From NCBI GenBank assembly GCA_020725555.1, contig DYEU01000010.1, forward strand, positions 1 to 64,000: DNA of 64,000 nt, read 5' to 3'. The translations under genes were made by a program, and so were the position numbers. Below, piece by piece: positions 1-64,000 of this stretch (positions within the stretch are counted from its first letter, which is position 1; each line of letters opens with the position of its first letter). Source of the stretch: Desulfatibacillum sp. GTDB lineage: Bacteria > Desulfobacterota > Desulfobacteria > Desulfobacterales > SpSt-501. The notes beneath the pieces were generated by a model, which searched no databases, was not told where the DNA came from, and saw only the letters and a list, made by a program, of their open reading frames with translations.

Positions 1-942
1 CCGGAGCAGCGCCGGGTCGAGAATCTCGGGCCGGTTGGTGGCCGCAAGCAGGATCACCCCCACCTGGGGGTCGAAGCCGTCCATTTCCACGAGCAGCTGG
101 TTGAGCGTCTGCTCGCGCTCGTCATGGCCGCCCAGGGTGCCGAAGCCGCGGGCCTTGCCCAGGGCGTCGAGTTCGTCGATGAAGATGATGCAGGGGGCCT
201 TGGCCTTGGCCTGGGTGAAGAGGTCCCTCACGCGCGCGGCACCGAGGCCGACGAACATCTCGACGAACTCCGAGCCGCTCATGCTGAAGAAGGGGACCCC
301 GCTCTCGCCCGCCACCGCCTTGGCGAGCATCGTCTTGCCCGTGCCGGGCGGGCCGACGAGGAGCACGCCGCGCGGCATCTTCCCCCCGACCCGCGTGTAG
401 CGCTGCGGCTCCTTCAGGAACTCGACGACCTCCTGGAGCTCCTGCTTGGCCTCGTCCACGCCGGCGACATCCTCGAAGCGCACGCCCATCTCGTTTTCCA
501 TGTAGATCTTGGCCTTGTTCTTGCCGAGCGACATGAAGCCCGGCTGCTGGCTCTGCATGCGCTTGATGAAGAAATACCAGATGCCGACGAAGAGAAAGAC
601 CGGGATCACCCAGGACATGAGGTCCCGCAGAAAGGTGGACTCGATCTCGCCCTTGAAGACGACTTCGCGGCCGGATAGGAGCTGGGCGATGTCGGGATCG
701 ACGCGCACGGTGCGGAAGAGCTCGCCCGGCCCGACGCCCGCGCGGGCATCGCGCATGCGCCCCTGGATGATGTTCGCGCTGACGGCCACCTCGCTCACCC
801 GCCCCTCGTCGAGGGCCTTGAGGAACTCGCTGTAGGGGATGGTCTTGACCGAGAGCACCGAAAAGAGCGCGTTCTGGATGAGCAGCACCCCCCAGATCCC
901 CAAGAGCACATACCACATCGAAAATTTCTGGTGCTTGTCCAT
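1..942 (-). CDS. ftsH: ATP-dependent zinc metalloprotease FtsH, N-terminal part (cut by window edge)
   Basis: Membrane-bound AAA+ protease that extracts and degrades membrane and short-lived cytosolic proteins. The 314 visible residues start at an ATG with an AGGAG site just upstream. They show a first membrane helix in the first 30 residues, a periplasmic segment, a second helix near residues 105-130, then the AAA domain with Walker A GPPGTGKT near residue 200, Walker B IIFIDE near 250, and the second-region-of-homology start AATNRP right at the edge. The HExxH protease half lies outside the window, so function is inferred from the family. It is divergent from the hydrolase gene at 1153. Confidence 0.95.
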
Positions 943-1011
943 CGCGATGCTCCTTGCGGCAGGTTGTGCCGAACCCCGGGCCGGCCCGCGGCGAAGCGGC
1001 AGCCGGCCGGA

Positions 1012-1040
1012 AAAATAGACCAGGGGCCGATCCGTTGCAA
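1012..1040 (-). promoter_or_regulatory. Putative ftsH promoter
   Basis: On the minus strand a TTGCAA (-35, 1035-1040) and a TATTTT (-10, 1012-1017) are separated by exactly 17 bases, about 70 bases upstream of the ftsH start. It is one of few A+T-rich spots in the region. Seen by eye only; no heat-shock-type element was recognised. Confidence 0.4.
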
Positions 1041-1152
1041 CCGAAAAGCCCTGCCGCCCCCCGGGGCCGCGCGCAACCCTTGCCGCGGCGGCCGATCCGC
1101 GCTAAGGCCGAAGGGCACCTGCCGCCTGGAACCTCACCCAAGGAGGGAACCC

Positions 1153-2034
1153 ATGGAATCCGAAAAGGACTGGATCGCCAACGCCTACGAGGGGATGTCG
1201 CGGCGGCAGTTCCTGGCGCGCATGACCGCGGCCGGGGCGGCGCTCTCCGGCTTCGCCCGGGCGGCGCAGGCCGTGGCCGGCGAGATCATCCGGACCCCCG
1301 CCGCGGGCTTGCGGGAAATCCGGGAGTCCGCGCCCTCCGGCGGCTTCGCGGTCCCTCTCTACGCCGCCTGCCCGCAGGCCGGGGGGCCCTTTCCGGCCGT
1401 GCTCGTCATCCCCGAGATCTGGGGCATGCACGAATACATCCAGGATGTCGTGCGGCGCTTCGCGCGGCGGGGCTTCTTCGCCCTCACCTTCGAGCCCTAC
1501 GCGCGGACCGGGGGGGTGCTGGGGATCGAGGACCGCAACCGGCTGCTCGCGATCGTCAACGCCGTCCCCGACGCGCAAGTCCTGGGCGATCTCGACTCCC
1601 TCGTCGCCTGGGTGAAGCGCCGCCCCGAGGCCCGCGGCGACCGGATCGGGGTGACGGGATTCTGCCGCGGCGGGCTCTACACGCTGCTCTTCGCCGCGCA
1701 GAGCCCCGAGGTCCGCGCGGCTGTGGTCTGGTACGGCCAGATCCGGCCGCCGCTCACCCCGGGTGTCCGCGCGCGCGGGCCGCTCGACGTGGCGGCCTTC
1801 ATCCGCGCCCCGCTCCTCGGCCTCTACGGCGGGGCCGATCTCGGCATCCCGGTCGCCGATGTGCACGCGCTGGAAGCCGCCCTGAAGGCCGCGGGAAGAA
1901 CCGCCGAATTCGTGATCTACGAGGATGCCCCCCACGCCTTTCATGCGGACTACCGCCCGAGCTACCGCGAGAACCCGGCCCGGGACGCCTGGGCGCGCTG
2001 CCTGTCCTGGTTCCGGGCCTACCTCGCGGACTGA
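1153..2034 (+). CDS. Tat-exported dienelactone hydrolase family protein
   Basis: Alpha/beta hydrolase of the dienelactone hydrolase (DLH) family, 293 residues. The start at 1153 has a strong AGGAGG site 7 bases upstream. The N-terminus carries a twin-arginine signal (SRRQFL, residues 16-21) followed by an Ala-rich hydrophobic stretch, so export folded to the periplasm is likely. The nucleophile is the Cys of GFCRGG (Cys171), as in classical DLH, with candidate acid Asp in GGADLG and His in DAPHAFH near the C-terminus. Substrate unknown. It converges on ccoI, and the two coding ends overlap by 16 bases. Confidence 0.85.
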   Translation: MESEKDWIANAYEGMSRRQFLARMTAAGAALSGFARAAQAVAGEIIRTPAAGLREIRESAPSGGFAVPLYAACPQAGGPFPAVLVIPEIWGMHEYIQDVVRRFARRGFFALTFEPYARTGGVLGIEDRNRLLAIVNAVPDAQVLGDLDSLVAWVKRRPEARGDRIGVTGFCRGGLYTLLFAAQSPEVRAAVVWYGQIRPPLTPGVRARGPLDVAAFIRAPLLGLYGGADLGIPVADVHALEAALKAAGRTAEFVIYEDAPHAFHADYRPSYRENPARDAWARCLSWFRAYLAD

Positions 2035-4529
2035 GGGCCCCCCCCGGCCTCCGGCCGGGACGCCGCGCGCACGAAGAGGGTGGTGCTGCCGATCACGCTC
2101 AGGCTGCTCACGAGCATCGCGCCGGCAGCGACGAGCGGGGAGAGCAGCCCCGCCATCGCCGCGGGGATGGCGAGGGCGTTGTAGCCCGCCGTCAGCAGGA
2201 GGTTGCGCCGGATCGTCCGTTGGACGGCCCGGGCGAAATCCAGAAAGGCGAGAACGCCGCGGGGGTCCGGCTGCATCAGGGTGACATCGGCCACCTCGCG
2301 GCCCAGCGACCCGCCCGCGAACAAGGTGAGCCCCAGGTCCGCGGCCGCGAGCGCCGGGGCGTCGTTCACCCCGTCGCCCACCACGGCGACCTTCTTGCCG
2401 CGGCGCCGCAGCGCGGCGACGAATCGTTCCTTGTCGGCCGGGAGAAGCCCCCCGCGGCACTCGCGGATGCCGGCCTGGGCCCCCACGGCGGCCGTCGTCG
2501 CCTCCCCGTCGCCCGAGACGAGGGCGACCGCGAGCCCCCGCCGGTCGAGGGCGGCGACGGCGGCGGCGGCCCCCGGCCGCAGCGCGTCGCCGAAGACGAA
2601 AATGGCCGCAATCCGCCCCCCCGCGCTCAGGTAGATGAGCGAGCGCCCCTCGGCCGAGGCCCGGGCGGCCTCGGCCGCCCCGGACCCCTCGGCCAGCTCC
2701 TCGGCCAGAAATTCGGCCGACCCGATCTTCACCTCCTTACCCCGCCACAGCCCGGAGACGCCGTTCCCCTCGACCTGGACCACGGCGACGCGCTCCGGCC
2801 GCAGGCGCCGGTCCTGGGCCTCCCGCCGGAGCTCGAGCGCGACGGGGTGCTGGCCCTGCCGCTCGAGGCCGGCCGCGAGGGCGATCGCCGTCGCGGCCGT
2901 GAAGCCCTCCCGGGGGATCACCTCGAGGAGCCTCCAGACCCCCTCGGTGAGGGTGCCGGTCTTGTCGAACACCACCGTGTCCACGCGGACGGCGCTCTCG
3001 AAGGCCTCCGGCCGGCGCACGAGGAAGCCCCGGCGCACGGCGAGCGCGATCGCCGTCGCTCGGGCGAGGGGGACGGCGATGCCGAGGGCGCAGGGGCAGG
3101 CGATCACGCAGACCGCGACCGCGCGCATCAGGGCCTGCTCCGCGGCCTGGCCGGACAGGAGTCCCCAGAGGGCGGTCCCCGTCGCGAGCAGAAGCACCAG
3201 CGGCACAACGCGCGGCAGGAGGCGGTCGGTCCAGGCCTCCCGGCCGCCCCGGCCCGCGATCGCCTCCTCCACGACGGCGCACATCCGGCCGAGCAGGCTC
3301 TCGGCGCCCACGCGCTCGGCGAGGACCGTGATCCCGCCGGCGTGCAGGCGGCTTCCGCTGCGCACCGCGTCGCCCGGCCGGCGGGGCAGGCGGCCCGGCT
3401 CGCCGGTGATCATCGCCTCGTCCACCAGCCCGGAGCCGCTGACGACGACCCCGTCGGCGGCGATCACCTCGCCTTCCTCCACGCGGAAGAGGTCGCCCGC
3501 CGCCAGGCGCTCGGCGGCGACGTAGCGGCCCGCGGGGTGGCGCTCGTGGAGGATCTGGACCTTGGCCGGGGCGAGGTGCAAAAAGTCCTCCATCGCCTCG
3601 AGCACGCGGTCCCGGGCCTGCCGTTCGAGCAGCCGCCCGAGGAGGGCGAGGGTGACGAGCATGCTGGCGGTGTCGAAGTAGAGGTGCAAGCTTCCCGCGG
3701 CGATCCCGACCAGGCTGATGCCGAAGGCGCTCAGGGCGCCGACCGCGATCAGGCAGTCCATGCCGGGTGCGCCGCGCTGCAGCCCCTGGAGGGCGCGGCG
3801 GAAAATCCCCCCGCCCGCCCAGGCGAGCACCGCCCCCGCCATCCCGGCCATGGGCCAGGAGAGGCGGGCGACCGACTCGGCCGGGAGCTCGGTGAAAAAG
3901 CCGAAGTAGAGGGCGGCCGAGAGCATCATCACGTTCATGGAAAGGAAGGCCGCGACCCCGAAGCGCAGCCATTCGGCGTCGGCCCGGGCCGTCGGCCGCC
4001 GCTCGGAGGCCGGCCGCACGGGGTAGCCGTAGGCGGCGAGCAGCTCGCCGATGCGCCGGGGGGAGAGGGCGGTCGGATCGTAGACCACCTTGAGCCGGTC
4101 GGTGGCGAAGGAGCAGGAGGCCGAATGGACCCCCGGGAGCCGGGAAAGCACGGTCTCGATCAGCCACGCGCAGGCCGGGCAGACCATGCGCTCGACGGCC
4201 AGCGTGAGGGTGAGGCCGGGGGCGGCGGGGGCCGGGGGCGGCGGGGGGGGGGAAGCGGTTTCCGGGGCGGGCTCCTCCGCGGCGGCCGGGATGATCCCGC
4301 TTTCGCGGCAGCGGCGGAAGAGCTCGCTTCTGCGGAAAGCCGCGGGGTCCGGCGACCCCGCGGCCTGGAGCAGGATGCGGAAGACCTGCCGGCAGCCGGG
4401 GCAGCAGAAGCGATAGGTGCCCCCGGCGGCGGTGAGCTCGGCGGGGTGCGCGCGGAGCGGGAGGCCGCAGAGATCGCAGCTCCCGACCGTGAGCTTTCGG
4501 GGATGGGGCTCGAGCCTGGCTCTGGCCAT
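2019..4529 (-). CDS. ccoI: Copper-translocating P-type ATPase for cbb3 oxidase assembly (CcoI/FixI)
   Basis: P1B-type ATPase, 836 residues, that by family knowledge exports Cu(I) for insertion into cbb3 oxidase. In order: a Cys-rich N-terminal metal site (Cys18, Cys21, Cys42, Cys43, Cys46), a long Pro/Gly linker, an HMA domain with VCPACAW (Cys117, Cys120), membrane helices with the transport motif CPC (Cys478, Cys480), the phosphorylation motif DKTGT (Asp522) and the hinge GDGVNDAPA. It is the last gene of the oxidase operon, 20 bases after the monohaem cytochrome. The linker is encoded over a run of ten G/C bases (4243-4252), a potential slippage site. Confidence 0.93.
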   Translation of the reverse strand: MARARLEPHPRKLTVGSCDLCGLPLRAHPAELTAAGGTYRFCCPGCRQVFRILLQAAGSPDPAAFRRSELFRRCRESGIIPAAAEEPAPETASPPPPPPAPAAPGLTLTLAVERMVCPACAWLIETVLSRLPGVHSASCSFATDRLKVVYDPTALSPRRIGELLAAYGYPVRPASERRPTARADAEWLRFGVAAFLSMNVMMLSAALYFGFFTELPAESVARLSWPMAGMAGAVLAWAGGGIFRRALQGLQRGAPGMDCLIAVGALSAFGISLVGIAAGSLHLYFDTASMLVTLALLGRLLERQARDRVLEAMEDFLHLAPAKVQILHERHPAGRYVAAERLAAGDLFRVEEGEVIAADGVVVSGSGLVDEAMITGEPGRLPRRPGDAVRSGSRLHAGGITVLAERVGAESLLGRMCAVVEEAIAGRGGREAWTDRLLPRVVPLVLLLATGTALWGLLSGQAAEQALMRAVAVCVIACPCALGIAVPLARATAIALAVRRGFLVRRPEAFESAVRVDTVVFDKTGTLTEGVWRLLEVIPREGFTAATAIALAAGLERQGQHPVALELRREAQDRRLRPERVAVVQVEGNGVSGLWRGKEVKIGSAEFLAEELAEGSGAAEAARASAEGRSLIYLSAGGRIAAIFVFGDALRPGAAAAVAALDRRGLAVALVSGDGEATTAAVGAQAGIRECRGGLLPADKERFVAALRRRGKKVAVVGDGVNDAPALAAADLGLTLFAGGSLGREVADVTLMQPDPRGVLAFLDFARAVQRTIRRNLLLTAGYNALAIPAAMAGLLSPLVAAGAMLVSSLSVIGSTTLFVRAASRPEAGGGPQSAR

Positions 4530-4549
4530 GGGTGTCCGCCGCGGCGCGG

Positions 4550-5068
4550 TCAGGGCCGCGGCCCCAGCGATTTCACGAACGCCACCACGCTCCAGCGGTC
4601 GGAAACCGGGATCGTCGTGTCCAGCGCCGGCTGGCGCCCCCCGGGAATCCCGTAGCTCACGCTGTGAAAGAGGGCCCCCGGGGCCTTTTCCTGGACCGCG
4701 GGCGACCGCAGGTCGGTCGGCAGGGGCGCAAAGCTCTGGCCCACCGTGCCGTGGCCGTCGTAGCCGGGCCCGTGGCACTGGGCGCAGAAGGTGAAGTAGA
4801 CGGCCCGGCCCCGCTCGCGGCGCCCGGGGTCGTCGAGCGCAAAGGGCGGGGAGAGCTCCTCGGCCGGCAGCAGCCGGAGCAGGCCGTCCCCGCCCGCGAG
4901 CGGGACGACCCCCGCCTCCATCGGGATGAGGGGCTCCTCGTGGGGTTTGACGGCCGGGGTCTGGCGCATGCGGCCGTAGCGAAACTCGTTGTCGTAGAAG
5001 ATGAGCGCGTGGTAGGCCGCCAGGATCAGCAGGGCGGCCGCTGCGAGCGCGAGTCCGGCCTTCTTCAC
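4550..5068 (-). CDS. Membrane-anchored monohaem cytochrome c (ActE-like or CcoP-like)
   Basis: Protein of 172 residues with one uncleaved N-terminal helix (residues 4-25) and one haem c site, CAQCH (Cys95, Cys98, His99), in a class I-like domain facing the periplasm. It starts with GTG and overlaps the preceding gene by four bases (GTGA), so translation is probably coupled. Position and architecture fit either the monohaem ActE subunit of alternative complex III or the electron-entry cytochrome that a normal CcoP would provide; the gene order (after the oxidase genes) does not decide. It probably carries electrons between the two complexes. Confidence 0.8.
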   Translation of the reverse strand: MKKAGLALAAAALLILAAYHALIFYDNEFRYGRMRQTPAVKPHEEPLIPMEAGVVPLAGGDGLLRLLPAEELSPPFALDDPGRRERGRAVYFTFCAQCHGPGYDGHGTVGQSFAPLPTDLRSPAVQEKAPGALFHSVSYGIPGGRQPALDTTIPVSDRWSVVAFVKSLGPRP

Positions 5069-5337
5069 CGCTCCTCCGGAACCTTCAGGATGCCCAGGGC
5101 ATAGGCCTCTTCGCCCTGCAGCCCGCGGACGTGCTGGGGGTAGGGCAGCGGTGGGTACTGGGCGTAGGCGGACTCGCCGTGGACGTCCGGGATCGGGCGG
5201 TAGTCCCAGTCCGGCGGGCCGAGGTCGCCGATCAGAACCCAGGCGAGCCAGCCCTGGAAAAAGACGAGCGCGACCAGCGCGGCCACGATGCCGACGCTTC
5301 GCGCAAGGGAGATCCCTTCTTCCGGGTGGCCGTTCAT
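5065..5337 (-). CDS. Small membrane protein of unknown function in the respiratory operon
   Basis: 90 residues, one clear membrane helix (about residues 13-37), then a Pro/Tyr-rich tail (YPPLPYPQH near residue 60). No cofactor motif is visible. It is wedged between the CcoP-like anchor (ATGA overlap) and the monohaem cytochrome (GTGA overlap), so it is certainly translated with them. I do not recognise the family. The context suggests an accessory subunit of the oxidase or of alternative complex III. Confidence 0.65.
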   Translation of the reverse strand: MNGHPEEGISLARSVGIVAALVALVFFQGWLAWVLIGDLGPPDWDYRPIPDVHGESAYAQYPPLPYPQHVRGLQGEEAYALGILKVPEER

Positions 5338-5609
5338 ATCCGCACCTGCAGGACGCCGGTCAGGACGATGTAGAGGAGGCTCCAGAGCACCGTCCCCGCG
5401 AAGATCAGGACCAGGGCGAAGGGAAAGGGGGCGTTGCGGCCCTCGATGCCTTCGGGGTACCGCTCGATGATCCGCTCGCGACGCTGCGCGTCCCCGGGAC
5501 GCTCCAGGTGGTGGAAGCCGAGCGCGAGGGCGAAGAGCACGACGAAGGCGATCGCCGGGAAGAGGTAGAGCACGAAATGCTGGATGTTGAGGACGTCGAA
5601 GATGCGCAT
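5334..5609 (-). CDS. CcoP N-terminal-like membrane anchor lacking haem domains
   Basis: 91 residues with two membrane helices (about residues 10-33 and 62-86). The segment between them ends in YPEGIEGRNAPFP immediately before the second helix, which resembles the start of CcoP (where a conserved 'DGIEE.NNPLP' segment precedes its helix). No CxxCH is present, so only the membrane-anchor part of CcoP is encoded here, and the haem-bearing part appears to be supplied elsewhere: by the second haem of CcoO or the cytochrome at 4550-5068. It begins three bases after the ccoS-like gene. The assignment is by motif resemblance only. Confidence 0.6.
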   Translation of the reverse strand: MRIFDVLNIQHFVLYLFPAIAFVVLFALALGFHHLERPGDAQRRERIIERYPEGIEGRNAPFPFALVLIFAGTVLWSLLYIVLTGVLQVRI

Positions 5610-5612
5610 GCC

Positions 5613-5882
5613 TCACCTGCCCCCGTGGGCGAGCGAAAAGACGACGAGCGCGCCGCTGCAGGCCAGCCCGGCCAGGGCGAGGGCGAAGAGGACGGCGGTC
5701 TCGATCCGGGCCCGCCGGCTTGCGCGCACCGGCGCCGCGGCGGCGAGGGCCCCCGGCTCCAGGGGCAAAAACCGCGCCCGCTGCTGATCCCGGAACTGGC
5801 CGCGCCGCAGCGCCCAGGCGAAGAGGGCGAGCGCGGCCGCGAAGCCGATCGCCATGTAGGCCAGAAAATAGGGGAAGATCAT
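5613..5882 (-). CDS. ccoS: CcoS-like cbb3 oxidase maturation protein with a C-terminal extension
   Basis: 89 residues. The first 45 match the CcoS pattern: a single helix followed by a short motif FAWALRRGQFRDQQ, like the WA..SGQFDD signature of CcoS, which is needed for cofactor insertion into cbb3 oxidase. Unlike standard CcoS of 45-60 residues, it has a second membrane helix (about residues 62-84). It lies 22 bases after ccoO in the oxidase operon. Alternative: a small subunit in the position usually held by CcoQ. Confidence 0.6.
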   Translation of the reverse strand: MIFPYFLAYMAIGFAAALALFAWALRRGQFRDQQRARFLPLEPGALAAAAPVRASRRARIETAVLFALALAGLACSGALVVFSLAHGGR

Positions 5883-5904
5883 GCGTGGGCCCCGTTTGCC
5901 GCTG

Positions 5905-6837
5905 TCAGGGCTCCCAGGAGGCGTCGATGCCCCGGGGCTCCTCGTTGGCGTCGCTCTGGTTGATGAAATGCCGTGCCACGTAATCCCCCACCTCCCAGAT
6001 CTTCTGGGACTCGAGATCCCGCTTGAAGTAGGGCATGGCCGTGCCGGTGATGCCGTTCATGATCTGGTAGTAGAGGATCCCGCCCGAGATCGCCCGGCCC
6101 TTGAGGACGGTGAAGTTGAGCGGCGGGGGGTAAATCCAGGGCTGGGCCGGCCCCATCCCGTCGCCGATCGGCCCGTGGCAGCCGATGCAGAAATACTGGT
6201 AGATCCGCTGGCCGCGCTGCAGGCTCGCGGCCGAGGTCGGGTAGGGGTTGGGAATGTGGCGCCACCCCTCGGGCACCTGCTCGGTCAGCCAGGCCACGTT
6301 TTCCTCGACGCCCGCCTCGTAGGCGCGCACGGAGGCGGCCTTCCAGAAGGCCTGGCGCTCCATGCGCCGGTCGGCCTGCCGCAGGCCGAGGCTCTGCACG
6401 TAGCGCGTGAGCCGGCGGATCCTCTCCTCCCCCAGCCAGGCGAAGGGCGGCATGATCGAGCTGGGCCGGGTGAAGCGCGGGTTGATGAAGTGGGCGATGT
6501 GCCAGTCGTCGGGGTGCTCGCCGCCCGCCTGGGAGAGGTCGGGCCCGGTGCGCTGCGAGCCGAGCTGGATGGGCTCGTCGCCCACGTAGTCGCCCGCCTG
6601 GGCGATGCGCTCCGAGCCCATGTCCCAGTCGAAAGCCCGGATCGCCTGGCTGTGGCAGTAGACGCAGCCGTTCTGGAGGTAGATCCGGCGGCCGGCCTCC
6701 TCTTCGGCCGTTCGCTCGCGGTAGATCTCCGAGGGGGTCCAGTCCTGCTGCGCGGCGGGGAAATAGACGACCGTCGCGGCGATCGCCGCCAGCAGGGCGA
6801 GGACCCCGCACAGGATCACCGGGGGCGTCATGCGCAT
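5905..6837 (-). CDS. ccoO: cbb3-type cytochrome c oxidase subunit II with a second haem c domain (CcoO-cytochrome c fusion)
   Basis: 310 residues. One N-terminal helix, then the CcoO domain with haem site CVYCH (Cys58, Cys61, His62) in the typical CcoO context CHSQ and the downstream GSQRTGPDL. A second class I cytochrome c domain carries CIGCH (Cys217, Cys220, His221) and a candidate axial Met in TAMPYF. Family CcoO has only the first haem, so this protein takes over part of the role of CcoP. The start (ATG at 6837, or ATG two codons later) overlaps the end of ccoN. Electrons should pass from the C-terminal haem to the CcoO haem and then to CcoN. Confidence 0.92.
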   Translation of the reverse strand: MRMTPPVILCGVLALLAAIAATVVYFPAAQQDWTPSEIYRERTAEEEAGRRIYLQNGCVYCHSQAIRAFDWDMGSERIAQAGDYVGDEPIQLGSQRTGPDLSQAGGEHPDDWHIAHFINPRFTRPSSIMPPFAWLGEERIRRLTRYVQSLGLRQADRRMERQAFWKAASVRAYEAGVEENVAWLTEQVPEGWRHIPNPYPTSAASLQRGQRIYQYFCIGCHGPIGDGMGPAQPWIYPPPLNFTVLKGRAISGGILYYQIMNGITGTAMPYFKRDLESQKIWEVGDYVARHFINQSDANEEPRGIDASWEP

Positions 6838-8204
6838 CGGGCGCCTCCGCGGGGGAAATAGAGCGAGCGCAGGACGTTGTAGAGGCCCAGGTAGGCCCCG
6901 GCGAGGATCAGCAGCCCGAGCGACAGGCGGAGAACATAGTAGGGCTGGATCTCGGGCAGCGTGCGGTAGAGGGTCTCCCCGTTGTACCACGCCTGGCCCT
7001 GGATCAGGCCGACGACGGTCAGCACCACGGCGAAACCGGTGATGCCGATCAGGACGAGCCAGTACTGCAGGTCGGCGAGAAAGCGGCTGAAGAGGGGCCG
7101 CCCCGTGATCCGCGGCAGGATGAAGTAGAGCCCGCCGAGGGCGGTCACGCCCGCGAAGCCCAGGACGCCGATGTGCGCATGGCCGACCACCCAGTTGTTG
7201 TAGTGGGTGATCCGCTGCACGTCGGGCAGGGCCATCATGGACCCCTGGATGTTCACGAAAAAGTAGTAGATCGTCCCGGTGAAGACGAACTTCGCGCCGA
7301 TGTCCGCGTGGATCTCGCCGAGCTTGCCCTTGACCGTGTACCAGATGTTGATCAGGAAGACCATGACCGGGATCACCATGGCGACGCTGTCCACGATGGA
7401 GATCGTCTTCAACCAGGTGGGGACCGGCGTCTGCAGCAGGTGGTGGGTGCCGATGTGGGTGTAGACGACGATGAGGGACCAGAAGCCGAGAAGCGAAAGC
7501 GTGTGGCTGTAAAGGGGGCTGCGCGTCGCGATCGGCAGGACGTAGTAGGCCACCCCCAGGGCGAGCGGCGAAAGGAGGAGCCCGAAGACGTTGTGGCCGT
7601 AAAACCAGAGGAGAATCGCATCCGGAATGCCCTTCAGCGCGCCGGTGTCCGGCTTCCAGACGACGTTGCCGAGGGCGTAGGTGCAGGCGGTGAGCACGAC
7701 GGCGGCGGCCGCATACCAGATCGAGACGTAGAGCACGGGCTCGGTGCGCCGCCGGACGGTGAGGAGCAGGTTGGCGATCACCAGCCCGAAGGCGGCGATG
7801 ATCAGGAGGTCCGCCGCCCAGGGGAGCTCGGCGTACTCCCGGCCCTGGCTGTAGCCGAGCGAGACCCCCGCCAGCCCGGCGGCGAGGGCCGCGTTCCAGA
7901 AGCAGGCCGAGAAGACCCCGAGGGACTCGCTGAACAGCGGCGTCCGCAGCAGGCGGGGCACGAAGTAGAAGGCCGCGGCGAGCAGCCCCGGGGTCACGAA
8001 GCCGAAGAGGACGGCGTTCACGTGCATCGGCCGCACCCGGCCGAAGTGGATGTATTCCACGTTCGCCAGGAAGTCGGGGGCGATCAGGTAGCCGGCGGCG
8101 AGCATCCCGAAGCTCGTCGCCAGGGCGAACCACAGGGCCGAGGTCAGCGCGAAGGCGCGCGCGGTGCGGTCGGCGTGGACGATGGCGGCTTCGGCGGCCT
8201 TCAC
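6828..8204 (-). CDS. ccoN: cbb3-type cytochrome c oxidase catalytic subunit I (CcoN)
   Basis: 458-residue polytopic haem-copper oxidase subunit that reduces O2 to water and pumps protons. Conserved His ligands are visible: RPMHVNAVLFG for the low-spin haem, YGHNVFG and YTHIGTHH for CuB, and VGHAHIG for the haems. The GTG start has a GGAGGAAA site 9 bases upstream. The neighbour ccoO proves cbb3 rather than nitric-oxide reductase. It follows the alternative complex III genes after only 34 bases, so quinol oxidation and O2 reduction are probably co-expressed from one promoter. Confidence 0.94.
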   Translation of the reverse strand: MKAAEAAIVHADRTARAFALTSALWFALATSFGMLAAGYLIAPDFLANVEYIHFGRVRPMHVNAVLFGFVTPGLLAAAFYFVPRLLRTPLFSESLGVFSACFWNAALAAGLAGVSLGYSQGREYAELPWAADLLIIAAFGLVIANLLLTVRRRTEPVLYVSIWYAAAAVVLTACTYALGNVVWKPDTGALKGIPDAILLWFYGHNVFGLLLSPLALGVAYYVLPIATRSPLYSHTLSLLGFWSLIVVYTHIGTHHLLQTPVPTWLKTISIVDSVAMVIPVMVFLINIWYTVKGKLGEIHADIGAKFVFTGTIYYFFVNIQGSMMALPDVQRITHYNNWVVGHAHIGVLGFAGVTALGGLYFILPRITGRPLFSRFLADLQYWLVLIGITGFAVVLTVVGLIQGQAWYNGETLYRTLPEIQPYYVLRLSLGLLILAGAYLGLYNVLRSLYFPRGGARCA

Positions 8205-8238
8205 CGCGGGTTTCCTCCGTGCGCCCCGGCGGCCCGGC

Positions 8239-8754
8239 TCAGTTGTGGCAGGTGAGCCAGCAGTCCAGGGCGGCGTTTCGTTGCTGATGGCAGGTGATGC
8301 ACTCTCCCATTCTCCAGAGCTTCTGCGGCAGGCGCTGGCTCGCCTGCACCTCGCCGTGGCATTCCTCGCAGGCGACCTCCCGGTTCACGTGCCGCTGGTG
8401 GTTGAAGAAGACGTGCTCGGCGATGACGTTCACCTTGACCCAGGGGGTCGAGACGCCCTGGCGGGCGTAGTCGTGTTCTTTGCGGATCCAGGGGTGGTTG
8501 GCGATGATGTAATTGTGGCAGTGGAGGCACTTTTCGACCGGCGGCATGCCGGGGAAATTGGAGTAGGCGACATAGGGGTGGCAGTACTGGCATTGGATCT
8601 GCTTGATGCCGCTGTGGACGTTGTGGCTGAAAGGGATGGGCTGCTCGGGGCCCTTCGGCTGCGGCCAGAGGTAGAAAAAGTAAAAGAACGCGCCGAGGCT
8701 CGCGGCGATGGCCGCGAAGGCAACGAGGGCGAGGCGGTTGGCGCTGGAGGCCAT
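8239..8754 (-). CDS. actA: Pentahaem cytochrome c subunit of alternative complex III (ActA-like)
   Basis: 171 residues: one N-terminal anchor helix (residues 7-30), then four CxxCH haem sites (CQYCH 55-59, CLHCH 76-80, CEECH 129-133, CITCH 152-156). A fifth site at the very end is CWLTCH (Cys165, Cys169, His170), a CX3CH spacing rather than CX2CH. Size, anchor and haem number match ActA, which accepts electrons in the periplasm from the Fe-S subunit. In typical act operons actA is first; here it is last, next to the oxidase, 15 bases after actF. Confidence 0.88.
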   Translation of the reverse strand: MASSANRLALVAFAAIAASLGAFFYFFYLWPQPKGPEQPIPFSHNVHSGIKQIQCQYCHPYVAYSNFPGMPPVEKCLHCHNYIIANHPWIRKEHDYARQGVSTPWVKVNVIAEHVFFNHQRHVNREVACEECHGEVQASQRLPQKLWRMGECITCHQQRNAALDCWLTCHN

Positions 8755-8769
8755 GGCGCGGCGACTCCC

Positions 8770-9984
8770 TTACGGCTCGGCGGGCCGGGCCCCGGGCAGA
8801 AGCTCGGGGAAGCTCCGCAGCATCCCGGACACGGCGAGCACCATGAGGCCCAGAAAGCCGGCGCAGACCATCCCCTCGAGCGCGCCGAGGGGCAATTCGA
8901 CCGCCTCGGGGTCGAAGGCCGGCCCGACGAGCAGCCAATGCTCCAGCCACAGCCCCGCGAGCACCAGGACCCCCAGGGCGAACATCGGCCGCGGCATGGA
9001 TTTGACCCGGCGGTTGATCAAGACGAGGAAGGGCACGGCGAACGCCGCAAGGAAGACCGCCCAGGCGAGGGCGTTCCAGGGCGGGGTGACCGTGCGGCGG
9101 ATGACGTAGTAGGCCTCCTCGGGGATGTTCCCGTACCAGATCACCATGAGGTGGACGTAGAAGAAATCGGCCCACAGAAGGCAGAAGGCGAAAAAGAGCT
9201 TGCCCAGGTCTTGCAGGCAGGCGGCGGGCACCTCGCCCCCCGCCCGGCCCCGCAGGAGCGCGGCGAGCACGATCAGCCCGCCCAGCCCCAGGTAGAAGGC
9301 CTTCACGAAATGATAGCCCCCGAAGAGGGTGGAATACCAGTGGGGATCGAGGCTCATCACCAGGTCGAACCCCACCAGGCTGAGCACCAGCGCGTAGGCC
9401 GCGCAGTAGAGCCCGCCGAAGAGGCGGCGGCGGCGGCGGAGCCGCTCGCTCCCCTCCGGGCTCGTCGGCAGCCCCCCGGCGACCCAGCGCCGCAGGGCGC
9501 CGCCGCGGTTCCCCGCGGAAAGCCGCAGCCGCAGGTCCTGGAGCACGAAGGCCGCCCCGATCCCATAGAGCACCAGGAACCCCAGGCCGTCGCGCGCGAG
9601 GAGAAAGGGCAGGTTGAGCCAGGCCTCCTTGCCGTGGAGATCCTCCCCCACCCAGGGGAAAACGGATTTCCCCCCCAGGGCGAGGAGGAAAAAGCAGATC
9701 AGGGAGAGCGGAAAGAAGCCGGCGAAGGCCTGCGCAAGCCCGCTCACCGGCTGGGCCCAGCGCGCGCGCACCGTGCAGGCGAGCGCGGCCAGGAGCACCC
9801 CCCCCTGGGCGATCGACGACCACAGCAGGAAATTGACGAGCAGCGCCTGCCAGGCGCGGCCGGGCCGCTCCCCGCCCAGCCCGAAGGCGAAGGCGGCCAC
9901 GCCGGCCGCAAGGCACAGGGCCCCGAAGACGGCGGGGGCCTTCCCGAAGGGCCGGGCGTCGGGGGCGGTCTGCGGTCCGTTCAT
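8770..9984 (-). CDS. actF: Alternative complex III polytopic subunit ActF (NrfD/PsrC-type)
   Basis: 404 residues, almost entirely hydrophobic with about ten membrane helices. Features of the quinol-oxidoreductase ActF family include the SLDPHWYSTLFGGYHF segment in the middle and FFYVHLMVIWYGN after it. It begins with an ATGA overlap with actD. By family knowledge ActC and ActF form the paired membrane module of alternative complex III that contacts the quinol pool. Charged loops (RRRRR near residue 200) face the cytoplasm by the positive-inside rule. Confidence 0.88.
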   Translation of the reverse strand: MNGPQTAPDARPFGKAPAVFGALCLAAGVAAFAFGLGGERPGRAWQALLVNFLLWSSIAQGGVLLAALACTVRARWAQPVSGLAQAFAGFFPLSLICFFLLALGGKSVFPWVGEDLHGKEAWLNLPFLLARDGLGFLVLYGIGAAFVLQDLRLRLSAGNRGGALRRWVAGGLPTSPEGSERLRRRRRLFGGLYCAAYALVLSLVGFDLVMSLDPHWYSTLFGGYHFVKAFYLGLGGLIVLAALLRGRAGGEVPAACLQDLGKLFFAFCLLWADFFYVHLMVIWYGNIPEEAYYVIRRTVTPPWNALAWAVFLAAFAVPFLVLINRRVKSMPRPMFALGVLVLAGLWLEHWLLVGPAFDPEAVELPLGALEGMVCAGFLGLMVLAVSGMLRSFPELLPGARPAEP

Positions 9985-10487
9985 GGCCACACCCTCACCT
10001 CGGCCCCCTTCTTGCGGAAGAACTCCAAAAGCTCGCCCTCCCGGCCGGCCGGGCAGCTGGCCAGCACCCCGAAGCGATCGCAGGAGCAGCGCGGGTCGTG
10101 GGTCTCGAGCCCCCGGAAATCGGGCAGGCGCGTGCAGAGGAGCAGCCCCACGACGTTGCCGAGGACCGAGAAGAGAATGGTGCACTCGAAGCCGACGACG
10201 AAGAAGGGGATGAGCGCGATCACGGGTTTGCCGCTCACGATCAGGTTCCATTGCGAGGTGGTGAAGATCGCGAGCGCAAAGCCGAAGGCGAAACCGAAGA
10301 TCCCCCCGGCGAGCGTGAACCAGCCGACCGGGGAGCCGCGTCCCGCCGTTGCCTCCCGGATCCGGTCGCTGGGGATCGGGCCGTGGGCGCGGCGGAAGGT
10401 GAACCCGGCCGCGGCGAGCTCCCGGATCGCGCGGGCGGCCTTGGCATCGTCGGCGAAGAGCCCCATCACCCGGGGTTCAGCGGCCAT
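9981..10487 (-). CDS. actD: Alternative complex III subunit ActD (DUF3341)
   Basis: 168 residues with the DUF3341 layout: a cytoplasmic N-terminal domain beginning MGLFADDAKAARAI, two membrane helices (about residues 57-76 and 88-115), and a C-terminal domain containing HDPRCSCDRFGV. ActD is a structural subunit that contacts the ActC/ActF membrane core. Its start lies inside the end of actC (11-base overlap) and its stop overlaps actF, so actC-actD-actF are translationally coupled. Confidence 0.88.
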   Translation of the reverse strand: MAAEPRVMGLFADDAKAARAIRELAAAGFTFRRAHGPIPSDRIREATAGRGSPVGWFTLAGGIFGFAFGFALAIFTTSQWNLIVSGKPVIALIPFFVVGFECTILFSVLGNVVGLLLCTRLPDFRGLETHDPRCSCDRFGVLASCPAGREGELLEFFRKKGAEVRVWP

Positions 10488-11781
10488 GGGCGACGGTCTC
10501 CTTCATCTCCGTCATGGACACCGAGGGCAAATGCTTGCAGAAGAGGACGAAGAGCAGAAAGAACAGGCAGAAACTGCCGGCCATGATCCCGTACTCGACG
10601 ACCGTCGGCGCATAGAGCCCCCAGGCGTGCGGCGCGAAATCGTGCGCCACCCCGCCGACGATGATCACGAAGCGTTCCCACCACATGCCGAAGTTGACGA
10701 CCAGCGAGAGGCCGAACAGCCACGCCAGGCTGCGGCGCACGGCGCGCACGAGAAAGAGCAAAGGCAGCAGCACGTTGCAGACGACCATGAAGTAGAGGCC
10801 GTAGGCGTACTCCCCCACCGCCCGCCAGCGGAAGGATTCCCACTCGACGGGGTTGTGGCTGTACCAGGCGATGAAGTACTCCGTGCCGTAGGCCAGGCCC
10901 ACGAGCAGACCGGTCAGGATCATCGTCTTGGCGACGTTTTCGAGGACGTCGACGGTGATGATGGCCTCGTAGCGGAAGATCCGGCGCAGGGGGATCATCA
11001 GCGTGAGCACCATCGCCAGCCCCGAGTGGATCGCGCCGGCCACGAAGTAGGGCGCGAAGATCGTCGTGTGCCATCCGGGCACGATCCCCAGGGCGAAGTC
11101 CCAGGACACCACGCTGTGCACGGAAATGACCAGCGGCGTCGCCAGCGCGGCGAAAAAGAGGTAGCCCCGGCTGTAGTGCAGCCACTGGTCGTGGGCCCCG
11201 CTCCAGCCGAGCGAGAGCACCCGGAAGACCTTGCGCCGGAAGCCCTCGGCGCGGTCGCGCACGGCGGCGAGATCGGGCAACAGCCCGGTGTACCAGAAGA
11301 GCGCGCTCACCGTGAGGTAGGTGCTGATCGCGATCACGTCGAACATGAGCGGCGAGAGAAAATTGGGCCACAGCTGGCGCTGGTTGGGATAGGGCAGCAT
11401 GTAGTAGACCTGCCAGACGCGCCCCAGGTGGATGAAGGGGAAGAGCCCGGCGCAGCAGACGGCGAAGACGGTCATCGTCTCGGCGGCGCGGGCGATCGGG
11501 TTGCGCCAGCCGGCGCGCAAGAGATGCAGGATGGCCGAGATCAGGGTTCCCGAGTGGGCGATCCCCACCCAGAAGACGAAGTTGATGAGGTAGGTGCCCC
11601 AGGCGACGGGGATGTTCTGGCCGCCCACGCCGATGCCGACCGCGATCTGGTAAGCCCAGCAGCCCGCCCCGAGCAGAACCCCCAGGCAGAGCGCGCCGAC
11701 GAGCGCCCAGTAGCCCCGCCGGGGCGGGGCGAGCGTCCCGAGCACGGTCTCGTCGATGCGGGCGAAGGAAAGCTCGCTCAC
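10477..11781 (-). CDS. actC: Alternative complex III membrane subunit ActC (NrfD-like)
   Basis: 434-residue polytopic membrane protein of the NrfD/PsrC family. It has about ten helices and the conserved HSGTLISAIL loop and GWHTTIFAPYFVAGA segment typical of ActC. It passes electrons from quinol to the Fe-S protein ActB. The longest frame begins with GTG at 11781, 52 bases after actB, preceded by a G-rich stretch instead of a strong ribosome site. It overlaps actD by 11 bases. Confidence 0.9.
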   Translation of the reverse strand: MSELSFARIDETVLGTLAPPRRGYWALVGALCLGVLLGAGCWAYQIAVGIGVGGQNIPVAWGTYLINFVFWVGIAHSGTLISAILHLLRAGWRNPIARAAETMTVFAVCCAGLFPFIHLGRVWQVYYMLPYPNQRQLWPNFLSPLMFDVIAISTYLTVSALFWYTGLLPDLAAVRDRAEGFRRKVFRVLSLGWSGAHDQWLHYSRGYLFFAALATPLVISVHSVVSWDFALGIVPGWHTTIFAPYFVAGAIHSGLAMVLTLMIPLRRIFRYEAIITVDVLENVAKTMILTGLLVGLAYGTEYFIAWYSHNPVEWESFRWRAVGEYAYGLYFMVVCNVLLPLLFLVRAVRRSLAWLFGLSLVVNFGMWWERFVIIVGGVAHDFAPHAWGLYAPTVVEYGIMAGSFCLFFLLFVLFCKHLPSVSMTEMKETVAHGR

Positions 11782-11833
11782 GATCGGACCCCCTGCCGCG
11801 CGGCCTTCCGGCCGCTCGCGGAACGTCCCCGGC

Positions 11834-14782
11834 TCATGCCTCCTCCGTCACCTTCTTCAGGTAGATCACCGCGGGCTTGGTGTTCAGGTAGCCGAGCACC
11901 TGGTAGGCCCGCGGGTCGTCGCACAACCGCCGCACGCGGCTGTCGGGGTCCATGAGGTTGCCGAACACGAGCGCCTCGGTGGGGCAGGTCTGGACGCAGG
12001 CGGGCACCACCTCCCCCTCGCGGATCGGCCGCCCCCGGTTGCGCGCCGCCGTGCGCGCCTCCTTGATGCGCTGGACGCAGAAGGAGCATTTCTCCATGAC
12101 CCCCTTGCTGCGCACGGTGACGTCGGGGTTGAGCTGCAGGGGAAGCGGGTCGGGCCAGTTCCAGTCGAACCAGTTGAAGCGGCGCACCTTGTAGGGGCAG
12201 TTTTGCGAGCAGAAGCGCGTCCCGATGCAGCGGTTGTAGATCTGGTTGTTCAACCCCTCGGCGGAGTGGTGCGGCGCATAGACGGGGCAGACCGATTCGC
12301 AGGGCGCGTTGTCGCAGTGCTGGCAGAGCATGGGGAGGAAGAAGACCCGTTCCCGGTGCCGCTCGTCGTGGTAGCGCACGATCTCGAGCCAGGCCATCTC
12401 GCGGCCGCGGGCGACGGCCGCCTCGCCCACGACGGCGATGTTGTTTTCGGCATAGCAGGCGGCGACGCAGGCGGCGCAGCCGATGCAGCGGTCGAGATCC
12501 ACCACCATCCCCCAGCGGTTCTCGGCATGGTCGTGGGGGGGGTAGAAATCCCGCCGGGGGTCGTAGCCCTCGGGGAGCGGAAGCGTGAGGGGGAAATCGT
12601 GGAGCGTGAGCCCCGCCTTGCGGGGGGGGCCCCCGCCCCGCAGCGCGGCCAGGGTCGCGGTGCGCACGAGGCCGCGGTCGAGCTGGGTGCGGCTGCCGTC
12701 GGTGCGCGCCAGCAGGACCCGCCGCCCCGTTCTCTCGAGCCCCACCCGGCAAAGCCCCTCGGCCGGCCCCCCGCACAGGGGTTCGAGGCGCGGGGAAAGA
12801 AGCCGCCAGGGGTTGGCGCCCCGGCCCTCGGCGTAGCGGCCGTAGGCGTCGTGTCCCTGGCCGACGGCGAAGACGGCCAGGCCGGGGACGACGGTCTCGG
12901 TCGGGTAGACGGGGGCCTCGAGGGCTCCGGCGGCGGTGACGAGCCGGGCGAGGTCGGCTTCCTCGAGCCCGTGGGCGCGCGCGGTTTCGGGGTGCAGGCA
13001 GACCGGCGTCCGCCAGGCAACACGGGTCAGCGGGTCGGGAATCTCGCACAGCCACGGCCGGTTCGCCCCGCGGCCGTCGAAGAGGCGGATCGAGGGAACG
13101 GCGGCGAGCAGGGGGCCGCCCTCCGGCGGAAGCGGCAGGGCCCGGCGCAGGGCCTCGGGCAGCCGCTCCGGCGGGTTCGCGGGGGGGGCGCCGGAGGGGG
13201 CGCCCGGCGGGGGGAAGAGCCCCCCCTGCTGGAGCAGCCGCGGCCAGTCGGCGGCGGCCTTCAGCCGCCCCTCGGCGTAGAGCCGGCCGGCGATGAAGCT
13301 GCGGTAATCGGGGGCGGGCTTTTCGCCCTCGGGGAAGCCGACCGCGAGGATGAAATCCCCGAGGTTGGGCGCCGCGGTGAATTTCCCGGCCGCCGGCTGC
13401 AGGCTCGAAAGGAGCGGGTCCCAGCCGTTGTAGTCGTCCCAGGACTCGAGGGCATGGGCGAGCGGGAAGACCAGGTCGGCCGCCTGCGCCGTCTCGTCGA
13501 GAAAGCCGCCGAGGGAGACGACCCAGGCGTCGGGCCGCGCCATTGCCTCGCGCACGCCCGCCGCGGCCGGGAGGTGAAAGAGGGGGTTCACCTGGTTCAG
13601 GATCAGGACCTCGGCCCGTCCCGCGGCCAGGTCCTCGAAGAGGCCCATGACCTCGGCCCGGGGCCGGGCGATCTCGACCCGGTGGCGGTTGACGGCGTCG
13701 ACCCGCGCCAGCCCGGGGTCGAGCATGCGCTGCAGGAGGTTCGCCGCGAGGTTGGCCCGCAGGCCGTTCTCGTCGTTTTGCCACATGCCGGCGCCCAGAA
13801 CGAGCGGCCGCTCGGCCGCGGCGAGCCGCCGCGCGAGCTCTTCCAGGCGCGCCGCCGGGATCCCGGCGACCTGCTCCACCCGGGAAAACGGCACCGCGGC
13901 CGTCGCCTGCTCGATCTCCCGCCGCAACCCCTCCGGCAGGTGCCGGCCGCGGCCGAGGCCGAGCAGGCGGCCGGCCAGTCCGAGGGCGACCCAGGACTCG
14001 GCGCCGGGCCGGCAGGCGTACCAGCGGTCGGCGTTGGCGCCGGTGAGCGAGAGAAAGGGGCTGACCTGGAGAAACGCGCCCTTGCCCTCCCCCCGGACGG
14101 CGTGCATGGCCTTGAACTTCCAGGCGTACTCCACCGGGGAGAGCCAGGTCTCCAGGAACTCGGCGCCGAAGCCGAGCACGAGGTCGGCTTCCTCGAGGCG
14201 GTAGGAGACGAGCCCTTCCACGCCGAAGACCTCGCGGTTGGCGGCCCGCAGGGCCTCGTAGGCGTAAGGCTCGTAGATCACCGGCCCGGCGGCGTTCCAG
14301 TTGCCGAGGGCGGCCCGCATGAGGGCGAGGGCGCTTTGGCCGACCACCTCGCTGAGGATCCGCACCCGGCCCTCCCCCCGGCGCGCGGCCTCCCGCACGC
14401 GCGCGGCGATGAGTTCCAGGGCGCGGTCGCGCGAAAGGGGCACCCACCGGCCCTCCTCCTTGAGGAGGGGGGTGGTCAGCCGGTCGGGGTGATAGAGCGC
14501 CTGCACGGCGGCCTGGCCCCGCAAGCAGAGCTTGCCGCGGTTGAGCGGGTGGAGGGGGTTGCCTTCCACCTTGATCACCCGGCCCTCGCGGTTCTTGGCG
14601 ATCAGGCCGCACCCCGCGGGGCACTCGCGGCAGGTGGAGGCATACCAGGTGGGCCGGCCGGTGACCTGGTCCCCGGTCGCCTGCGGCGGGCCGTAGAGAA
14701 ATTGCGGCGCCTCGGGGCTGCAGGCGGCGGCGAAGGCGACGCTGCCGAGCCCGGCCACCTGGAGAAAACGGCGTCGGTTCAT
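11834..14782 (-). CDS. actB: Alternative complex III Fe-S/molybdopterin-fold subunit ActB
   Basis: 982 residues. The start chosen is the ATG at 14782, which gives a signal starting NRRRFLQVAGLG with Cys21 in a lipobox-like spot, suggesting Tat export. The N-terminal two-thirds has the molybdopterin-oxidoreductase fold and keeps a ferredoxin-like motif C51-x2-C54-x3-C58-x27-C86. The C-terminal third has four Fe-S cluster motifs (CIGCAACVAAC, CQHCDNAPCESVC, CIGTRFCSQNC, CSFC...CVQTC), arranged as in the HybA/NrfC/PsrB family. This fusion is diagnostic for ActB of the CISM superfamily. First gene of the 12-gene operon. Confidence 0.92.
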   Translation of the reverse strand: MNRRRFLQVAGLGSVAFAAACSPEAPQFLYGPPQATGDQVTGRPTWYASTCRECPAGCGLIAKNREGRVIKVEGNPLHPLNRGKLCLRGQAAVQALYHPDRLTTPLLKEEGRWVPLSRDRALELIAARVREAARRGEGRVRILSEVVGQSALALMRAALGNWNAAGPVIYEPYAYEALRAANREVFGVEGLVSYRLEEADLVLGFGAEFLETWLSPVEYAWKFKAMHAVRGEGKGAFLQVSPFLSLTGANADRWYACRPGAESWVALGLAGRLLGLGRGRHLPEGLRREIEQATAAVPFSRVEQVAGIPAARLEELARRLAAAERPLVLGAGMWQNDENGLRANLAANLLQRMLDPGLARVDAVNRHRVEIARPRAEVMGLFEDLAAGRAEVLILNQVNPLFHLPAAAGVREAMARPDAWVVSLGGFLDETAQAADLVFPLAHALESWDDYNGWDPLLSSLQPAAGKFTAAPNLGDFILAVGFPEGEKPAPDYRSFIAGRLYAEGRLKAAADWPRLLQQGGLFPPPGAPSGAPPANPPERLPEALRRALPLPPEGGPLLAAVPSIRLFDGRGANRPWLCEIPDPLTRVAWRTPVCLHPETARAHGLEEADLARLVTAAGALEAPVYPTETVVPGLAVFAVGQGHDAYGRYAEGRGANPWRLLSPRLEPLCGGPAEGLCRVGLERTGRRVLLARTDGSRTQLDRGLVRTATLAALRGGGPPRKAGLTLHDFPLTLPLPEGYDPRRDFYPPHDHAENRWGMVVDLDRCIGCAACVAACYAENNIAVVGEAAVARGREMAWLEIVRYHDERHRERVFFLPMLCQHCDNAPCESVCPVYAPHHSAEGLNNQIYNRCIGTRFCSQNCPYKVRRFNWFDWNWPDPLPLQLNPDVTVRSKGVMEKCSFCVQRIKEARTAARNRGRPIREGEVVPACVQTCPTEALVFGNLMDPDSRVRRLCDDPRAYQVLGYLNTKPAVIYLKKVTEEA

Positions 14783-14961
14783 GGCGTCCACGGGTCCCGG
14801 ATCCGTTTCAGGCCCCGGCGACCGGGATGCGGGTGGGGCGGGGAGTCCCGCCCGGGGAAGAGGAACGATGCGGACGCTGCATACCGCCTGGGAGGACGTT
14901 GGGGGTTTTCCGGGAACGGGGGCGCAAGGCCGCACGGCGCACCCGCTCCGGCTGTAAGGGT

Positions 14962-14990
14962 CTATAACGGAATGCTTCGCGGGGTGTCAA
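14962..14990 (-). promoter_or_regulatory. Promoter of the act-cco respiratory operon
   Basis: Minus strand: TTGACA (-35, 14985-14990), 17 bases, TTATAG (-10, 14962-14967). This is close to the sigma-70 consensus and stands out in G+C-rich DNA. It lies about 180 bases upstream of actB. The -35 box overlaps the stop codon of the upstream aminopeptidase gene. No FNR or other palindromic operator was recognised in the 200-base leader. Confidence 0.65.
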
Positions 14991-17473
14991 GGGTTCGCGC
15001 CGAGAAGCCGCAGGCCGATCTCCAGGCGCTCGAGCGAGAGCCGCACGACGTCGGCCGTCCGCGGCCGTCGCGCGAGGAGCTCCCCGCAGAAGGCCCGCAC
15101 CTCCCCCGGCCGCACGCGGCCGGCGGCGGGGATCACCGCCGCCAGCACCCGCTCCTCCAGCATGGGGTGAAGGCCCGCGATGCGCTCCTGGCGCCCGGTG
15201 TACCAGGCCCAGAGCGCCTCGCTGGTGTCGCGCCGCGCGGCGAGCGCGGCGACGGGAAGAAAGACGTTGCGCTCGGGGATGGCGGTCAGGACGAGTTCGA
15301 GGACCTGCTCGACCCGGGCCGGCTCGGCGAAGGCGCCCAGGGCCGTGAGGATCGCCAGGCGCTCGTGCTCGCTTTCCGCCGCGCGCAGCCGGCGCAGGAA
15401 CCAGGAAAGCTCGGCCTTCCCCCCCAGCCAGGCGCCGCTCTGCATCACCGGCCGCAGGAGATCCGGGTGCAGGCGCTTGCCGCGGCGCAGCGCGGCGAAG
15501 CGCTCCGCGGCGAACGCCGCCGCCTCCGGGCAGCCGAAGCGCACGGCGTCGAAGAGGACCCGCTCCCTGAGCCGCGTGCGGCCCCGCGGCTCGGCGGCCC
15601 CCGGCTCCCAGCCGATCGCCGCGAGCACGGCGCCGAAGCGCAGGGCGAAGGCCGCGGCGATCTTCGGCGCGGTCTCCCCCCCGGACCACAGCCACGCCTG
15701 GGAGAGTTCGGAGGCGACCGCGGCGAGCGGCAGCGGGTCGTCTTCCTCCGCCAACTCCTCGAGCAGCGCGAGGTGGGCCGCGAGGGGGATCTCGCCGGCG
15801 AGGACCCGGGCGAAGTGGTCCTCGAGGAGCCCCCAGCGGTCGGCCGGCGCAAGCCGCCGCTCGCGCGCAAGGCGCCGCAGGGCCGCGAAGAGGTCCGGGT
15901 CCTCGTAATCGACCCGGTAGTAACCCGTCTGCCCGTCGTTCAGCTTGCAGGCGACGACCCCGGGTTCCAGCTCGAGCGCCCGCTCCGGGGTGTCGAGCAG
16001 GATCTCGGCGACGCGCGAGGAGCCGTCTTCTAGAAAGAGCCGCAGGCGCAGGGGGATCATCCAGGTCGGGGAGCCCTCGAGGGGGAGATAGGTGAAGCGC
16101 CGCTGGGCGAGGTGCAGGAGGCTTCCCTCGCGGCGCACGCTCACCCGGGGGAAGCCCGGCTGCCCGACCCAGTTGCTGAGGAGCGCCGTGACCGGCCGGC
16201 TGGCGGCCCACTCGAGCGCCTCCCAGAGATCGCGGCTCACGGCATGGCCGTAGGCGTGGGATTCGAGGTAGCGCCGCAGCCCCCGCCGGAAGGCCTCCGG
16301 GCCGATCCAGCCCTCCAGCTGGCGCAACAGGCTCGCCCCCTTGTTGTAGATGATCGGCGCCGTGCTCGTGTTGATCACGAGGTGCTCGCCGCCGGGGATT
16401 TCGATGGCGACGGTTTCCCGCAGGGCGTCGCGGTGCAGGGCGACGGCGGTCGTCCCCTGGAGAAACTCCTCCCAGGTCCCCCAGGCGGGGTAAAAGCGGT
16501 CGACCACGCCGTAGCCGAAGTAGGTGGCGAAGCTCTCGTTCAGCCAGAGGTATTTCCAGTCCGCGGGGGTGACGAGGTTGCCGAACCACTGGTGGGCGAT
16601 CTCGTGGGCGATCACCTCGCAGATGCGTTCCTCGGCGGCCGAGGAGGTCACCCCCGGTTCATGGAGCAGGAGGTTCTCGCGGAAGGTGATCGCGCCCCAG
16701 TTTTCCATGGCCCCGAAGGCGAAATCGGGGACCGCGATCAGGTCGAGCTTGGGCAAGGGGTAGGGGACGCCGAAGATCTCTTCGCTGGCGGCGAGCGCCC
16801 GGCGGCCGAACTCCAGCCCGAAGCGCCCCCGGTCGGCCGCCCCGGGCGGGACCACCAGCCGCACGCGCGGGTCGAGGGCATCGGGGTGGACCTCGAGCTC
16901 GCCCACGGCGAAGAAGACGAGGTAGGTCGGCATCGGCGGCGAGGGGGCGAAGCGCAGCCGCCTCCTTCCGCCGGGCAGCGGCCGCTGCTCCTCGACCGCG
17001 GTGTTCGCGATCGCGGTCATCCCCCGCGGCACGTCGATCTCGACGGTGAAGGGCGCCTTCCAGCCGGGGTGATCGAGGCAGGGGAAGGCCCGCCGGGCGT
17101 CGCTTTCCTGGAACTGGGTCACGGCGAGCCAGCGGGTCCCCCGGCCGCGGCGGATGCGGCTGCGGTAGAAGCCGGCCATGCGGTCGTGGATTTCCCCCGT
17201 GTAGGCGATCGCGAGGGAAAACTCGCCCGTGACCTGCCGCGGCAGGGAGACCCGGAGCGTCTCCGCCTGGGGGTCGACCTCGAAGCGGCAGGCGGCCCGC
17301 TCCCCGCCGAGGCCGAGCGCACAGCGCCAAACCGCGAGATCGACGGCGTTCAGGACGACCTCGGCCACGGGGTCTTCGGCGCGCAGGCGGATCTCCGTTT
17401 CGCCCTCGAAGCGGAAGCGGGCGAGATCCGGCGCCAGGCGCAGGGTGTAGGCGAGCGGAACCGCAGGGGCCAT
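14987..17473 (-). CDS. M1-family zinc aminopeptidase
   Basis: 828-residue cytosolic aminopeptidase of the gluzincin M1 family, which removes N-terminal residues from peptides. Visible signatures: substrate-binding GAMENWG, zinc motif HEIAHQWFGN with the third ligand Glu in WLNESFATY, and the downstream Tyr region. After the catalytic part comes a long helical ERAP1-like C-terminal domain (about residues 520-828). No signal peptide. It stands as a single gene with its own promoter (17550-17579), with the respiratory operon following on the same strand. Confidence 0.93.
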   Translation of the reverse strand: MAPAVPLAYTLRLAPDLARFRFEGETEIRLRAEDPVAEVVLNAVDLAVWRCALGLGGERAACRFEVDPQAETLRVSLPRQVTGEFSLAIAYTGEIHDRMAGFYRSRIRRGRGTRWLAVTQFQESDARRAFPCLDHPGWKAPFTVEIDVPRGMTAIANTAVEEQRPLPGGRRRLRFAPSPPMPTYLVFFAVGELEVHPDALDPRVRLVVPPGAADRGRFGLEFGRRALAASEEIFGVPYPLPKLDLIAVPDFAFGAMENWGAITFRENLLLHEPGVTSSAAEERICEVIAHEIAHQWFGNLVTPADWKYLWLNESFATYFGYGVVDRFYPAWGTWEEFLQGTTAVALHRDALRETVAIEIPGGEHLVINTSTAPIIYNKGASLLRQLEGWIGPEAFRRGLRRYLESHAYGHAVSRDLWEALEWAASRPVTALLSNWVGQPGFPRVSVRREGSLLHLAQRRFTYLPLEGSPTWMIPLRLRLFLEDGSSRVAEILLDTPERALELEPGVVACKLNDGQTGYYRVDYEDPDLFAALRRLARERRLAPADRWGLLEDHFARVLAGEIPLAAHLALLEELAEEDDPLPLAAVASELSQAWLWSGGETAPKIAAAFALRFGAVLAAIGWEPGAAEPRGRTRLRERVLFDAVRFGCPEAAAFAAERFAALRRGKRLHPDLLRPVMQSGAWLGGKAELSWFLRRLRAAESEHERLAILTALGAFAEPARVEQVLELVLTAIPERNVFLPVAALAARRDTSEALWAWYTGRQERIAGLHPMLEERVLAAVIPAAGRVRPGEVRAFCGELLARRPRTADVVRLSLERLEIGLRLLGANP

Positions 17474-17549
17474 CGAGATCCTCCCTCGGGCCGCGGCCGG
17501 GGTTTTACGCCGGCCGCGGCTCCATGCTATCGTCTGCGGGAAACGGCTC

Positions 17550-17579
17550 CTTGTAGAGGAAGGACGCCGGGCCTGTCAA
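17550..17579 (-). promoter_or_regulatory. Putative promoter of the M1 aminopeptidase gene
   Basis: Minus strand TTGACA (17574-17579), 18 bases, TACAAG (17550-17555), about 75 bases upstream of the start codon. The -35 is perfect; the -10 is weak. Confidence 0.4.
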
Positions 17580-17600
17580 ACCGCCAACCGGAGGTCGGCC

Positions 17601-17900
17601 ATGAGCGTGATCGTCGATTTTTCGCTCTTTCCCCTCGACAAGGGGGAAAGCCTCAGCCCCTACGTGGCCCGTTCCCTGCGCATCATCCGGGAAAGCGGCC
17701 TGCCCCACGATTTCCGGGCCATGGGCACGAGCATCGAGGGCGAGTGGGACGAGGTCCTGGAGGTGGTGCGGCGCTGCGTCGAGGCCATGCGCGCGGACTG
17801 CAACCGCGTGGTCCTTACCCTGAAAGCCGACATCCGCCGGGGCCCCGGCGGCCGGCTGCAGCGCAAGGTGGAATCGGTCCATGAAAAGCTCCGATCCTGA
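17601..17900 (+). CDS. MTH1187-family (thiamine-binding-like) protein
   Basis: 99 residues with the ferredoxin-like fold signature of the MTH1187/YkoF family: opening VIVDFSLFPLDKGESLSPYVA and the central MGTSIEGEWDEV are hallmarks. Members form tetramers and some bind thiamine, but the cellular role is not settled. A GGAGGT site precedes the ATG. The last 20 bases overlap the start of the molybdopterin oxidoreductase gene, so translation is coupled. No TPP riboswitch was seen upstream. Confidence 0.88.
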   Translation: MSVIVDFSLFPLDKGESLSPYVARSLRIIRESGLPHDFRAMGTSIEGEWDEVLEVVRRCVEAMRADCNRVVLTLKADIRRGPGGRLQRKVESVHEKLRS

Positions 17901-19815
17901 GGGGTTCCGCCGCACCGCCTGCACCTGCGACTGCCCCGACGCCTGCGCGCTGCGACTGGAAGCCCTGCCCGGAGGCGGCTTCCGGGTGCGCGGGGACCCG
18001 GACAGCCCGTTTACGCGGGGTGCGGCCTGCGCCAAGATCCGGCGCCACCTGCGGCGGCTGAACCACCCGGCCCGCATCCTCGCCCCGCGCCTCAAGACCG
18101 CCCGCGGCTGGCGCGACATCGGCTGGGAGGAGGCGCTCGATCGCGCCGCGGAGGCCATCCAGTCCCTGCGGCGGGAGCCCGCCGCCATCCTGCACATCGC
18201 CGGCGACGGGGCCAAGGGCGTCCTCAAGGAGGCGGTGAACCTCTTTTTCGCCGCGCTGGGGGCAAGCCGCACGCGGGGCTCGCTGTGCGACGCGGCGGGC
18301 TACGTCGCCGGCGTTCTCGACTTCGGCTCGCGCGAAAACAACGACATCGAGGAACTCGCCCGGGCGCGCTCGATCACCCTCTGGGGAAAGGACCTGCAGC
18401 GGAGCTCCCTTCACACGGCCTCCCTGGTGCATCGCGCCCGCCGCGCCGGGGCCGAGGTCGTCTCCATCTCGCCGCAGGGGGAGGAAAACCGCCCCTTCGC
18501 CGACCGCAGGATCCGCATCCGGCCCGGGGGCGACCGCTTCCTCGCCGCCGCCGTCCTGAGACGGCTCCTCGAGGAGGGGGCGCTCCCGGAGGAGCGCTTC
18601 GCCTGCACCCGCGGCGGGGAGGCCTTCCGGCGGGTGCTCGCCGGCCGCACAACGGCGGAGTGGCTCGCCGCCTGCGATGTCCCGCCGGAGGAGGCCGAGG
18701 CCCTCGCGCGCCTCTACCGCGACGGGGGCCCCGTCGCCACGGTGATCGGCGCCGGGCTGCAGCGCGGTCTCCACGGCGGCGAGGCCGTGCGGTGGATCGA
18801 CGCGCTTGCCGTGCTGACCGGGAACCTCGGCCGCGCGGGCGCCGGGGTCTATTTTCACCTCCATTCCTTCCACAACCTGGAGCTCGGCTGGACCCGGGGA
18901 CCGGGTCCAGGGCGCCGCCGGGCGTTTCCGATCGCGGACATCGGCGGCGCGATCCTCGCCGCCGCCGACCCGCCCGTGCGGCTTCTCTGGGTGAACGGCT
19001 GCAACATCGTCAACCAGGCGCCCGACAGCGAACGGACGGCCGCGGCCTTCTCCCGCGTCGGCTTCACGATCGTCGTGGACGCCTTCCCCACGGACACCGC
19101 CGAACGGGCCGACCTCGTTCTCCCCTGCACGCTGATGTTCGAGCAGGAAGACGTTGTCGGATCCTTCCTCCATGAGTATGTTCAACACGCCGCGGCCGTC
19201 ATCGCGCCTCCCCCCGGCGTCCGGGACGACTACACGATCGTCCGCGAGATCGCCCGGCGCCTCGACCCGCCGGTTCCGCTTCCCGAGCCGGAGGAATGCC
19301 TGCGGGCGGCGCTGCGCTCCCCGTGGCTCGAGACGAGCCTCGAGGAGTTGCGCGCGCGCGGGGCCGTGCGCTCCCGGCGGCCGGCGATCGCCTACGAGGG
19401 GCTGCGCTTCGCCCATCCCGACGGCAAATGCCGCCTGCCCGCGGCGATCCACGACGAGGAGCCTGCGCCGGCGGGCTACCCGCTGCGGCTGCTCAGCCTG
19501 GTGCGCGGGGGGGCGATCCACTCGCAGATGCTCCCCGAGGAGCAGGAGATCCCGCCCGCGGCGTGGATCGCGCCGGAGAGCCCGGGGCTCGCGGGGATCG
19601 ACTCCGAGCGGCCGGTCGCGCTCGTCTCCCCGCTGGGGCGGATGCCCGTGCGGCTGCGGCGGCTCGCGGGGCTGCACCCGGAGGCCGTCGTGGTCCGGCG
19701 GGGGACCTGGATGCGCCTGGGCGGGGGGATCAACCGCCTGATCGCCGCCCGCGTGACCGACATCGGCGGGGGAGCCGCGTTTTACGCGCAGTTCGTGCGC
19801 CTGGAGAACGATTGA
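17881..19815 (+). CDS. Molybdopterin-dependent oxidoreductase with one N-terminal [4Fe-4S] cluster
   Basis: 644 residues, DMSO-reductase superfamily. The N-terminal cluster motif is C14-x3-C18-x3-C22-x27-C50, with an extra Cys16. Then come the MGD-binding domains (for example WGKDLQRSSL near residue 170 and WVNGCNIVNQAPDSE near 375) and a C-terminal beta-barrel domain from about 540. No Tat or Sec signal is visible, so it should be cytoplasmic. It is short for the family and has no obvious Fe-S or membrane partner gene; its neighbours are a cupin and a flavoprotein. Substrate unknown; sulfur compounds are a guess from the cysteine-dioxygenase-like neighbour. Confidence 0.88.
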   Translation: MKSSDPEGFRRTACTCDCPDACALRLEALPGGGFRVRGDPDSPFTRGAACAKIRRHLRRLNHPARILAPRLKTARGWRDIGWEEALDRAAEAIQSLRREPAAILHIAGDGAKGVLKEAVNLFFAALGASRTRGSLCDAAGYVAGVLDFGSRENNDIEELARARSITLWGKDLQRSSLHTASLVHRARRAGAEVVSISPQGEENRPFADRRIRIRPGGDRFLAAAVLRRLLEEGALPEERFACTRGGEAFRRVLAGRTTAEWLAACDVPPEEAEALARLYRDGGPVATVIGAGLQRGLHGGEAVRWIDALAVLTGNLGRAGAGVYFHLHSFHNLELGWTRGPGPGRRRAFPIADIGGAILAAADPPVRLLWVNGCNIVNQAPDSERTAAAFSRVGFTIVVDAFPTDTAERADLVLPCTLMFEQEDVVGSFLHEYVQHAAAVIAPPPGVRDDYTIVREIARRLDPPVPLPEPEECLRAALRSPWLETSLEELRARGAVRSRRPAIAYEGLRFAHPDGKCRLPAAIHDEEPAPAGYPLRLLSLVRGGAIHSQMLPEEQEIPPAAWIAPESPGLAGIDSERPVALVSPLGRMPVRLRRLAGLHPEAVVVRRGTWMRLGGGINRLIAARVTDIGGGAAFYAQFVRLEND

Positions 19816-19844
19816 CGAGGCGCCCCCGCGGGGGCCGAGAGCAC

Positions 19845-20489
19845 ATGCCGGAGCGAAACGAGACCGAAACCGCCGTCACCGCCCTCTGCCGCCGCTGGTC
19901 CCGCGAGGCGACCCCCCTAAAGGGCCCTGCGGCGCGCATGGCCTTTTTCCGCGACCGCCTGCCCGGGCTGCTGCGGGACCGGACGCTCTGGCGGGGGATC
20001 CTCGCCGAACTCGCCGGGGGGGGGACCGCGGGAGAAGGCCGCGGGGAGGCCATTTTCGAAAACGAGGTGGTGCTCTACCGCGACCCCGCGCGCGTCTTTT
20101 CGCTTCGCCTCTATCTCTTCGGCCCCGGCGACCGCACCCCGATCCACGACCACTCCTCCTGGGGCGTCTCGGGCCCGGCCCTCGGCGAACTCGAATGGGC
20201 GCCTTACCGCCTCGAGGCGCCGCCGGCCCGGCTTGCGGCGCTTCCGCCCCGCAGGCTCTCCCCGGGCGACGTCGCGACCACTCTCCCCCTCGAGGCGGGG
20301 ATCCACCGCACCGGCAGCCCGGGTCCCGGATCGGTCTTGATGGTGAGCGTCTACGGCACCCCGCTCAGGCGCCTCTTCCTCAACTTCTACGCACCCGAAG
20401 CGGAAACGGTGCGGCGGGTCTTTCCCGCCCGGCTCATGCGCAAACGGCTTGCCGCGAGGATGCTCGAGGAGTGGGGCTCCTCCGGCTGA
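19845..20489 (+). CDS. Cysteine-dioxygenase-like cupin
   Basis: 214 residues of the double-stranded beta-helix (cupin) fold. The metal triad typical of the cysteine/thiol dioxygenase family can be read as His101 and His103 (TPIHDHSSWG) and His154 (GIHRTGSPG). Family members oxidise cysteine or related thiols to sulfinates with Fe(II) and O2. The start at 19845 is chosen because it follows the upstream stop by 29 bases and begins the compact domain; the ribosome site is weak. Third gene of the cassette. Confidence 0.82.
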   Translation: MPERNETETAVTALCRRWSREATPLKGPAARMAFFRDRLPGLLRDRTLWRGILAELAGGGTAGEGRGEAIFENEVVLYRDPARVFSLRLYLFGPGDRTPIHDHSSWGVSGPALGELEWAPYRLEAPPARLAALPPRRLSPGDVATTLPLEAGIHRTGSPGPGSVLMVSVYGTPLRRLFLNFYAPEAETVRRVFPARLMRKRLAARMLEEWGSSG

Positions 20490-20515
20490 CCCCCTCGCCC
20501 GAAAGGAACCGCAGG

Positions 20516-21436
20516 ATGAACCCGCAAATCCCGCACGTCGACGTCGTCGTCATCGGAACCGGACCGGCCGGTCTGCAGGCCGCGATCCACGCCGCACGCC
20601 GCAAGGTCTCCGTGCTCGTCCTCGGCCGCCAAAGCGGCAGCAGCATCTACCACCACCACGTGGAGAACTACTGCTGCCTCTTCCCGACGACCGGCGAGGA
20701 CATCCTCGCCAACGGCCGCCGTCAGGCGGCCCACTTCGGCGCCGTGTTCCGCGACGAGGAGGTGCTCTCGATCGCGGCCGACGACGGCCGCTTCCGGCTC
20801 AGGCTCGAGGGCGGCGGCGAGGTCGTGGCCAAGGCGATCGTGCTCGCCACCGGCACCGCCCGCCGGAGCCTGGGGGTGGAGGGCGAAAAGCGCCTCCTCG
20901 GCCGCGGGGTGAGCTACTGCGTGGAATGCGACTGCAATTTCTTCCGCGGCGCCGAGGTGGCCGTGGTGGGCGGCGGCAGCGCCGCCGTGCACGGCGCGCT
21001 CGCGATGCTCGACTACGCCCGCAAGGTCCACCTCGTGTTCGAAACCCTCGAGACGGCCCCCGCCCTCGCCGAGGAGCTGCGCCGCAGCGCCGTCGTCCAG
21101 CACCCCGGCCGGCGCGTGACCGCGATCCTGGGCGAGGAGGCGGTGGAGGCGATCCAGCTGGACGACGGCGCGCGCCTCTCCGTCCAGGGGGTCTTCATCG
21201 AGCTCGGGGCCAGGGGGGTGCTCGAGCTCGCCGCCCCGCTCGGGGTCCTGCTGGACGACGAAATGAAACACATCCAGACCAACCGCCGCATGGAAACGAA
21301 CGTCCCGGGCATCTACGCCGCAGGGGACATCACCGGCCCCCCCTGGCAGGTGGCGAAGGCCGTGGGCGAGGGGTGCGTCGCCGGCCTCGAAGCCGCGGCC
21401 TACGCCCGCCGGCTCGCCGCCCCCGAGGGCGCCTGA
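20516..21436 (+). CDS. Thioredoxin-reductase-like FAD/NAD(P) oxidoreductase
   Basis: 306 residues with the two-dinucleotide-fold layout of thioredoxin reductase: FAD motif VVIGTGPAGLQAA (residues 10-23), redox-active CVEC at Cys135/Cys138 with an additional Cys140, NAD(P) motif VAVVGGGSAAVHGA, and the FAD-closing GIYAAGDITGPPWQ. The redox pair is CVEC rather than the usual CATC/CAVC, and the NAD(P) site lacks the HRR signature of NADPH enzymes. An AAAGGAA site precedes the ATG. Fourth gene of the cassette with the molybdoenzyme and cupin. Confidence 0.87.
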   Translation: MNPQIPHVDVVVIGTGPAGLQAAIHAARRKVSVLVLGRQSGSSIYHHHVENYCCLFPTTGEDILANGRRQAAHFGAVFRDEEVLSIAADDGRFRLRLEGGGEVVAKAIVLATGTARRSLGVEGEKRLLGRGVSYCVECDCNFFRGAEVAVVGGGSAAVHGALAMLDYARKVHLVFETLETAPALAEELRRSAVVQHPGRRVTAILGEEAVEAIQLDDGARLSVQGVFIELGARGVLELAAPLGVLLDDEMKHIQTNRRMETNVPGIYAAGDITGPPWQVAKAVGEGCVAGLEAAAYARRLAAPEGA

Positions 21437-21469
21437 CCCGCCTTGCCCGCCCCGCGGGGAGCCGAGGAA

Positions 21470-21489
21470 AAGCCCCGTCGGGGGGGCTT
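21470..21489 (+). terminator. Possible terminator hairpin after the molybdoenzyme cassette
   Basis: AAGCCCC (21470-21476) pairs with GGGGCTT (21483-21489) around a six-base loop, 34 bases after the flavoprotein stop. No U-tract follows, so termination would depend on context. The remaining 21490-21638 holds nothing recognisable. Confidence 0.3.
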
Positions 21490-21638
21490 CCCCGCCGGCC
21501 GGGGCCGGACGCCGGTCCCTGCAGAGTCAAAAGAATGGCACATCCCGGCGGCCGGCCGAACGCTCCGGCCGGCGGGGACAGGGGCCGAAAACGTGGTTTT
21601 TCGGCCTTTCGCGCCGAGCGCCCACCCGGTGAGCCCGC

Positions 21639-21654
21639 CGGTACGGCTCTTGCA
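21639..21654 (+). promoter_or_regulatory. Sigma-54-type (-24/-12) promoter for the sensor kinase
   Basis: CGGTACG-GCTC-TTGCA: the invariant GG (21640-21641) and GC (21652-21653) are separated by ten bases, as in sigma-54 promoters, and the flanks match the consensus YTGGCACG-N4-TTGCW well. It lies 54 bases upstream of the kinase start. No enhancer-binding-protein gene is present in the window. Confidence 0.45.
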
Positions 21655-21707
21655 AAAAAGCGCCGGAGAGCCTCCAACGAAGAACCCTTAGCGGCAGGCC
21701 TCTTTCC

Positions 21708-23648
21708 GTGCAGGAGCGTTGCCCCCCCTCTTCGATCCCTGAACTTGCGTTTCCGAAGCCGGCCTGCGGGCAGGCCGATTTCTTTTCGCGCCTGGTTTGC
21801 GCGCTTCCCGCCATCGCCTGGCTGCTGGACGGCGAAGGCCGCCTTCTGGCGATGAACCCGCTTGGCGAGGCCGAACTGGGCTACCGCGCCGCCGATCTGC
21901 GCGGAATCGAACCGGCCGGGAACCCTGCGCTCACGGCCGGGGCGGCCGCGCGCCTGGCGGCGGAACTCTCCCGGATCCGCGGGGGCGGCGGGGGGCAGTT
22001 CGAAGGAACCCTCAGGCTGCGGCGGGCGGACGGGAGGGAAACCGAGCGCCGCATGACGGGTTTCGCCTTGGACGCCGGGCAGGCAGGTCACCCGGCCGTG
22101 CTGCTCCTGCTGCCGCCGCTCGCCGGCGGGGAAACGGCCGGGGAGGCGGCGGCGGCCCGGGCGCTGCTCGATGCCATCGAGACCGCGGCCTTCCTCATCG
22201 ACCGCCGCGGCCTCGTGGTCGAGGCCAACCGGCATGCCCTCTCGTGCCTGGGACGGACGCGGCCGGAGGTGCTCGGCAAGCCGCTCATCTCCTTTCTCCC
22301 CCCCGAGCTCGGGGCCGCCCGCCGGGAAAAGGGGCTCGAGGTGCTCGCCCGCGGCGAGCCGTTGCGTTTCGAGGACTCCTGGGAAGGGCGGACCTTTTTG
22401 ACCTCGATTCAGCCCGTGCGCGACGCCGCGGGCGAAATCGCGCAGCTCGCGGTCATCAGCCGCGACGTCACCGAGGAGCGGCAGGCCGAGGCGGAGCGCC
22501 GCCGGCTCTCGCTTCAGCTCCAGCAGGCGCAGAAGATGGAGGCCATCGGGACGCTCGCCGGCGGGATCGCCCACGATTTCAACAATCTGCTGATGGCGAT
22601 CCAGGGAAACGTCTCGCTCGCCCTCTTCGATCTCGATCCCTCCCACCCCCAGCACGCGCTGCTCACCCACATCGAGCGCCTCGTGCAGAGCGGAGCCGAC
22701 CTCACCTCCAAGATCCTCGGCTACGCGCGCAAGGGCCGCTACCAGGTGCGGCCGCTCCCGCTGAACGAGCTGGTGCAGGAAACCGCCGCGGCCTTCGGCC
22801 GGATGCGCAAGGAGATCCAGGTCGTCTGCGAGCTCGCCTCCGGGCTGCCGCCGGTGAACGCCGACCGCGCCCAGCTGCAGCAGGTGCTGCTCAACCTGTT
22901 CGTCAACGCGGGCGACGCCATGGCGGGGGGCGGGACGCTCACCCTGCGGACGGCGCTCGTGGAGGCCGAGGAGATCCCCTTCCAGGGCTACGCCATCCGG
23001 CCGGGGACCTATGTGGTGCTCTCCGTCGCCGACACCGGCACGGGCATGACCCCCGAGGTGCGCAAGCGGATCTTCGAGCCCTTCTTCACCACGAAGAAGA
23101 TGGGGCGCGGGACCGGACTGGGCCTCGCCTCGGCCTACGGCATCGTGAAAAGCCACGGCGGCTACATCGATGTGGTCTCCGCGCCCGGCCGGGGGGCGAC
23201 GTTTTACGTCTACCTGCCCGCGGCCGCGGCGGCGCAAGCGGTGGAACCCGAGCGGCGCAAACGGCCGCCCGCCGGGGGCCGGGGCACGATCCTGCTCGTG
23301 GACGACGAGCCCGAGGTCCTCGAGGTCACGGCCTGCATGCTCGAGCGGCTGGGCTACGAGGTGCTGCGCGCCGGAAGCGGCCGGGAGGCGGTCGCGATCT
23401 TCCGGGAGCGGCGGGCCGACATCCGGCTCGTCGTCCTCGACATGATCATGCCCGAGATGGGCGGCGGCGAGGTCTGCGACGCCCTCAAGCGGATCGATCC
23501 CGAGGCGCGCGTCCTGCTGGCGACCGGCTACAGCCTGCAGGGCCAGGCGCGCGAGATCCTCGACCGCGGCTGCGTGGGGTTCATCCAGAAGCCCTTCGAT
23601 CTCGAAGAGCTCGCGCGCAAGCTGGAAGTGGCGCTTCCCCGCTGCTGA
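21708..23648 (+). CDS. PAS-histidine kinase-receiver hybrid sensor protein
   Basis: 646 residues, no membrane helices, so a cytoplasmic sensor. Order: PAS domain (about 30-100), second PAS (about 150-260), HisKA dimerisation helix with phospho-acceptor His289 in [11 protein letters not shown]-binding domain with [16 protein letters not shown] and GTGLGLA, and a C-terminal receiver with acidic pair DDE and phospho-acceptor Asp578 in VLDMIMPEM, plus the Lys of IQKPFD. The start is GTG at 21708; an ATG at 21852 would trim the first PAS. The output partner is not in the window. It lies behind a sigma-54-like site. Confidence 0.92.
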
Positions 23649-23774
23649 CCCCCGCCCGGCGCGGAGGGCCGGAGATCCCGCCGGAGGTCGGCCGCGGAGA
23701 AGCAGGCGGCGCCGCGGCAGAGGCGCTCCATGCGTTTTTCGGCCGTGGGCTTCTCCGATTGCGCAAGAGGATTC

Positions 23775-23801
23775 CCCCCCCGGGGCTTTCCCCCGGGGGG
23801 G
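23775..23801. terminator. Strong G/C hairpin between convergent kinase and katG genes
   Basis: Seven C plus four G (23775-23785) pair perfectly with four C plus seven G (23791-23801) around a five-base loop. It lies between two convergent genes, where a bidirectional terminator is expected. No T-tract follows on either strand, so its efficiency is uncertain. The rest of 23649-23863 holds nothing recognisable. Confidence 0.5.
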
Positions 23802-23863
23802 ATCCGTGGCTGAAGGCGCAGGAGGGGGGGCGCCCGGCGGGGGCCGCCTATCGCTTTTCTTCC

Positions 23864-26089
<2,226 letters not shown>

Positions 26090-26611
26090 TCAGGTTGCGC
26101 GGCGCCTGCCGGCGCCTCCCGGGCTCTTCCTCCCCCCGCGGGACGGCGGGCCGGAGGGAGGGTTCTCCCGTTGCAGGCAGTCCGGGCAGATCCCGAAAAA
26201 ATCGACGCGGTGCGCCTGGATGCGGAAGCCGGTTTCCGCGGCGATCTCCCGGGCGAGGGTCTCAAAGGCTTCCAGATCGGGGTCGAGAATCTTCCGGCAG
26301 CGCGTGCAGACGAGGTGCGGGTGCGGGAAGGGACGGTTTCCGTCGTAACGGCTGCTCGCGTCGGCGAAGCCGAGCTCCAGCACCTCGCCCAGCTGCTTGA
26401 GGAGGGCGACCGTCTTGTAGACGGTGGCCAGGCTGGTCGTCGGGAAATCCCGGGCCACGCGCTCGTGGATCTGTTCCACGGCGGGGTGGCCCTCGCTTGC
26501 CGCAAGGACGCGCAGGATGGCGAGCCGCTGCGGCGTGACGCGGATTTTTCTCCGCCTCAGGCTCGCAAGCATCTGGGTGAGGCGCGCTTCCGGGGAGGGG
26601 TGTTCGGCCAC
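26090..26611 (-). CDS. perR: Peroxide-responsive Fur-family repressor PerR
   Basis: 173 residues. N-terminal winged helix (RVTPQRLAILRVL) and C-terminal dimerisation domain. The regulatory metal site reads His42, Asp90, His97, His99 and Asp110/112. Asp90 at the position that is Glu in Fur marks a PerR-type peroxide sensor (knowledge from B. subtilis PerR). The structural zinc site is Cys102-x2-Cys105 and Cys142-x2-Cys145. GTG start. It has an unusual basic, Gly/Pro/Arg-rich tail after residue 148. It heads an operon with katG and has a candidate operator in its own promoter. Confidence 0.9.
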   Translation of the reverse strand: MAEHPSPEARLTQMLASLRRRKIRVTPQRLAILRVLAASEGHPAVEQIHERVARDFPTTSLATVYKTVALLKQLGEVLELGFADASSRYDGNRPFPHPHLVCTRCRKILDPDLEAFETLAREIAAETGFRIQAHRVDFFGICPDCLQRENPPSGPPSRGGRKSPGGAGRRRAT

Positions 26612-26652
26612 GAAAACACCGAGTTGGGAATTTTTTTATCTCAGGAAAACCT

Positions 26653-26666
26653 TTATCACTCGATAA
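26653..26666. promoter_or_regulatory. Candidate PerR operator
   Basis: Perfect inverted repeat TTATC-ACTC-GATAA in an A+T-rich patch about 45 bases upstream of perR. It overlaps the -10 region of the putative perR promoter, as expected for autorepression. It resembles PerR/Fur boxes in base composition but is shorter than the usual 15-19 bases. Confidence 0.45.
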
Positions 26667-26688
26667 TCGTTTTCCGATTCGGGGTCAA
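26660..26688 (-). promoter_or_regulatory. Putative perR-katG promoter
   Basis: Minus strand TTGACC (26683-26688), 17 bases, TATCGA (26660-26665). Its -10 sits inside the inverted repeat described as the PerR operator. Confidence 0.4.
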
Positions 26689-26689
26689 G

Positions 26690-26737
26690 AAAAATCTTCC
26701 CCCCTCCTTGCGCCTCGGTTTCCGGGAAGGGGGGCGT
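26690..26737 (-). terminator. Putative intrinsic terminator of the FN3-protein gene
   Basis: On the minus strand six C (26729-26734) pair with six G (26699-26704), with extra imperfect pairs inside, and the hairpin is followed directly by AAGATTTTTC. It lies 25 bases after the stop of the FN3 gene and just ahead of the perR promoter. Confidence 0.45.
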
Positions 26738-26761
26738 GTGGACCGCCGCGGCCCCCGGCGT

Positions 26762-27385
26762 TCAGCGGCGGGTGCGCTTCTTGGGCGAAAGGCAAACCGC
26801 GACGGGCAAGAGAAGGGCAAGCAGGAGAAGACCTCCGCCCAGGCTTGCGGAGAGAGGCCGCGGGCCGGCGGCCTGGAGGAAACATCCGCCCCCGCCCCCG
26901 CCGCCTCCCGATCCGCCGGATGAGGGGGGCACGGGACAGGGCACGACGGTATCGCCCACGTCGGCGCACGCGGGGTTGGAGAAATAGCTTTCGTGGCCTT
27001 CGTTGTCGTAGGCGGTCACCGCGAAGTAGTAGCGCGCGCCTTTCTCCAGGCCGCTCACGGTGAACCGCGGGGCACCGGGGTTTGGCAGATCGGCGAGGGC
27101 CACGTAGCCGTAGAGCTCGTAGGGCGGGCCGAGCGTCCCCCGGGAGAAATACACCCCGTAGCCTTCCAGGTCGGCCTCGGCGTTGGGATCCCAGGCGAGG
27201 GTCGCATCGGCCGCCAAAGCGGGGGCGGCCCATAAGAGGAAGGCGAAAACCCACGCGGGAAGGGCGCAGGCCAAGGGCCAGAGACGGGGGAAAAAGCCCC
27301 TTCCCCGCCCGGTGAAGGCCCTGCGAGCGGGGTGCGGCACGGCCGCGGCGGCGCGGGTGTGAACCAGAGAACGCTTGCGTTTCAT
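26762..27385 (-). CDS. Exported fibronectin type III protein with a C-terminal sorting-like tail
   Basis: 207 residues. Long basic N-region and a hydrophobic signal core (about 34-58) ending APALAA. One FN3 domain (about 60-140) with the typical LAWDPN start and YYFAVTAYDNEG. After that come a Ser/Gly spacer with eight Gly in a row, Cys168, a membrane helix (about 183-198) and a KKRTRR end. This Gly/Cys-helix-basic tail is the tripartite architecture of protein-sorting tails such as GlyGly-CTERM and MYXO-CTERM; the exact family is not clear. A GGAGGTGA site precedes the ATG. Probably a surface-anchored protein; role unknown. Confidence 0.8.
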   Translation of the reverse strand: MKRKRSLVHTRAAAAVPHPARRAFTGRGRGFFPRLWPLACALPAWVFAFLLWAAPALAADATLAWDPNAEADLEGYGVYFSRGTLGPPYELYGYVALADLPNPGAPRFTVSGLEKGARYYFAVTAYDNEGHESYFSNPACADVGDTVVPCPVPPSSGGSGGGGGGGGCFLQAAGPRPLSASLGGGLLLLALLLPVAVCLSPKKRTRR

Positions 27386-27570
27386 GGGGTCACCTCCGGG
27401 ACTTAAGAGGAAAGACCTCCGTTTGCGTCCCGAAGGTTTTTCCTCATCGACGCCTGCGAGGTTAGCTGACGGGCTGGGACCGACGAGGTTGTCCCCCGCG
27501 CGGAGGCGATTCGCCCCGAAAACCCGGTTCCCCCGCTTCCGACAACGCGCCGGAATTCGGCGATCGATTC

Positions 27571-27600
27571 ACTTTACCTGATGAATCAAGGTTTTGTCAA
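27571..27600 (-). promoter_or_regulatory. Promoter of the FN3-protein gene with a long leader
   Basis: Minus strand TTGACA (27595-27600), 18 bases, TAAAGT (27571-27576). The implied 5' leader is about 180 bases. It contains GGGACGCAAA near 27419, but a GEMM riboswitch fold could not be built. The -35 overlaps the stop of the upstream SRPBCC gene. Confidence 0.45.
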
Positions 27601-28091
27601 ACCGCCCCGGGAAACCGACCCGCCGCCTCGCCGCGGCCGGCCGGCCGGGTGCCCTCCTCGCAATGGAGACGGATCTCCTCGAGCATCCTCACGGTCAGCC
27701 GGTGCATGCGGCCGGGGACGCCGAGCAGCCTGCCGAGGAAGAGCAGCGCGCCGCGGAAGCGCTCGACACTCGAGAGGACCACGCCCTCGCCGGTTTCCCG
27801 GAACCTCCAGACGTGCACGGCCCGGATCCCCAGCCGCGAGCCCTCCCAGACGACTTCGCGCCCCGGCTCGCAGGAGACGACCCGCGGCCGGACCTGGAGC
27901 GGAAAAACCAGGGGCCGCACGACGAAGGCGAAGCAGGCGCCGGGATCGAGGCCGTCCCCGTCCACGAAGCGGCATTCCGCGCAGGCCGTGTTCCACTCCT
28001 TCCACTGCTCGAGCCGTGAAAAGACCCGCCACACCCGGGCCAGGGGCGCCCGGATGAAGATCTCGGCCTCGATGGTCATCTCGCAGCCCAT
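27597..28091 (-). CDS. SRPBCC (polyketide cyclase/START-like) domain protein
   Basis: 164 residues with the SRPBCC layout: opening strand IEAEIFIRAPLARVWRVFS with the next helix RLEQWKEWN, middle strands with ECRFVDGDGLDPGACFAF, and a long C-terminal helix (about 125-148). These small proteins bind hydrophobic ligands in a deep cavity; ligand unknown. The start is set at ATG 28091; a second ATG four codons later is also possible. It is divergent from the sirtuin gene with 90 bases between. The last 20 residues look disordered. Confidence 0.75.
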   Translation of the reverse strand: MGCEMTIEAEIFIRAPLARVWRVFSRLEQWKEWNTACAECRFVDGDGLDPGACFAFVVRPLVFPLQVRPRVVSCEPGREVVWEGSRLGIRAVHVWRFRETGEGVVLSSVERFRGALLFLGRLLGVPGRMHRLTVRMLEEIRLHCEEGTRPAGRGEAAGRFPGAV

Positions 28092-28181
28092 GGCGCCTCC
28101 GGTTGCCCCCGCGGCGGCGGTGGTGTAAAAGCCGGGAAAATCCCGCCCCGGTCGCCCGGCCGGGGCGTGCCGGATGCGGGG

Positions 28182-28934
28182 ATGGTTGCCGAATCGACCC
28201 TGGGGGAAGCCGCGGCCGCGATCGTCGCGCGCCCGCCGCTCGTCGCCCTGACCGGGGCGGGGATCTCGGCCGAGAGCGGGATCCCGACCTTCCGCTCCCC
28301 GGGCGGCCTTTGGGAGAAATTCGACCCCGCGGTCTACGCCTCGATCGAGGCCTTCCGGCGGGACCCCGCCAAATACTGGAGCATCCGCGGCGAGTTCATC
28401 CGCAACCTGGACGCCTACCGCCCCAACCCCGGCCACCTCGCCCTGGCCGAGCTGGAAGCCGCGGGCCTGCTCCGGCACCTGATCACCCAGAACATCGACG
28501 GGCTGCACCAGAAGGCCGGCAGCCGGAGCGTCACCGAGCTCCACGGCAACCTGCGGGAAATCTTCTGCCTCGCCTGCCGCCGCCGCTACCTCGCCCCCCG
28601 CATCCCGCCGGGAACCCCTCCCCGCTGCGACTGCGGCGGCGTGCTCAAGCCGAACACGGTGCTCTTCGGCGAGGCGCTGCCCCCCGCCGCGCTGGAGCGG
28701 GCGCTGCGGGAGGCGGCGGGCTGCGGCTGCCTGCTCGTGGTCGGCACCTCGGCCCTGGTCCAGCCAGCCGCTTCGCTGCCGTCGATCGCCCGCGAGCACG
28801 GGGCGTGGGTGATCGAGGTCAACCTGGAGCGTTCGGCCGCCGCGGCCGAGCTGTTTCTCGAGGGCCCGGCGGGGGTCGTTCTCCCGCAACTCGCCGCCCG
28901 GGTGCTCGCGGAACGGGAAAAGGCACCCCGATAG
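28182..28934 (+). CDS. cobB: NAD-dependent protein deacylase (sirtuin, CobB-like)
   Basis: 250 residues. Removes acyl groups from protein lysines using NAD. Motifs: GAGISAESGIPTFRS (residues 25-39), TQNIDGLHQKAG (102-113), catalytic His121 in ELHGN, a zinc site starting Cys129-x2-Cys132 and completed by a CDC pair, and GTSALVQPAASLP for NAD. The Tyr-x2-Arg pair of SIRT5-type desuccinylases is not seen. The ATG at 28182 is preferred over a GTG five codons earlier. The enoyl-CoA isomerase-like gene follows after 20 bases, suggesting an operon with acyl-CoA metabolism. Confidence 0.9.
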   Translation: MVAESTLGEAAAAIVARPPLVALTGAGISAESGIPTFRSPGGLWEKFDPAVYASIEAFRRDPAKYWSIRGEFIRNLDAYRPNPGHLALAELEAAGLLRHLITQNIDGLHQKAGSRSVTELHGNLREIFCLACRRRYLAPRIPPGTPPRCDCGGVLKPNTVLFGEALPPAALERALREAAGCGCLLVVGTSALVQPAASLPSIAREHGAWVIEVNLERSAAAAELFLEGPAGVVLPQLAARVLAEREKAPR

Positions 28935-28954
28935 CGAAGAAGGAGGATCGCGGC

Positions 28955-29701
28955 GTGGAACGAATCGCCCTCGAAGCCCACGACGAGGTCGCGCTCCTGC
29001 GGCTGACCCACCGCACGCCCAACGCCCTCGACCCGGAAACCGTAGCGGCGATCAGAGAGGCGCTGCCGCGGATCGCCGCATCCTTCGGGGGCCTGGTGCT
29101 CGCCGGGAACGGGAAATTCTTTTCGATCGGCCTGGACGTGCCGCGGCTGCTCTCGTTCGGCCGGGAGGAGATGAGCGCCTTCTGGAACGGCTTCGAGGAT
29201 CTGGCCGTTGAGCTGCTCGAGTTCCCCCTCCCCACCGCCTGCGCTGTGACCGGCCACGCGACGGGCGGGGGGGCGATTCTCGCACTCGCCTGCGATCTGC
29301 GCTTCGGCGCCGCGGGCCGCCGCCTCTTCGCCCTAAACGAGGTGCAGATCGGGGTCCCGGTCCCCTACCTCGCCCATCTGCTGCTGGCGCGGCTCGTATC
29401 CGACCGTACGGCCCTCGACATTGAGTGGCGCAGCCGCTTTCTCGAGCCGGAGGAGGCCCTGCGCCTGGGGATTCTCGACGGCCTCGTGGCGCCCGAGGAG
29501 CTGGAAGCGCAAGCCGTCGCGGCGGTCCGCGAGCTCGGCCGCCTGCCCCGGCAGGCCCTTGCCGTCACCCGCGGCCACCGCAACCGGCAGCTCGTCGCCG
29601 AGTTCCGCGCCCGGCGCGCGGCGCTCAACGCCGAATTCCTCGACTGCTGGTTTTCGCCGCGCGCCCAAGAGCTGCTCGCGGCCGCCGCCAAGCGCTTCTG
29701 A
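28955..29701 (+). CDS. Crotonase-fold delta3,delta2-enoyl-CoA isomerase-like protein
   Basis: 248 residues, GTG start with AGGAGG upstream. The crotonase fold is shown by the oxyanion-hole segment HATGGGAILALACDL and ALNEVQIGVPVP. Compared with rat enoyl-CoA hydratase, the first catalytic Glu (E144 position) is Ile here and only the second (E164 position, in LNEVQIG) remains. One Glu in LNE.Q.G is the pattern of mitochondrial enoyl-CoA isomerase ECI1, so I call an isomerase that moves double bonds during beta-oxidation rather than a hydratase. Converges on mglA with a nine-base gap. Confidence 0.8.
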   Translation: MERIALEAHDEVALLRLTHRTPNALDPETVAAIREALPRIAASFGGLVLAGNGKFFSIGLDVPRLLSFGREEMSAFWNGFEDLAVELLEFPLPTACAVTGHATGGGAILALACDLRFGAAGRRLFALNEVQIGVPVPYLAHLLLARLVSDRTALDIEWRSRFLEPEEALRLGILDGLVAPEELEAQAVAAVRELGRLPRQALAVTRGHRNRQLVAEFRARRAALNAEFLDCWFSPRAQELLAAAAKRF

Positions 29702-29710
29702 CCCCCCGCC

Positions 29711-30322
29711 CTACTCCCAGCCCGCCTGCCGCCTGACCGAGCGCAGCGTGAGCACGAGCGCCGTCTTGAGGGTGTCGTTCACCCCGGCGCCGGTGGCGGC
29801 GCTCGCGGGAAACGCGGGCGCCTTGAGCTGGCGGTTGTAGCAGCGGTCCATCTCCTCGATGCTCATGAGCGGCACCCCCGCCTCGGCGAGGTCGCGCTTG
29901 TTCCACTGCATGACGACCGGGAACTGAAAGATGTTGATGCCGTATTCCTTGAGGTTTTGCGCCATGTCCTTGAGCGACTCGATGTTCTGCTCGTGGCGCA
30001 CGCGCATCGAGTCGGCTACGAAGACCACCCCGTCGGCGCCCTTGAGGACCAGCTTGCGGGTGGAGGCGTACTTCGCCTGCCCGGGCACCGTGTAGAGCTG
30101 CACCCGCACCTCGCAGCCCTTGATCGTTCCCAGCCCCATGGGCACGAAATCGAAAAAGAGGGTGAGGTCCCCCTTGGTCTTGATGGAGACCATCTCGTCG
30201 AGCATGTGACGACGGCTGTGCTGGAAGATGTACTGGAGGTTGGTGGTCTTGCCGCAGCGCCCCGGACCGTAATAGACGATCTTGATCTCGACTTCCCGCT
30301 TTTTCAGGTTGACGGTCGCCAT
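29711..30322 (-). CDS. mglA: MglA-type Ras-like GTPase
   Basis: 203 residues. Small GTPase of the MglA family, which sets cell polarity for motility in Myxococcus. P-loop GPGRCGKTT (residues 19-27), switch/G3 region YTVPGQ, and NKRD as the base-recognition motif. The usual TxxxE loop features of MglA are replaced by a DFVPM.LG.I.G segment, as in MglA proteins from many non-gliding bacteria. No mglB (the GTPase activator) is adjacent. It has its own near-consensus promoter. Confidence 0.9.
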   Translation of the reverse strand: MATVNLKKREVEIKIVYYGPGRCGKTTNLQYIFQHSRRHMLDEMVSIKTKGDLTLFFDFVPMGLGTIKGCEVRVQLYTVPGQAKYASTRKLVLKGADGVVFVADSMRVRHEQNIESLKDMAQNLKEYGINIFQFPVVMQWNKRDLAEAGVPLMSIEEMDRCYNRQLKAPAFPASAATGAGVNDTLKTALVLTLRSVRRQAGWE

Positions 30323-30384
30323 CGGCCGCGGGGGGATCCTTCCGGCAAAAGAAAAGAGCGTGGAAAAACGCCCGCTTCGGTTTC

Positions 30385-30413
30385 ATCATAGAAGACCCGC
30401 GGGGCCGAGTCAA
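30385..30413 (-). promoter_or_regulatory. Promoter of mglA
   Basis: Minus strand TTGACT (30408-30413), 17 bases, TATGAT (30385-30390), a near-perfect sigma-70 pair about 65 bases upstream of the ATG. The remaining 30414-30615 shows only G+C-rich inverted repeats and no gene. Confidence 0.6.
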
Positions 30414-30615
30414 GGAAGGCCGGGGCCGCCGGGGCGCGGCGAAACCGAATAACCGCTCGAAAGGAATATCGATTTTGTTCCGGCCGCCCCCGGGGGGAAA
30501 CGCCCGCCTTGCCCCCCCGGGGAGCCGCAGCAGCAGAGGCCTCGCCTTCCGGGGCGGTCGGCCGGCTGGGCCCGCGGAGGATTCCACCGGCCGGCCGGGG
30601 AAGGGGACCTTTGGC

Positions 30616-31050
30616 TCAGGCCCCCGGGGCCTCAAGGCGCCCCAGCCGGGCTTCCCGGTTCCGGGCGAGCCGCTCGAGGGCGCGGGAGACCTCGGTCAGG
30701 GCCTTAAGTTTCTTGGCGGCCTCGCGGTAGTAGGCCGCGGCGCGGCGCTCGAGCCGCCGGGCCGTCGCCAGCACCTCTTCCGCGCCCAGCACCGCGGCCC
30801 CCTCGCAGGCCTCGCAGAAGGGCTCCCGGGTGAAGCCCGCGACCGGCTCGAGGATCATTTCGGTCACGTTCTCGCGTCGGATGCGCTGCACGGTGCGCAC
30901 GTTCTGCCCGGCCCCCGCGGCCAGATCGGAAAACAGGCCGCGGTGCGCGGCGCAGGCGGGGTTTCCGGCGGCGGCCTCGTAGAAGCGGCGGTCCTGCTCC
31001 TCGAGCTCCTCCGCGAAATTCAAAATGCTGCCGAAGGTTTCAAGACTCAT
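30616..31050 (-). CDS. Ferritin/rubrerythrin-like helical protein with degenerate metal sites
   Basis: 144 residues, predicted almost wholly helical. The start SLETFGSILNFAEELEEQDRRFYE resembles the first helix of the ferritin-like superfamily, but the second ExxH site is not present (the equivalent helix reads AAGAGQNVRTVQ), so di-iron binding is doubtful. Cys residues sit mid-protein (FCEACEG). It lies 35 bases after the mmsA stop on the same strand and is probably co-transcribed. Function unknown. Confidence 0.7.
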   Translation of the reverse strand: MSLETFGSILNFAEELEEQDRRFYEAAAGNPACAAHRGLFSDLAAGAGQNVRTVQRIRRENVTEMILEPVAGFTREPFCEACEGAAVLGAEEVLATARRLERRAAAYYREAAKKLKALTEVSRALERLARNREARLGRLEAPGA

Positions 31051-31085
31051 CGGTTGCTCACACCCCTTCCGCCGGAGGCCGGGGG

Positions 31086-32540
31086 TCACATCCAGCGTTC
31101 GATCATGACCTTGGTGTCGGTGAAAAAGTGGAAAATCTCCTGGCCGTGGCCCTTGATGTCCCCGAACATGGAGTTGCCGGCCCCGCCGAAGGGGAAATAG
31201 GCCATCGGGGCGGCGATCCCGATGTTGATCCCGATCATGCTCGGCTTGACGCGGTAGCGGAACTCGCGGGCGGTGCGGCCGCTCGTGGTGTAGATGCAGG
31301 CCGCGTTGGCGAAACCGCGGGAGTTGACGAGTTCGATCACCTCCTCCAGGCTGCGGCAGCGGATGACGCTCACCACCGGCCCGAAGATCTCCTCGCGGGC
31401 GATGGTCATGTCGGGGGTGACGTCGTCGAAAACGGTCGGCCCGACGAAAAAGCCGTTCGGGCAATCCGGCACCTTGGGGTTGCGGCCGTCGAGCACGAGT
31501 TTCGCCCCCTCGGCGATGCCCTTTTCGATGTAGCCGAGCACCCGCTGGCGGTGGGCGGCGCTCACGAGCGGCCCCATCGTGGTCTTCTCGTCCAGCCCGT
31601 CCCCCATGCGCACGGCCCGGGCCGCGGCGGTGAAGCGCTCGATCAGCCGGTCGGCGACGTCCCCCACGGGGGCGAGGATCGCCCCGGAGAGGCAGCGCTG
31701 CCCGGTGCAGCCGTAGTAGGAGGTGATCAGCGAGGGCATGGCGAGGTCCAGCTTGGCGTCGGGCATGACGGCGACCACGTTCTTCGCCCCGCCGAGGGCC
31801 TGCACCCGCTTTCCCGTCGCCCCGCAGCGCTCGTAGATGTAGCGCGCCGTCGGCGTCGACCCCACGAAGGAGACCCCGGCGATGTCGGGGTGGTCGAGGA
31901 TCGCGTTCACCACCTCGCGCGAGCCGTGGACGAGGTTCACCACCCCTTCCGGCAGGCCGATCTCGTCCAGGATCTCGAAGATGCGGCTCTGGGTCATCGG
32001 CACCTGCTCGGAGGGCTTGAGGACGAAGGTGTTGCCGCAGACGATCGCATAGGGCAGGAACCACCAGGGCACCATGGCCGGGAAGTTGTAGGGGGCGATG
32101 GCGGCGAAGACGCCGATCGGCTGCCGGTAACCCGCGCAGTCGATGTCCTTGGCGATGTCCTCGAGGCTGTAGCCGCACATGAGGGTGGTCACGGCGGTCG
32201 CGTGCTCCACGTTCTCGATCATGCGCCGCACTTCGCCGCGGGCCTCGTCGATCACCTTGCCCTGCTCGCGCGTGAGCACGCGGGCGATCTCTTCGAAGTG
32301 CGCCTCGAAGGCCTCCTTGAGGCGAAAGAGGTAGCGCGCGCGGGTGATCGGCGGCGTCGTGCGCCAGTCCGGGAACGCCGCGCGGGCCGCCTGCACGGCG
32401 CGATCGACGTCGGCCGCGGTGCCGTAAGGAACCTGGGCGATCTTCTCGCCTCTCGCCGGGTTCCACACGTCGCCGAAGGTTTTCGTCTCCGAGGCGACCC
32501 ACTCGCCGTTGATGTAGTGTTTCAGGACCGGCAGTGCCAT
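31086..32540 (-). CDS. mmsA: CoA-acylating methylmalonate-semialdehyde dehydrogenase
   Basis: 484 residues, aldehyde dehydrogenase superfamily. Converts methylmalonate semialdehyde or malonate semialdehyde plus CoA and NAD to propionyl- or acetyl-CoA (valine, beta-alanine or inositol breakdown). Catalytic Cys283 in TGQRCLSG; the general-base Glu of ordinary ALDH is replaced (QALGGAKN), which is diagnostic for the CoA-acylating MmsA/IolA group. AGGAGG lies 9 bases before the ATG. It is divergent from an Lrp-type regulator, the likely controller. Confidence 0.93.
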   Translation of the reverse strand: MALPVLKHYINGEWVASETKTFGDVWNPARGEKIAQVPYGTAADVDRAVQAARAAFPDWRTTPPITRARYLFRLKEAFEAHFEEIARVLTREQGKVIDEARGEVRRMIENVEHATAVTTLMCGYSLEDIAKDIDCAGYRQPIGVFAAIAPYNFPAMVPWWFLPYAIVCGNTFVLKPSEQVPMTQSRIFEILDEIGLPEGVVNLVHGSREVVNAILDHPDIAGVSFVGSTPTARYIYERCGATGKRVQALGGAKNVVAVMPDAKLDLAMPSLITSYYGCTGQRCLSGAILAPVGDVADRLIERFTAAARAVRMGDGLDEKTTMGPLVSAAHRQRVLGYIEKGIAEGAKLVLDGRNPKVPDCPNGFFVGPTVFDDVTPDMTIAREEIFGPVVSVIRCRSLEEVIELVNSRGFANAACIYTTSGRTAREFRYRVKPSMIGINIGIAAPMAYFPFGGAGNSMFGDIKGHGQEIFHFFTDTKVMIERWM

Positions 32541-32606
32541 GGGGAAAGGCCTCCTGCATGGGGTTGGCGTCGCGCGGGCTGCGCCGCGGCGCAGCCGACG
32601 GGGGCC

Positions 32607-32635
32607 AGAGTAGAGGAACCCCGCGCGGGTGTCAA
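32607..32635 (-). promoter_or_regulatory. Promoter of mmsA
   Basis: Minus strand TTGACA (32630-32635), 17 bases, TACTCT (32607-32612), about 65 bases upstream of the mmsA ATG and back-to-back with the lrp promoter. Confidence 0.5.
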
Positions 32636-32672
32636 GAACCCGGCGCAAAAATCCGCGAATCTGCGTATTCGA

Positions 32673-32701
32673 TTGACAGCGGAAAACGAAATCGGATAAT
32701 T
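32673..32701 (+). promoter_or_regulatory. Promoter of the Lrp-type regulator gene
   Basis: TTGACA (32673-32678), 17 bases, ATAATT (32696-32701). The stretch 32640-32730 is A+T-rich and would suit Lrp binding. The transcript would start only some 15 bases before the ATG. Confidence 0.5.
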
Positions 32702-32723
32702 ACGGCCTGAAAAATTGTCGAAG

Positions 32724-33236
32724 ATGAAAAAAGAAAGGCAAAATCCCTCCCCGAGCCGGCGGCGCCCCCCGCCCCGGAGCCGGCGGCTCGACGCCGTGGA
32801 CCGCCGGCTGATCGAGCTGTTGCAGAAGGACGGCCGCATTTCCCACACCGAGCTCGCCCGGCGGATCGGCATCTCCGAGGCGACCGTGCGCAGCCGCCTG
32901 CAGCGGCTGATCCGCGAGGAGATCCTCCAGGTCGTCGCCGTCAGCAACCCGCTCAAGCTGGGCTTCGGCGTGGTGGGCAGCCTGCGCCTGCACGTCGAAC
33001 CCCGCCACCTCGCGCGCATCCTGCGCGAGCTGGAGGCGATCCCCTCCCTCTGGCACATCGTCCAGACCACGGCCGGCTGCGCGGTCGACGCCGAGTTCGT
33101 CCTGAAGAGCCTGGAGGATCTGCGCGCGCTGCTCTGCGAGCGCATCGCCCGCATCGAGGGCGTGCGGCGCACGGAGACGACCCTCTTTCTGAACTACGTC
33201 AAGCGTCGGTACGACTGGGGGACGGCCCTCGACTGA
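32724..33236 (+). CDS. Lrp/AsnC-family transcriptional regulator
   Basis: 170 residues. A basic N-terminal tail, an AsnC-type helix-turn-helix (VDRRLIELLQKDGR then ELARRIGISEATVRSRLQRL, about residues 23-65), then the RAM effector domain (about 85-160). The RAM domain normally senses an amino acid; its ligand here is unknown. Start set at ATG 32724 (a TTG three codons earlier is possible). It is divergent from mmsA, suggesting control of valine or related catabolism. The 3' end overlaps the convergent methyltransferase gene by 38 bases. Confidence 0.9.
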   Translation: MKKERQNPSPSRRRPPPRSRRLDAVDRRLIELLQKDGRISHTELARRIGISEATVRSRLQRLIREEILQVVAVSNPLKLGFGVVGSLRLHVEPRHLARILRELEAIPSLWHIVQTTAGCAVDAEFVLKSLEDLRALLCERIARIEGVRRTETTLFLNYVKRRYDWGTALD

Positions 33237-34413
33237 GGCGCTCGCCGCCGGCCACGGTCCCGTGGAAGAGCCCCACCCGCAGTCCGCCGTGCACCAGCTC
33301 GTGCCGCGCAAGCCGGAGGGGGGCGATCTCCGCCGCCCAGGCGGCCGGCGCCACGAGGGCGACGCGCCAGCCCGCGTAGCGTTCCCGCAGCTGCGCGACG
33401 ATCGCCCGCAGCAGGCCCCGCGCCGCCGCGGCCGCCCCCAGCCTGCGCCCCCAGGGAGGGTTGAGGACGACGATTCCCGGCGCCCCCGGGAAGGCGGCGG
33501 GATCGAGCGCGAAAAAATCCGCGCAGGCGACCCGGGCGGCATCCCCCAGGCGGTTTTCCTCGAGGATCTCCGCGAGCGCACGGCAGGCCGCGGCGTCGCG
33601 GTCGGAGGCGAAAATCCGCGGGGCCTCGAGCGTGCGCATGCCGCGCGCCGCCGTGCGCCGCAGGTGCTCCCAGGTCGGGGGGCGGAAGGCCGGCCAGTCG
33701 AAGAAGGCGAAGGGCCGGAACCAGCCCGGCGGAATCCCCTTGGCGAGGAGCGCCGCCTCGAGCGTGAAACTTCCGCCCCCGCACATCGGGTCGAGCAACA
33801 GCTCCGCGCCCGTGTAGCCGATCAGCCGGAGCGCGGCGGCGGCGAGGGTGGCCCGCAGCGGGGCCTTTCCGGCGCGCCGCTTGAGCCCCCGCCGGTGAAG
33901 CGGCTCGCCGCTCGCATCGAGCGAGAGGACGAACCGGTCCTCCTCGCCGCGCACGAAGACCCGTTGCCTCCCGCCGCCCCCGGCCCCCGCGGCGACGCAC
34001 CCCAGCCGGCCGCGGATCGCCGCGTGCAGGCGCTCGGCGATCGCCCCGCGGTGGTGCAGCCGGCAGCGGTGTACGGCGACCGAAAAACCGATCGCGCTTT
34101 CCGGCTTGAGGTAGAGCTCCCAGGGGAAGGAGGCCGCCCGCCGCTCGAGCTCCTCGAAGCGGCCGGCCCGGATGGCGCCCAGGCGCAGCAGGATGCGCGT
34201 CGCCGTGCGCAGCGCGAGGTGGGCGCGGTAGAGCTCGGGCAGGCGCCCCTCGGCCTCGATCCCGCCGGGGAGCACGATCGCCGGGGGCAGGCCCGCCGCG
34301 GCGGACTCCTCCTCGCAGAGGGTCTCGAGCCCGGGCGCGGTGACCACGAACCAGCGCCGGGGCCGGCCGATCACGTGGCGCCGGATGCGCCGCAGGAGAG
34401 CGGGCGGGCTCAT
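33199..34413 (-). CDS. THUMP-class RNA (guanine-N2) methyltransferase, RlmL-N/YcbY-like
   Basis: 404 residues. N-terminal ferredoxin-like/THUMP region (about 20-180) starting with FVVTAPGLETLCEEE, followed by a Rossmann methyltransferase domain with LLLDPMCGGGSFTLEAALLA for S-adenosylmethionine and the N6/N2-type catalytic motif NPPWG (about residue 315). This is the layout of the UPF0020 family that modifies a 23S rRNA guanine. The start overlaps the stop of the EamA gene (ATGA). Confidence 0.87.
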   Translation of the reverse strand: MSPPALLRRIRRHVIGRPRRWFVVTAPGLETLCEEESAAAGLPPAIVLPGGIEAEGRLPELYRAHLALRTATRILLRLGAIRAGRFEELERRAASFPWELYLKPESAIGFSVAVHRCRLHHRGAIAERLHAAIRGRLGCVAAGAGGGGRQRVFVRGEEDRFVLSLDASGEPLHRRGLKRRAGKAPLRATLAAAALRLIGYTGAELLLDPMCGGGSFTLEAALLAKGIPPGWFRPFAFFDWPAFRPPTWEHLRRTAARGMRTLEAPRIFASDRDAAACRALAEILEENRLGDAARVACADFFALDPAAFPGAPGIVVLNPPWGRRLGAAAAARGLLRAIVAQLRERYAGWRVALVAPAAWAAEIAPLRLARHELVHGGLRVGLFHGTVAGGERLSRGPSPSRTDA

Positions 34414-35375
34414 GGCCGCCCCCCCGCGGGCGGCTTCCCCTTCCCCGCCGCGGCCGCCGCCGCGCGGATGCGGATGGGCGCACGCTCGTCCCGCTCGGGA
34501 CGGATCTGCAGCAGGATCACCGCCCCGATCACCAGCGCGCCGCCCGCGATCTGCAGGGGCTCGAGCCGCTCCCCCAGGAAGAGGAAGGAAAAGAGCCCCG
34601 CCAGGATGGGCTCGACCGTGGAAACGATGCTCGCCCGCGTGGCCCGGATGCGGTTGATCCCCTCGAAGTAAAGCCCGAAGGGGACGATCGCGCCCACGAC
34701 GGCGATGAAGAGGACCCAGACCCAGAGCTCCGCCATGCGCTCGTGCCGGAAGGCGTGGAGGGGGGGGTGGAGCAGGTTCCACTCCACGGCGGCGACCACG
34801 AGCGCGTAGAAAAGGACCGTCCAGGGAGGATAGCGGTGCATGCCCGCTTCCCCGTAGACCGACCACCAGGCGAAGGCGCAGGCCGCGGCGAGCCCGCTGG
34901 CGATGCCCGCCGCGTGCAGCCCGAGAAGGTCGATGCGGTAGGCGCCGACGGCGAAGAAACAGCCCGCGAAGGCGGCGGCGATCGCCCAGGCCGCGCGCCG
35001 GCCGAGCCTCTCGCGCCGCACGACCCCGACATAGAGGGCGATCAGCACGGGGGCCAGGTATTCGAGCACGAGCGCCGCCGCCACCTGCAGCCGGCTGATC
35101 GCGTAGAGGTAGGCGATGTTGATCGCGGCCATGCCGAAGGTGCCGAGCAGCAGGAAGTAGGGGATGTCGCGCCGCTCGATCCGCAGCCACCGCCGCCGCA
35201 GAAGCCCCAGGCCGAGCCCCAGGAACACCGCGGCGGTCGTCAGCCGAAGCTGCACGAGCTCTACGGGCGTCACCCCGCCGTGAAAGAGAAACTTGGCGGC
35301 GGAGGCGGCCGCGGCCCAGCAGGCCGCGGCGCCGAGGACGCAGCCGTACCCCACGTGTTCGGAGAACCCCTTCAC
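34410..35375 (-). CDS. EamA/DMT-family membrane transporter
   Basis: 321 residues with ten membrane helices in two EamA repeats (about 5-140 and 150-290), the second ending with FSFLFLGERLEPLQIAG, a classic drug/metabolite transporter signature. Substrate unknown. I chose GTG at 35375 because a GGAGG sits 7 bases upstream; a GTG at 35417 would add 14 basic residues and would lie inside a perfect hairpin. Operon with the downstream methyltransferase. Confidence 0.85.
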   Translation of the reverse strand: MKGFSEHVGYGCVLGAAACWAAAASAAKFLFHGGVTPVELVQLRLTTAAVFLGLGLGLLRRRWLRIERRDIPYFLLLGTFGMAAINIAYLYAISRLQVAAALVLEYLAPVLIALYVGVVRRERLGRRAAWAIAAAFAGCFFAVGAYRIDLLGLHAAGIASGLAAACAFAWWSVYGEAGMHRYPPWTVLFYALVVAAVEWNLLHPPLHAFRHERMAELWVWVLFIAVVGAIVPFGLYFEGINRIRATRASIVSTVEPILAGLFSFLFLGERLEPLQIAGGALVIGAVILLQIRPERDERAPIRIRAAAAAAGKGKPPAGGRP

Positions 35376-35414
35376 CCCTCGCCTCCGTCGGGCCGGCCGC
35401 GGTTTGCTTTTTGG

Positions 35415-35438
35415 CACCGCCTGCGGTAGCAGGCGGTG
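35415..35438. repeat. Perfect hairpin in the EamA/DUF362 divergent region
   Basis: CACCGCCTGC (35415-35424) and GCAGGCGGTG (35429-35438) pair perfectly around GGTA. A second, weaker hairpin follows at about 35449-35465. They lie between divergent genes; they could be an operator or a leader structure. No U-tract. Confidence 0.4.
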
Positions 35439-35572
35439 AAGCAGCGCCGGCAGGTGCCCCTGCCGCCGGCAAAGCGGCGTTTCGTGCCGGATCGCCGCCC
35501 GCCGCGGGGGGACGGCCGGAGCCGCGGCGCTTCCGGGTCCGGGTCGGCACCCGGGACATTCGAAGGGGCGAA

Positions 35573-36736
35573 ATGGCGGCCATCGCGACAGAGGCGGCGC
35601 AGGTCTTTCTGGAGCAGGTCCCGGACTACGAGCCCGCGGCCGTGCGCGCCGCCGTCTTCCGGCTCCTCGAGCAGGCCCCGCCCCCCATCCGCCGCGGCGA
35701 CCGGGTCCTGATCAAGCCCAACTTCCTCGCGCCCGCCTCCCCTCGCCGCGCGATCACCACGCACCCCCAGGTGGTCCGGGCGGCGGCGGAGTGGGCGCTC
35801 GCCCGGGGCGGAAGCGTTCTCGTCGCCGACAGCCCGGGGACGGGCTCCTTCGAGCGGCTGCTGCGCGAGGGCGGCTACGCCGCGGCGCTCGCCGGGCTGC
35901 CGCTTGCGATCCGTCCCTTTCGCGACACGGCAAGGGTCGACATCGGCCCGCCGTTCGGGGCCATCGCCGTCGCCCGCGAGGCCCTCGAGGCCGACGTCGT
36001 GCTCAACCTCCCCAAGCTGAAGAGCCATTGCATGATGCTCCTCACCCTGGGGGTGAAGAACCTCTTCGGCTGCATCGTCGGCCTCGCCAAGCCCGAGTGG
36101 CATCTGCGCTGCGGCATCGACCGGGCGAGTTTCGCCCGGCTGCTCGTCGGCGTCTGCGACGCCGTCGGGCCGGCGGTGACGCTTCTTGACGGCATCCTCG
36201 CCCTCGAGGGCGACGGCCCGGGAAAGGGCGGCACCCCGCGGCCGGTCGGGATGCTCGCCGCCTCCGCGAGCGCCCCGGCGCTCGACGCGGCGGTCTGCCG
36301 GCTGCTCGGGCTGCGCCCCGAAGAGCTCCCCACGCACGCCGCCGCGGCCGAGCGCGGGCTTCTCCCGGCGGCGATCGTCCTCGAGGGCCCGCGGCCGCAG
36401 GTCGTCGGCTTCCGCCTCCCCGTGCTCGCCCCGCTCACCTTCGGCCCGCGCCGCCTGGAACACCTGCTGCGCATGCACCTGGTCCAGCGGCCGGCCCTCA
36501 AGCCGGGGGTGTCCTGCGCGGGCTGCGGCGAGTGCGCGCGCGCCTGCCCCGCGGCCGCGATCGCCCCGGGCCGCGGCCGGCTCGATTTCGACTACCGGCG
36601 CTGCATCCGCTGCTACTGTTGCGTGGAGATGTGCCCGCACGGGCTGTTGCGGACCGCGGAAACCCGGCCGGGGCGCTGGCTGCGCCGCCTTGCGGCGCTC
36701 CGGGACCGGATCGGCCGGCGTCCCGGACGCCGCTAG
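35573..36736 (+). CDS. DUF362 protein with a C-terminal two-cluster ferredoxin domain
   Basis: 387 residues. DUF362 domain (about 20-290) with the family motifs LIKPNFLAP, THPQVVRAAAEWA and NLPKLKSHCMMLLTLGVKNLFG. It is followed by a bacterial ferredoxin domain with two [4Fe-4S] motifs (CAGCGECARACP and CIRCYCCVEMCP, about 315-360). No signal or membrane helix. The family is redox-related but its substrate is not known. An AAGGGG site precedes the ATG. It converges on the tetrahaem cytochrome gene. Confidence 0.88.
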   Translation: MAAIATEAAQVFLEQVPDYEPAAVRAAVFRLLEQAPPPIRRGDRVLIKPNFLAPASPRRAITTHPQVVRAAAEWALARGGSVLVADSPGTGSFERLLREGGYAAALAGLPLAIRPFRDTARVDIGPPFGAIAVAREALEADVVLNLPKLKSHCMMLLTLGVKNLFGCIVGLAKPEWHLRCGIDRASFARLLVGVCDAVGPAVTLLDGILALEGDGPGKGGTPRPVGMLAASASAPALDAAVCRLLGLRPEELPTHAAAAERGLLPAAIVLEGPRPQVVGFRLPVLAPLTFGPRRLEHLLRMHLVQRPALKPGVSCAGCGECARACPAAAIAPGRGRLDFDYRRCIRCYCCVEMCPHGLLRTAETRPGRWLRRLAALRDRIGRRPGRR

Positions 36737-36779
36737 CGCCGGGGCGGAGCGGTGCGGTGCGGGAACGGCCCCCCGCCGG

Positions 36780-37268
36780 CTATCGCTGCAATGGCTTGCC
36801 GTGGCAGCCGTTGCAGGTGGTGGGGCCGGTCTTGGCGAGCTTGGGCTTGGCGCCGGTCGCCGCGGCGGCGCGCTGGAGCTCGAGGTTCTTGGCCTTGATC
36901 TCCTTGTGGCAGCCGAGCCAGCAGGTCTGATGGTACGCGTTCTTGAAGTAGGTCATGTCCGCCGCGGCGGATTTCCCGGGCAGCGGCGGGGGGGCTTCCG
37001 TCGCATCGTGGCAGCCGGAGACCATGCAGCCCATCGGCGGCTCGGTGCCGTCGAAGGTGTGATGGCAGCGGACGCAGGCGAACTCGAAATGCGCATGGTG
37101 CGGAAACTCGACCGGGCCGCGCCGGGACTCGACCCCTTCCGGGGCGCGGAGCGTGTAGCGCTCTTCGCCGAAACAGGCGTTCTCCTTGGAGGCGGAAAAT
37201 CCCTGCATGACCCCCGCCAGGATCGCAAGGACCCCGGCCGTTACCGTCCAGACGACCTTCTTGCGCAT
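36780..37268 (-). CDS. Periplasmic tetrahaem class III-type cytochrome c with non-canonical haem spacings
   Basis: 162 residues with a cleavable signal peptide (about residues 1-26). Four haem sites: CVRCH (65-69), CMVSGCH with CX4CH spacing (81-87), CWLGCH with CX3CH spacing (116-121) and CNGCH (152-156). Extra His (FPHHAHFEF, HH at 69-70) can serve as distal ligands, as in cytochrome c3. Periplasmic electron carrier; partner unknown. An AAGGAG site precedes the ATG. It stands alone with its own promoter between DUF362 and DUF4392 genes. Confidence 0.87.
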   Translation of the reverse strand: MRKKVVWTVTAGVLAILAGVMQGFSASKENACFGEERYTLRAPEGVESRRGPVEFPHHAHFEFACVRCHHTFDGTEPPMGCMVSGCHDATEAPPPLPGKSAAADMTYFKNAYHQTCWLGCHKEIKAKNLELQRAAAATGAKPKLAKTGPTTCNGCHGKPLQR

Positions 37269-37384
37269 GGATCCGAGTCTCCTTTCCCCGTCAAACCGCT
37301 CGCCTCGTTCTGGGGCTTGCGCACCGGGCCGCGGGCGGGCCGCGGCGGGTCAGACTCCGGATTCGCCCCGTTTCCCGCCCCGCC

Positions 37385-37412
37385 TCTTTACCAGAAAATT
37401 CAGCGGAGTCAA
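37385..37412 (-). promoter_or_regulatory. Promoter of the tetrahaem cytochrome gene
   Basis: Minus strand TTGACT (37407-37412), 16 bases, TAAAGA (37385-37390), in the divergent region with the DUF4392 gene. Nothing clear was seen for the plus-strand gene. Confidence 0.4.
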
Positions 37413-37420
37413 CCGTCGGC

Positions 37421-38269
37421 ATGACGCCCGGGGAAGCCAGGCTCGAACAACGCGCCCGCGACATCGAGGCGCTGATCCTCGAAGGGGGCGCCCGCGGCAT
37501 GGACCGCGTCCGCCGCGCGCTGCGGCCGGGCTATTGCCTGCGCGCCGCCCGCGGCATCCTCGCCGGCCGCGGCCCGATCCTGATCGGGACGGGGTTCCCG
37601 GTGGGGGATAGCTTCGAAACCGACGGGCCGCTCGGGGCGATCGCCCTCTACCGGGCGCTTGCGGAGTTAGGCCGCGAGCCCTGGTTCGGCTGCGCCCCGC
37701 CGATCTCGCGGGTGCTCGGCGCCTCCTTCCGCACCCTCGAGATCCCCATCGCCGCCTGGGAGGAAACGCGGCCGTTCGTCCGGCAGGCGCTGGCGCGGCT
37801 CCGGCCGGGGGCCGTGGTGGCGATCGAGCGGCCGGGGGTCGCCGGCGACGGGCGCTACTACAACATGCGCGGCGAGGACATCACCGACCGTCTGGCCAAG
37901 TTCGACCTCTTTTTCGAGCTCTTCGCGGGGTTCACGGTCGGGATCGGCGACGGCGGCAACGAGATCGGCATGGGCAACGTGCTGGGGGCCCTGGCGGGGC
38001 TTCCGATCCGGCCCTCGGTCACCCGCTGCCAAGAACTCGTGGTCGCCGCCGTGAGCAACTGGGGGGCCTACGGCATCATCGCCTGCATGAACCTGCTGAC
38101 CGGGAAGGATCTTTTCGCGCGCTTCGACCCCCTCACGATCCTGCAGGAGCTCGTCGACCGAGGCGCCGTGGACGGCCGGACCCGCCTCGCCGCGTGCACC
38201 GAGGACGGCTTTCCCCTCGAGGTCGGACTGGCGCGCATCGAGCGCCTGCGATGCCTCGGCCGCTTGTGA
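37421..38269 (+). CDS. DUF4392 protein (D-glutamate cyclase-like)
   Basis: 282 residues matching the DUF4392 family, related to the C-terminal half of mammalian D-glutamate cyclase: GTGFPVGDSFETDGPLGA near residue 57 and the signature GIGDGGNEIGMGN (about 175-187). In mitochondria this family converts D-glutamate to 5-oxoproline; whether bacterial members do so is not known to me. Converges on the MFS gene with a 15-base gap. Confidence 0.85.
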   Translation: MTPGEARLEQRARDIEALILEGGARGMDRVRRALRPGYCLRAARGILAGRGPILIGTGFPVGDSFETDGPLGAIALYRALAELGREPWFGCAPPISRVLGASFRTLEIPIAAWEETRPFVRQALARLRPGAVVAIERPGVAGDGRYYNMRGEDITDRLAKFDLFFELFAGFTVGIGDGGNEIGMGNVLGALAGLPIRPSVTRCQELVVAAVSNWGAYGIIACMNLLTGKDLFARFDPLTILQELVDRGAVDGRTRLAACTEDGFPLEVGLARIERLRCLGRL

Positions 38270-38284
38270 GCTGCACCTCGCACC

Positions 38285-39481
38285 TCAGCGGGCGCGCGTG
38301 GCCGCATAGAGGAGGGCGATGGCCGCCTGGCAGAACGCGCACAACAGCAACGCCCCCCGGAACGCCTCGACCCCGCGCGGGTCCTCGGGGTAGAGGCCCT
38401 GCAGGAAGAGCCCCAGCCCCTGGAGAAAGACCGCCGGCCCGAGCATGGTGAAACAATTCACCCCGCTCATCGCCGCCCCCGCCATCTCCCGGGGGAAGAG
38501 CCCCTTCACGTGGCTGTAGACCTGCCAGCCGGCGGAAGAGCAGAGCCCGTAGGCGAAGAAAAGCGCTGCGGCCTGCACCGCGCACGCCCCGGGATCCAGG
38601 GTCCGCAGCGAGCCCCCCGCGGCCGCCAGGCACATCAGCCCGCAGGCGACGACCCATTTCGGGGTCCCGAAGACCCGGTCGGCCAGCAGGCCCCAGAGGG
38701 GGGCGCCGGCGATCAGGCCGGCGTTGAGGGCGAGCAGGACGTGGCCCGCCTCGCGCGGTCGGAACCCCAGGGCCTCCATGAGGAAAGGGCCGGCCCACAG
38801 CGTCTGCAGCGCGGCGTGGGTTCCGTAGCGCACGAAGGTGCTCCCGGAGATGATCCAGTAATCGCGGCTGCGCAACAGGCGAAAGAGCGCGCTCACCCCG
38901 GCCGGCCCACCCTCCGCCCGGCCGGGACGGTCGGCCGGCACGGCCCAGAGCAGGGCAAGGAGGGCGACGAGGTGGAAGAGCGCGATCGCCTGCAGGGCGG
39001 ACCGCCAGCCCAGGTGCTCGACCAGCAGCACAAGCGGCGTCGCCGCGGCGACGTTGCCGAGGGTGCCCGCGGCATAGAGGAGGCCGGAGACGGTGGCGAA
39101 GGCCGCCGGCGGAAACCAGGTGGAAAGCAGCTTGAGCGGCCCCATCAGGTTGCAGGCCATGCCGACCCCCAGCAGCAGGCGGCCCGCCAGCCCCTCGCCG
39201 AAGCCGCGCGCCAGCGAGAAGGCGATCGCCCCGGCGAGCCCGAGCAGGGAGCAGGCGGCCATCATCCGCCGTGCGCCGATGCGGTCGAGCCACAGGGTGA
39301 GCGGGATCTGGCTCAGGGCGAAGGTGTAGAAAAAGGCGGCCGCGAGATGCCCCAGGTCCTCCGTGTCGAGCCCGAGATCGGCGATCAGCCAGGGCGAGAG
39401 AACGGCGTTGGTCGTGCGGTAGAGCTGGGAGAGGAAGAAATGGAGGGCGCAGATGGCGAAGATGATCCAGGCGCGGAGCAT
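38285..39481 (-). CDS. MFS transporter
   Basis: 398 residues, twelve membrane helices in two six-helix halves. Motif A appears as LDRIGARR between helices 2 and 3. Similar in outline to the sugar-phosphate/anion or oxalate/formate-like MFS groups, but the substrate cannot be told. It is divergent from the aminotransferase that begins the glyoxylate operon, so an organic acid is a reasonable guess. Confidence 0.87.
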   Translation of the reverse strand: MLRAWIIFAICALHFFLSQLYRTTNAVLSPWLIADLGLDTEDLGHLAAAFFYTFALSQIPLTLWLDRIGARRMMAACSLLGLAGAIAFSLARGFGEGLAGRLLLGVGMACNLMGPLKLLSTWFPPAAFATVSGLLYAAGTLGNVAAATPLVLLVEHLGWRSALQAIALFHLVALLALLWAVPADRPGRAEGGPAGVSALFRLLRSRDYWIISGSTFVRYGTHAALQTLWAGPFLMEALGFRPREAGHVLLALNAGLIAGAPLWGLLADRVFGTPKWVVACGLMCLAAAGGSLRTLDPGACAVQAAALFFAYGLCSSAGWQVYSHVKGLFPREMAGAAMSGVNCFTMLGPAVFLQGLGLFLQGLYPEDPRGVEAFRGALLLCAFCQAAIALLYAATRAR

Positions 39482-39531
39482 GCGGACCCCTTTCCCCCGG
39501 GTGCAGGAGCGGGCGCGGGCGGTCGGGCCCC

Positions 39532-39560
39532 GGTCTAACGCCTTGCGGCCGCCAAGTCAA
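39532..39560 (-). promoter_or_regulatory. Promoter of the MFS transporter gene
   Basis: Minus strand TTGACT (39555-39560), 17 bases, TAGACC (39532-39537), about 50 bases before the start codon. Confidence 0.4.
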
Positions 39561-39584
39561 AAACCGCGCCGCCCGCACCGGCCA

Positions 39585-39612
39585 TTGACTCCCCGGAAGC
39601 TTCTCGCATAGG
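39585..39612 (+). promoter_or_regulatory. Putative promoter of the glyoxylate operon
   Basis: TTGACT (39585-39590), 16 bases, CATAGG (39607-39612), about 60 bases upstream of the aminotransferase ATG. The -10 is weak. It lies back-to-back with the MFS promoter, leaving only 24 bases between the two -35 boxes. Confidence 0.35.
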
Positions 39613-39674
39613 GTGGCCGCCGCGAGGGGAGAATCCCCCCTCGCCATCGTCGCCGCGTGCAGGAGGAAAACGCC

Positions 39675-40865
39675 ATGGCTTCCCTCGACCCCCGCCAATT
39701 CCGCGACCTCGACCCCGGAGAGCGGCTCTTGATGGGCCCCGGACCGAGCAACGTGCCCCCGCGCGTGCTGCAGGCGCTCGCCGCCCCCTGCATCGGGCAC
39801 CTCGACCCCGGTTTCCTTTCCGTCATGAACGAGACCCAACAGCTGCTGCGGCACCTCTTCCAAACGGAGAACGCGCTCACGATCCCGGTGTCGGGCACGG
39901 GGAGCGCCGGCATGGAGGCCTGCTTCGTCAACCTGGTGGAACCCGGCGACGAGGTCCTCGTCGCCGTGAACGGGATCTTCGGCACCCGCATGGCCGACAT
40001 CGTCGGGCGGCTCGGGGGCCGGCTCATCCGCGTCGACGCCGCGTGGGGCCGCGCCGTCGATCCGGCGGCCGTGGCCGAAGCCCTGCGGGGCCGCTCGCCG
40101 CGGGTCGTGGCCGTGGTGCACGCCGAGACCTCGACCGGCGCCTGCACGCCGCTTGCGGACATCGCGCGCCTGAGCCGCGAGGCGGGCGCCCTGCTGCTCG
40201 TCGATTGCGTGACCTCGCTCGGCGGCATGGAGGTCCCGGTCGATGCCCTGGGCGTCGACGCCGCCTACAGCGGCACCCAGAAGTGCCTCTCCTGCCCGCC
40301 GGGGCTCGCCCCGCTCACCTTCAGCTCCGCCGCCGTCGCCCGGCTCGAAGCCCGCCGCCACCCCGTCGTGAGCTGGTACCTGGACCTGGGGATGGTGCGC
40401 GACTACTGGGGGAACGAACGCAAGTACCACCACACGGCGCCCGTCAACATGATCTGGGCGCTGCGCGAGGCGCTGCGCCTCATCGCCGAGGAGGGGCTTG
40501 CGGCGCGCTTCGCCCGCCACCGCCTCCACCACCGGGCGCTGGTCGCCGGCCTCGAGGCCATGGGCCTGGAGATGCTCGTCCCCGAAAGCGAACGGCTGCC
40601 CATGCTCAACGCCGTGCGCATCCCCGAGGGCATCGAGGACGCGAAGATCCGCCGCGCGCTGCTCCGGGAGTTCGGCATCGAGATCGGGGCGGGCCTCGGG
40701 CCCCTCGCCGGGAAAATCTGGCGCATCGGCCTCATGGGCCACAGCTGCCGGTCGCAGAACGTGCTTCTCGTTCTCGCCGCGCTCACCACGCTGCTCCGCG
40801 CCGAGGGGTTCCGGCTGCGCGGGGACGGCCTCGCGGCGGCCCAGGCGGTCTATGCGGCGTGCTGA
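39675..40865 (+). CDS. Class V PLP aminotransferase, alanine/serine-glyoxylate type
   Basis: 396 residues, AGXT/SgaA-like. Transfers an amino group to glyoxylate to give glycine (from alanine or serine). Features: [11 protein letters not shown] at the start, [12 protein letters not shown] for phosphate binding, [12 protein letters not shown] with the PLP Asp, and Schiff-base Lys203 in [13 protein letters not shown]. The strong AGGAGG before ATG 39675 decides the start. The end overlaps the GlcD-GlcE gene by 14 bases. First gene of the glyoxylate operon. Confidence 0.92.
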
Positions 40866-43425
40866 CCGCGAAATCCCCCGCGCCCTGCTCGACGAGCTGC
40901 GCGGCCTGGTGGGGAGGGAGTTCGTCGCCGCCTCCGCGGCCGTCTCCGAGCTCTACGCCTACGACGGCTCGCTCGCGCGGGGTGCGCCCGGCGCCGTCGT
41001 CTTTCCGGCCGACGGCCGGGAAGTCGCCGCCGTGGTGCGGGCCGCCGCCCGCGCGGGGGTGCCCTTCGTTCCCCGCGGCTTCGGGACCAACCTCTCGGGC
41101 GGGACGGTCCTGCCCGCGGGGGGTCTCGTCGTCTGCCTGTCGCGGCTGAACCGCATCCTCGCGGTGTCCGCCGCCAACCGCACCGCCGTGGTGCAGCCGG
41201 GGGTCCCGAACCTCGAACTCCAAAACGCGCTCGCGCCGCTCGGCTTCTTCTACGCCCCGGACCCCGCCAGCCAGAAGGTCGCGACCCTGGGCGGAAACGT
41301 GGGCGAGAATTCGGGCGGACCGCGCTGCGTCAAGTACGGGGTCACGGTTCACCACGTCCTGGGCCTGGAAATCGTCACCGCCGACGGCGAGCGCCGCCGC
41401 CTGGGCGGCGAGGCGCCGGATCCGCCCGGCTGCGACCTGCGCGGCCTGCTGATCGGCAGCGAAGGCACCCTCGCCGTCGTCACCGAGATCACGGTGCGCA
41501 TCCTGCCGCTGCCCGAGGCCGTGAAGACCTGGCTCGCCGTCTACGAGGAGGTCGAGGCGGCCGCCCGGACGGTGGCCGACATCGTGGCCGCGGGCATCGT
41601 CCCCGCGGCCCTCGAGATGATGGACGCCCCCGTGATGCGGGCGGTCGAGGAAAGCTCCCCCGCGGGGTTCCCGCACGACGCGGCCGCCGTCCTGATCCTC
41701 GAGATCGAGGGCCTGGCCGCGGGACTGGGCCGGCAGGCGGAACGGATCCGCGGCATCTGCCGCAAGAACCGGGTCCGGGAGATCCGCGAGGCGCGCACCC
41801 CCGAGGAACGCGCCCGGCTCTGGCAAGGCCGCCGCGGGGCCTTCGGCGCCGTCGCCCGGCTCGCCCCCAACTACCTCGTCAACGACTGCACCGTGCCGCG
41901 GAGCCGCCTTCCGGAGGCCCTGCGCCGCGTCGCGGAGATCGCCCGCGCCCACGGCATCCCCTGCGGCAACGTGTTCCACGCCGGCGACGGAAACCTCCAC
42001 CCGCTGCTGCTCTTCGACTCCCGCGACCCCGGAGAACTCGAGCGCGTGCACCGCGCCGGGCAGGAGATCCTCGAGGCCTGCGTCGCCCTGGGGGGCACGA
42101 TCTCCGGCGAGCACGGAATCGGCCTGGAGAAGAGGGAGGCGATGCGGCTTCTCTTCACCGAGGAGGAACTCGCGCTGCAGCGGGGGCTCAAGACCGCCTT
42201 CGACCCCCGGGGGCTGCTCAACCCGGGAAAGCTCTTCCCTCCCCCCGCGACCGCCTCCGGCCCCGCCCGCCCCGCGGACGCCCTGAGCGCCGCGGAGGAA
42301 GAGCTCGCCCGCCGCGTGCGCCGGGCCTTCGCCGCAGGCGAACGCCTCCGCATCGCGGGGGCCGGCTCGACCGCGGGGGGGAAGCCGCCGGCGGCCGGCG
42401 GGGAGGTCCTTTCCACGCGCGCGCTCACCGCCATCGTCGAGCTCGACCCGGCGAACCAGTTTTTCACGGCCGGGGCGGGTCTCTCCCTGGCCGAGGCCCA
42501 GGAGGCGCTCGCCCCGTTCCACCAGTGGCTTCCGCTCCGGCCGCCTCCGCTTCCCGGCAGGCGCACCCTCGGCGGCCTCGCGGCGACGGCGGCGGCGGGC
42601 CCCGAACGCGCCTTTTACGGCTCGCCGCGCGAGCTGCTGCTGGGGCTCGGCTTCGTGGACGGAAGGGGCGTCCTGCACCGGGCCGGCGGGCGGGTCGTCA
42701 AGAACGTGGCCGGCTACGACCTGACCCGGCTCCTCTCCGGGTCGGCCGGGAGGCTCGCCCTGATCACGCGGCTCACCTTCCGCACGGCGACGCGGCCCGA
42801 GCGCTGCGCCGCGCTGGCGCTCGGCGGCGAACCGGAAGCCCTGGGGAGCCTGGCGCACCGCGTGCTCGCCTCCCCGCTCGAGGCCGTGATCGCGGCCGCC
42901 GCGACGGATGCCGCAGGCGGCTTCCGCCTCTGGCTCGGCTTCGAGGGGTTTTCCGAAACCGTGGCCCACCAGCTCGCCGCCGCCGCACGCCTGGCCCGGG
43001 AGGCGGGCTTCGCCGGGACCGCGGCCGCGGACTACGCCGTGCTGGAGGGCCCCTTCCCCCGCCTCTACGCGGAGATCGCCGCAAGGCCCTTCCTCCTGCG
43101 CCTCGGCGTCCCCCCGGAGCGCGCCGCCGCGGCCGCCCGCCTCCTCGCGGCGCGATTCCCGGGCGCCCGCCTCTGGGTCGATTTCGCCTCCGGCCGGATC
43201 ACGGCCGGGCTGGACCACCTGGAGGAGACCGCCTGGCAGGAGCTCGGGCGCGCGATCCCGGCCCTGGGCGGGCATCTCCTACTCGAACGAGCCCTCTTCC
43301 CGGGATTCCCGGCAGGCGGCCGCGTGGCCCCGCCGGCCGGCGAAGACCCGCTCGCCCGGAGGGTGCGCGCCGTCTTCGACCCGGCCGGCGTCTTCGCCGG
43401 CGGGGAGGCTGCGGAGGCCGCTTGA
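40852..43425 (+). CDS. Fused glycolate oxidase subunits GlcD-GlcE
   Basis: 857 residues. Residues 1-465 form a full GlcD: PCMH-type FAD domain ([41 protein letters not shown]) and C-terminal domain with [12 protein letters not shown] and GEHGIGLEK. After a short linker, about 480-857 is a GlcE-like second FAD domain ([45 protein letters not shown]). In E. coli these are separate genes glcD and glcE; here one polypeptide. It should oxidise glycolate (or D-lactate) to the 2-oxo acid and pass electrons to GlcF. It starts inside the aminotransferase gene. Confidence 0.93.
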
Positions 43426-43430
43426 CCGCC

Positions 43431-44687
43431 GTGGAGGACCTGAAACCCGACTACGACGAGATCGCCCGCTGCAACCGCTGCGGCTTCTGCCAGGCGGCCT
43501 GCCCCGTCTTCCGCGCGACGGGAAGCGAGGCCGGGGTCGCCCGCGGGCGGATTGCCCTGCTCAGGGCCCTCGTCGAGGGGCGCCTCGCCTGGGAGCCCGG
43601 CCTGGAAGGGCCGCTTTTCGACTGCCTGCTCTGCGGCGCCTGCACCGCCCACTGCTTTCCGGCCGTGCCGACGGCGGAGCTCCTGGTCAAGGCGCGCTCC
43701 CTCTACCTCGCCCGGGTGGGCCGCAAGGCCGCCCACCGGCTGCTCTTCGAGCGCTTGCTCCCCTACCCACGCCGCTTGCAGCGCGCGGCGCGGGCCGCGG
43801 CGCTCGGCAAGCGAAGCGGCGTGAGCCGGCTGGCGGCGGCGCTGGGGCTTTTGCGCGCTTTTGGCCGCGACTTCGAGCGCGCCGAAGGGATCGTGCCCGC
43901 GATCCCGCGGCGGGCCTTCCGCGAGGAGCACCCTGCCGGGGAATACGCCGGTGCGGGTTCGGGGGGAACGATCGCCTACTTCGTCGGCTGCGGGGTCGAT
44001 CTCCTGCAGCCGGAGGTCGGTTGCGCGACCCTCGCGCTGCTGCGCAAAGCCGGGCGGCGGGTCCGGGTCCTCGAAAACAACTGCTGCGGCCTGCCGGCGT
44101 GGTCCGCCGGGGACCTCGCGACCGCCCGGAAGCTCGCGGCCGCGAACCTCGCGCGCCTCGAGGACTCCGCCGCGGAGCGGGTCGTCACCGACTGCTCGAG
44201 CTGCGCCTCGTTCCTGCGAAGCTACCCCCGGCTTTTTCCGCCCCCCGACCCCCGCCACGAGGCCGCCCGGCGGCTGGCGGCGAAAACCTGGGATCTCGCG
44301 CCCTTTCTCTTCGCCGGGGAGGTCGCGCCGGCCGAGGACCTGCGCGGCCGGCGGATCACCTTTCACGACCCCTGCCACGCGGTGCGCGGCCTGGGTGTGA
44401 GGCGCGAGCCGCGGGAGCTCCTCGCCCGCCTGCGCGGCGCGGTGTTCGTGGAACTCCCCGAGGCCGACGCCTGCTGCGGGGGGGCGGGCGCCTACGCCCT
44501 CTCCCACTACGACCTCGCCATGCGCGTGCTCGCGCGCAAAATGGAAAACGTGAAGCGGACCGGCGCCGATCTTCTCGTCACGACCTGCCCGGCCTGCAGG
44601 ATCCAACTCGCCTACGGCGTCCGTCGCGCCGGCCTCAAGGTCGAGGTGCGGCACCTCGCCCAGCTGATGGGAGGCCCGCCGCGCTGA
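43431..44687 (+). CDS. glcF: Glycolate oxidase iron-sulfur subunit GlcF
   Basis: 418 residues. Two ferredoxin-type cluster motifs at the N-terminus (CNRCGFCQAACP and CLLCGACTAHCFP) and two CCG domains (NNCCGLPAWSAGD and DACCGGAGAY with HDPCHAVRG), the standard GlcF/LutA-type layout. It transfers electrons from GlcDE to the quinone pool. The start is uncertain: GTG at 43431, or TTG at 43422 that would overlap the upstream stop; a GGAGG at 43413 is 4 bases from the TTG and 13 from the GTG. Confidence 0.93.
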   Translation: MEDLKPDYDEIARCNRCGFCQAACPVFRATGSEAGVARGRIALLRALVEGRLAWEPGLEGPLFDCLLCGACTAHCFPAVPTAELLVKARSLYLARVGRKAAHRLLFERLLPYPRRLQRAARAAALGKRSGVSRLAAALGLLRAFGRDFERAEGIVPAIPRRAFREEHPAGEYAGAGSGGTIAYFVGCGVDLLQPEVGCATLALLRKAGRRVRVLENNCCGLPAWSAGDLATARKLAAANLARLEDSAAERVVTDCSSCASFLRSYPRLFPPPDPRHEAARRLAAKTWDLAPFLFAGEVAPAEDLRGRRITFHDPCHAVRGLGVRREPRELLARLRGAVFVELPEADACCGGAGAYALSHYDLAMRVLARKMENVKRTGADLLVTTCPACRIQLAYGVRRAGLKVEVRHLAQLMGGPPR

Positions 44688-44734
44688 ACCGCCCGGCCCG
44701 TCTTGACCGCCATCCCCGAAAAGGAGGAACGCCC

Positions 44735-45529
44735 ATGAACCCGATCCGGCACTACGTCCGCTACCGCTTCGAGGGGAAGACCGGAAGCGCCCTGCTCGAG
44801 GAGGGGCTCGTCTTTCCCATCCACGGCGACTGCTTCGCCGACGGCGGCAAAACCGGCGAAGTCTTCCGGCTGGAGGAAGTCGAGCTCCTTTGCCCCTGCG
44901 TCCCCTCGAAGATTCTCGCCGTGGGGCTGAATTTCCGCAGCCACCTCGGCAACCGGCCGCTTCCCGAAAAGCCCGAACTCTTCTGGAAGCCGGTTTCGGC
45001 GCTCCTCGACCCCGGGGCGGCGATCCGCATCCCGCCGGAGGCGAAGACGGTCCACAGCGAAGGGGAGCTCGTCCTGGTCATCGGACGCCGGGCGCATCGG
45101 GTGAGCCGCGAGGAGGCCGAGGCGTGCATCTTCGGCTACACCTGCGGCAACGACGTGAGCGAGCGCGACTGGCAGCGCAACGATCTCCAGTGGTGGCGCG
45201 CCAAGGGCGCGGACACCTTCGCCCCGCTCGGGCCCGCGATCGCCATCGGCCTCGACTGGCGCAAAAGCCGCCTCGAAACGCGGATCAACGGGACGGTGCA
45301 GCAGTCCCAGGTTCTGAGCGATCTCATCTTCGACCCGGCGGAAATCGTCAGCCACGCCAGCCGCGCGGTCACCCTCCTGCCGGGGGATGTGATCTACAGC
45401 GGAACCCCGGGCACCACGGGGGTGATCCGGCCGGGGGACGTCGTGGAGGTCGAAATCGAGGGCATCGGCTGCCTGAGAAACCCCGTCGCGGCCGGGGGCG
45501 CGGAGGGGCGGCCGGGGGAGGCGTCATGA
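44735..45529 (+). CDS. Fumarylacetoacetate hydrolase (FAH) family protein
   Basis: 264 residues. N-terminal cap then the FAH domain with ILAVGLNFRSHLGN, the metal ligands in HSEGELVLVIGR (Glu-x-Glu pattern), GYTCGNDVSERDWQ, and SGTPGTTGVIRPGD near the end. Members hydrolyse C-C bonds or decarboxylate 2-oxo diacids (for example oxaloacetate or acylpyruvates), so an acid with a 2-oxo group is likely here. AAGGAGG precedes the ATG, and the stop overlaps the aldolase start. Confidence 0.9.
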   Translation: MNPIRHYVRYRFEGKTGSALLEEGLVFPIHGDCFADGGKTGEVFRLEEVELLCPCVPSKILAVGLNFRSHLGNRPLPEKPELFWKPVSALLDPGAAIRIPPEAKTVHSEGELVLVIGRRAHRVSREEAEACIFGYTCGNDVSERDWQRNDLQWWRAKGADTFAPLGPAIAIGLDWRKSRLETRINGTVQQSQVLSDLIFDPAEIVSHASRAVTLLPGDVIYSGTPGTTGVIRPGDVVEVEIEGIGCLRNPVAAGGAEGRPGEAS

Positions 45530-46422
45530 AGGCCGCCGACCTGCAGGGGATCTTCCCCCCCGTCCCCACGCCCTTCGAACACGGGAAACTCGCCCTCGAG
45601 CGGCTCGCGGAGAACATCGCGCGCTGGAACGGGACCGGGCTGCGGGGCTACGTCACCTTCGGCTCAAACGGCGAGTCGGTCTTCCTCGAGGAGGAGGAAA
45701 AGCTCGCCGTGGTGCGGACCGTCGTGGAAGCCGCCGCCCCCGGCATGGTGGTCATCGCCGGGACGGGCTGCGAGTCCACGGCGCAGACGATCCGGCTGAC
45801 CAACGCCTGCGCCCGGCTCGGGGCCCACGCCGCCCTGGTGGTGACCCCCTTCTACTACGGGCCGCAGATGACCGAGGAGGCGCTCTACCGCCACTTCACG
45901 GCGGTCGCCGACGCCAGCGACATCCCCATCCTCGTCTACAACGTGACCAAGTTCACCCACCTCGCGGTCAGCGTGCGGCTCGCGGCCCGGCTGTCCGAAC
46001 ACCCGCGCATCATCGGCATCAAGGACAGCAACGGCAACGTGGCGACCCTGGGCGAGCTCATCGCCCGGGTCGACCGCGAGCACTTCGCCGTGCTGGTGGG
46101 GACGGCGGGAGCGCTCTTCGGCGCCTTGAGCCTCGGGGCGGCGGGCGGCGTGCTTGCGCTCGCCAATGTCGCCCCGGAGGAATGCGTCGCCATCGCCCGG
46201 CACGTCGCCGGGGGCGACTGGGAGGCGGCGCGCCGCCTCCAGCTGCGGATGCTGCCCGTGAACACGGCGGTCACGGCCACCTACGGCGTACCCGGCCTGA
46301 AGGCGGCACTCGACCTGCGGGGCTATTTCGGCGGGGACCCGCGGCCGCCGCTCTTGCCTTCGGGCCCCGAGGAGCGGGCGGCGATCGCGGCGATCCTGCG
46401 CCGGGCGGGGCTCATCGCCTGA
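45526..46422 (+). CDS. DapA-superfamily aldolase, HOGA1-like (4-hydroxy-2-oxoglutarate aldolase)
   Basis: 298 residues, class I aldolase barrel with Tyr138 (VYNV) and Schiff-base Lys166 (GIKDSNG). The phosphate/carboxylate loop is GSNGE (46-50) instead of the GTTGE of dihydrodipicolinate synthase. Several stretches (AGTGCEST, VVTPFYY, ALANV, YGVPGLKAALD) resemble remembered human HOGA1, which splits 4-hydroxy-2-oxoglutarate into pyruvate and glyoxylate. That reaction fits the glyoxylate-handling neighbours. The start overlaps the FAH gene (ATGA). Its last 100 bases overlap the convergent symporter gene. Confidence 0.85.
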   Translation: MKAADLQGIFPPVPTPFEHGKLALERLAENIARWNGTGLRGYVTFGSNGESVFLEEEEKLAVVRTVVEAAAPGMVVIAGTGCESTAQTIRLTNACARLGAHAALVVTPFYYGPQMTEEALYRHFTAVADASDIPILVYNVTKFTHLAVSVRLAARLSEHPRIIGIKDSNGNVATLGELIARVDREHFAVLVGTAGALFGALSLGAAGGVLALANVAPEECVAIARHVAGGDWEAARRLQLRMLPVNTAVTATYGVPGLKAALDLRGYFGGDPRPPLLPSGPEERAAIAAILRRAGLIA

Positions 46423-48068
46423 AGCGGCGCGGCCGCCGCCTGCGGGGGGTCGGCCTGCGCCTCCTTGCGGCGCAGCATGGCGGCCATGGCCGCGGTCTGG
46501 GCGAGCGAAAGGGCCACAAAATGGCCCGCCCAAGCCGGAACCCCGGCGACCAGCGGCCCCTCGACCCCCCAGGCCCAGAGGTCGTGGGCGAGGACGAAGA
46601 TCGCCGCCTGCACGGCGACCCAGGGGTTCCGCACCCAGGCCGGGATCGCCCAGAGGCTCTCGCGCCGTCGCAGCCGCCCCGCCGCCCACACGGCGCCGTA
46701 GGCCCCGAAGGCGGCGGCCATCACCCCGACGACGGGGAGGAAGGGGCCGGGATCGATCCGCCCCGTCTGGAAGAGGACGAGCGCCGCCTCCCCCGCCAGG
46801 ATGGAGGCGACGGCCGCGGCAGCGGGCGGCCTCTGGAGATAGAGGCCGAACAAGACCGTGGGGAAGAGGACGGCCAGCCCCGTGAAGGAGGCGGTCGCGA
46901 TCTCGAGGATGGTCGCCGGCGGCCGGTAGGAGAGGCTCAGGCCGGCAAGGCCCAGGGCGAAGACGAAGAGGCGGCCCGCGAGGGCGTTCGAGCGGGTCCC
47001 CGGCAGAAGGCGGGGCAGGAGATCGCGCGTGAAGAGCGCGCTCAGGGTCAAGAGCTGCGAATCCAGGGTGGACATGAGCGCGGCGAGCCCCGCGGTGACG
47101 ACGAGCGCGGCAAAGAGATCGCCCGCCGCCGCCGACATCAGCATCGGGAAAATCCGGTCCGCCTGCTTTCCGGAGAGGCCGGGGAAGGAGAGGTGGCCCA
47201 GGACCCCCACGGCCACCGGGGCGGCGAAGAGCGCCGTGCAGAGGAGGGGATAGGCGAGCATCATGCGGCCGATCGCCTTCTCGTCGCGCGCGGCGAAAAA
47301 GCGCTGGAAGAGCTGCGGGAACATCGGGTCGCAGAAGAACCAGAGGGCGAGGTAGCTGAACCAGATGCCCGGGAGATAGACGCCCTGCGCCCCGGGCCGG
47401 CCGAAGAGCTCGGGCCGGTGGGCGAAGACCGCGCCGCTGGCGGCCGCAAAGCCGCCGTGGTGGTGCGCGGCCACGACGGCGGCGGCGAGCAGCAGCCCGA
47501 AGAGGATGACCCCCTGGAAGACGTCGGTCCAGGCGACGGCGCGGAGACCGCCGCGCAGGGTGTAGAGGACCACGAGGCCGGTGACGCAGGCCGCGCCGGC
47601 GAAGGCGGGAATTCCCAATAGCTCCTCCAGGGCGTAGCCGGCCGCCAGCGGCTGGAGCGCGAGATAGGGCAGGGTGAAGACGATCATCGCCAGGCTGAAG
47701 AGCGTGGAGAGCGCGGGGCTGCCGTAGAGGTGCCCCACGAGCTCGGCCGGGGTGATCAGCCCCTGCTCCCGGCCGATCCGCCAGGCGCGGCGGCCGATCA
47801 CCCAGAACGTGAGCGCCATGAAGCCGGTCCCGAAGCCCATGACCGGGAAAAACGCCCAGCCGTCGCGGTAGCCCGCCCCCGAGACGCCGAAGACCGTGAA
47901 GGCGGAGAAATTGGTGGCCGCCATGGTGGCGAGAAGGACCGCCCCCCCCAGTCTGCGGTCGGCGAGAAAATAGGAAACGGGCGACTCGCCGAGGCGCGTG
48001 CGCGCCATGGCGCCGATCGCCAGCAGCACGAGCGCATAGCCCGCGAGCACGAAAAGCCTCGTCTCCAT
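46323..48068 (-). CDS. Sodium/solute symporter (SSS family)
   Basis: 581 residues, about 13 membrane helices. SSS family features: FLADRRLGG, ATNFSAFTVFGVSGAGYRDG in the first helices (sodium site), and STLDSQLLTLSALFTRD, which carries the conserved Ser for sodium. Relatives move proline, pantothenate or short organic acids. ATG 48068 is preferred; GTG 48074 is possible. The last 33 residues are encoded antisense to the aldolase gene. A promoter and a perfect 32-base palindrome lie upstream. Confidence 0.9.
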   Translation of the reverse strand: METRLFVLAGYALVLLAIGAMARTRLGESPVSYFLADRRLGGAVLLATMAATNFSAFTVFGVSGAGYRDGWAFFPVMGFGTGFMALTFWVIGRRAWRIGREQGLITPAELVGHLYGSPALSTLFSLAMIVFTLPYLALQPLAAGYALEELLGIPAFAGAACVTGLVVLYTLRGGLRAVAWTDVFQGVILFGLLLAAAVVAAHHHGGFAAASGAVFAHRPELFGRPGAQGVYLPGIWFSYLALWFFCDPMFPQLFQRFFAARDEKAIGRMMLAYPLLCTALFAAPVAVGVLGHLSFPGLSGKQADRIFPMLMSAAAGDLFAALVVTAGLAALMSTLDSQLLTLSALFTRDLLPRLLPGTRSNALAGRLFVFALGLAGLSLSYRPPATILEIATASFTGLAVLFPTVLFGLYLQRPPAAAAVASILAGEAALVLFQTGRIDPGPFLPVVGVMAAAFGAYGAVWAAGRLRRRESLWAIPAWVRNPWVAVQAAIFVLAHDLWAWGVEGPLVAGVPAWAGHFVALSLAQTAAMAAMLRRKEAQADPPQAAAAPLQAMSPARRRIAAIAARSSGPEGKSGGRGSPPK

Positions 48069-48097
48069 CGGCACCCCCCGGAAGCCCCGAAAATGGC

Positions 48098-48129
48098 AAC
48101 GCCATCCCGACCCGGGTCGGGATGGCGTT
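48098..48129. repeat. Perfect 32-base palindrome upstream of the symporter
   Basis: AACGCCATCCCGACCC (48098-48113) is followed with no spacer by its exact reverse complement (48114-48129); with one bulge the stem extends three more pairs. It lies 29 bases before the symporter start, downstream of its putative promoter, so it could be an operator, an attenuating leader hairpin, or the terminator of the gene at 48238-49593. Confidence 0.7.
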
Positions 48130-48186
48130 CGCCTGGCATGACCCTTTCAACGCGTGTTGCGGCCGGAGCCCTTCCGGCCTTCGCGA

Positions 48187-48216
48187 AAATTAGTCCGGAT
48201 CCCTCCGCGGCGTCAA
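48187..48216 (-). promoter_or_regulatory. Putative promoter of the symporter gene
   Basis: Minus strand TTGACG (48211-48216), 18 bases, TAATTT (48187-48192). The palindrome would fall inside the transcript about 60-90 bases after the start point. Confidence 0.4.
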
Positions 48217-48237
48217 GTCAGCCGCCTTCGTTTCGCC

Positions 48238-49593
48238 TCACAACACGCCGTAGCCCATAAGCAGGGCGCAGACGGTCATGATCAACCCGCTCCACAACAG
48301 GGTCATCGTCGTGTAGCCCATGACGTCGCGCGCCGAGAGCCCCGCCAAGCCGAGCAGCGGCAGCGCCCAGAAGGGCTGGATCATGTTCGTCCACTGGTCG
48401 CCCCAGGCGACGACCATGGCCGAGCGCACCATGTCGATCCCCATGGCCTTCGCCGCCTCGATCGTGATCGGACCCTGGACGGCCCACTGGCCGCCGCCGG
48501 AGGGGACGAAGAGGTTGATGATCCCGGCGGCCCAGAACTGGAGCATGTAAAAGGTGCCGGCCGAGGAGACGGCGACGAACCAGCCGGCGATCACCTTGGC
48601 GAGCCCGGTGCCGACCATGATGCCCTGGATGCCGCCGTAGAGCGGGAACTGCAGGGCGATCCCGCCCGCGCCGCGGATGGCGATCGAGATGGCGTTGATG
48701 TAGTTCACCGGCTTGCCGTGCAGGAGCACGCCGCAGATGAAGAAGATGAAAATCACGATGTTCAGGTTCAGGTCGAAGCCCTTGGTGCTGAAATGGTGGT
48801 AGAGGTAGATCAGCCCCAGGATGCCGAAGATGAGGTTGATGACGACGCTGTGGTCGATCCGCTGGGCGATGGTCGGGTTCTCCGGCCGCGGCACCCGCAC
48901 GGTCGCGCTCTCCACCTCCTTGAGCTTCTCGGGCGGGATGAGCTTCACCTCCTCGCGCCGGGGGTGGATGAAGGCGTAGAGGATGGGGATGGTGAGCACC
49001 ATCAGGATGAGCGGCACGAGGTTGAAGGCGGTGAAGATGCTCTGGGAGACCGGAACCGCCGCCCCCGTCGCCTTCTCGATGAAGTTCTGGGCGTGCTTGG
49101 CCGTCGCGCACACCAGCGGGATCGAGCCCGAAAGGCCCATGTGCCAGACGACGAACCCCGAATAGCCGGCGGCGATCAGGTAGGGGAAGTCGACCTCGCG
49201 GTTGCGGCGGGCGATCTCGAGGGCGAGCAGCCCGCTCACGATCAGACCGAAGCCCCAGTTGACCCAGGAGCAGACCCCGCCGACGAAGGCGACGATCATC
49301 CCCGCGCGCACGGGCGTGCAGCCGATCGAGGCGATGGCGACCAGCACGCTGTTCACCGCGGGGGTGAGCGCCAGCGCGTGCCCGGTGATGAGGATCAGCA
49401 CCATCTGCATGGCGAAGGCGATGATCCCGTAGATCCCGTCGCCCCAGGTGGTGACGACCTTCAGGAATCCGGCGTCGGTGAAGACGAGGGCGAGGATGGC
49501 CGAGAGGAACGTCAGCAGGATGGCGAAGAGATAGGCGTCCGGAAGGTAGTTCCGCATCACGTGGGTGAAAAACGAGGCAAGGCTTCTCAGCAT
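48238..49593 (-). CDS. Short-chain fatty acid transporter (AtoE family)
   Basis: 451 residues, polytopic membrane protein of the AtoE/TIGR00366 type that imports short-chain fatty acids. Family segments: SVNWGFGLIVSGLLALEIARR, HMGLSGSIPL, NLFVPSGGGQWAVQGP and GDQWTNMIQPFWALP. A strong AGGAGGG precedes the ATG. The next upstream gene is an alpha/beta hydrolase 109 bases away. Together with the symporter it forms an organic-acid uptake pair beside the glyoxylate operon. Confidence 0.92.
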   Translation of the reverse strand: MLRSLASFFTHVMRNYLPDAYLFAILLTFLSAILALVFTDAGFLKVVTTWGDGIYGIIAFAMQMVLILITGHALALTPAVNSVLVAIASIGCTPVRAGMIVAFVGGVCSWVNWGFGLIVSGLLALEIARRNREVDFPYLIAAGYSGFVVWHMGLSGSIPLVCATAKHAQNFIEKATGAAVPVSQSIFTAFNLVPLILMVLTIPILYAFIHPRREEVKLIPPEKLKEVESATVRVPRPENPTIAQRIDHSVVINLIFGILGLIYLYHHFSTKGFDLNLNIVIFIFFICGVLLHGKPVNYINAISIAIRGAGGIALQFPLYGGIQGIMVGTGLAKVIAGWFVAVSSAGTFYMLQFWAAGIINLFVPSGGGQWAVQGPITIEAAKAMGIDMVRSAMVVAWGDQWTNMIQPFWALPLLGLAGLSARDVMGYTTMTLLWSGLIMTVCALLMGYGVL

Positions 49594-49702
49594 GACGATC
49601 CCTCCTTCCTGTTGCGGTTCAGCCGCCCGCCGCCGGGGGCGGCAGGTTGCGGCATGGGCTCGACAAGCGGAAAGGACCTCGACGGCGAAGAAGACGACGG
49701 GG

Positions 49703-50590
49703 TTATATCCCCGAATCGGGGTTTTGGCGAGAGGAAAATGGCGCGCCGCCTTGGCTTCCGGCCGTCCCCCCGAGGAAGGCGAGCACGGCGCGCGACAGCT
49801 CCTCCCAGGCTCGCCGGCCGGCGCTCTCCTCGTCGAGGATCAGGTGCCGGTAGGCGGCGGCGAGGACCGGGCGGCTCACGCGCAGAAGGTGAACCCGCCA
49901 GCGGTCGAGGCGCTGTTCCTCGACCAGGCGCCCCAGGCCCTCCGCCGAGACGAGCCCGTCGCCCGGGTCCACGAGCACGAGGGTCGGGACGTTCAGCCGC
50001 GGGCCGAGGCAGGCTGCGAAATGGTCGAGGGTTTCGAAGAGGGCGTTGTAAGCGGCGACCGGGGTGCCGGGGTTCGCCGGGTACCCCCGGGGGGCGGGGG
50101 TCGGGAGGACGAGCCCCGGAAACGGGGAGAGCAGCCGGATCGCCCGGTCCCAGGGCCTGAGCCGCAGGGCGGGGGCGAGGAGCAGCATGCGCTCGAAGGC
50201 GACCTCGGGGCGGGAGACGAGGAGGTCGCAGCCCAGGAGCGCGCCGTAGGAAAAGCCGAGGAACACCACCCCGCAGCCTTCCCTCCCGGCCAGCCGGCAG
50301 ACTTCCCGGTAGCCGGCGAGCGCCTCTTCGGCCCAGCGCCGGTAGGAGGCGGCCTTGAAGGCGTCCAGGCGGTCTTCGCCGGCCTCGGCGCCCGGCCGGC
50401 GGTCGAAACGGCCCCCGTGCCCGGACAGCGCGAGGTTGAACGCGGCGATCCCCGCCCGGTTCACGAGCGCGATCAGCGGACGCATCCTGCCGGGGTCGAG
50501 GTTCAGCCCGTGCAGGACGAGGGCCGCGGCGCGGACCCCGCCCCGGCCCTCCGGCAGAAACCACTCCCCGCACGCCGCCGCGTCGCCCAT
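49703..50590 (-). CDS. Alpha/beta hydrolase
   Basis: 295 residues with the alpha/beta hydrolase fold: oxyanion segment LVLHGLN, nucleophile elbow GFSYGA with Ser114, candidate acid Asp in VLVDPGDGLV, and His in the YRHLILDEES region. No signal peptide. Substrate unknown. It begins 7 bases after the lon stop on the same strand, so it is probably co-transcribed with lon. A short hairpin (CCCC-GATTC-GGGG) overlaps the stop region. Confidence 0.8.
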   Translation of the reverse strand: MGDAAACGEWFLPEGRGGVRAAALVLHGLNLDPGRMRPLIALVNRAGIAAFNLALSGHGGRFDRRPGAEAGEDRLDAFKAASYRRWAEEALAGYREVCRLAGREGCGVVFLGFSYGALLGCDLLVSRPEVAFERMLLLAPALRLRPWDRAIRLLSPFPGLVLPTPAPRGYPANPGTPVAAYNALFETLDHFAACLGPRLNVPTLVLVDPGDGLVSAEGLGRLVEEQRLDRWRVHLLRVSRPVLAAAYRHLILDEESAGRRAWEELSRAVLAFLGGTAGSQGGAPFSSRQNPDSGI

Positions 50591-50597
50591 CGCGCCT

Positions 50598-53051
50598 TCA
50601 GCCGACCAGCGGAAGCGCGGGCTGGCGGCGGTTTTCCGTACCCAGGGCGACGGGCAGGGCCTCCTCGATCCGCTCGACGAGGACCAGCCGCAGGGCGTCG
50701 CGCACCTCGCGGGGCACGTCCTCGAGGTCTTTTTCGTTGCGGCGCGGCAAAATCACGGTGGCGAGCCCCGCCCGGTGGGCGGCGAGCAGCTTCATCTTGA
50801 TGCCGCCCACGGGGAGAACCCGGCCCCGCAGCGTCACCTCGCCGGTCATGCCCACGTCGCCGCGCACCGTCCGGCCGCTGAAGAGGCTCGCCATGGCGAG
50901 CACCATGGCGACCCCCGCCGAGGGCCCGTCCTTGGGCACAGCGCCCGCGGGCACATGGAGGTGGACGTCGCTCGCCTCGAAGACCGCCGGGTCGACGCCG
51001 AGGACCTCGGCCTTGGAGCGGACGTAGCTGTGGGCGATCTGGGCGCTTTCGCGCATCACCTCGCCCAGGTGGCCGGTGAGCGTGAGGGTGCCCTTGCCCT
51101 TCATGCGGGTGGCCTCGATGAAGAGAATGTCGCCGCCGAAGGAGGTGACGGCGAGCCCGGTGGCGATCCCGGGGATCTCGATCGGCTCGGAGCGCTCGGC
51201 CTCGTAGGCTTCCTTGCGCAGCACCTCGCGGACGAGCTCGGGGGTCACCAGCACGTGGCTCCACTGCTGCTCGACGATGCGCACGGCGCACTTGCGGCAG
51301 ACGGCGCCGAGGGCGCGCTCGAGGGCGCGCACGCCGGCCTCGCGCGTGTAGTCGCGGATGATCTTGCGCACGGCGTCGTCGGTGAAGGTGAGCTCCTCTT
51401 CCCGCAGGCCGTTCGCCTTGACCTGCCGCGGGATGAGGTGCCGGCGGGCGATCTCGAGCTTCTCGGCCTCGGTGTAGCCGTCGAGGGCGAGCACCTCCAT
51501 GCGGTCGCGCAGCGGCGCGGGGATCGTTTCGAGCTGGTTCGCGGTGGTGATGAAGATCACCTCGCTCAGGTCGAAATCGACGTCGAGGTAGTGATCCCGG
51601 AAGGCGCGGTTCTGGGCCGGGTCGAGGACCTCGAGCAGCGCGCTGGCGGGGTCGCCCCGCCAGTCCTGGCCGATCTTGTCCACCTCGTCGAGCATGAAGA
51701 CGGGGTTGCGCGTCCCCGCCCGGCGGATGGCCTGGAGAATGCGGCCGGGCATGGCGCCGATGTAGGTGCGGCGGTGCCCGCGGATCTCGGCCTCGTCCCG
51801 CACCCCGCCCAGGCTCATGCGCGTGAAACTCCGACCCAGGGCGCGGGCGATGCTCTTGCCGAGGCTCGTCTTGCCGACCCCCGGCGGGCCGACGAAGCAG
51901 AGAATCGCCCCCCCGGGCTCCGCCTCGCCGCCGGGCGCCCCCTCCGCCCCCGCGCCCCGCTCGGCGCGGAGCTTGCGCACGGCGAGGGCCTCGAGGATGC
52001 GTTCCTTGATCTCCTGCAGCCCGTAGTGGTCCTCGTCGAGGACGCGCCGGGCATGGCCGATGTCGGTGCGGTCCTCGCTCAGCTTCTTCCAGGGCAACTC
52101 GAGGATCCAGTCGAGGTAGGTGCGGATCATCGAGGACTCGGGGGAATGGGGCGACATCCCCCGCAGCCGCTTGAGCTCCCGCTCGGCCTCCTTGCGCGCC
52201 TCCTCGGGCAAGCCGGCCGCGGCGATCTTTTCGGCGTACTCGTCGGCCTCGGAGCGGGAGTCGTCGGCCTCGCCGAGCTCCTTCTGGATCGCCTTGAGCT
52301 GCTGGCGCAGGAAATAGTCGCGCTGGGCCTTTTCCATCTCCTCGCGGGCGTCGCTCTGGATCTTCTGCCCCAGCGAGAGCACCTCCTTTTCGCGGGCGAG
52401 GTGGGCGATGAGCAGCCGGAGCTTCTGCTTGAGCTCGTCGGCGGCCAGCACCTCCTGGGCCTTCTCCATCGGAAGCCCGGCGTAGTTGGCGACCAGGTAG
52501 GCGAGGTAGCGCGGGTTCTTCACCTGGGCGAGGAAATCGGCGGCCTCCTTCGGGTAGTTCGGCGAAAGGGCGACCACCTCGCGCGCGAGATCGACCAGGC
52601 TGCGCTGCAGGGCGTCGGTCTCGAGGTCCTCCTCGAGCCGGTCGGCGGCGAGGTCGACGCGCGCCTTGAGGTAGGGCTGATCGGCCGTCCAGTAGGCGAT
52701 GCGGAAGCGCTCGAGACACTGGACGATCACGCTGAAATGGCCCTCGGCGGTCTGGACGACGCGCTCGATGCGCGCGATCGTCCCCACCTCGTGCACCTGG
52801 CCCGGCATGGGCTCCTCGATCTGGGGGTCCTTCATGGCCACCAGCCCGATCAGCCGCTCCCCCTGGCGGGCCTCCTCGATCAGGCGCACCGAGCGCGGGA
52901 TCCCGATCGAGAGCGGAAGAATCGTGAAGGGGAAGGCGACCGTGTTGCGCAGCGGCAGGATGGGAAGCTCCGCGGGCAACGTGAGGGACTCGTTCTCCCG
53001 CGAGCGCTCCTCGGTTTCCGGGGCCATGCGAAAGGCTTTGGGGGTCGACAT
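50598..53051 (-). CDS. lon: ATP-dependent Lon protease
   Basis: 817 residues. N-terminal substrate-binding LAN domain (LPILPLRNTVAFP, about 28-220), coiled-coil region, AAA+ domain with Walker A GPPGVGKT, and the C-terminal protease with catalytic dyad Ser711 (KDGPSAG) and Lys754 (GGIKMKLLAAH). Length is typical for LonA. AAGGAG sits 9 bases before the ATG. Degrades damaged and regulatory proteins. It is divergent from the aroF-pheA leader. Confidence 0.97.
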   Translation of the reverse strand: MSTPKAFRMAPETEERSRENESLTLPAELPILPLRNTVAFPFTILPLSIGIPRSVRLIEEARQGERLIGLVAMKDPQIEEPMPGQVHEVGTIARIERVVQTAEGHFSVIVQCLERFRIAYWTADQPYLKARVDLAADRLEEDLETDALQRSLVDLAREVVALSPNYPKEAADFLAQVKNPRYLAYLVANYAGLPMEKAQEVLAADELKQKLRLLIAHLAREKEVLSLGQKIQSDAREEMEKAQRDYFLRQQLKAIQKELGEADDSRSEADEYAEKIAAAGLPEEARKEAERELKRLRGMSPHSPESSMIRTYLDWILELPWKKLSEDRTDIGHARRVLDEDHYGLQEIKERILEALAVRKLRAERGAGAEGAPGGEAEPGGAILCFVGPPGVGKTSLGKSIARALGRSFTRMSLGGVRDEAEIRGHRRTYIGAMPGRILQAIRRAGTRNPVFMLDEVDKIGQDWRGDPASALLEVLDPAQNRAFRDHYLDVDFDLSEVIFITTANQLETIPAPLRDRMEVLALDGYTEAEKLEIARRHLIPRQVKANGLREEELTFTDDAVRKIIRDYTREAGVRALERALGAVCRKCAVRIVEQQWSHVLVTPELVREVLRKEAYEAERSEPIEIPGIATGLAVTSFGGDILFIEATRMKGKGTLTLTGHLGEVMRESAQIAHSYVRSKAEVLGVDPAVFEASDVHLHVPAGAVPKDGPSAGVAMVLAMASLFSGRTVRGDVGMTGEVTLRGRVLPVGGIKMKLLAAHRAGLATVILPRRNEKDLEDVPREVRDALRLVLVERIEEALPVALGTENRRQPALPLVG

Positions 53052-53131
53052 GGATGAACGCTCCTTGGGGTGGAGTGGCTTCTTCGGGATCAAGGTAATG
53101 AGCGGTGCCGGATTGTAAAGGAGGGGGCTTC

Positions 53132-53161
53132 TTGACAGCCCGCGGGGGGACGTGGTAGGCG
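53132..53161 (+). promoter_or_regulatory. Promoter of the aroF-pheA attenuator/operon
   Basis: TTGACA (53132-53137), 18 bases, TAGGCG (53156-53161). The -35 is perfect; the -10 keeps only TA at its start. Initiation near 53168 would place a ribosome site and the leader ORF at the very 5' end of the transcript, as in classical attenuators. Confidence 0.45.
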
Positions 53162-53192
53162 GAACGTGTTGGAAAAGAAAAAAGGTGCGTTC

Positions 53193-53249
53193 GTGATCGG
53201 ACGATTCCTCGGCTTTTGGCGCTTTGGAATCGTCCATCCGGGATTCTGA
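53193..53249 (+). CDS. Phenylalanine-rich leader peptide
   Basis: 18-codon ORF: GTG start, AAGGTG ribosome site five bases upstream, TGA stop. Peptide MIGRFLGFWRFGIVHPGF: Phe at positions 5, 8, 11 and 18, plus one Trp. Codons 14-17 also form the first arm of the leader RNA structure. Such density of Phe in a tiny ORF just ahead of a terminator and a Phe-biosynthesis gene is the hallmark of a pheA/pheST-type leader. It matches no database entry I can check; the call rests on position, composition and the RNA pairings. Confidence 0.75.
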   Translation: MIGRFLGFWRFGIVHPGF

Positions 53250-53349
53250 ACCGAAACCCCTACGTTTCGAGGCCCGGATGGACCGGCGGCGGTCTGTCCG
53301 GGGCGAGGCGACGCATTCAGGCTCCGAGACCGCTCTCGGAGCTTTTTTT
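53232..53349 (+). promoter_or_regulatory. Phenylalanine attenuator: alternative hairpins and intrinsic terminator
   Basis: Segment A (53232-53242) pairs perfectly over 11 bases with segment B (53273-53283). B with its neighbour (53273-53284) can instead pair with C (53291-53302), CCCGGA/TCCGGG plus GACC/GGTC. C and its left flank (53289-53295 and 53299-53304) can pair with 53321-53333 as an antiterminator. The terminator is GCTCCGAGA (53321-53329), loop CCGC, TCTCGGAGC (53334-53342), then seven T. Logic: a ribosome at the leader stop covers A, B:C forms and the terminator forms. A ribosome stalled at early Phe codons leaves A free, A:B forms, C is released, and the antiterminator forms. Confidence 0.72.
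53321..53349 (+). terminator. Intrinsic terminator inside the aroF-pheA leader
   Basis: Perfect nine-base stem, four-base loop and seven consecutive T, ending 44 bases before the aroF-pheA ATG. It cannot serve an upstream plus-strand gene, because the only upstream plus-strand ORF is the leader peptide; hence an attenuator terminator. Confidence 0.85.
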
Positions 53350-53393
53350 GTTCGCTTCCTTCCGCCGCGGCCCTCGAGAAGGAGACCCGTGCC

Positions 53394-55268
53394 ATGATTC
53401 TCGAGTTGGAAAAGGATCTCACCCCCGAAGGCAAGGCGCAGCTCATCCGCCGGCTCAAGGCCCTGCGCTGCGACTGCCGGGAACTGCCCGCCGTCGAGGG
53501 GACCCAGCGGATCGGCATCCTGGGGAAGCCCGGCCCGGGCGAGGAGGAGATCGGGCGGCTGCCGGGGGTCCAGCGCGTCGTCCGCGTGACCACGCCCTAC
53601 AAGCTCGCCGGCCGCCAGATGCACCCCCACGACACGATCGTCCGCGTGCGCGACGTCCTCGTCGGCGGGGAAAACCTCTGCGTGATCGCGGGTCCCTGCG
53701 CCGTCGAGAGCCTGGAGCAGGCCCTCACGATCGGCCGCGAGGTCAAGCAGGCCGGCGCGACCCTCTTCCGCGGCGGGGCCTTCAAGCCGCGGACCTCGCC
53801 CTACTCGTTCCAGGGGCTCGAGGAGGACGGCCTCAAGATCCTGGCCGAGGTGCGCGAAACGCTGGGGCTGCCCGTCGTCACCGAGATGACCTCGCCCTCC
53901 CAGGCGGACCTGATCTTCAAGTACGTGGACGTCGTCCAGATCGGCGCCCGCAACATGCAGAACTTCGAGCTCCTCAAATGCGCCGGCCGCATGGGCAAGC
54001 CCGTGCTGCTCAAGCGCGGACTCGCCGGGACGATCGAGGAGTGGCTCATGTCGGCCGAATACATCCTCTCCGAGGGGGACGGCCAGGTGATCCTCTGCGA
54101 GCGGGGCATCCGCACCTTCGAGCCCTACACGCGCAACACGCTCGACCTCTCGGCGATCCCGGTGATCAAGAAGCTGACCCATCTACCCATCGTCATCGAT
54201 CCGAGCCACGCGACCGGGATGCGCGAGAAGGTGAGCCCCATGGCCCGCGCGGCCGTCGCGGCCGGCGCCGACGGGATCATGGTCGAGGTGCACCACGACC
54301 CCGAGCGGGCGCTCTCCGACGGCGCCCAGAGCCTCTACCCGGCGCAGTTCCGCCAGCTCATGCGCGACCTCTACGTGATCGCCCCCGTCATCGGCAAGCG
54401 CCTGGACTTCACCCACATGGAGCGGGTGCGCACCATCGGCCGCCGCAGCCGGGAAGGGAGCGGGAAACCGCGCGCGGGGTTCATGGGCCGCGCCGGCAGC
54501 TTCAGCCACAAGGCCTGCCTGCAGTACTTCGCCGACGCGGTGGAGGCCGTCTCCTTTCACGCCTTCCGGGCGATCTTCGAGGCGATCCGCGAGGGCGGGA
54601 TCGACTACGGCGTGATCCCGCTCGAAAACTCCCTCTCCGGCAGCATCCACGAAAACTACGATCTGCTGCGGGAATACGACCTGCGGATCCTGGGCGAGCT
54701 CCCCATCCGCATCACCCAGAACCTGCTCGCCGTGCCCGGGGCCGAGCTCGCCGGCATCCGCAGGATCCTCTCCCACCCCCAGGGCTTCGAGCAGTGCCGC
54801 CGGTTCCTCTCCCAGTTCGACTGGGAGCAGGTGGCGGTGAGCGACACGGCGGCCGCCGCCGAGCGGGTGCGGGACGCGGCCGATCCCGGGCTCGCCGCGA
54901 TCGCCAACCAGAGCGCGGCCGAGCACTACGGGCTCCACATCCTCGTCCCCGGCATCGAGGACAACCCGCGGAACTTCACCCGCTTCGTCGTCGTCGGCCG
55001 CGAGCCGATCGAGACGCGCAAGGCGGCCAAGTCCTCGCTGCTCTGCTCGGCGCGGAACGAACCCGGGGCGCTCTTTTCCATTCTGCAGGTCTTCGCCGAG
55101 CACCGCATCAACATGATCAAGCTCGAATCGCGGCCGATCCCGGGCGAGCCCTGGCGCTACCTCTTTTACATCGACGTCGAAGCCGATCTCGAAGCCCCGG
55201 AGATGGCCGGGGTGCGGCGGGCGGTCGAGGAGAAAAGCGAGTTCTTCAAGCTGCTCGGCTGCTATTGA
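53394..55268 (+). CDS. Fusion of DAHP synthase, prephenate dehydratase and ACT domain
   Basis: 624 residues. 1-66: ferredoxin-like domain as in Thermotoga-type DAHP synthase. 75-345: DAHP synthase barrel (IAGPCAVES, RGGAFKPRTSPYSFQG, DPSHATG), the first step of the shikimate pathway. About 360-545: prephenate dehydratase (GFMGRAGSFSHKAC, GVIPLENSLSGSIHENYDLL, with the NFTRFVVV end), which makes phenylpyruvate. About 547-624: ACT domain with EPGALFSILQVF and the Phe-binding ESRP motif. No chorismate mutase. GAAGGAGA precedes the ATG. First- and last-stage enzymes in one chain, behind a Phe attenuator. Confidence 0.93.
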   Translation: MILELEKDLTPEGKAQLIRRLKALRCDCRELPAVEGTQRIGILGKPGPGEEEIGRLPGVQRVVRVTTPYKLAGRQMHPHDTIVRVRDVLVGGENLCVIAGPCAVESLEQALTIGREVKQAGATLFRGGAFKPRTSPYSFQGLEEDGLKILAEVRETLGLPVVTEMTSPSQADLIFKYVDVVQIGARNMQNFELLKCAGRMGKPVLLKRGLAGTIEEWLMSAEYILSEGDGQVILCERGIRTFEPYTRNTLDLSAIPVIKKLTHLPIVIDPSHATGMREKVSPMARAAVAAGADGIMVEVHHDPERALSDGAQSLYPAQFRQLMRDLYVIAPVIGKRLDFTHMERVRTIGRRSREGSGKPRAGFMGRAGSFSHKACLQYFADAVEAVSFHAFRAIFEAIREGGIDYGVIPLENSLSGSIHENYDLLREYDLRILGELPIRITQNLLAVPGAELAGIRRILSHPQGFEQCRRFLSQFDWEQVAVSDTAAAAERVRDAADPGLAAIANQSAAEHYGLHILVPGIEDNPRNFTRFVVVGREPIETRKAAKSSLLCSARNEPGALFSILQVFAEHRINMIKLESRPIPGEPWRYLFYIDVEADLEAPEMAGVRRAVEEKSEFFKLLGCY

Positions 55269-55273
55269 CACGG

Positions 55274-55302
55274 TTGACAGGGGGCGGCCGGCCGCTTTAG
55301 AT
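55274..55302 (+). promoter_or_regulatory. Internal promoter for the cupin-aroK-plsC genes
   Basis: TTGACA (55274-55279), 17 bases, TTAGAT (55297-55302), six bases after the aroF-pheA stop. It would let the downstream genes escape Phe attenuation. Confidence 0.55.
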
Positions 55303-55373
55303 GGGGGGTGAGGGGCCGCCGGGAGCGGGCGCGGCGGGAGCCGCCAAAGAGCCCGCGGCGAACGGGAGGGGCG

Positions 55374-55784
55374 ATGGAGCGGGTCCGCTGGCAGGACGTG
55401 GAGGATCTTCCGATCACGAGCTTTCCCTACAAGGGCAAACCCTACCCGGTGAAGGGGATCAGCGTGCGATGGCTTTCCCGGTTCGGGGACGACGGAACGG
55501 GCTACCCCGAATACGGGTTGCGCCTGTTCACGGCCCAGCCCGGGGGCGAAATCCCCATCCACAACCATTTCTACATCCAGAGCATGTACATCCTGAGCGG
55601 CCGCTTCGAATGCCTGCGCTTCGACCCGGAGACCGACCGGCCGACGATGACGGTCGTCGCCCAGGCCGGCGACACGGTCGTCGTCCCCAGCATGGAGCCG
55701 CACGGCATGCGGAACCTCAGCGCAACCGAACCGGCGACCTTCCTCTGCTGCATCTGCAACGTCTATGAGAAAGACGCCCTCTAA
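55374..55784 (+). CDS. Small cupin-domain protein
   Basis: 136 residues, single cupin. Metal-binding motif 1 is IPIHNHFYIQSMYILSG (two His then Gln/Tyr instead of the usual Glu), and motif 2 has VVVPSMEPHGMRN with the third His. This is the general form of metal-binding stress or sugar-binding cupins; no function can be assigned. GGGAGGG lies upstream of the ATG. It sits between aroF-pheA and aroK but is not a known aromatic-pathway enzyme. Confidence 0.82.
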   Translation: MERVRWQDVEDLPITSFPYKGKPYPVKGISVRWLSRFGDDGTGYPEYGLRLFTAQPGGEIPIHNHFYIQSMYILSGRFECLRFDPETDRPTMTVVAQAGDTVVVPSMEPHGMRNLSATEPATFLCCICNVYEKDAL

Positions 55785-55799
55785 CGGGCGGCGTACGCC

Positions 55800-56369
55800 A
55801 TGACGCGCGCCTCCGGCAACGTCTACCTCTGCGGCCTGCGGGGGACGGGCAAGAGCTCGATCGGCCGGCTGCTCGCCTCCGAGCTCGAAGTCCCCTTTCT
55901 CGACCTCGACGCCGAGGTGGATCGCCTTCTCGGCCGCCCCTACGCCCAGCTTGTCGCCGAACGGGGGTGGGTCGCGTTCCGCGAGCTCGAGTACGACGTG
56001 TGCAAGCGGCTCGCCCGGCGGGAGAAGTCGCTGATCGCCCTGGGCGGGGGGACCGTGCGCTACGCCTGGAACCGCGACGTCCTCCGCGGCTCGGGGTTCT
56101 TCATTCTCCTCACCGCGCCGATCGGGGAGCTCGCCCGGCGCCTGCGAAACAAGGAGCGCCCGGCCCTCACGCGCGCCGCCGGGACGGAGGAGGAGCTGAA
56201 GGCGATCTGGGAGCAGTCGGAGGAAATCTACCGCCGGGCGGCCGACCTGGTCTACGACACCGGCGGGAAGTCCGCGGCGGAGGCGGCGCGGGAGCTTCTG
56301 CCCGCGGTCCGCCGCTATCTTCAGGACGGCTGTCCTCCGGGGGACGCCTCATGCCCGGTGCTCCGCTGA
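55800..56369 (+). CDS. aroK: Shikimate kinase
   Basis: 189 residues. Phosphorylates shikimate at the 3-OH. P-loop GLRGTGKSS (residues 12-20), DLDAEVDRLLG for shikimate and magnesium, the FRELEYDV segment with the conserved Arg-x-x-Glu, GGGTV, and the lid Arg in RRLRNKERPAL. Length is slightly longer than the usual 170-175, with an extra C-terminal tail that overlaps plsC by 19 bases. It supports an aromatic-biosynthesis operon. Confidence 0.92.
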   Translation: MTRASGNVYLCGLRGTGKSSIGRLLASELEVPFLDLDAEVDRLLGRPYAQLVAERGWVAFRELEYDVCKRLARREKSLIALGGGTVRYAWNRDVLRGSGFFILLTAPIGELARRLRNKERPALTRAAGTEEELKAIWEQSEEIYRRAADLVYDTGGKSAAEAARELLPAVRRYLQDGCPPGDASCPVLR

Positions 56370-57133
56370 CGGAATCGGACGCCTACCGCACCCCGACGGG
56401 GCGGGGCGGGCCGATCGCCCGCAGGTTCCCCACCGTTTGCTTCTACCTGAGCGTCCTTACGATCGTGCGCCGGGCCTCCGCGCTCGCCCGCCGCGGCCTC
56501 TACGACGACGCCTGCTGGGTCGAGAGCAGCCGCGCCACCGTGGCCGCCCTCGAGGCCGTGGGCGGGCGCTTCGCCATCGAGGGGCTCGAGCACGTGCGGC
56601 GGCTTTCCTCGCCCGCGGTCTTCATCGCCAACCACATGAGCATCCTCGAGACCTTCGTGCTGCCCTGCCTGATCGTCCCCTACCGGCCGCTCACCTTCGT
56701 CATCAAGGAAAGCCTCGTCACCTATCCCTGGTTCGGCCACGTGATGCGCTCGCGCGACCCGATCGTCGTGGGGCGCGAGAAGGCGCGCGACGACCTGAGG
56801 GTCGTGCTCGAGGAGGGCCGCAGGCGGCTCGCGGCCGGGGTTTCGGTCGTGATCTTCCCGCAGACGACCCGGGCTCTCGACTTCGACCCGCGCCAGTTCA
56901 ACACCCTGGGGGTGAAGCTCGCCGCGCGCTGCGGCGTGCCGGCGCTCCCCGTCGCCCTCAAGACCGACGCCTGGGGCCTGGGCAAACGGGTGAAGGATTT
57001 CGGGCCCATCGCGCCGGAGAAAACCGTGCACATCCGCTTCGGGGAGCCGCTTTGGGTCTGCGGCGCCGGCAAGAAGGAGCACGCCGGCATCGTCTCCTTC
57101 ATCGGGCGGGAAATCGAAGGCTGGAAACGATGA
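56351..57133 (+). CDS. 1-acyl-sn-glycerol-3-phosphate acyltransferase-like protein (PlsC family)
   Basis: 260 residues. Acyltransferase motifs: NHMSILE (the HxxxxD-type motif appears as H-M-S-I-L-E, with Glu instead of Asp), VGREKARDDLR, FPQTTRALDFDPRQFNTLG (the family's EGTRS replaced by QTTRA) and a final IPVALKT-like segment. Both catalytic motif changes are seen in divergent PlsC groups of delta-type bacteria, but activity on lysophosphatidate is not assured. No clear signal. Translationally coupled to aroK. Confidence 0.8.
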   Translation: MPGAPLTESDAYRTPTGRGGPIARRFPTVCFYLSVLTIVRRASALARRGLYDDACWVESSRATVAALEAVGGRFAIEGLEHVRRLSSPAVFIANHMSILETFVLPCLIVPYRPLTFVIKESLVTYPWFGHVMRSRDPIVVGREKARDDLRVVLEEGRRRLAAGVSVVIFPQTTRALDFDPRQFNTLGVKLAARCGVPALPVALKTDAWGLGKRVKDFGPIAPEKTVHIRFGEPLWVCGAGKKEHAGIVSFIGREIEGWKR

Positions 57134-57163
57134 GGGGGGCGGCGGGACGCCGCCCCCCCCCCT
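57132..57163. terminator. Strong hairpin between convergent plsC and fadL-like genes
   Basis: GGGGGGCGGCG (57134-57144) pairs with CGCCGCCCCCC (57148-57158) around GGA, extending to GA/TC-type pairs outside. It overlaps the plsC stop and ends 28 bases before the next stop. Likely bidirectional terminator; no T-tract. Confidence 0.55.
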
Positions 57164-57190
57164 CAGACGTTGCGGGCGAGGATCGGGGGA

Positions 57191-58492
57191 TCAGAAGAAG
57201 CGGTATTGCAGCCCGACCGCCAGGCCCCAGACATCCTTGTCGAGGGTTGTCCCCGCGGGCGCGCGGGACGAGGAGCGGTCGACCTTCTCGGACTCGTACC
57301 AGACTCTCAGCCCGCCCAGCGAAAGGCTCAGGCGCTCGGTCGGGCTCCAGACGAAGCCCGCCGCGATCGTGTTCGCATCGAGCTCCGGCGCCTCGGGCAG
57401 GAGGTCCGGGGAGTCCATCCCCTTGATGTCGGTCCGCAGGTAGCCCACGCTGAAGCGCCACTGCGGGTTCAGGATGTATTCCAGGGTCACGCCGTAGTCC
57501 ATGCTGTTGCCGGGCATCGAGTCCTGGAAGCGCCGCCCCTCGAGCTTGGCCTGCTTTTCGAGATAGTAGTTCAGGTTCGGCTCGATCCTCAGCTTCCCCG
57601 GGATGATGAAGTACGAGAGCCCCAGGGAAATGTAGCCCGGGAGATCCTCGCGCTCGTGGGTCCCGTCCGTCCAGCCCACGCCGCGGGAGACCGCCGCGCC
57701 GGGGGAGTTGTCCTTGGTGTCGGATTTGAAATTGAGCGGCGTGTTCGACATGTAGGTGGCGGCGAAGGTGAGGTCCGGGATGGGCATCCAGTTGAGCCCC
57801 AGGAAGTAATTGAAGGCCTCGTCGGTGCGCTCGATCTTGACCTTCACGCTGTTCAACGCGCCTTGGGCCTTGCCCTTGAAGGTCTGGCTCGCGTCCACGT
57901 AGCGGATGCCGCCGCCGAGCGCAAGCGTGTCGAAGATCCGGTAGGAGGCCCCGAGGCTGTAGCCGACGTAATAGCTGTCGGCCTCGATGAACTGGTCGAT
58001 GTTGGTCGGGTTGCCGCTCGGCCCCCCGAGATAGGTCCCCAACCCGCCGAGGGCGCCGGGGAGGCTCAGCATCGCGGTGCGCGCGTTTCCGTCGTCGAAG
58101 CGCACGTAGCCCCCGCCCCCCGGGATCGTGACCGCGAAGAACCCCGCCCAGCGATCTTTCTTGTAGACCGCGAAGAGGCCCGGGATGATCGAGGGCTCCT
58201 CCGAGTCGAGGGTCCCCAGGTTGAGGATCGCCGGCGAGGAGGGCAGCTCGTTTGAGTAGTCCTTCATGAGGTAGATGCCGTCGGCCTTGAGGTAGAGCCC
58301 ATCCTTCATCAGGGCCGTTCCGGCGGGGTTGAAGGCCGCGGCGTCCGCCATGTCGGTCGCCGCGTTGCGGTTCAACGTGCGGAGGTATTCCGCGCTCCAG
58401 TTCTGCTTGTTGATGATTCCCCCGGCATAGGGCGTGGCGCAAAGCCCCGCCACCAGCCACAACACCCCGATTGCGATCCCTGCCTTGCGCAT
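57191..58492 (-). CDS. FadL/OMPP1-type outer-membrane transport protein
   Basis: 433 residues. Signal peptide (about 1-23), then the FadL-type N-terminal plug region with NRNAATDMADAAAFNPAGTALMKDG (residues about 41-66), many alternating strands, and a terminal Phe (YRFF), all typical of a 14-strand outer-membrane barrel that admits long-chain fatty acids or other hydrophobic compounds. GGAGGAGGGAG precedes the ATG. It indicates a diderm cell. Confidence 0.9.
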   Translation of the reverse strand: MRKAGIAIGVLWLVAGLCATPYAGGIINKQNWSAEYLRTLNRNAATDMADAAAFNPAGTALMKDGLYLKADGIYLMKDYSNELPSSPAILNLGTLDSEEPSIIPGLFAVYKKDRWAGFFAVTIPGGGGYVRFDDGNARTAMLSLPGALGGLGTYLGGPSGNPTNIDQFIEADSYYVGYSLGASYRIFDTLALGGGIRYVDASQTFKGKAQGALNSVKVKIERTDEAFNYFLGLNWMPIPDLTFAATYMSNTPLNFKSDTKDNSPGAAVSRGVGWTDGTHEREDLPGYISLGLSYFIIPGKLRIEPNLNYYLEKQAKLEGRRFQDSMPGNSMDYGVTLEYILNPQWRFSVGYLRTDIKGMDSPDLLPEAPELDANTIAAGFVWSPTERLSLSLGGLRVWYESEKVDRSSSRAPAGTTLDKDVWGLAVGLQYRFF

Positions 58493-58597
58493 CTCGTCTC
58501 CCTCCTCCTGTTGCGTTTGGATTGAGCCCTCAGCCTATCTTCGGGATGCGTCCTGCATCGGTCGGCCCTGCCTGGGGTGAAGCCGCGGAGAACCGGA

Positions 58598-58752
58598 TGC
58601 TGAATGAGGATTCAGCTTCTATAAAAGAATTTTTTCTTTGGCAAGCGAAAAATTTAGATGAACGTTACGCTCAGTTCTTGGGCATAAATTCAATGGATGA
58701 AGGAAGTTTTTCTTGTAGCGCCCCGGCCCGAGAGACGGTCGTGGATATCCCC
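58598..58752 (+). other. A+T-rich coding-like fragment between fadL-like and GMP synthetase genes
   Basis: From an ATG at 58598 an open frame reads MLNEDSASIKEFFLWQAKNL and continues in protein-like fashion to about position 58720, with A+T-rich codons unlike any neighbour. It then runs, still open, into antisense of the GMP synthetase gene, so it has no natural end. Either a decayed fragment of a foreign gene or chance coding potential in A+T-rich promoter DNA. A seven-base hairpin (58599-58605/58610-58616) lies at its start. Confidence 0.25.
58616..58644 (-). promoter_or_regulatory. Putative promoter of the FadL-like gene
   Basis: Minus strand TTGCCA (58639-58644), 17 bases, TAGAAG (58616-58621). 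It lies in an A+T-rich island, so chance matches are more likely than elsewhere in this window. Confidence 0.3.
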
Positions 58753-59715
58753 CTATACCGCCTCGATGGTGGAGGGCGGCTTGGGGGCCAGGTGGTAGGT
58801 GACGCTCACCACCCCGGGGACGCGGCGCAGGAGGGCCGCGGCGAGAGCCTCGAGCGTCGCCCAGGGCAGCCGCGTGGGGACGGCGGTGCGCGCATCCGTG
58901 CTGTCCCAACAGCGGATCTCGATTTGCTGGCCGAATTCGCGCCGTCCGCGGCGCACCCCCGTGACGCGGTCCTCGTGCAGGACGGCGAAATACTGGAAGG
59001 CGCGGCGGCCGGCGAGCAGCTCCTCCACGACGGCGGTCGCCCGGCGGACGGTCTCGATGCGCGCGGGGGTCACCTCCCCGATCACCCGGGCGGCGAGCGC
59101 CGGGCCCGGGAAGGGGATGCGGCCGTGGATTTCCGGGGGCAGCCCGAGGGCGCGGGCCACCTGGCGCACCCCGTCCTTGCGCAGCGCGACGAGGGGCTCG
59201 ACGATGCGGTAGCCGAAGGCCTGCTGCGGGTCGATGCCGAGCTGGCTGAAGACGTTGTGCTGGCGCTTGATGCCGGCGACCGTCTCCTCGATGTCGGTGA
59301 GGATCGTCCCCTGGAGGAGAACCCGCGCGCCGCTTTCGCGCACGATGCGGCCGAAGACGTCGCGGTAGAAGGTGCGGGTCACGGCCTCGCGTTTTTCCTC
59401 CGGGTCGGTGACGCCGCGGAGGGCGGCGAAGAACTCGCGGCGCGCGTCGACGAGCCTGACCGGGACCCCCAGCCGGCGGAAGAGCCCCACCACCCGCCGC
59501 GGTTCGCCCGCGCGCATCAGGCCGTTGTCGATGAACACGGTCTGGAGGCGCCTTCCCAGGGCGCGGTGGCCGAGCATCGTCACCACCGAGGAATCGACCC
59601 CGCCGGAGAGGGCGTTGATCGCCGTGTCTTCGCCCACGGCCTCGCGGATGGCGGCGACCTGGGCGGCGATGAATTTCCGGGGTTGCAAGCGCTGTTCCGG
59701 GGTCTCGCGGGTCAT
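58753..59715 (-). CDS. guaA: Stand-alone GMP synthetase ATP-pyrophosphatase subunit (GuaA C-terminal part)
   Basis: 320 residues. Equivalent to the C-terminal two domains of GuaA: PP-loop SGGVDSS (about 38-44), GTILTDIEE, HGRIPFPGPALAARVIGE, and the dimerisation domain ending KPPSTIE. It aminates XMP to GMP but has no glutamine amidotransferase domain, so it needs a separate partner as in archaeal two-subunit enzymes, or uses ammonia. GAAGGAGGG before the ATG supports the start at 59715. It follows lpd by 46 bases on the same strand and may be co-transcribed with it. Confidence 0.9.
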   Translation of the reverse strand: MTRETPEQRLQPRKFIAAQVAAIREAVGEDTAINALSGGVDSSVVTMLGHRALGRRLQTVFIDNGLMRAGEPRRVVGLFRRLGVPVRLVDARREFFAALRGVTDPEEKREAVTRTFYRDVFGRIVRESGARVLLQGTILTDIEETVAGIKRQHNVFSQLGIDPQQAFGYRIVEPLVALRKDGVRQVARALGLPPEIHGRIPFPGPALAARVIGEVTPARIETVRRATAVVEELLAGRRAFQYFAVLHEDRVTGVRRGRREFGQQIEIRCWDSTDARTAVPTRLPWATLEALAAALLRRVPGVVSVTYHLAPKPPSTIEAV

Positions 59716-59761
59716 GGGGTCCCTCCTTCGGGGTTCCGGGGCGCCGGCGGACCGCACCGCC

Positions 59762-61150
59762 TCACTCGCGGCGCGCGGCCTGGGCCGCTTCCATGAGGGC
59801 CTCGGCATAGGTGGGGTGGCCGTGCACGGTGCGGGCGATGTCCTCGAGGCTTGCGGCCATCTCGATCGCCAGCGCCGCCTCGGCGACCATCTCCGCCGCC
59901 CCGGGGCCCAGGAAGTGCGCCCCGAGCAGGCGGTCGGTCCGCGCATGGCCGATCACCTTGACCAGCCCCTCGGTCTCGCCGGCGCAACGGGCCCGGCCGT
60001 TGGCGGTGAAGGGAACGACCCCGGTCACGTAAGGAATGTCGCGGGCCTTCGCCTCTTCCTCGGTCAAGCCCACCCCCGCCGCCTCGGGGGCGGTGTAGAC
60101 GATCCCGGGGATCGCATCGTAGTTCACTTCGCCGAAACGGCCGGCGATCCGCCGGGCGACGGCCGCCCCTTCGGCCGAGGCCTTGTGGGCGAGCATGGGG
60201 CCGGCGACGAGATCGCCGATGGCGTAGAGGTGCGCCGCCGCCGTGCGCCAGCCCTCGTCCACGGGGATGCGGCCGGTGTGGGGGTCGGGGGCGACACCGA
60301 GCTCCTCCAGGCCGAGCCCGGCGGTCAACGGCCGGCGGCCCACGCTGACGAGCAGCCGGTCGAAGGTGAGCACCTCGCGGCCCGCCCCGCTTTCGACCTC
60401 GACGCGCACCTCCCCCCCGTCCACCGCGGCCGAAAGCACCCGGGTCTCCAGGCGAAACTCGAAGCCCTGCTTCTTGAGCACGCGCAGCAGCCGGCGGCCG
60501 ATCTGGCCGTCCATCGCCGGGACGATGCCGGGGAGCATCTCGATCACGGTCACCCGGGCGCCCAGCCGCAGCCAGACCGAGCCGAGCTCGAGGCCGATGT
60601 AGCCCCCGCCGATCACGCCGAGGCGGCGCGGGACGGCCTCGAAGCAAAGCGCCTCGGTCGAGGAGACGATGAAGGCGCCGTCGAAGGCCGCGTGCGGCAG
60701 GGCGGCTGGCTCGCTCCCCGTGGCCAGGAGCACGTGGCGCGCCTCCAGGCGTTGCACCCCCCCGGCCGAGGCCACCTCGACCTGCTGCGGCCCCGCGAGC
60801 CGGGCCGTGCCGTGGAGGATCTCGACACGGCTGGTCTCGAGCAGGCGGCGCACGTTGGCCGTCAGGTCGCGGACGACCTCTTCCTTGCGCGCCAGCATGC
60901 GGCCGAGATCGAGCTCCACGCCGGAGAGCCGGATGCCGTGCTCGGCGAAGCGGCCCTTCGCGAAGGCGAAGTGCCCGCTCGAATCGAGGAGCGCCTTGCT
61001 CGGGATGCAGCCCTCGTTCAGGCACACCCCGCCCAGCCGCTCCCGCCGCTCGACGCACGCCGTCTTCAGCCCGAGACGCGCCGCATGGGCGGCCGCGGTG
61101 TAGCCGCCGGGCCCGCCTCCGATCACCACCAGGTCGTAGGGCTCCGCCAT
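59762..61150 (-). CDS. lpdA: Dihydrolipoyl dehydrogenase (E3)
   Basis: 462 residues. FAD motif VVIGGGPGGYTAA (8-20), redox disulfide Cys43/Cys48 (GGVCLNEGCIPS), NAD motif GVIGGGYIGLELGS, and active-site His in the C-terminal HGHPTYAEA. It reoxidises the lipoyl groups of the E2 component. Starts three bases after the sucB stop, so it belongs to the sucA-sucB-lpd operon. Confidence 0.95.
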   Translation of the reverse strand: MAEPYDLVVIGGGPGGYTAAAHAARLGLKTACVERRERLGGVCLNEGCIPSKALLDSSGHFAFAKGRFAEHGIRLSGVELDLGRMLARKEEVVRDLTANVRRLLETSRVEILHGTARLAGPQQVEVASAGGVQRLEARHVLLATGSEPAALPHAAFDGAFIVSSTEALCFEAVPRRLGVIGGGYIGLELGSVWLRLGARVTVIEMLPGIVPAMDGQIGRRLLRVLKKQGFEFRLETRVLSAAVDGGEVRVEVESGAGREVLTFDRLLVSVGRRPLTAGLGLEELGVAPDPHTGRIPVDEGWRTAAAHLYAIGDLVAGPMLAHKASAEGAAVARRIAGRFGEVNYDAIPGIVYTAPEAAGVGLTEEEAKARDIPYVTGVVPFTANGRARCAGETEGLVKVIGHARTDRLLGAHFLGPGAAEMVAEAALAIEMAASLEDIARTVHGHPTYAEALMEAAQAARRE

Positions 61151-61153
61151 CGG

Positions 61154-62509
61154 TCAGATCTCCATGAGGATCCGCTCGGGGTGCTCGATGCACTCCTTGA
61201 TGTGCCGCAGGAAGGTCACGGCCTCGCGGCCGTCGACGATGCGGTGGTCGTAGGAGAGGGCGACGTACATCATCGGCCGGATGACGATCTGGTCGTCGAC
61301 GACCACGGGACGCGGGTCGATGCGGTGCATGCCGAGGATGCCGCTCTGGGGCGTGTTGAGAATCGGGGTGCTCAGCAGCGAGCCGAACACCCCGCCGTTG
61401 GTGATCGTGAAGGTGCCGCCCTCGAGCTCGGCGAGCGTGAGGCGGTTTTCGCGGATGCGCTCCACGAAGCCGCGCACGGCCTGCTCGATCTGGGCGAAGC
61501 TCAGGCGGTCCGCGTGCCGGATCACGGGGACGACGAGCCCCCGCTCCGCGCCCACGGCGACCCCGATGTGGTGGTAGTGCGGGTAGACGATGTCGCCGCC
61601 GTCGATGTAGGCGTTGATCTCCGGGACGGCCTTCAGGGCCTCCACACTCGCCTTGACGAAGAAGGACATGAGCCCGAGGGGGACGCCGTACTTCTTCTCG
61701 AAGGCCTCCTTGTAACGCTTGCGCAGCGCGAGCACGGCGCTCATGTCGATGTCGTTGAAGGTGGTGAGCATGGCCGTGTTCTGGCGCGCCTGGAGGAGCC
61801 GCTCGGCGATGCGCCGCCGGATGGGGCTCATGGGCTTGCGGGTCCTTTCCTCGACGAGGGGCGCCGCGCAGGGCGGGCAGACCGCCTCCTGCCCGGGCAC
61901 GGCGGCGGCCGGCGGGGGGGAAGCGGCGCGGCTCTCGAGGTGGAGGAGCACATCGCCCTTGGTCACCCGCCCCGCCGGTCCGGTCCCGGCGATCTGCGTG
62001 ACATCGAGACCGTGCTCGCTCACGAGGCGCCTGACGGAAGGGGCAAGGTCCCCAAGCGGCGGGGTCTTCCCCGCCGCCGCGGCGGGGGGCGGGGCGGCCG
62101 CGGCGGGCGCCTTCGCAGGGGCTTCACGGGCGGCCGCCGGCTTCGCGGAAGGCGCCGCGGCCGGCCCGGGCGGGGGAGGAGAGGGCTCCTCCCCGGGGGC
62201 TTCCCGGGCCCCGGGCTCCGCGGCGGGCGGCCTGCCGGCCTGCGGCGGGGCCTCCGGTTTCACCGCCGCGGTCTCGGTCTCCTCGATCCTGCCCACGACC
62301 TCCCCGATTTTGACGTTCGACCCGGCGGGGACGAGGATGGAGAGCCTGCCCGCGGCCTGGGCCGTGACCTCGAGGGTCACCTTGTCGGTCTCGAGGACCA
62401 GCAGCACCTCGTCCTTGCGGACGAGATCGCCGTCCCGCTTCAGCCACTGCGCGAGCAGGGCCTCGGTGACCGATTCGCCGACATGGGGTACGCGGATCTC
62501 GATCGCCAT
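61154..62509 (-). CDS. sucB: Dihydrolipoyllysine-residue succinyltransferase (E2 of 2-oxoglutarate dehydrogenase)
   Basis: 451 residues. Lipoyl domain with Lys43 in ETDKVTLEV, an Ala/Pro linker (about 80-150), subunit-binding domain ([21 protein letters not shown]), a second linker with an unusual CPPC, and the catalytic domain ending in [16 protein letters not shown] with the active His. SucB rather than pyruvate E2 is supported by the VGESVTEA start and the SucA neighbour. The sucA stop is 26 bases upstream. Confidence 0.94.
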
Positions 62510-62535
62510 GGACACGCACCTCCCGGGAACCGCTC

Positions 62536-64000
62536 TCAGCGGCCGGAGTCGCCCGCCGCAAAGGCCCGCTCGAGGATCTCGGCCTGTTCGCGGCGGAACA
62601 CGGCGGGAAAGCCCGTCGCCGGCGTGGCCGAGGCCTTGCGGCCGACATAGGCCAGCGGCTTTCCGAGCAAGGCCTCGAGCCGCGGGCGGATGAAGCTCCA
62701 GGCGCCCATGTTCTCGGGCTCGTCCTGGACCCAGAGCCAGCGCCGGGCCTTCCGGAACCGTGTCAACGCAAGCCGCAGGGGGTTTTGCGGAAAGGGGTAG
62801 AGCTGCTCGAGGCGGATGAGGGCGATGTCGCCCCGCTTCTCCTCCCGCCGCCGGGCGAGGAGCTCGTAGAAGATCTTGCCGCTGCAGAAGAGCAGCGTTT
62901 CCGCCCCCGGGTCGGCCGCGTCGTCCTCGAGTGCGCCGCGGAAGGACCCCCGGGCGAGCTCCTCCAGCCGGGAGACCGCCTCCGGGTGCCGGAGCAGGCT
63001 CTTCGGCGTGAGGACGACGAGCGGTTTGCGGAAACCGGCCTTCACCTGCCGGCGCAACAGGTGGAAGTACTGCGCGGGCGTCGTCGGCTGGCAGACGATC
63101 CAATTCTCGTCGGCGCAAAGCTGCAGGAAGCGCTCGAGCCGGGCGCTCGAGTGCTCGGGGCCGAGCCCCTCGAGCCCGTGGGGCAACAGCAGGGTGAGGC
63201 CGCTCAGGCGCCGCCACTTGGCTTCGCCGCTGGCGATGAAGAGGTCGATCACGGACTGGGCGTTGTTCACGAAGTCCCCGAACTGCGCCTCCCACAGCGT
63301 CAGGCCCTCGGGACGGCCGAGCGAGTAGCCGTACTCGAAGCCGAGCACGGCCGCCTCGGAGAGCGGGCTGTCGTGGACGGAAAAGGGGGCCTGCCCGTCG
63401 CCGAGGGCGTTCAACGGCACGAAGCGCTCCCCGGTCCCCGTGTCGACCCACACCGCGTGCCGCTGGCTGAAGGTCCCCCGGCCGCTGTCCTGCCCGCTCA
63501 GGCGCACGGGGTGCCCCTCGACCAGAAGGCTCGCCCAGGCGAGCGCCTCGGCGTTCGCCCAGTCGATCCCCTCGCCGGAGGCGACCGCGGCCTGCCGGCG
63601 CTCGAGAATCTTCGCAAGCTTCGGGTGCAGCCGGAACCCCTCGGGGGGGCGGTGGAGGCGGTCGGCAAGGCCCTGCAGGGTCTCGGCCGGAACCCCGGTC
63701 GGGAGGCTGACCGGCGAGTAGGCCCCGCTGTAAGCCTCCCAGGCCTCGTAGAAGCGGGGCTCGGGGAAGACGCAGACGCTGCCGTGCACGGCCTGCCAGT
63801 CGGCCTCGAGCCGGGCGCGCAGCGCCTCGGCGATGCGGGCAGGCTCCTCGGGGTCGATGACGGCCTCCTCGAGGAGCGCTTCGGCGTAAATTCGGTCAAG
63901 CGACGGCCGGGCGCGGATGCGCTCATAGAGGAGCGGCTGGGTGAAGTAGGGTTCGTCGCCCTCGTTGTGGCCGTAGCGGCGGTAGCAGACCAAGTCCACG
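62536..64000 (-). CDS. sucA: 2-oxoglutarate dehydrogenase E1 component, C-terminal part (cut by window edge)
   Basis: The last 488 or so residues of SucA, a thiamine-diphosphate enzyme that decarboxylates 2-oxoglutarate. At the edge the sequence reads [13 protein letters not shown], a SucA hallmark. Further on come [57 protein letters not shown] and the C-terminal [12 protein letters not shown]. The reading frame is open to position 64000, so the N-terminal half lies outside. First gene of the sucA-sucB-lpd operon in this window. Confidence 0.96.

Follow-up and report, generated by a model that had tools for sequence, protein, structure and literature searches.

Does a tight run of four genes in Desulfatibacillum sp. 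encode a single redox pathway, or is its functional core smaller? The window, that is, the whole 64,000-nucleotide stretch of contig DYEU01000010.1 that was analysed, carries four open reading frames on one strand (+). Gene A (17601..17900) encodes a 99-residue small protein of the MTH1187 family (Thiamine_BP, PF01910/TIGR00106), recognised by Pfam and NCBIfam models; gene B (17881..19815) a 644-residue molybdoenzyme of the MopB family, placed by family models, alignment and a structure model; gene C (19845..20489) a 214-residue cupin with a predicted thiol-dioxygenase fold, seen in PDB sequence matches and a structure model; and gene D (20516..21436) a 306-residue TRi-like flavoprotein with a CVEC-DC centre, supported by Pfam, a PDB match and alignment. 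The identities and positions given in the preliminary description were confirmed by the reading frames, family models and PDB matches, as was the close spacing: genes A and B overlap by 20 bases, and the gaps between B and C and between C and D are 29 and 26 bases, respectively. Its author also knew of no named pathway with this combination; no paper describing the combination appeared among the literature matches listed (PMC10349881 and PMC10100899, represented by excerpts, included).

Linkage in other genomes, on which the preliminary description had staked its grouping, was found. Named genomes were scanned with one pattern containing HDH and WGV, a scan that is not exhaustive and in whose hits those letters are conserved by construction; it gave 51 loci, of which seven (L069-L075, partial and distant) were set aside, leaving 44. 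A molybdoenzyme gene lies directly upstream of the cupin gene at 30 of these, always on the same strand; in L032 and L052 frame changes break it, and in L062 it is truncated where the contig ends. A QueG-like gene was found directly upstream at eight loci, close copies of both partners at none, and neither was seen at six, which is not proof of absence, since several stretches end near the cupin (in L039, 410 bases upstream). The full order MTH1187, molybdoenzyme, cupin, flavoprotein recurs in L025 and L026; together with the pair at 30 of the 44 loci, carried for instance by Desulfoferrobacter suflitae DRH4 (L045) and Desulforhabdus sp. TSK (L060), this makes the arrangement more than a chance one. 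The four genes were nevertheless not borne out as one unit: only the molybdoenzyme and the cupin are widely conserved, MTH1187 being present at no fewer than 4 and the intact flavoprotein adjoining the cupin at no fewer than 3 of the 44 loci (some contigs end nearby), a distribution that rules out an obligate four-gene pathway. The core of the locus is a two-gene unit, molybdoenzyme followed by cupin, and not four equal genes; individual lineages have added MTH1187 and the flavoprotein to this pair.

Judged by sequence, other lineages have, in place of the molybdoenzyme, an unrelated Fe-S protein of the QueG/reductive-dehalogenase type, encoded upstream of the cupin. Fifteen of 297 sampled Desulfobacterota genomes carry the cupin; among the 14 checked, the adjacent gene encodes the molybdoenzyme in six, the QueG-like protein in seven and neither in one, a tally that is not independent of the first since the two samples overlap partly. 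The six molybdoenzyme-cupin genomes of this sample yielded no close QueG-like copy, and in all seven cupin carriers with a close copy (only cupin genomes were searched) it adjoins the cupin. The QueG-like gene is carried by L120 and G331 (L123), and the most divergent cupin branch (L120, L121, L122 and L124) is paired with it. The protein of L044 matches TIGR00276 with an E-value of 1.7e-14, at 53.6 bits against a QueG cut-off of 200, and the reductive dehalogenase 8q4h with an E-value of 2e-10. Separately, L051 has a weak general QueG match downstream of the cupin (29%, E 3e-6). In G004 the order is MTH1187, cupin, flavoprotein, and no such molybdoenzyme gene was found within the 20 kb read; the cupin can therefore persist without an adjacent one.

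Gene B is a molybdopterin oxidoreductase according to Pfam (PF00384, 109 bits against a cut-off of 24; PF04879, 33.3 bits, above the cut-off; PF01568, 25.8 bits, slightly below 26.8). The preliminary description regarded it as lacking an Fe-S partner, which holds in so far as no such gene, nor any other partner subunit gene, lies beside gene B, but the enzyme carries a 4Fe-4S motif of its own, Cys14-x3-Cys18-x3-Cys22-x27-Cys50 (17920..18030), whose four cysteines are kept in every one of 26 aligned rows. In the same alignment Cys136, the predicted molybdenum ligand, is invariant and Asp137 nearly so (18286..18291), and the pair aligns with the Cys-His of formate dehydrogenase chains 7vw6 and 7bkb. 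The structure model (pLDDT 88.2) matches formate dehydrogenase and NapA with Z of 33-34 over about 620 residues. By alignment and model, gene B thus encodes a protein with a predicted full-length MopB fold, a 4Fe-4S motif and a cysteine where the molybdenum ligand is expected; it is apparently cytoplasmic. Formate dehydrogenase function requires a His after the metal-binding Cys or Sec; the Cys-Asp pair and a score far below the cut-off of the Fdh-alpha model (146 against 666 bits, NCBIfam) argue against gene B being a formate dehydrogenase, and this identification was rejected. A PDB profile search with the molybdoenzyme alignment as query gave zero matches at E 1e-60.

In a tree of 30 linked and 22 unlinked rows, the sampled molybdoenzymes that are linked to a cupin group in a single clade (SH-aLRT 98). 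The linked rows comprise 24 of the 30 named linked loci, the window and five rows from the genome sample; the tree omits linked L030, L032, L036, L052, L056 and L062 and unlinked L100, L102 and L104, and contains three identical pairs (A3 excludes L136 and L137). Among the 297 genomes, the six top-scoring molybdoenzyme genes (1024-1135 bits) all adjoin a cupin, and those at or below 1001 bits do not. Inspection by eye of ten regions around unlinked homologues revealed no consistent partner, and the products, 231 and 234 residues long, of the genes upstream of the sister molybdoenzyme genes in G242 and G264 matched no Pfam family and, by eye, did not look cupin-like.

Gene C has no Pfam match at all, PF05995 (CDO_I) included, and the latter has zero matches across the window's genome. 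Among 15 cupin relatives PF05995 matches weakly in three (best E 5.7e-4) and PCO_ADO in five (best E 0.0025); the weak PCO_ADO matches make the cupin's placement among thiol oxidases a tentative one. The likeness to thiol dioxygenases that the preliminary description had seen was recovered by PDB sequence search (4qma, E 2.8e-13) and by the structure model (pLDDT 90.8; 6xb9, Z 18.2, rmsd 2.8, 171 residues aligned), and together these show a predicted thiol-dioxygenase cupin fold with a 3-His site. The predicted iron ligands His101 and His103, in a His-Asp-His stretch (20145..20153) aligned with the HDH of 3uss, and His154 (20304-20306) are present in 50 of 50 cupins, of which 44 had the first two in the search pattern, so that for those only His154 counts as an independent observation. 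Glu74 (20064..20066), in 50 of 50, stands where cysteine dioxygenase (CDO) has Arg60 and the 3-mercaptopropionate dioxygenase (MDO) Av3MDO has Gln63, a residue whose role at the substrate position is described in the excerpted PMC8050391. The Ser-His-Tyr (SHY) motif, as defined in the excerpted PMC10966181, reads M-S-Y in the window: Ser and His are gone and Tyr170 stays (20352..20354). The Tyr is kept in 50 of 50 cupins and the His in four. Since Glu replaces Arg or Gln and the SHY His is rare, gene C, as judged from these residues, is not an ordinary CDO or MDO. Its dioxygenase activity is uncertain, as the SHY Ser and His are missing and, in the same excerpt, SHY changes strongly impair characterised enzymes. 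A thiol or sulfinate, which the preliminary description had suggested as substrate, is plausible and no more, because Glu74 and the SHY positions are unlike those of the small-molecule thiol dioxygenases compared.

The pairings of the cupin with either the molybdoenzyme or the QueG-like protein point to a small-molecule redox step that is common to both and as yet undescribed. Our preferred reading, held tentatively, is that genes B and C form a core, in Desulfobacterota, of an interchangeable reductase and a fixed iron-cupin that handles one organosulfur metabolite in a coupled redox step. Through its Fe(II), gene C would bind a small organosulfur compound, a thiol or another; Glu74 and conserved arginines would choose the substrate, and the bound compound would be oxidised with O2 when O2 is present. 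The substrate of gene B, or of the QueG-like protein elsewhere, would be the same compound or the product of its oxidation; low-potential electrons would reach it by way of the enzyme's Fe-S cluster, and the reaction would most probably be a reduction. Gene D, TRi-like and without the NADPH motif, may maintain either the thiol substrate or thioredoxin in the reduced state, and gene A would be accessory. A bolder version, about which we are doubtful, holds that the Glu-type iron-cupin represents a new enzyme class in sulfate-reducing and syntrophic bacteria, its QueG-like (corrinoid-family) and molybdenum partners being swapped between lineages because both catalyse one and the same reduction of a single organosulfur metabolite.

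It is similarly doubtful that the cupin works without O2, having lost dioxygenase chemistry and catalysing in anaerobes an isomerisation, lyase or hydrolytic step on the substrate of the molybdoenzyme or QueG-like protein. Such a role is favoured by Glu74 and the Tyr being universal while the rest of the SHY motif is not, by the QueG pairing of the most divergent branch, and by the carriers themselves, which include Syntrophaceae and Syntrophobacteraceae MAGs; moreover, in 6 of 15 sampled carriers no COX1 match was found at E 1e-30 (bd-type oxidases lay outside the search), and O2 may therefore be unavailable there. On the other hand, the three His, the Tyr and the entire fold are retained, ADO and PCO are dioxygenases that lack SHY (PMC10966181, in excerpt), and COX1 is, if anything, commoner among cupin carriers (9/15 versus 90/282 others, Fisher p 0.045, kinship not corrected). 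The window's genome has both a heme-copper oxidase and dsrA, which makes O2 exposure of a dsrA-bearing cell plausible.

A clearly unlikely reading is oxidative catabolism as in Variovorax paradoxus B4, an aerobe: the cupin would form a sulfinate from a thiol, sulfite would be released from the sulfinate, and one or the other of these would be oxidised further by the molybdoenzyme. The dsrA-bearing host is, however, expected to reduce sulfite by Dsr, and replacement of the molybdoenzyme by a QueG/reductive-dehalogenase-like protein fits a reductive step better. The same enzyme types do occur in the mercaptosuccinate pathway of V. paradoxus B4, for which a mercaptosuccinate dioxygenase and a putative molybdopterin oxidoreductase are proposed in the excerpted PMC5373536, and the mercaptosuccinate dioxygenase 8vni matches gene C in profile (E 7.3e-10) and fold (Z 16.2); yet, in that excerpt, the genes that cluster with msdo of Advenella and Variovorax encode rhodanese and cystathionine lyase, and no molybdoenzyme gene is among them.

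Still less likely, in our view, is a non-catalytic cupin serving the preceding redox enzyme in metal or cofactor binding, assembly or redox sensing. The constancy of the cupin beside a varying partner would suit such a role, but one accessory for two unrelated enzyme families would be unusual, the conserved residues concentrate around the predicted metal site and the pocket, and close molybdoenzyme homologues exist without an adjoining cupin.

The outer genes score above the cut-offs of their family models. Gene A scores 97.6 bits with Thiamine_BP (cut-off 24.9) and 79.4 with TIGR00106 (cut-off 54.7). Gene D scores 128 bits with Pyr_redox_2 (cut-off 26.1), and its best PDB match is D. vulgaris TRi (5nii, E 1.1e-49); the unusual centre remarked on earlier is CVECDC (20918..20935), in which the redox-active Cys135 and Cys138 are invariant in eight of eight aligned rows and the extra Cys140 is present in three. 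The NADPH motif HRR(D) is absent from gene D in this alignment, and the TQ/NGK motif that replaces HRRD in D. vulgaris TRi (PMC5627308, in excerpt) was seen by eye in none of the eight rows. A TRi-like flavoprotein occurs without the cupin in 14 of the 23 flavoprotein-carrying genomes of the host's order. That the flavoprotein delivers electrons to the molybdoenzyme, as the preliminary description proposed, is unlikely, given this cupin-independent occurrence, the lack of the NADPH motif in the wider TRi-like group and the absence of the gene at most molybdoenzyme-cupin loci. A single four-gene pathway built on such transfer is very improbable: the full order in L025 and L026 and the higher frequency of the flavoprotein with the cupin (9/16) than without it (14/80) in the host's order, kinship not corrected, speak for it, but intact flavoprotein is rare beside the cupin, a fourth named locus has only a shrunken remnant with a 110-residue deletion, gene D has no NADPH motif, and its D. 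vulgaris relative reduces thioredoxin 1 (PMC5627308, in excerpt).

A link to mercury methylation was also considered and rejected. Four loci, L043, L117, L050 and L118, carry an HgcA motif on the downstream side of the cupin (the first two seem to be one locus), and HgcA was confirmed by the family model in L117, G130 and G164; with hgcA in 7 of 15 cupin carriers versus 80 of 282 others (Fisher p 0.15), we treat the association as local.

If two unrelated redox cofactor chemistries do swap beside one fixed iron-cupin, this would mean a common reaction new for both and would give a function to a molybdoenzyme clade and to a thiol-dioxygenase-fold protein of largely anaerobic bacteria. D. suflitae DRH4 and Desulforhabdus sp. 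TSK offer a direct test set.

Compared with known systems, the L044 protein is related to the QueG/reductive dehalogenase superfamily, below the QueG cut-off, and has no counterpart in the window. Like V. paradoxus B4, the window pairs a thiol-dioxygenase cupin with a molybdopterin oxidoreductase, whereas the pathway of that strain is, in the excerpted account (PMC5373536), an oxidative sulfite detoxification without such an adjoining gene pair. Gene D resembles D. vulgaris TRi in its CxxC, degenerate pyrophosphate motif and missing HRRD, but differs in having no TQ/NGK at the 2'-phosphate site, in its CVEC with an extra Cys, and in adjoining a cupin, the D. vulgaris gene being monocistronic according to the excerpted PMC5627308. 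Gene B shares fold, 4Fe-4S motif and predicted molybdenum-ligand Cys with formate dehydrogenase H and NapA of the MopB/DMSO reductase superfamily, but is distinguished by its Cys14-x3-Cys18 spacing, by an identity of about 19-23% in structural alignments and, from formate dehydrogenase, by Asp in place of His after the ligand. Finally, gene C is like the 3-mercaptopropionate and cysteine dioxygenases in its predicted fold (Z 15.5-18.2), three His ligands and Tyr, but matches no PF05995 model, has lost the SHY Ser and His, and carries Glu at the substrate position.

The four open reading frames lie where the preliminary description had placed them: an MTH1187/TIGR00106 protein (17601-17900) and a molybdopterin oxidoreductase (17881-19815), both family matches, a cupin (19845-20489) with no Pfam match, and a family-matched thioredoxin reductase (TrxR)-like flavoprotein (20516-21436). 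The first two genes indeed overlap, by 20 bases, and the remaining ones follow after gaps of 29 and 26 bases. The core of this locus is a pair, the molybdoenzyme and the cupin. Of 96 genomes from the order, a set that includes the one containing the window, 16 carry the cupin, and the molybdoenzyme is directly upstream of it in 14; of the two others, G004 has no molybdoenzyme in the 20 kb read, and the stretch from G085 ends about 400 bases upstream of the cupin. In G004 (L077:9651-11904), MTH1187, cupin and flavoprotein are retained and no molybdoenzyme lies among them. Scanning named genomes with a sequence pattern yielded 51 loci, the named genomes closest to the window's own at this locus being Desulfobacterales/Deltaproteobacteria MAGs; after seven partial, distant loci were set aside, 30 of the remaining 44 had the molybdoenzyme directly upstream of the cupin on the same strand.

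The gene-neighbourhood comparison thus upheld the linkage of two of the four genes, while the proposed single four-gene redox cassette did not withstand it: MTH1187 was seen at 4 of the 44 named loci (L025, L026, L027 and L052), an intact flavoprotein beside the cupin at three (L025, L026 and L029), and the full order at L025 and L026. At L028, apparently the same locus as L013, the flavoprotein gene is a 110-residue ORF, the remnant of an internal deletion. Within the order, the flavoprotein family occurs in 23 of the 96 genomes (9/16 with the cupin vs 14/80 without) and by coordinates adjoins the cupin in six. Other neighbours were observed in relatives: flavodoxin-like and rubrerythrin/ferritin-like genes upstream of the pair at two related loci, L056 and L058 (Pfam test at L058), and the mercury methylation gene hgcA just downstream of the cupin at L043/L117, L050 (a call from the HgcA motif alone) and L118, with hgcB likewise downstream where tested. 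Overall, hgcA was not significantly enriched among cupin carriers.

More interesting than the proposed cassette is the swapped partner of the cupin. In 8 of the 14 named loci without the molybdoenzyme, its place is filled by a QueG/reductive-dehalogenase-like 4Fe-4S protein; neither partner was seen at six of the 44, and close copies of both at none. In 297 evenly sampled Desulfobacterota genomes, the cupin occurred in 15; in one of these (G127) the match is weak and interrupted by an internal stop. In the profile search of this sample, all six molybdoenzyme genes scoring 1024-1135 bits adjoin a cupin and none at 1001 bits or below does, a split towards which the profile, made mostly from cupin-linked molybdoenzymes, is biased. 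The QueG-like search, covering cupin-bearing genomes alone and 14 of the 15 carriers (G127 left out), found close copies (E 2e-97 or better) in seven genomes, where the coordinates place each copy immediately before the cupin, but no close copy in the six genomes with the molybdoenzyme; therefore 13 of the 15 carriers possess one partner or the other, and G164 has neither.

In the molybdoenzyme tree, obtained from a quick search, a single branch (SH-aLRT 98) separates all 30 cupin-linked rows from 22 unlinked ones. Beside this clade, the genes directly upstream of two homologues (L109:5084-5779 and L110:7973-8677; 231 and 234 aa) had no Pfam match. In the cupin tree (50 rows), molybdoenzyme- and QueG-paired cupins interleave, forcing at least five changes of the molybdoenzyme label, and the most divergent branch (L120, L121, L122 and L124) is QueG-paired, L120 having been reassigned by partner search. 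A QueG-paired ancestor with a later switch to the molybdoenzyme is a reasonable reading of this tree, although its root was set at the midpoint.

The description of the cupin as thiol-dioxygenase-like was borne out by its fold and conserved metal-site histidines. Its AlphaFold model (pLDDT 90.8) best matched solved thiol dioxygenases (6xb9, Z 18.2; 4qma, 18.1; 4tlf, 17.8), followed by mercaptosuccinate dioxygenase 8vni (16.2) and rat and human cysteine dioxygenases (about 16); PF05995 and PCO_ADO matched weakly in 3 and 5 of 15 relatives, respectively. His101, His103, His154, Tyr170 and Glu74 are kept in all 50 cupins, His101 and His103 with the following WGV being conserved by construction as part of the search pattern for the 44 named loci, and Glu74, His154 and Tyr170 lying outside it; Arg88 is found in 46/50 and Arg176 in 47/50. 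The profile alignment pairs Glu74 with index 63 of chain 6xb9 (profile position 75 falling on index 64). According to PMC8050391, Gln63 marks the Gln type of thiol dioxygenase, and in 3-mercaptopropionate dioxygenases the Arg that binds the carboxylate has moved to position 168. The Ser-His-Tyr motif, conserved in small-molecule thiol dioxygenases according to PMC10966181, is replaced by M-S-Y in the window's cupin, and its His is present in 4/50. Assignment as a cysteine or 3-mercaptopropionate dioxygenase was not adopted, as the second sphere differs at Glu74 and this His. Therefore, from sequence and model, we would say that fold and metal site are thiol-dioxygenase-like, yet the second sphere suggests that the substrate or the chemistry is another one.

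The molybdoenzyme model (pLDDT 88.2) matched formate dehydrogenase 8j83 (Z 34.0) and NapA 2nap (33.8) over ~620 residues, the top matches being tied within 1 Z. All 26 aligned rows share four cysteines for a predicted 4Fe-4S cluster as well as Cys136 at the metal position; this position reads Cys-Asp in the window's family vs Cys-His in formate dehydrogenase chains 7vw6 and 7bkb. The enzyme is, by inference, cytoplasmic, because no signal sequence was seen by eye at its N-terminus. The window's genome (3.59 Mb, 35 contigs, completeness 100) holds one paralogue on contig 22 (51% identity; L076:6748-10912), with, by eye, a class-V aminotransferase on one side and a saccharopine-dehydrogenase-like gene on the other.

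The closest solved relative of the flavoprotein is 5nii, which we take to be the D. vulgaris TRi of the atypical thioredoxin reductase study. That study describes DvTRi as NAD(P)H-independent and, once reduced by an artificial donor, as reducing thioredoxin 1 (PMC5627308). Like DvTRi, the window's flavoprotein retains CxxC and lacks HRRD; unlike DvTRi, it lacks the TQ/NGK motif. Judged from these motifs, the flavoprotein therefore probably depends itself on a donor other than NAD(P)H and is not an obvious electron source for the molybdoenzyme, the role suggested for it earlier. A KatG-type catalase-peroxidase, recognised by eye, lies nearby (23864-26065, minus strand), and in another genome of the order a TRi-like flavoprotein (L137:283-1401) follows a gene resembling, by eye, methionine sulfoxide reductase.

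The window also holds the genome's single heme-copper oxidase match (6915-8162, minus strand), forming a respiratory cluster with an ActB-like alternative complex III subunit judged by eye (11834-14935, minus strand); dsrA is present in this genome as well (623 bits vs a cut-off of 393). As to possible use of O2 by the pair, COX1 occurs across the sample in 9/15 cupin carriers vs 90/282 others (p 0.045, ignoring kinship), with no match in the six remaining carriers.

The molybdoenzyme and cupin are a real, conserved enzyme pair, of which we found no description in the literature. Beside the linkage and partner exchange demonstrated here, together with the predicted folds and conserved residues, a mechanism may be proposed: cupin and partner would share a small organosulfur substrate, the cupin carrying out an iron-thiolate step and the molybdoenzyme or QueG-like enzyme a low-potential reductive one. 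Against this reductive scheme we keep, by analogy, an oxidative rival, in which the pair would serve a pathway resembling mercaptosuccinate degradation; in Variovorax, as PMC5373536 describes it, the same two enzyme types operate in the oxidative direction.
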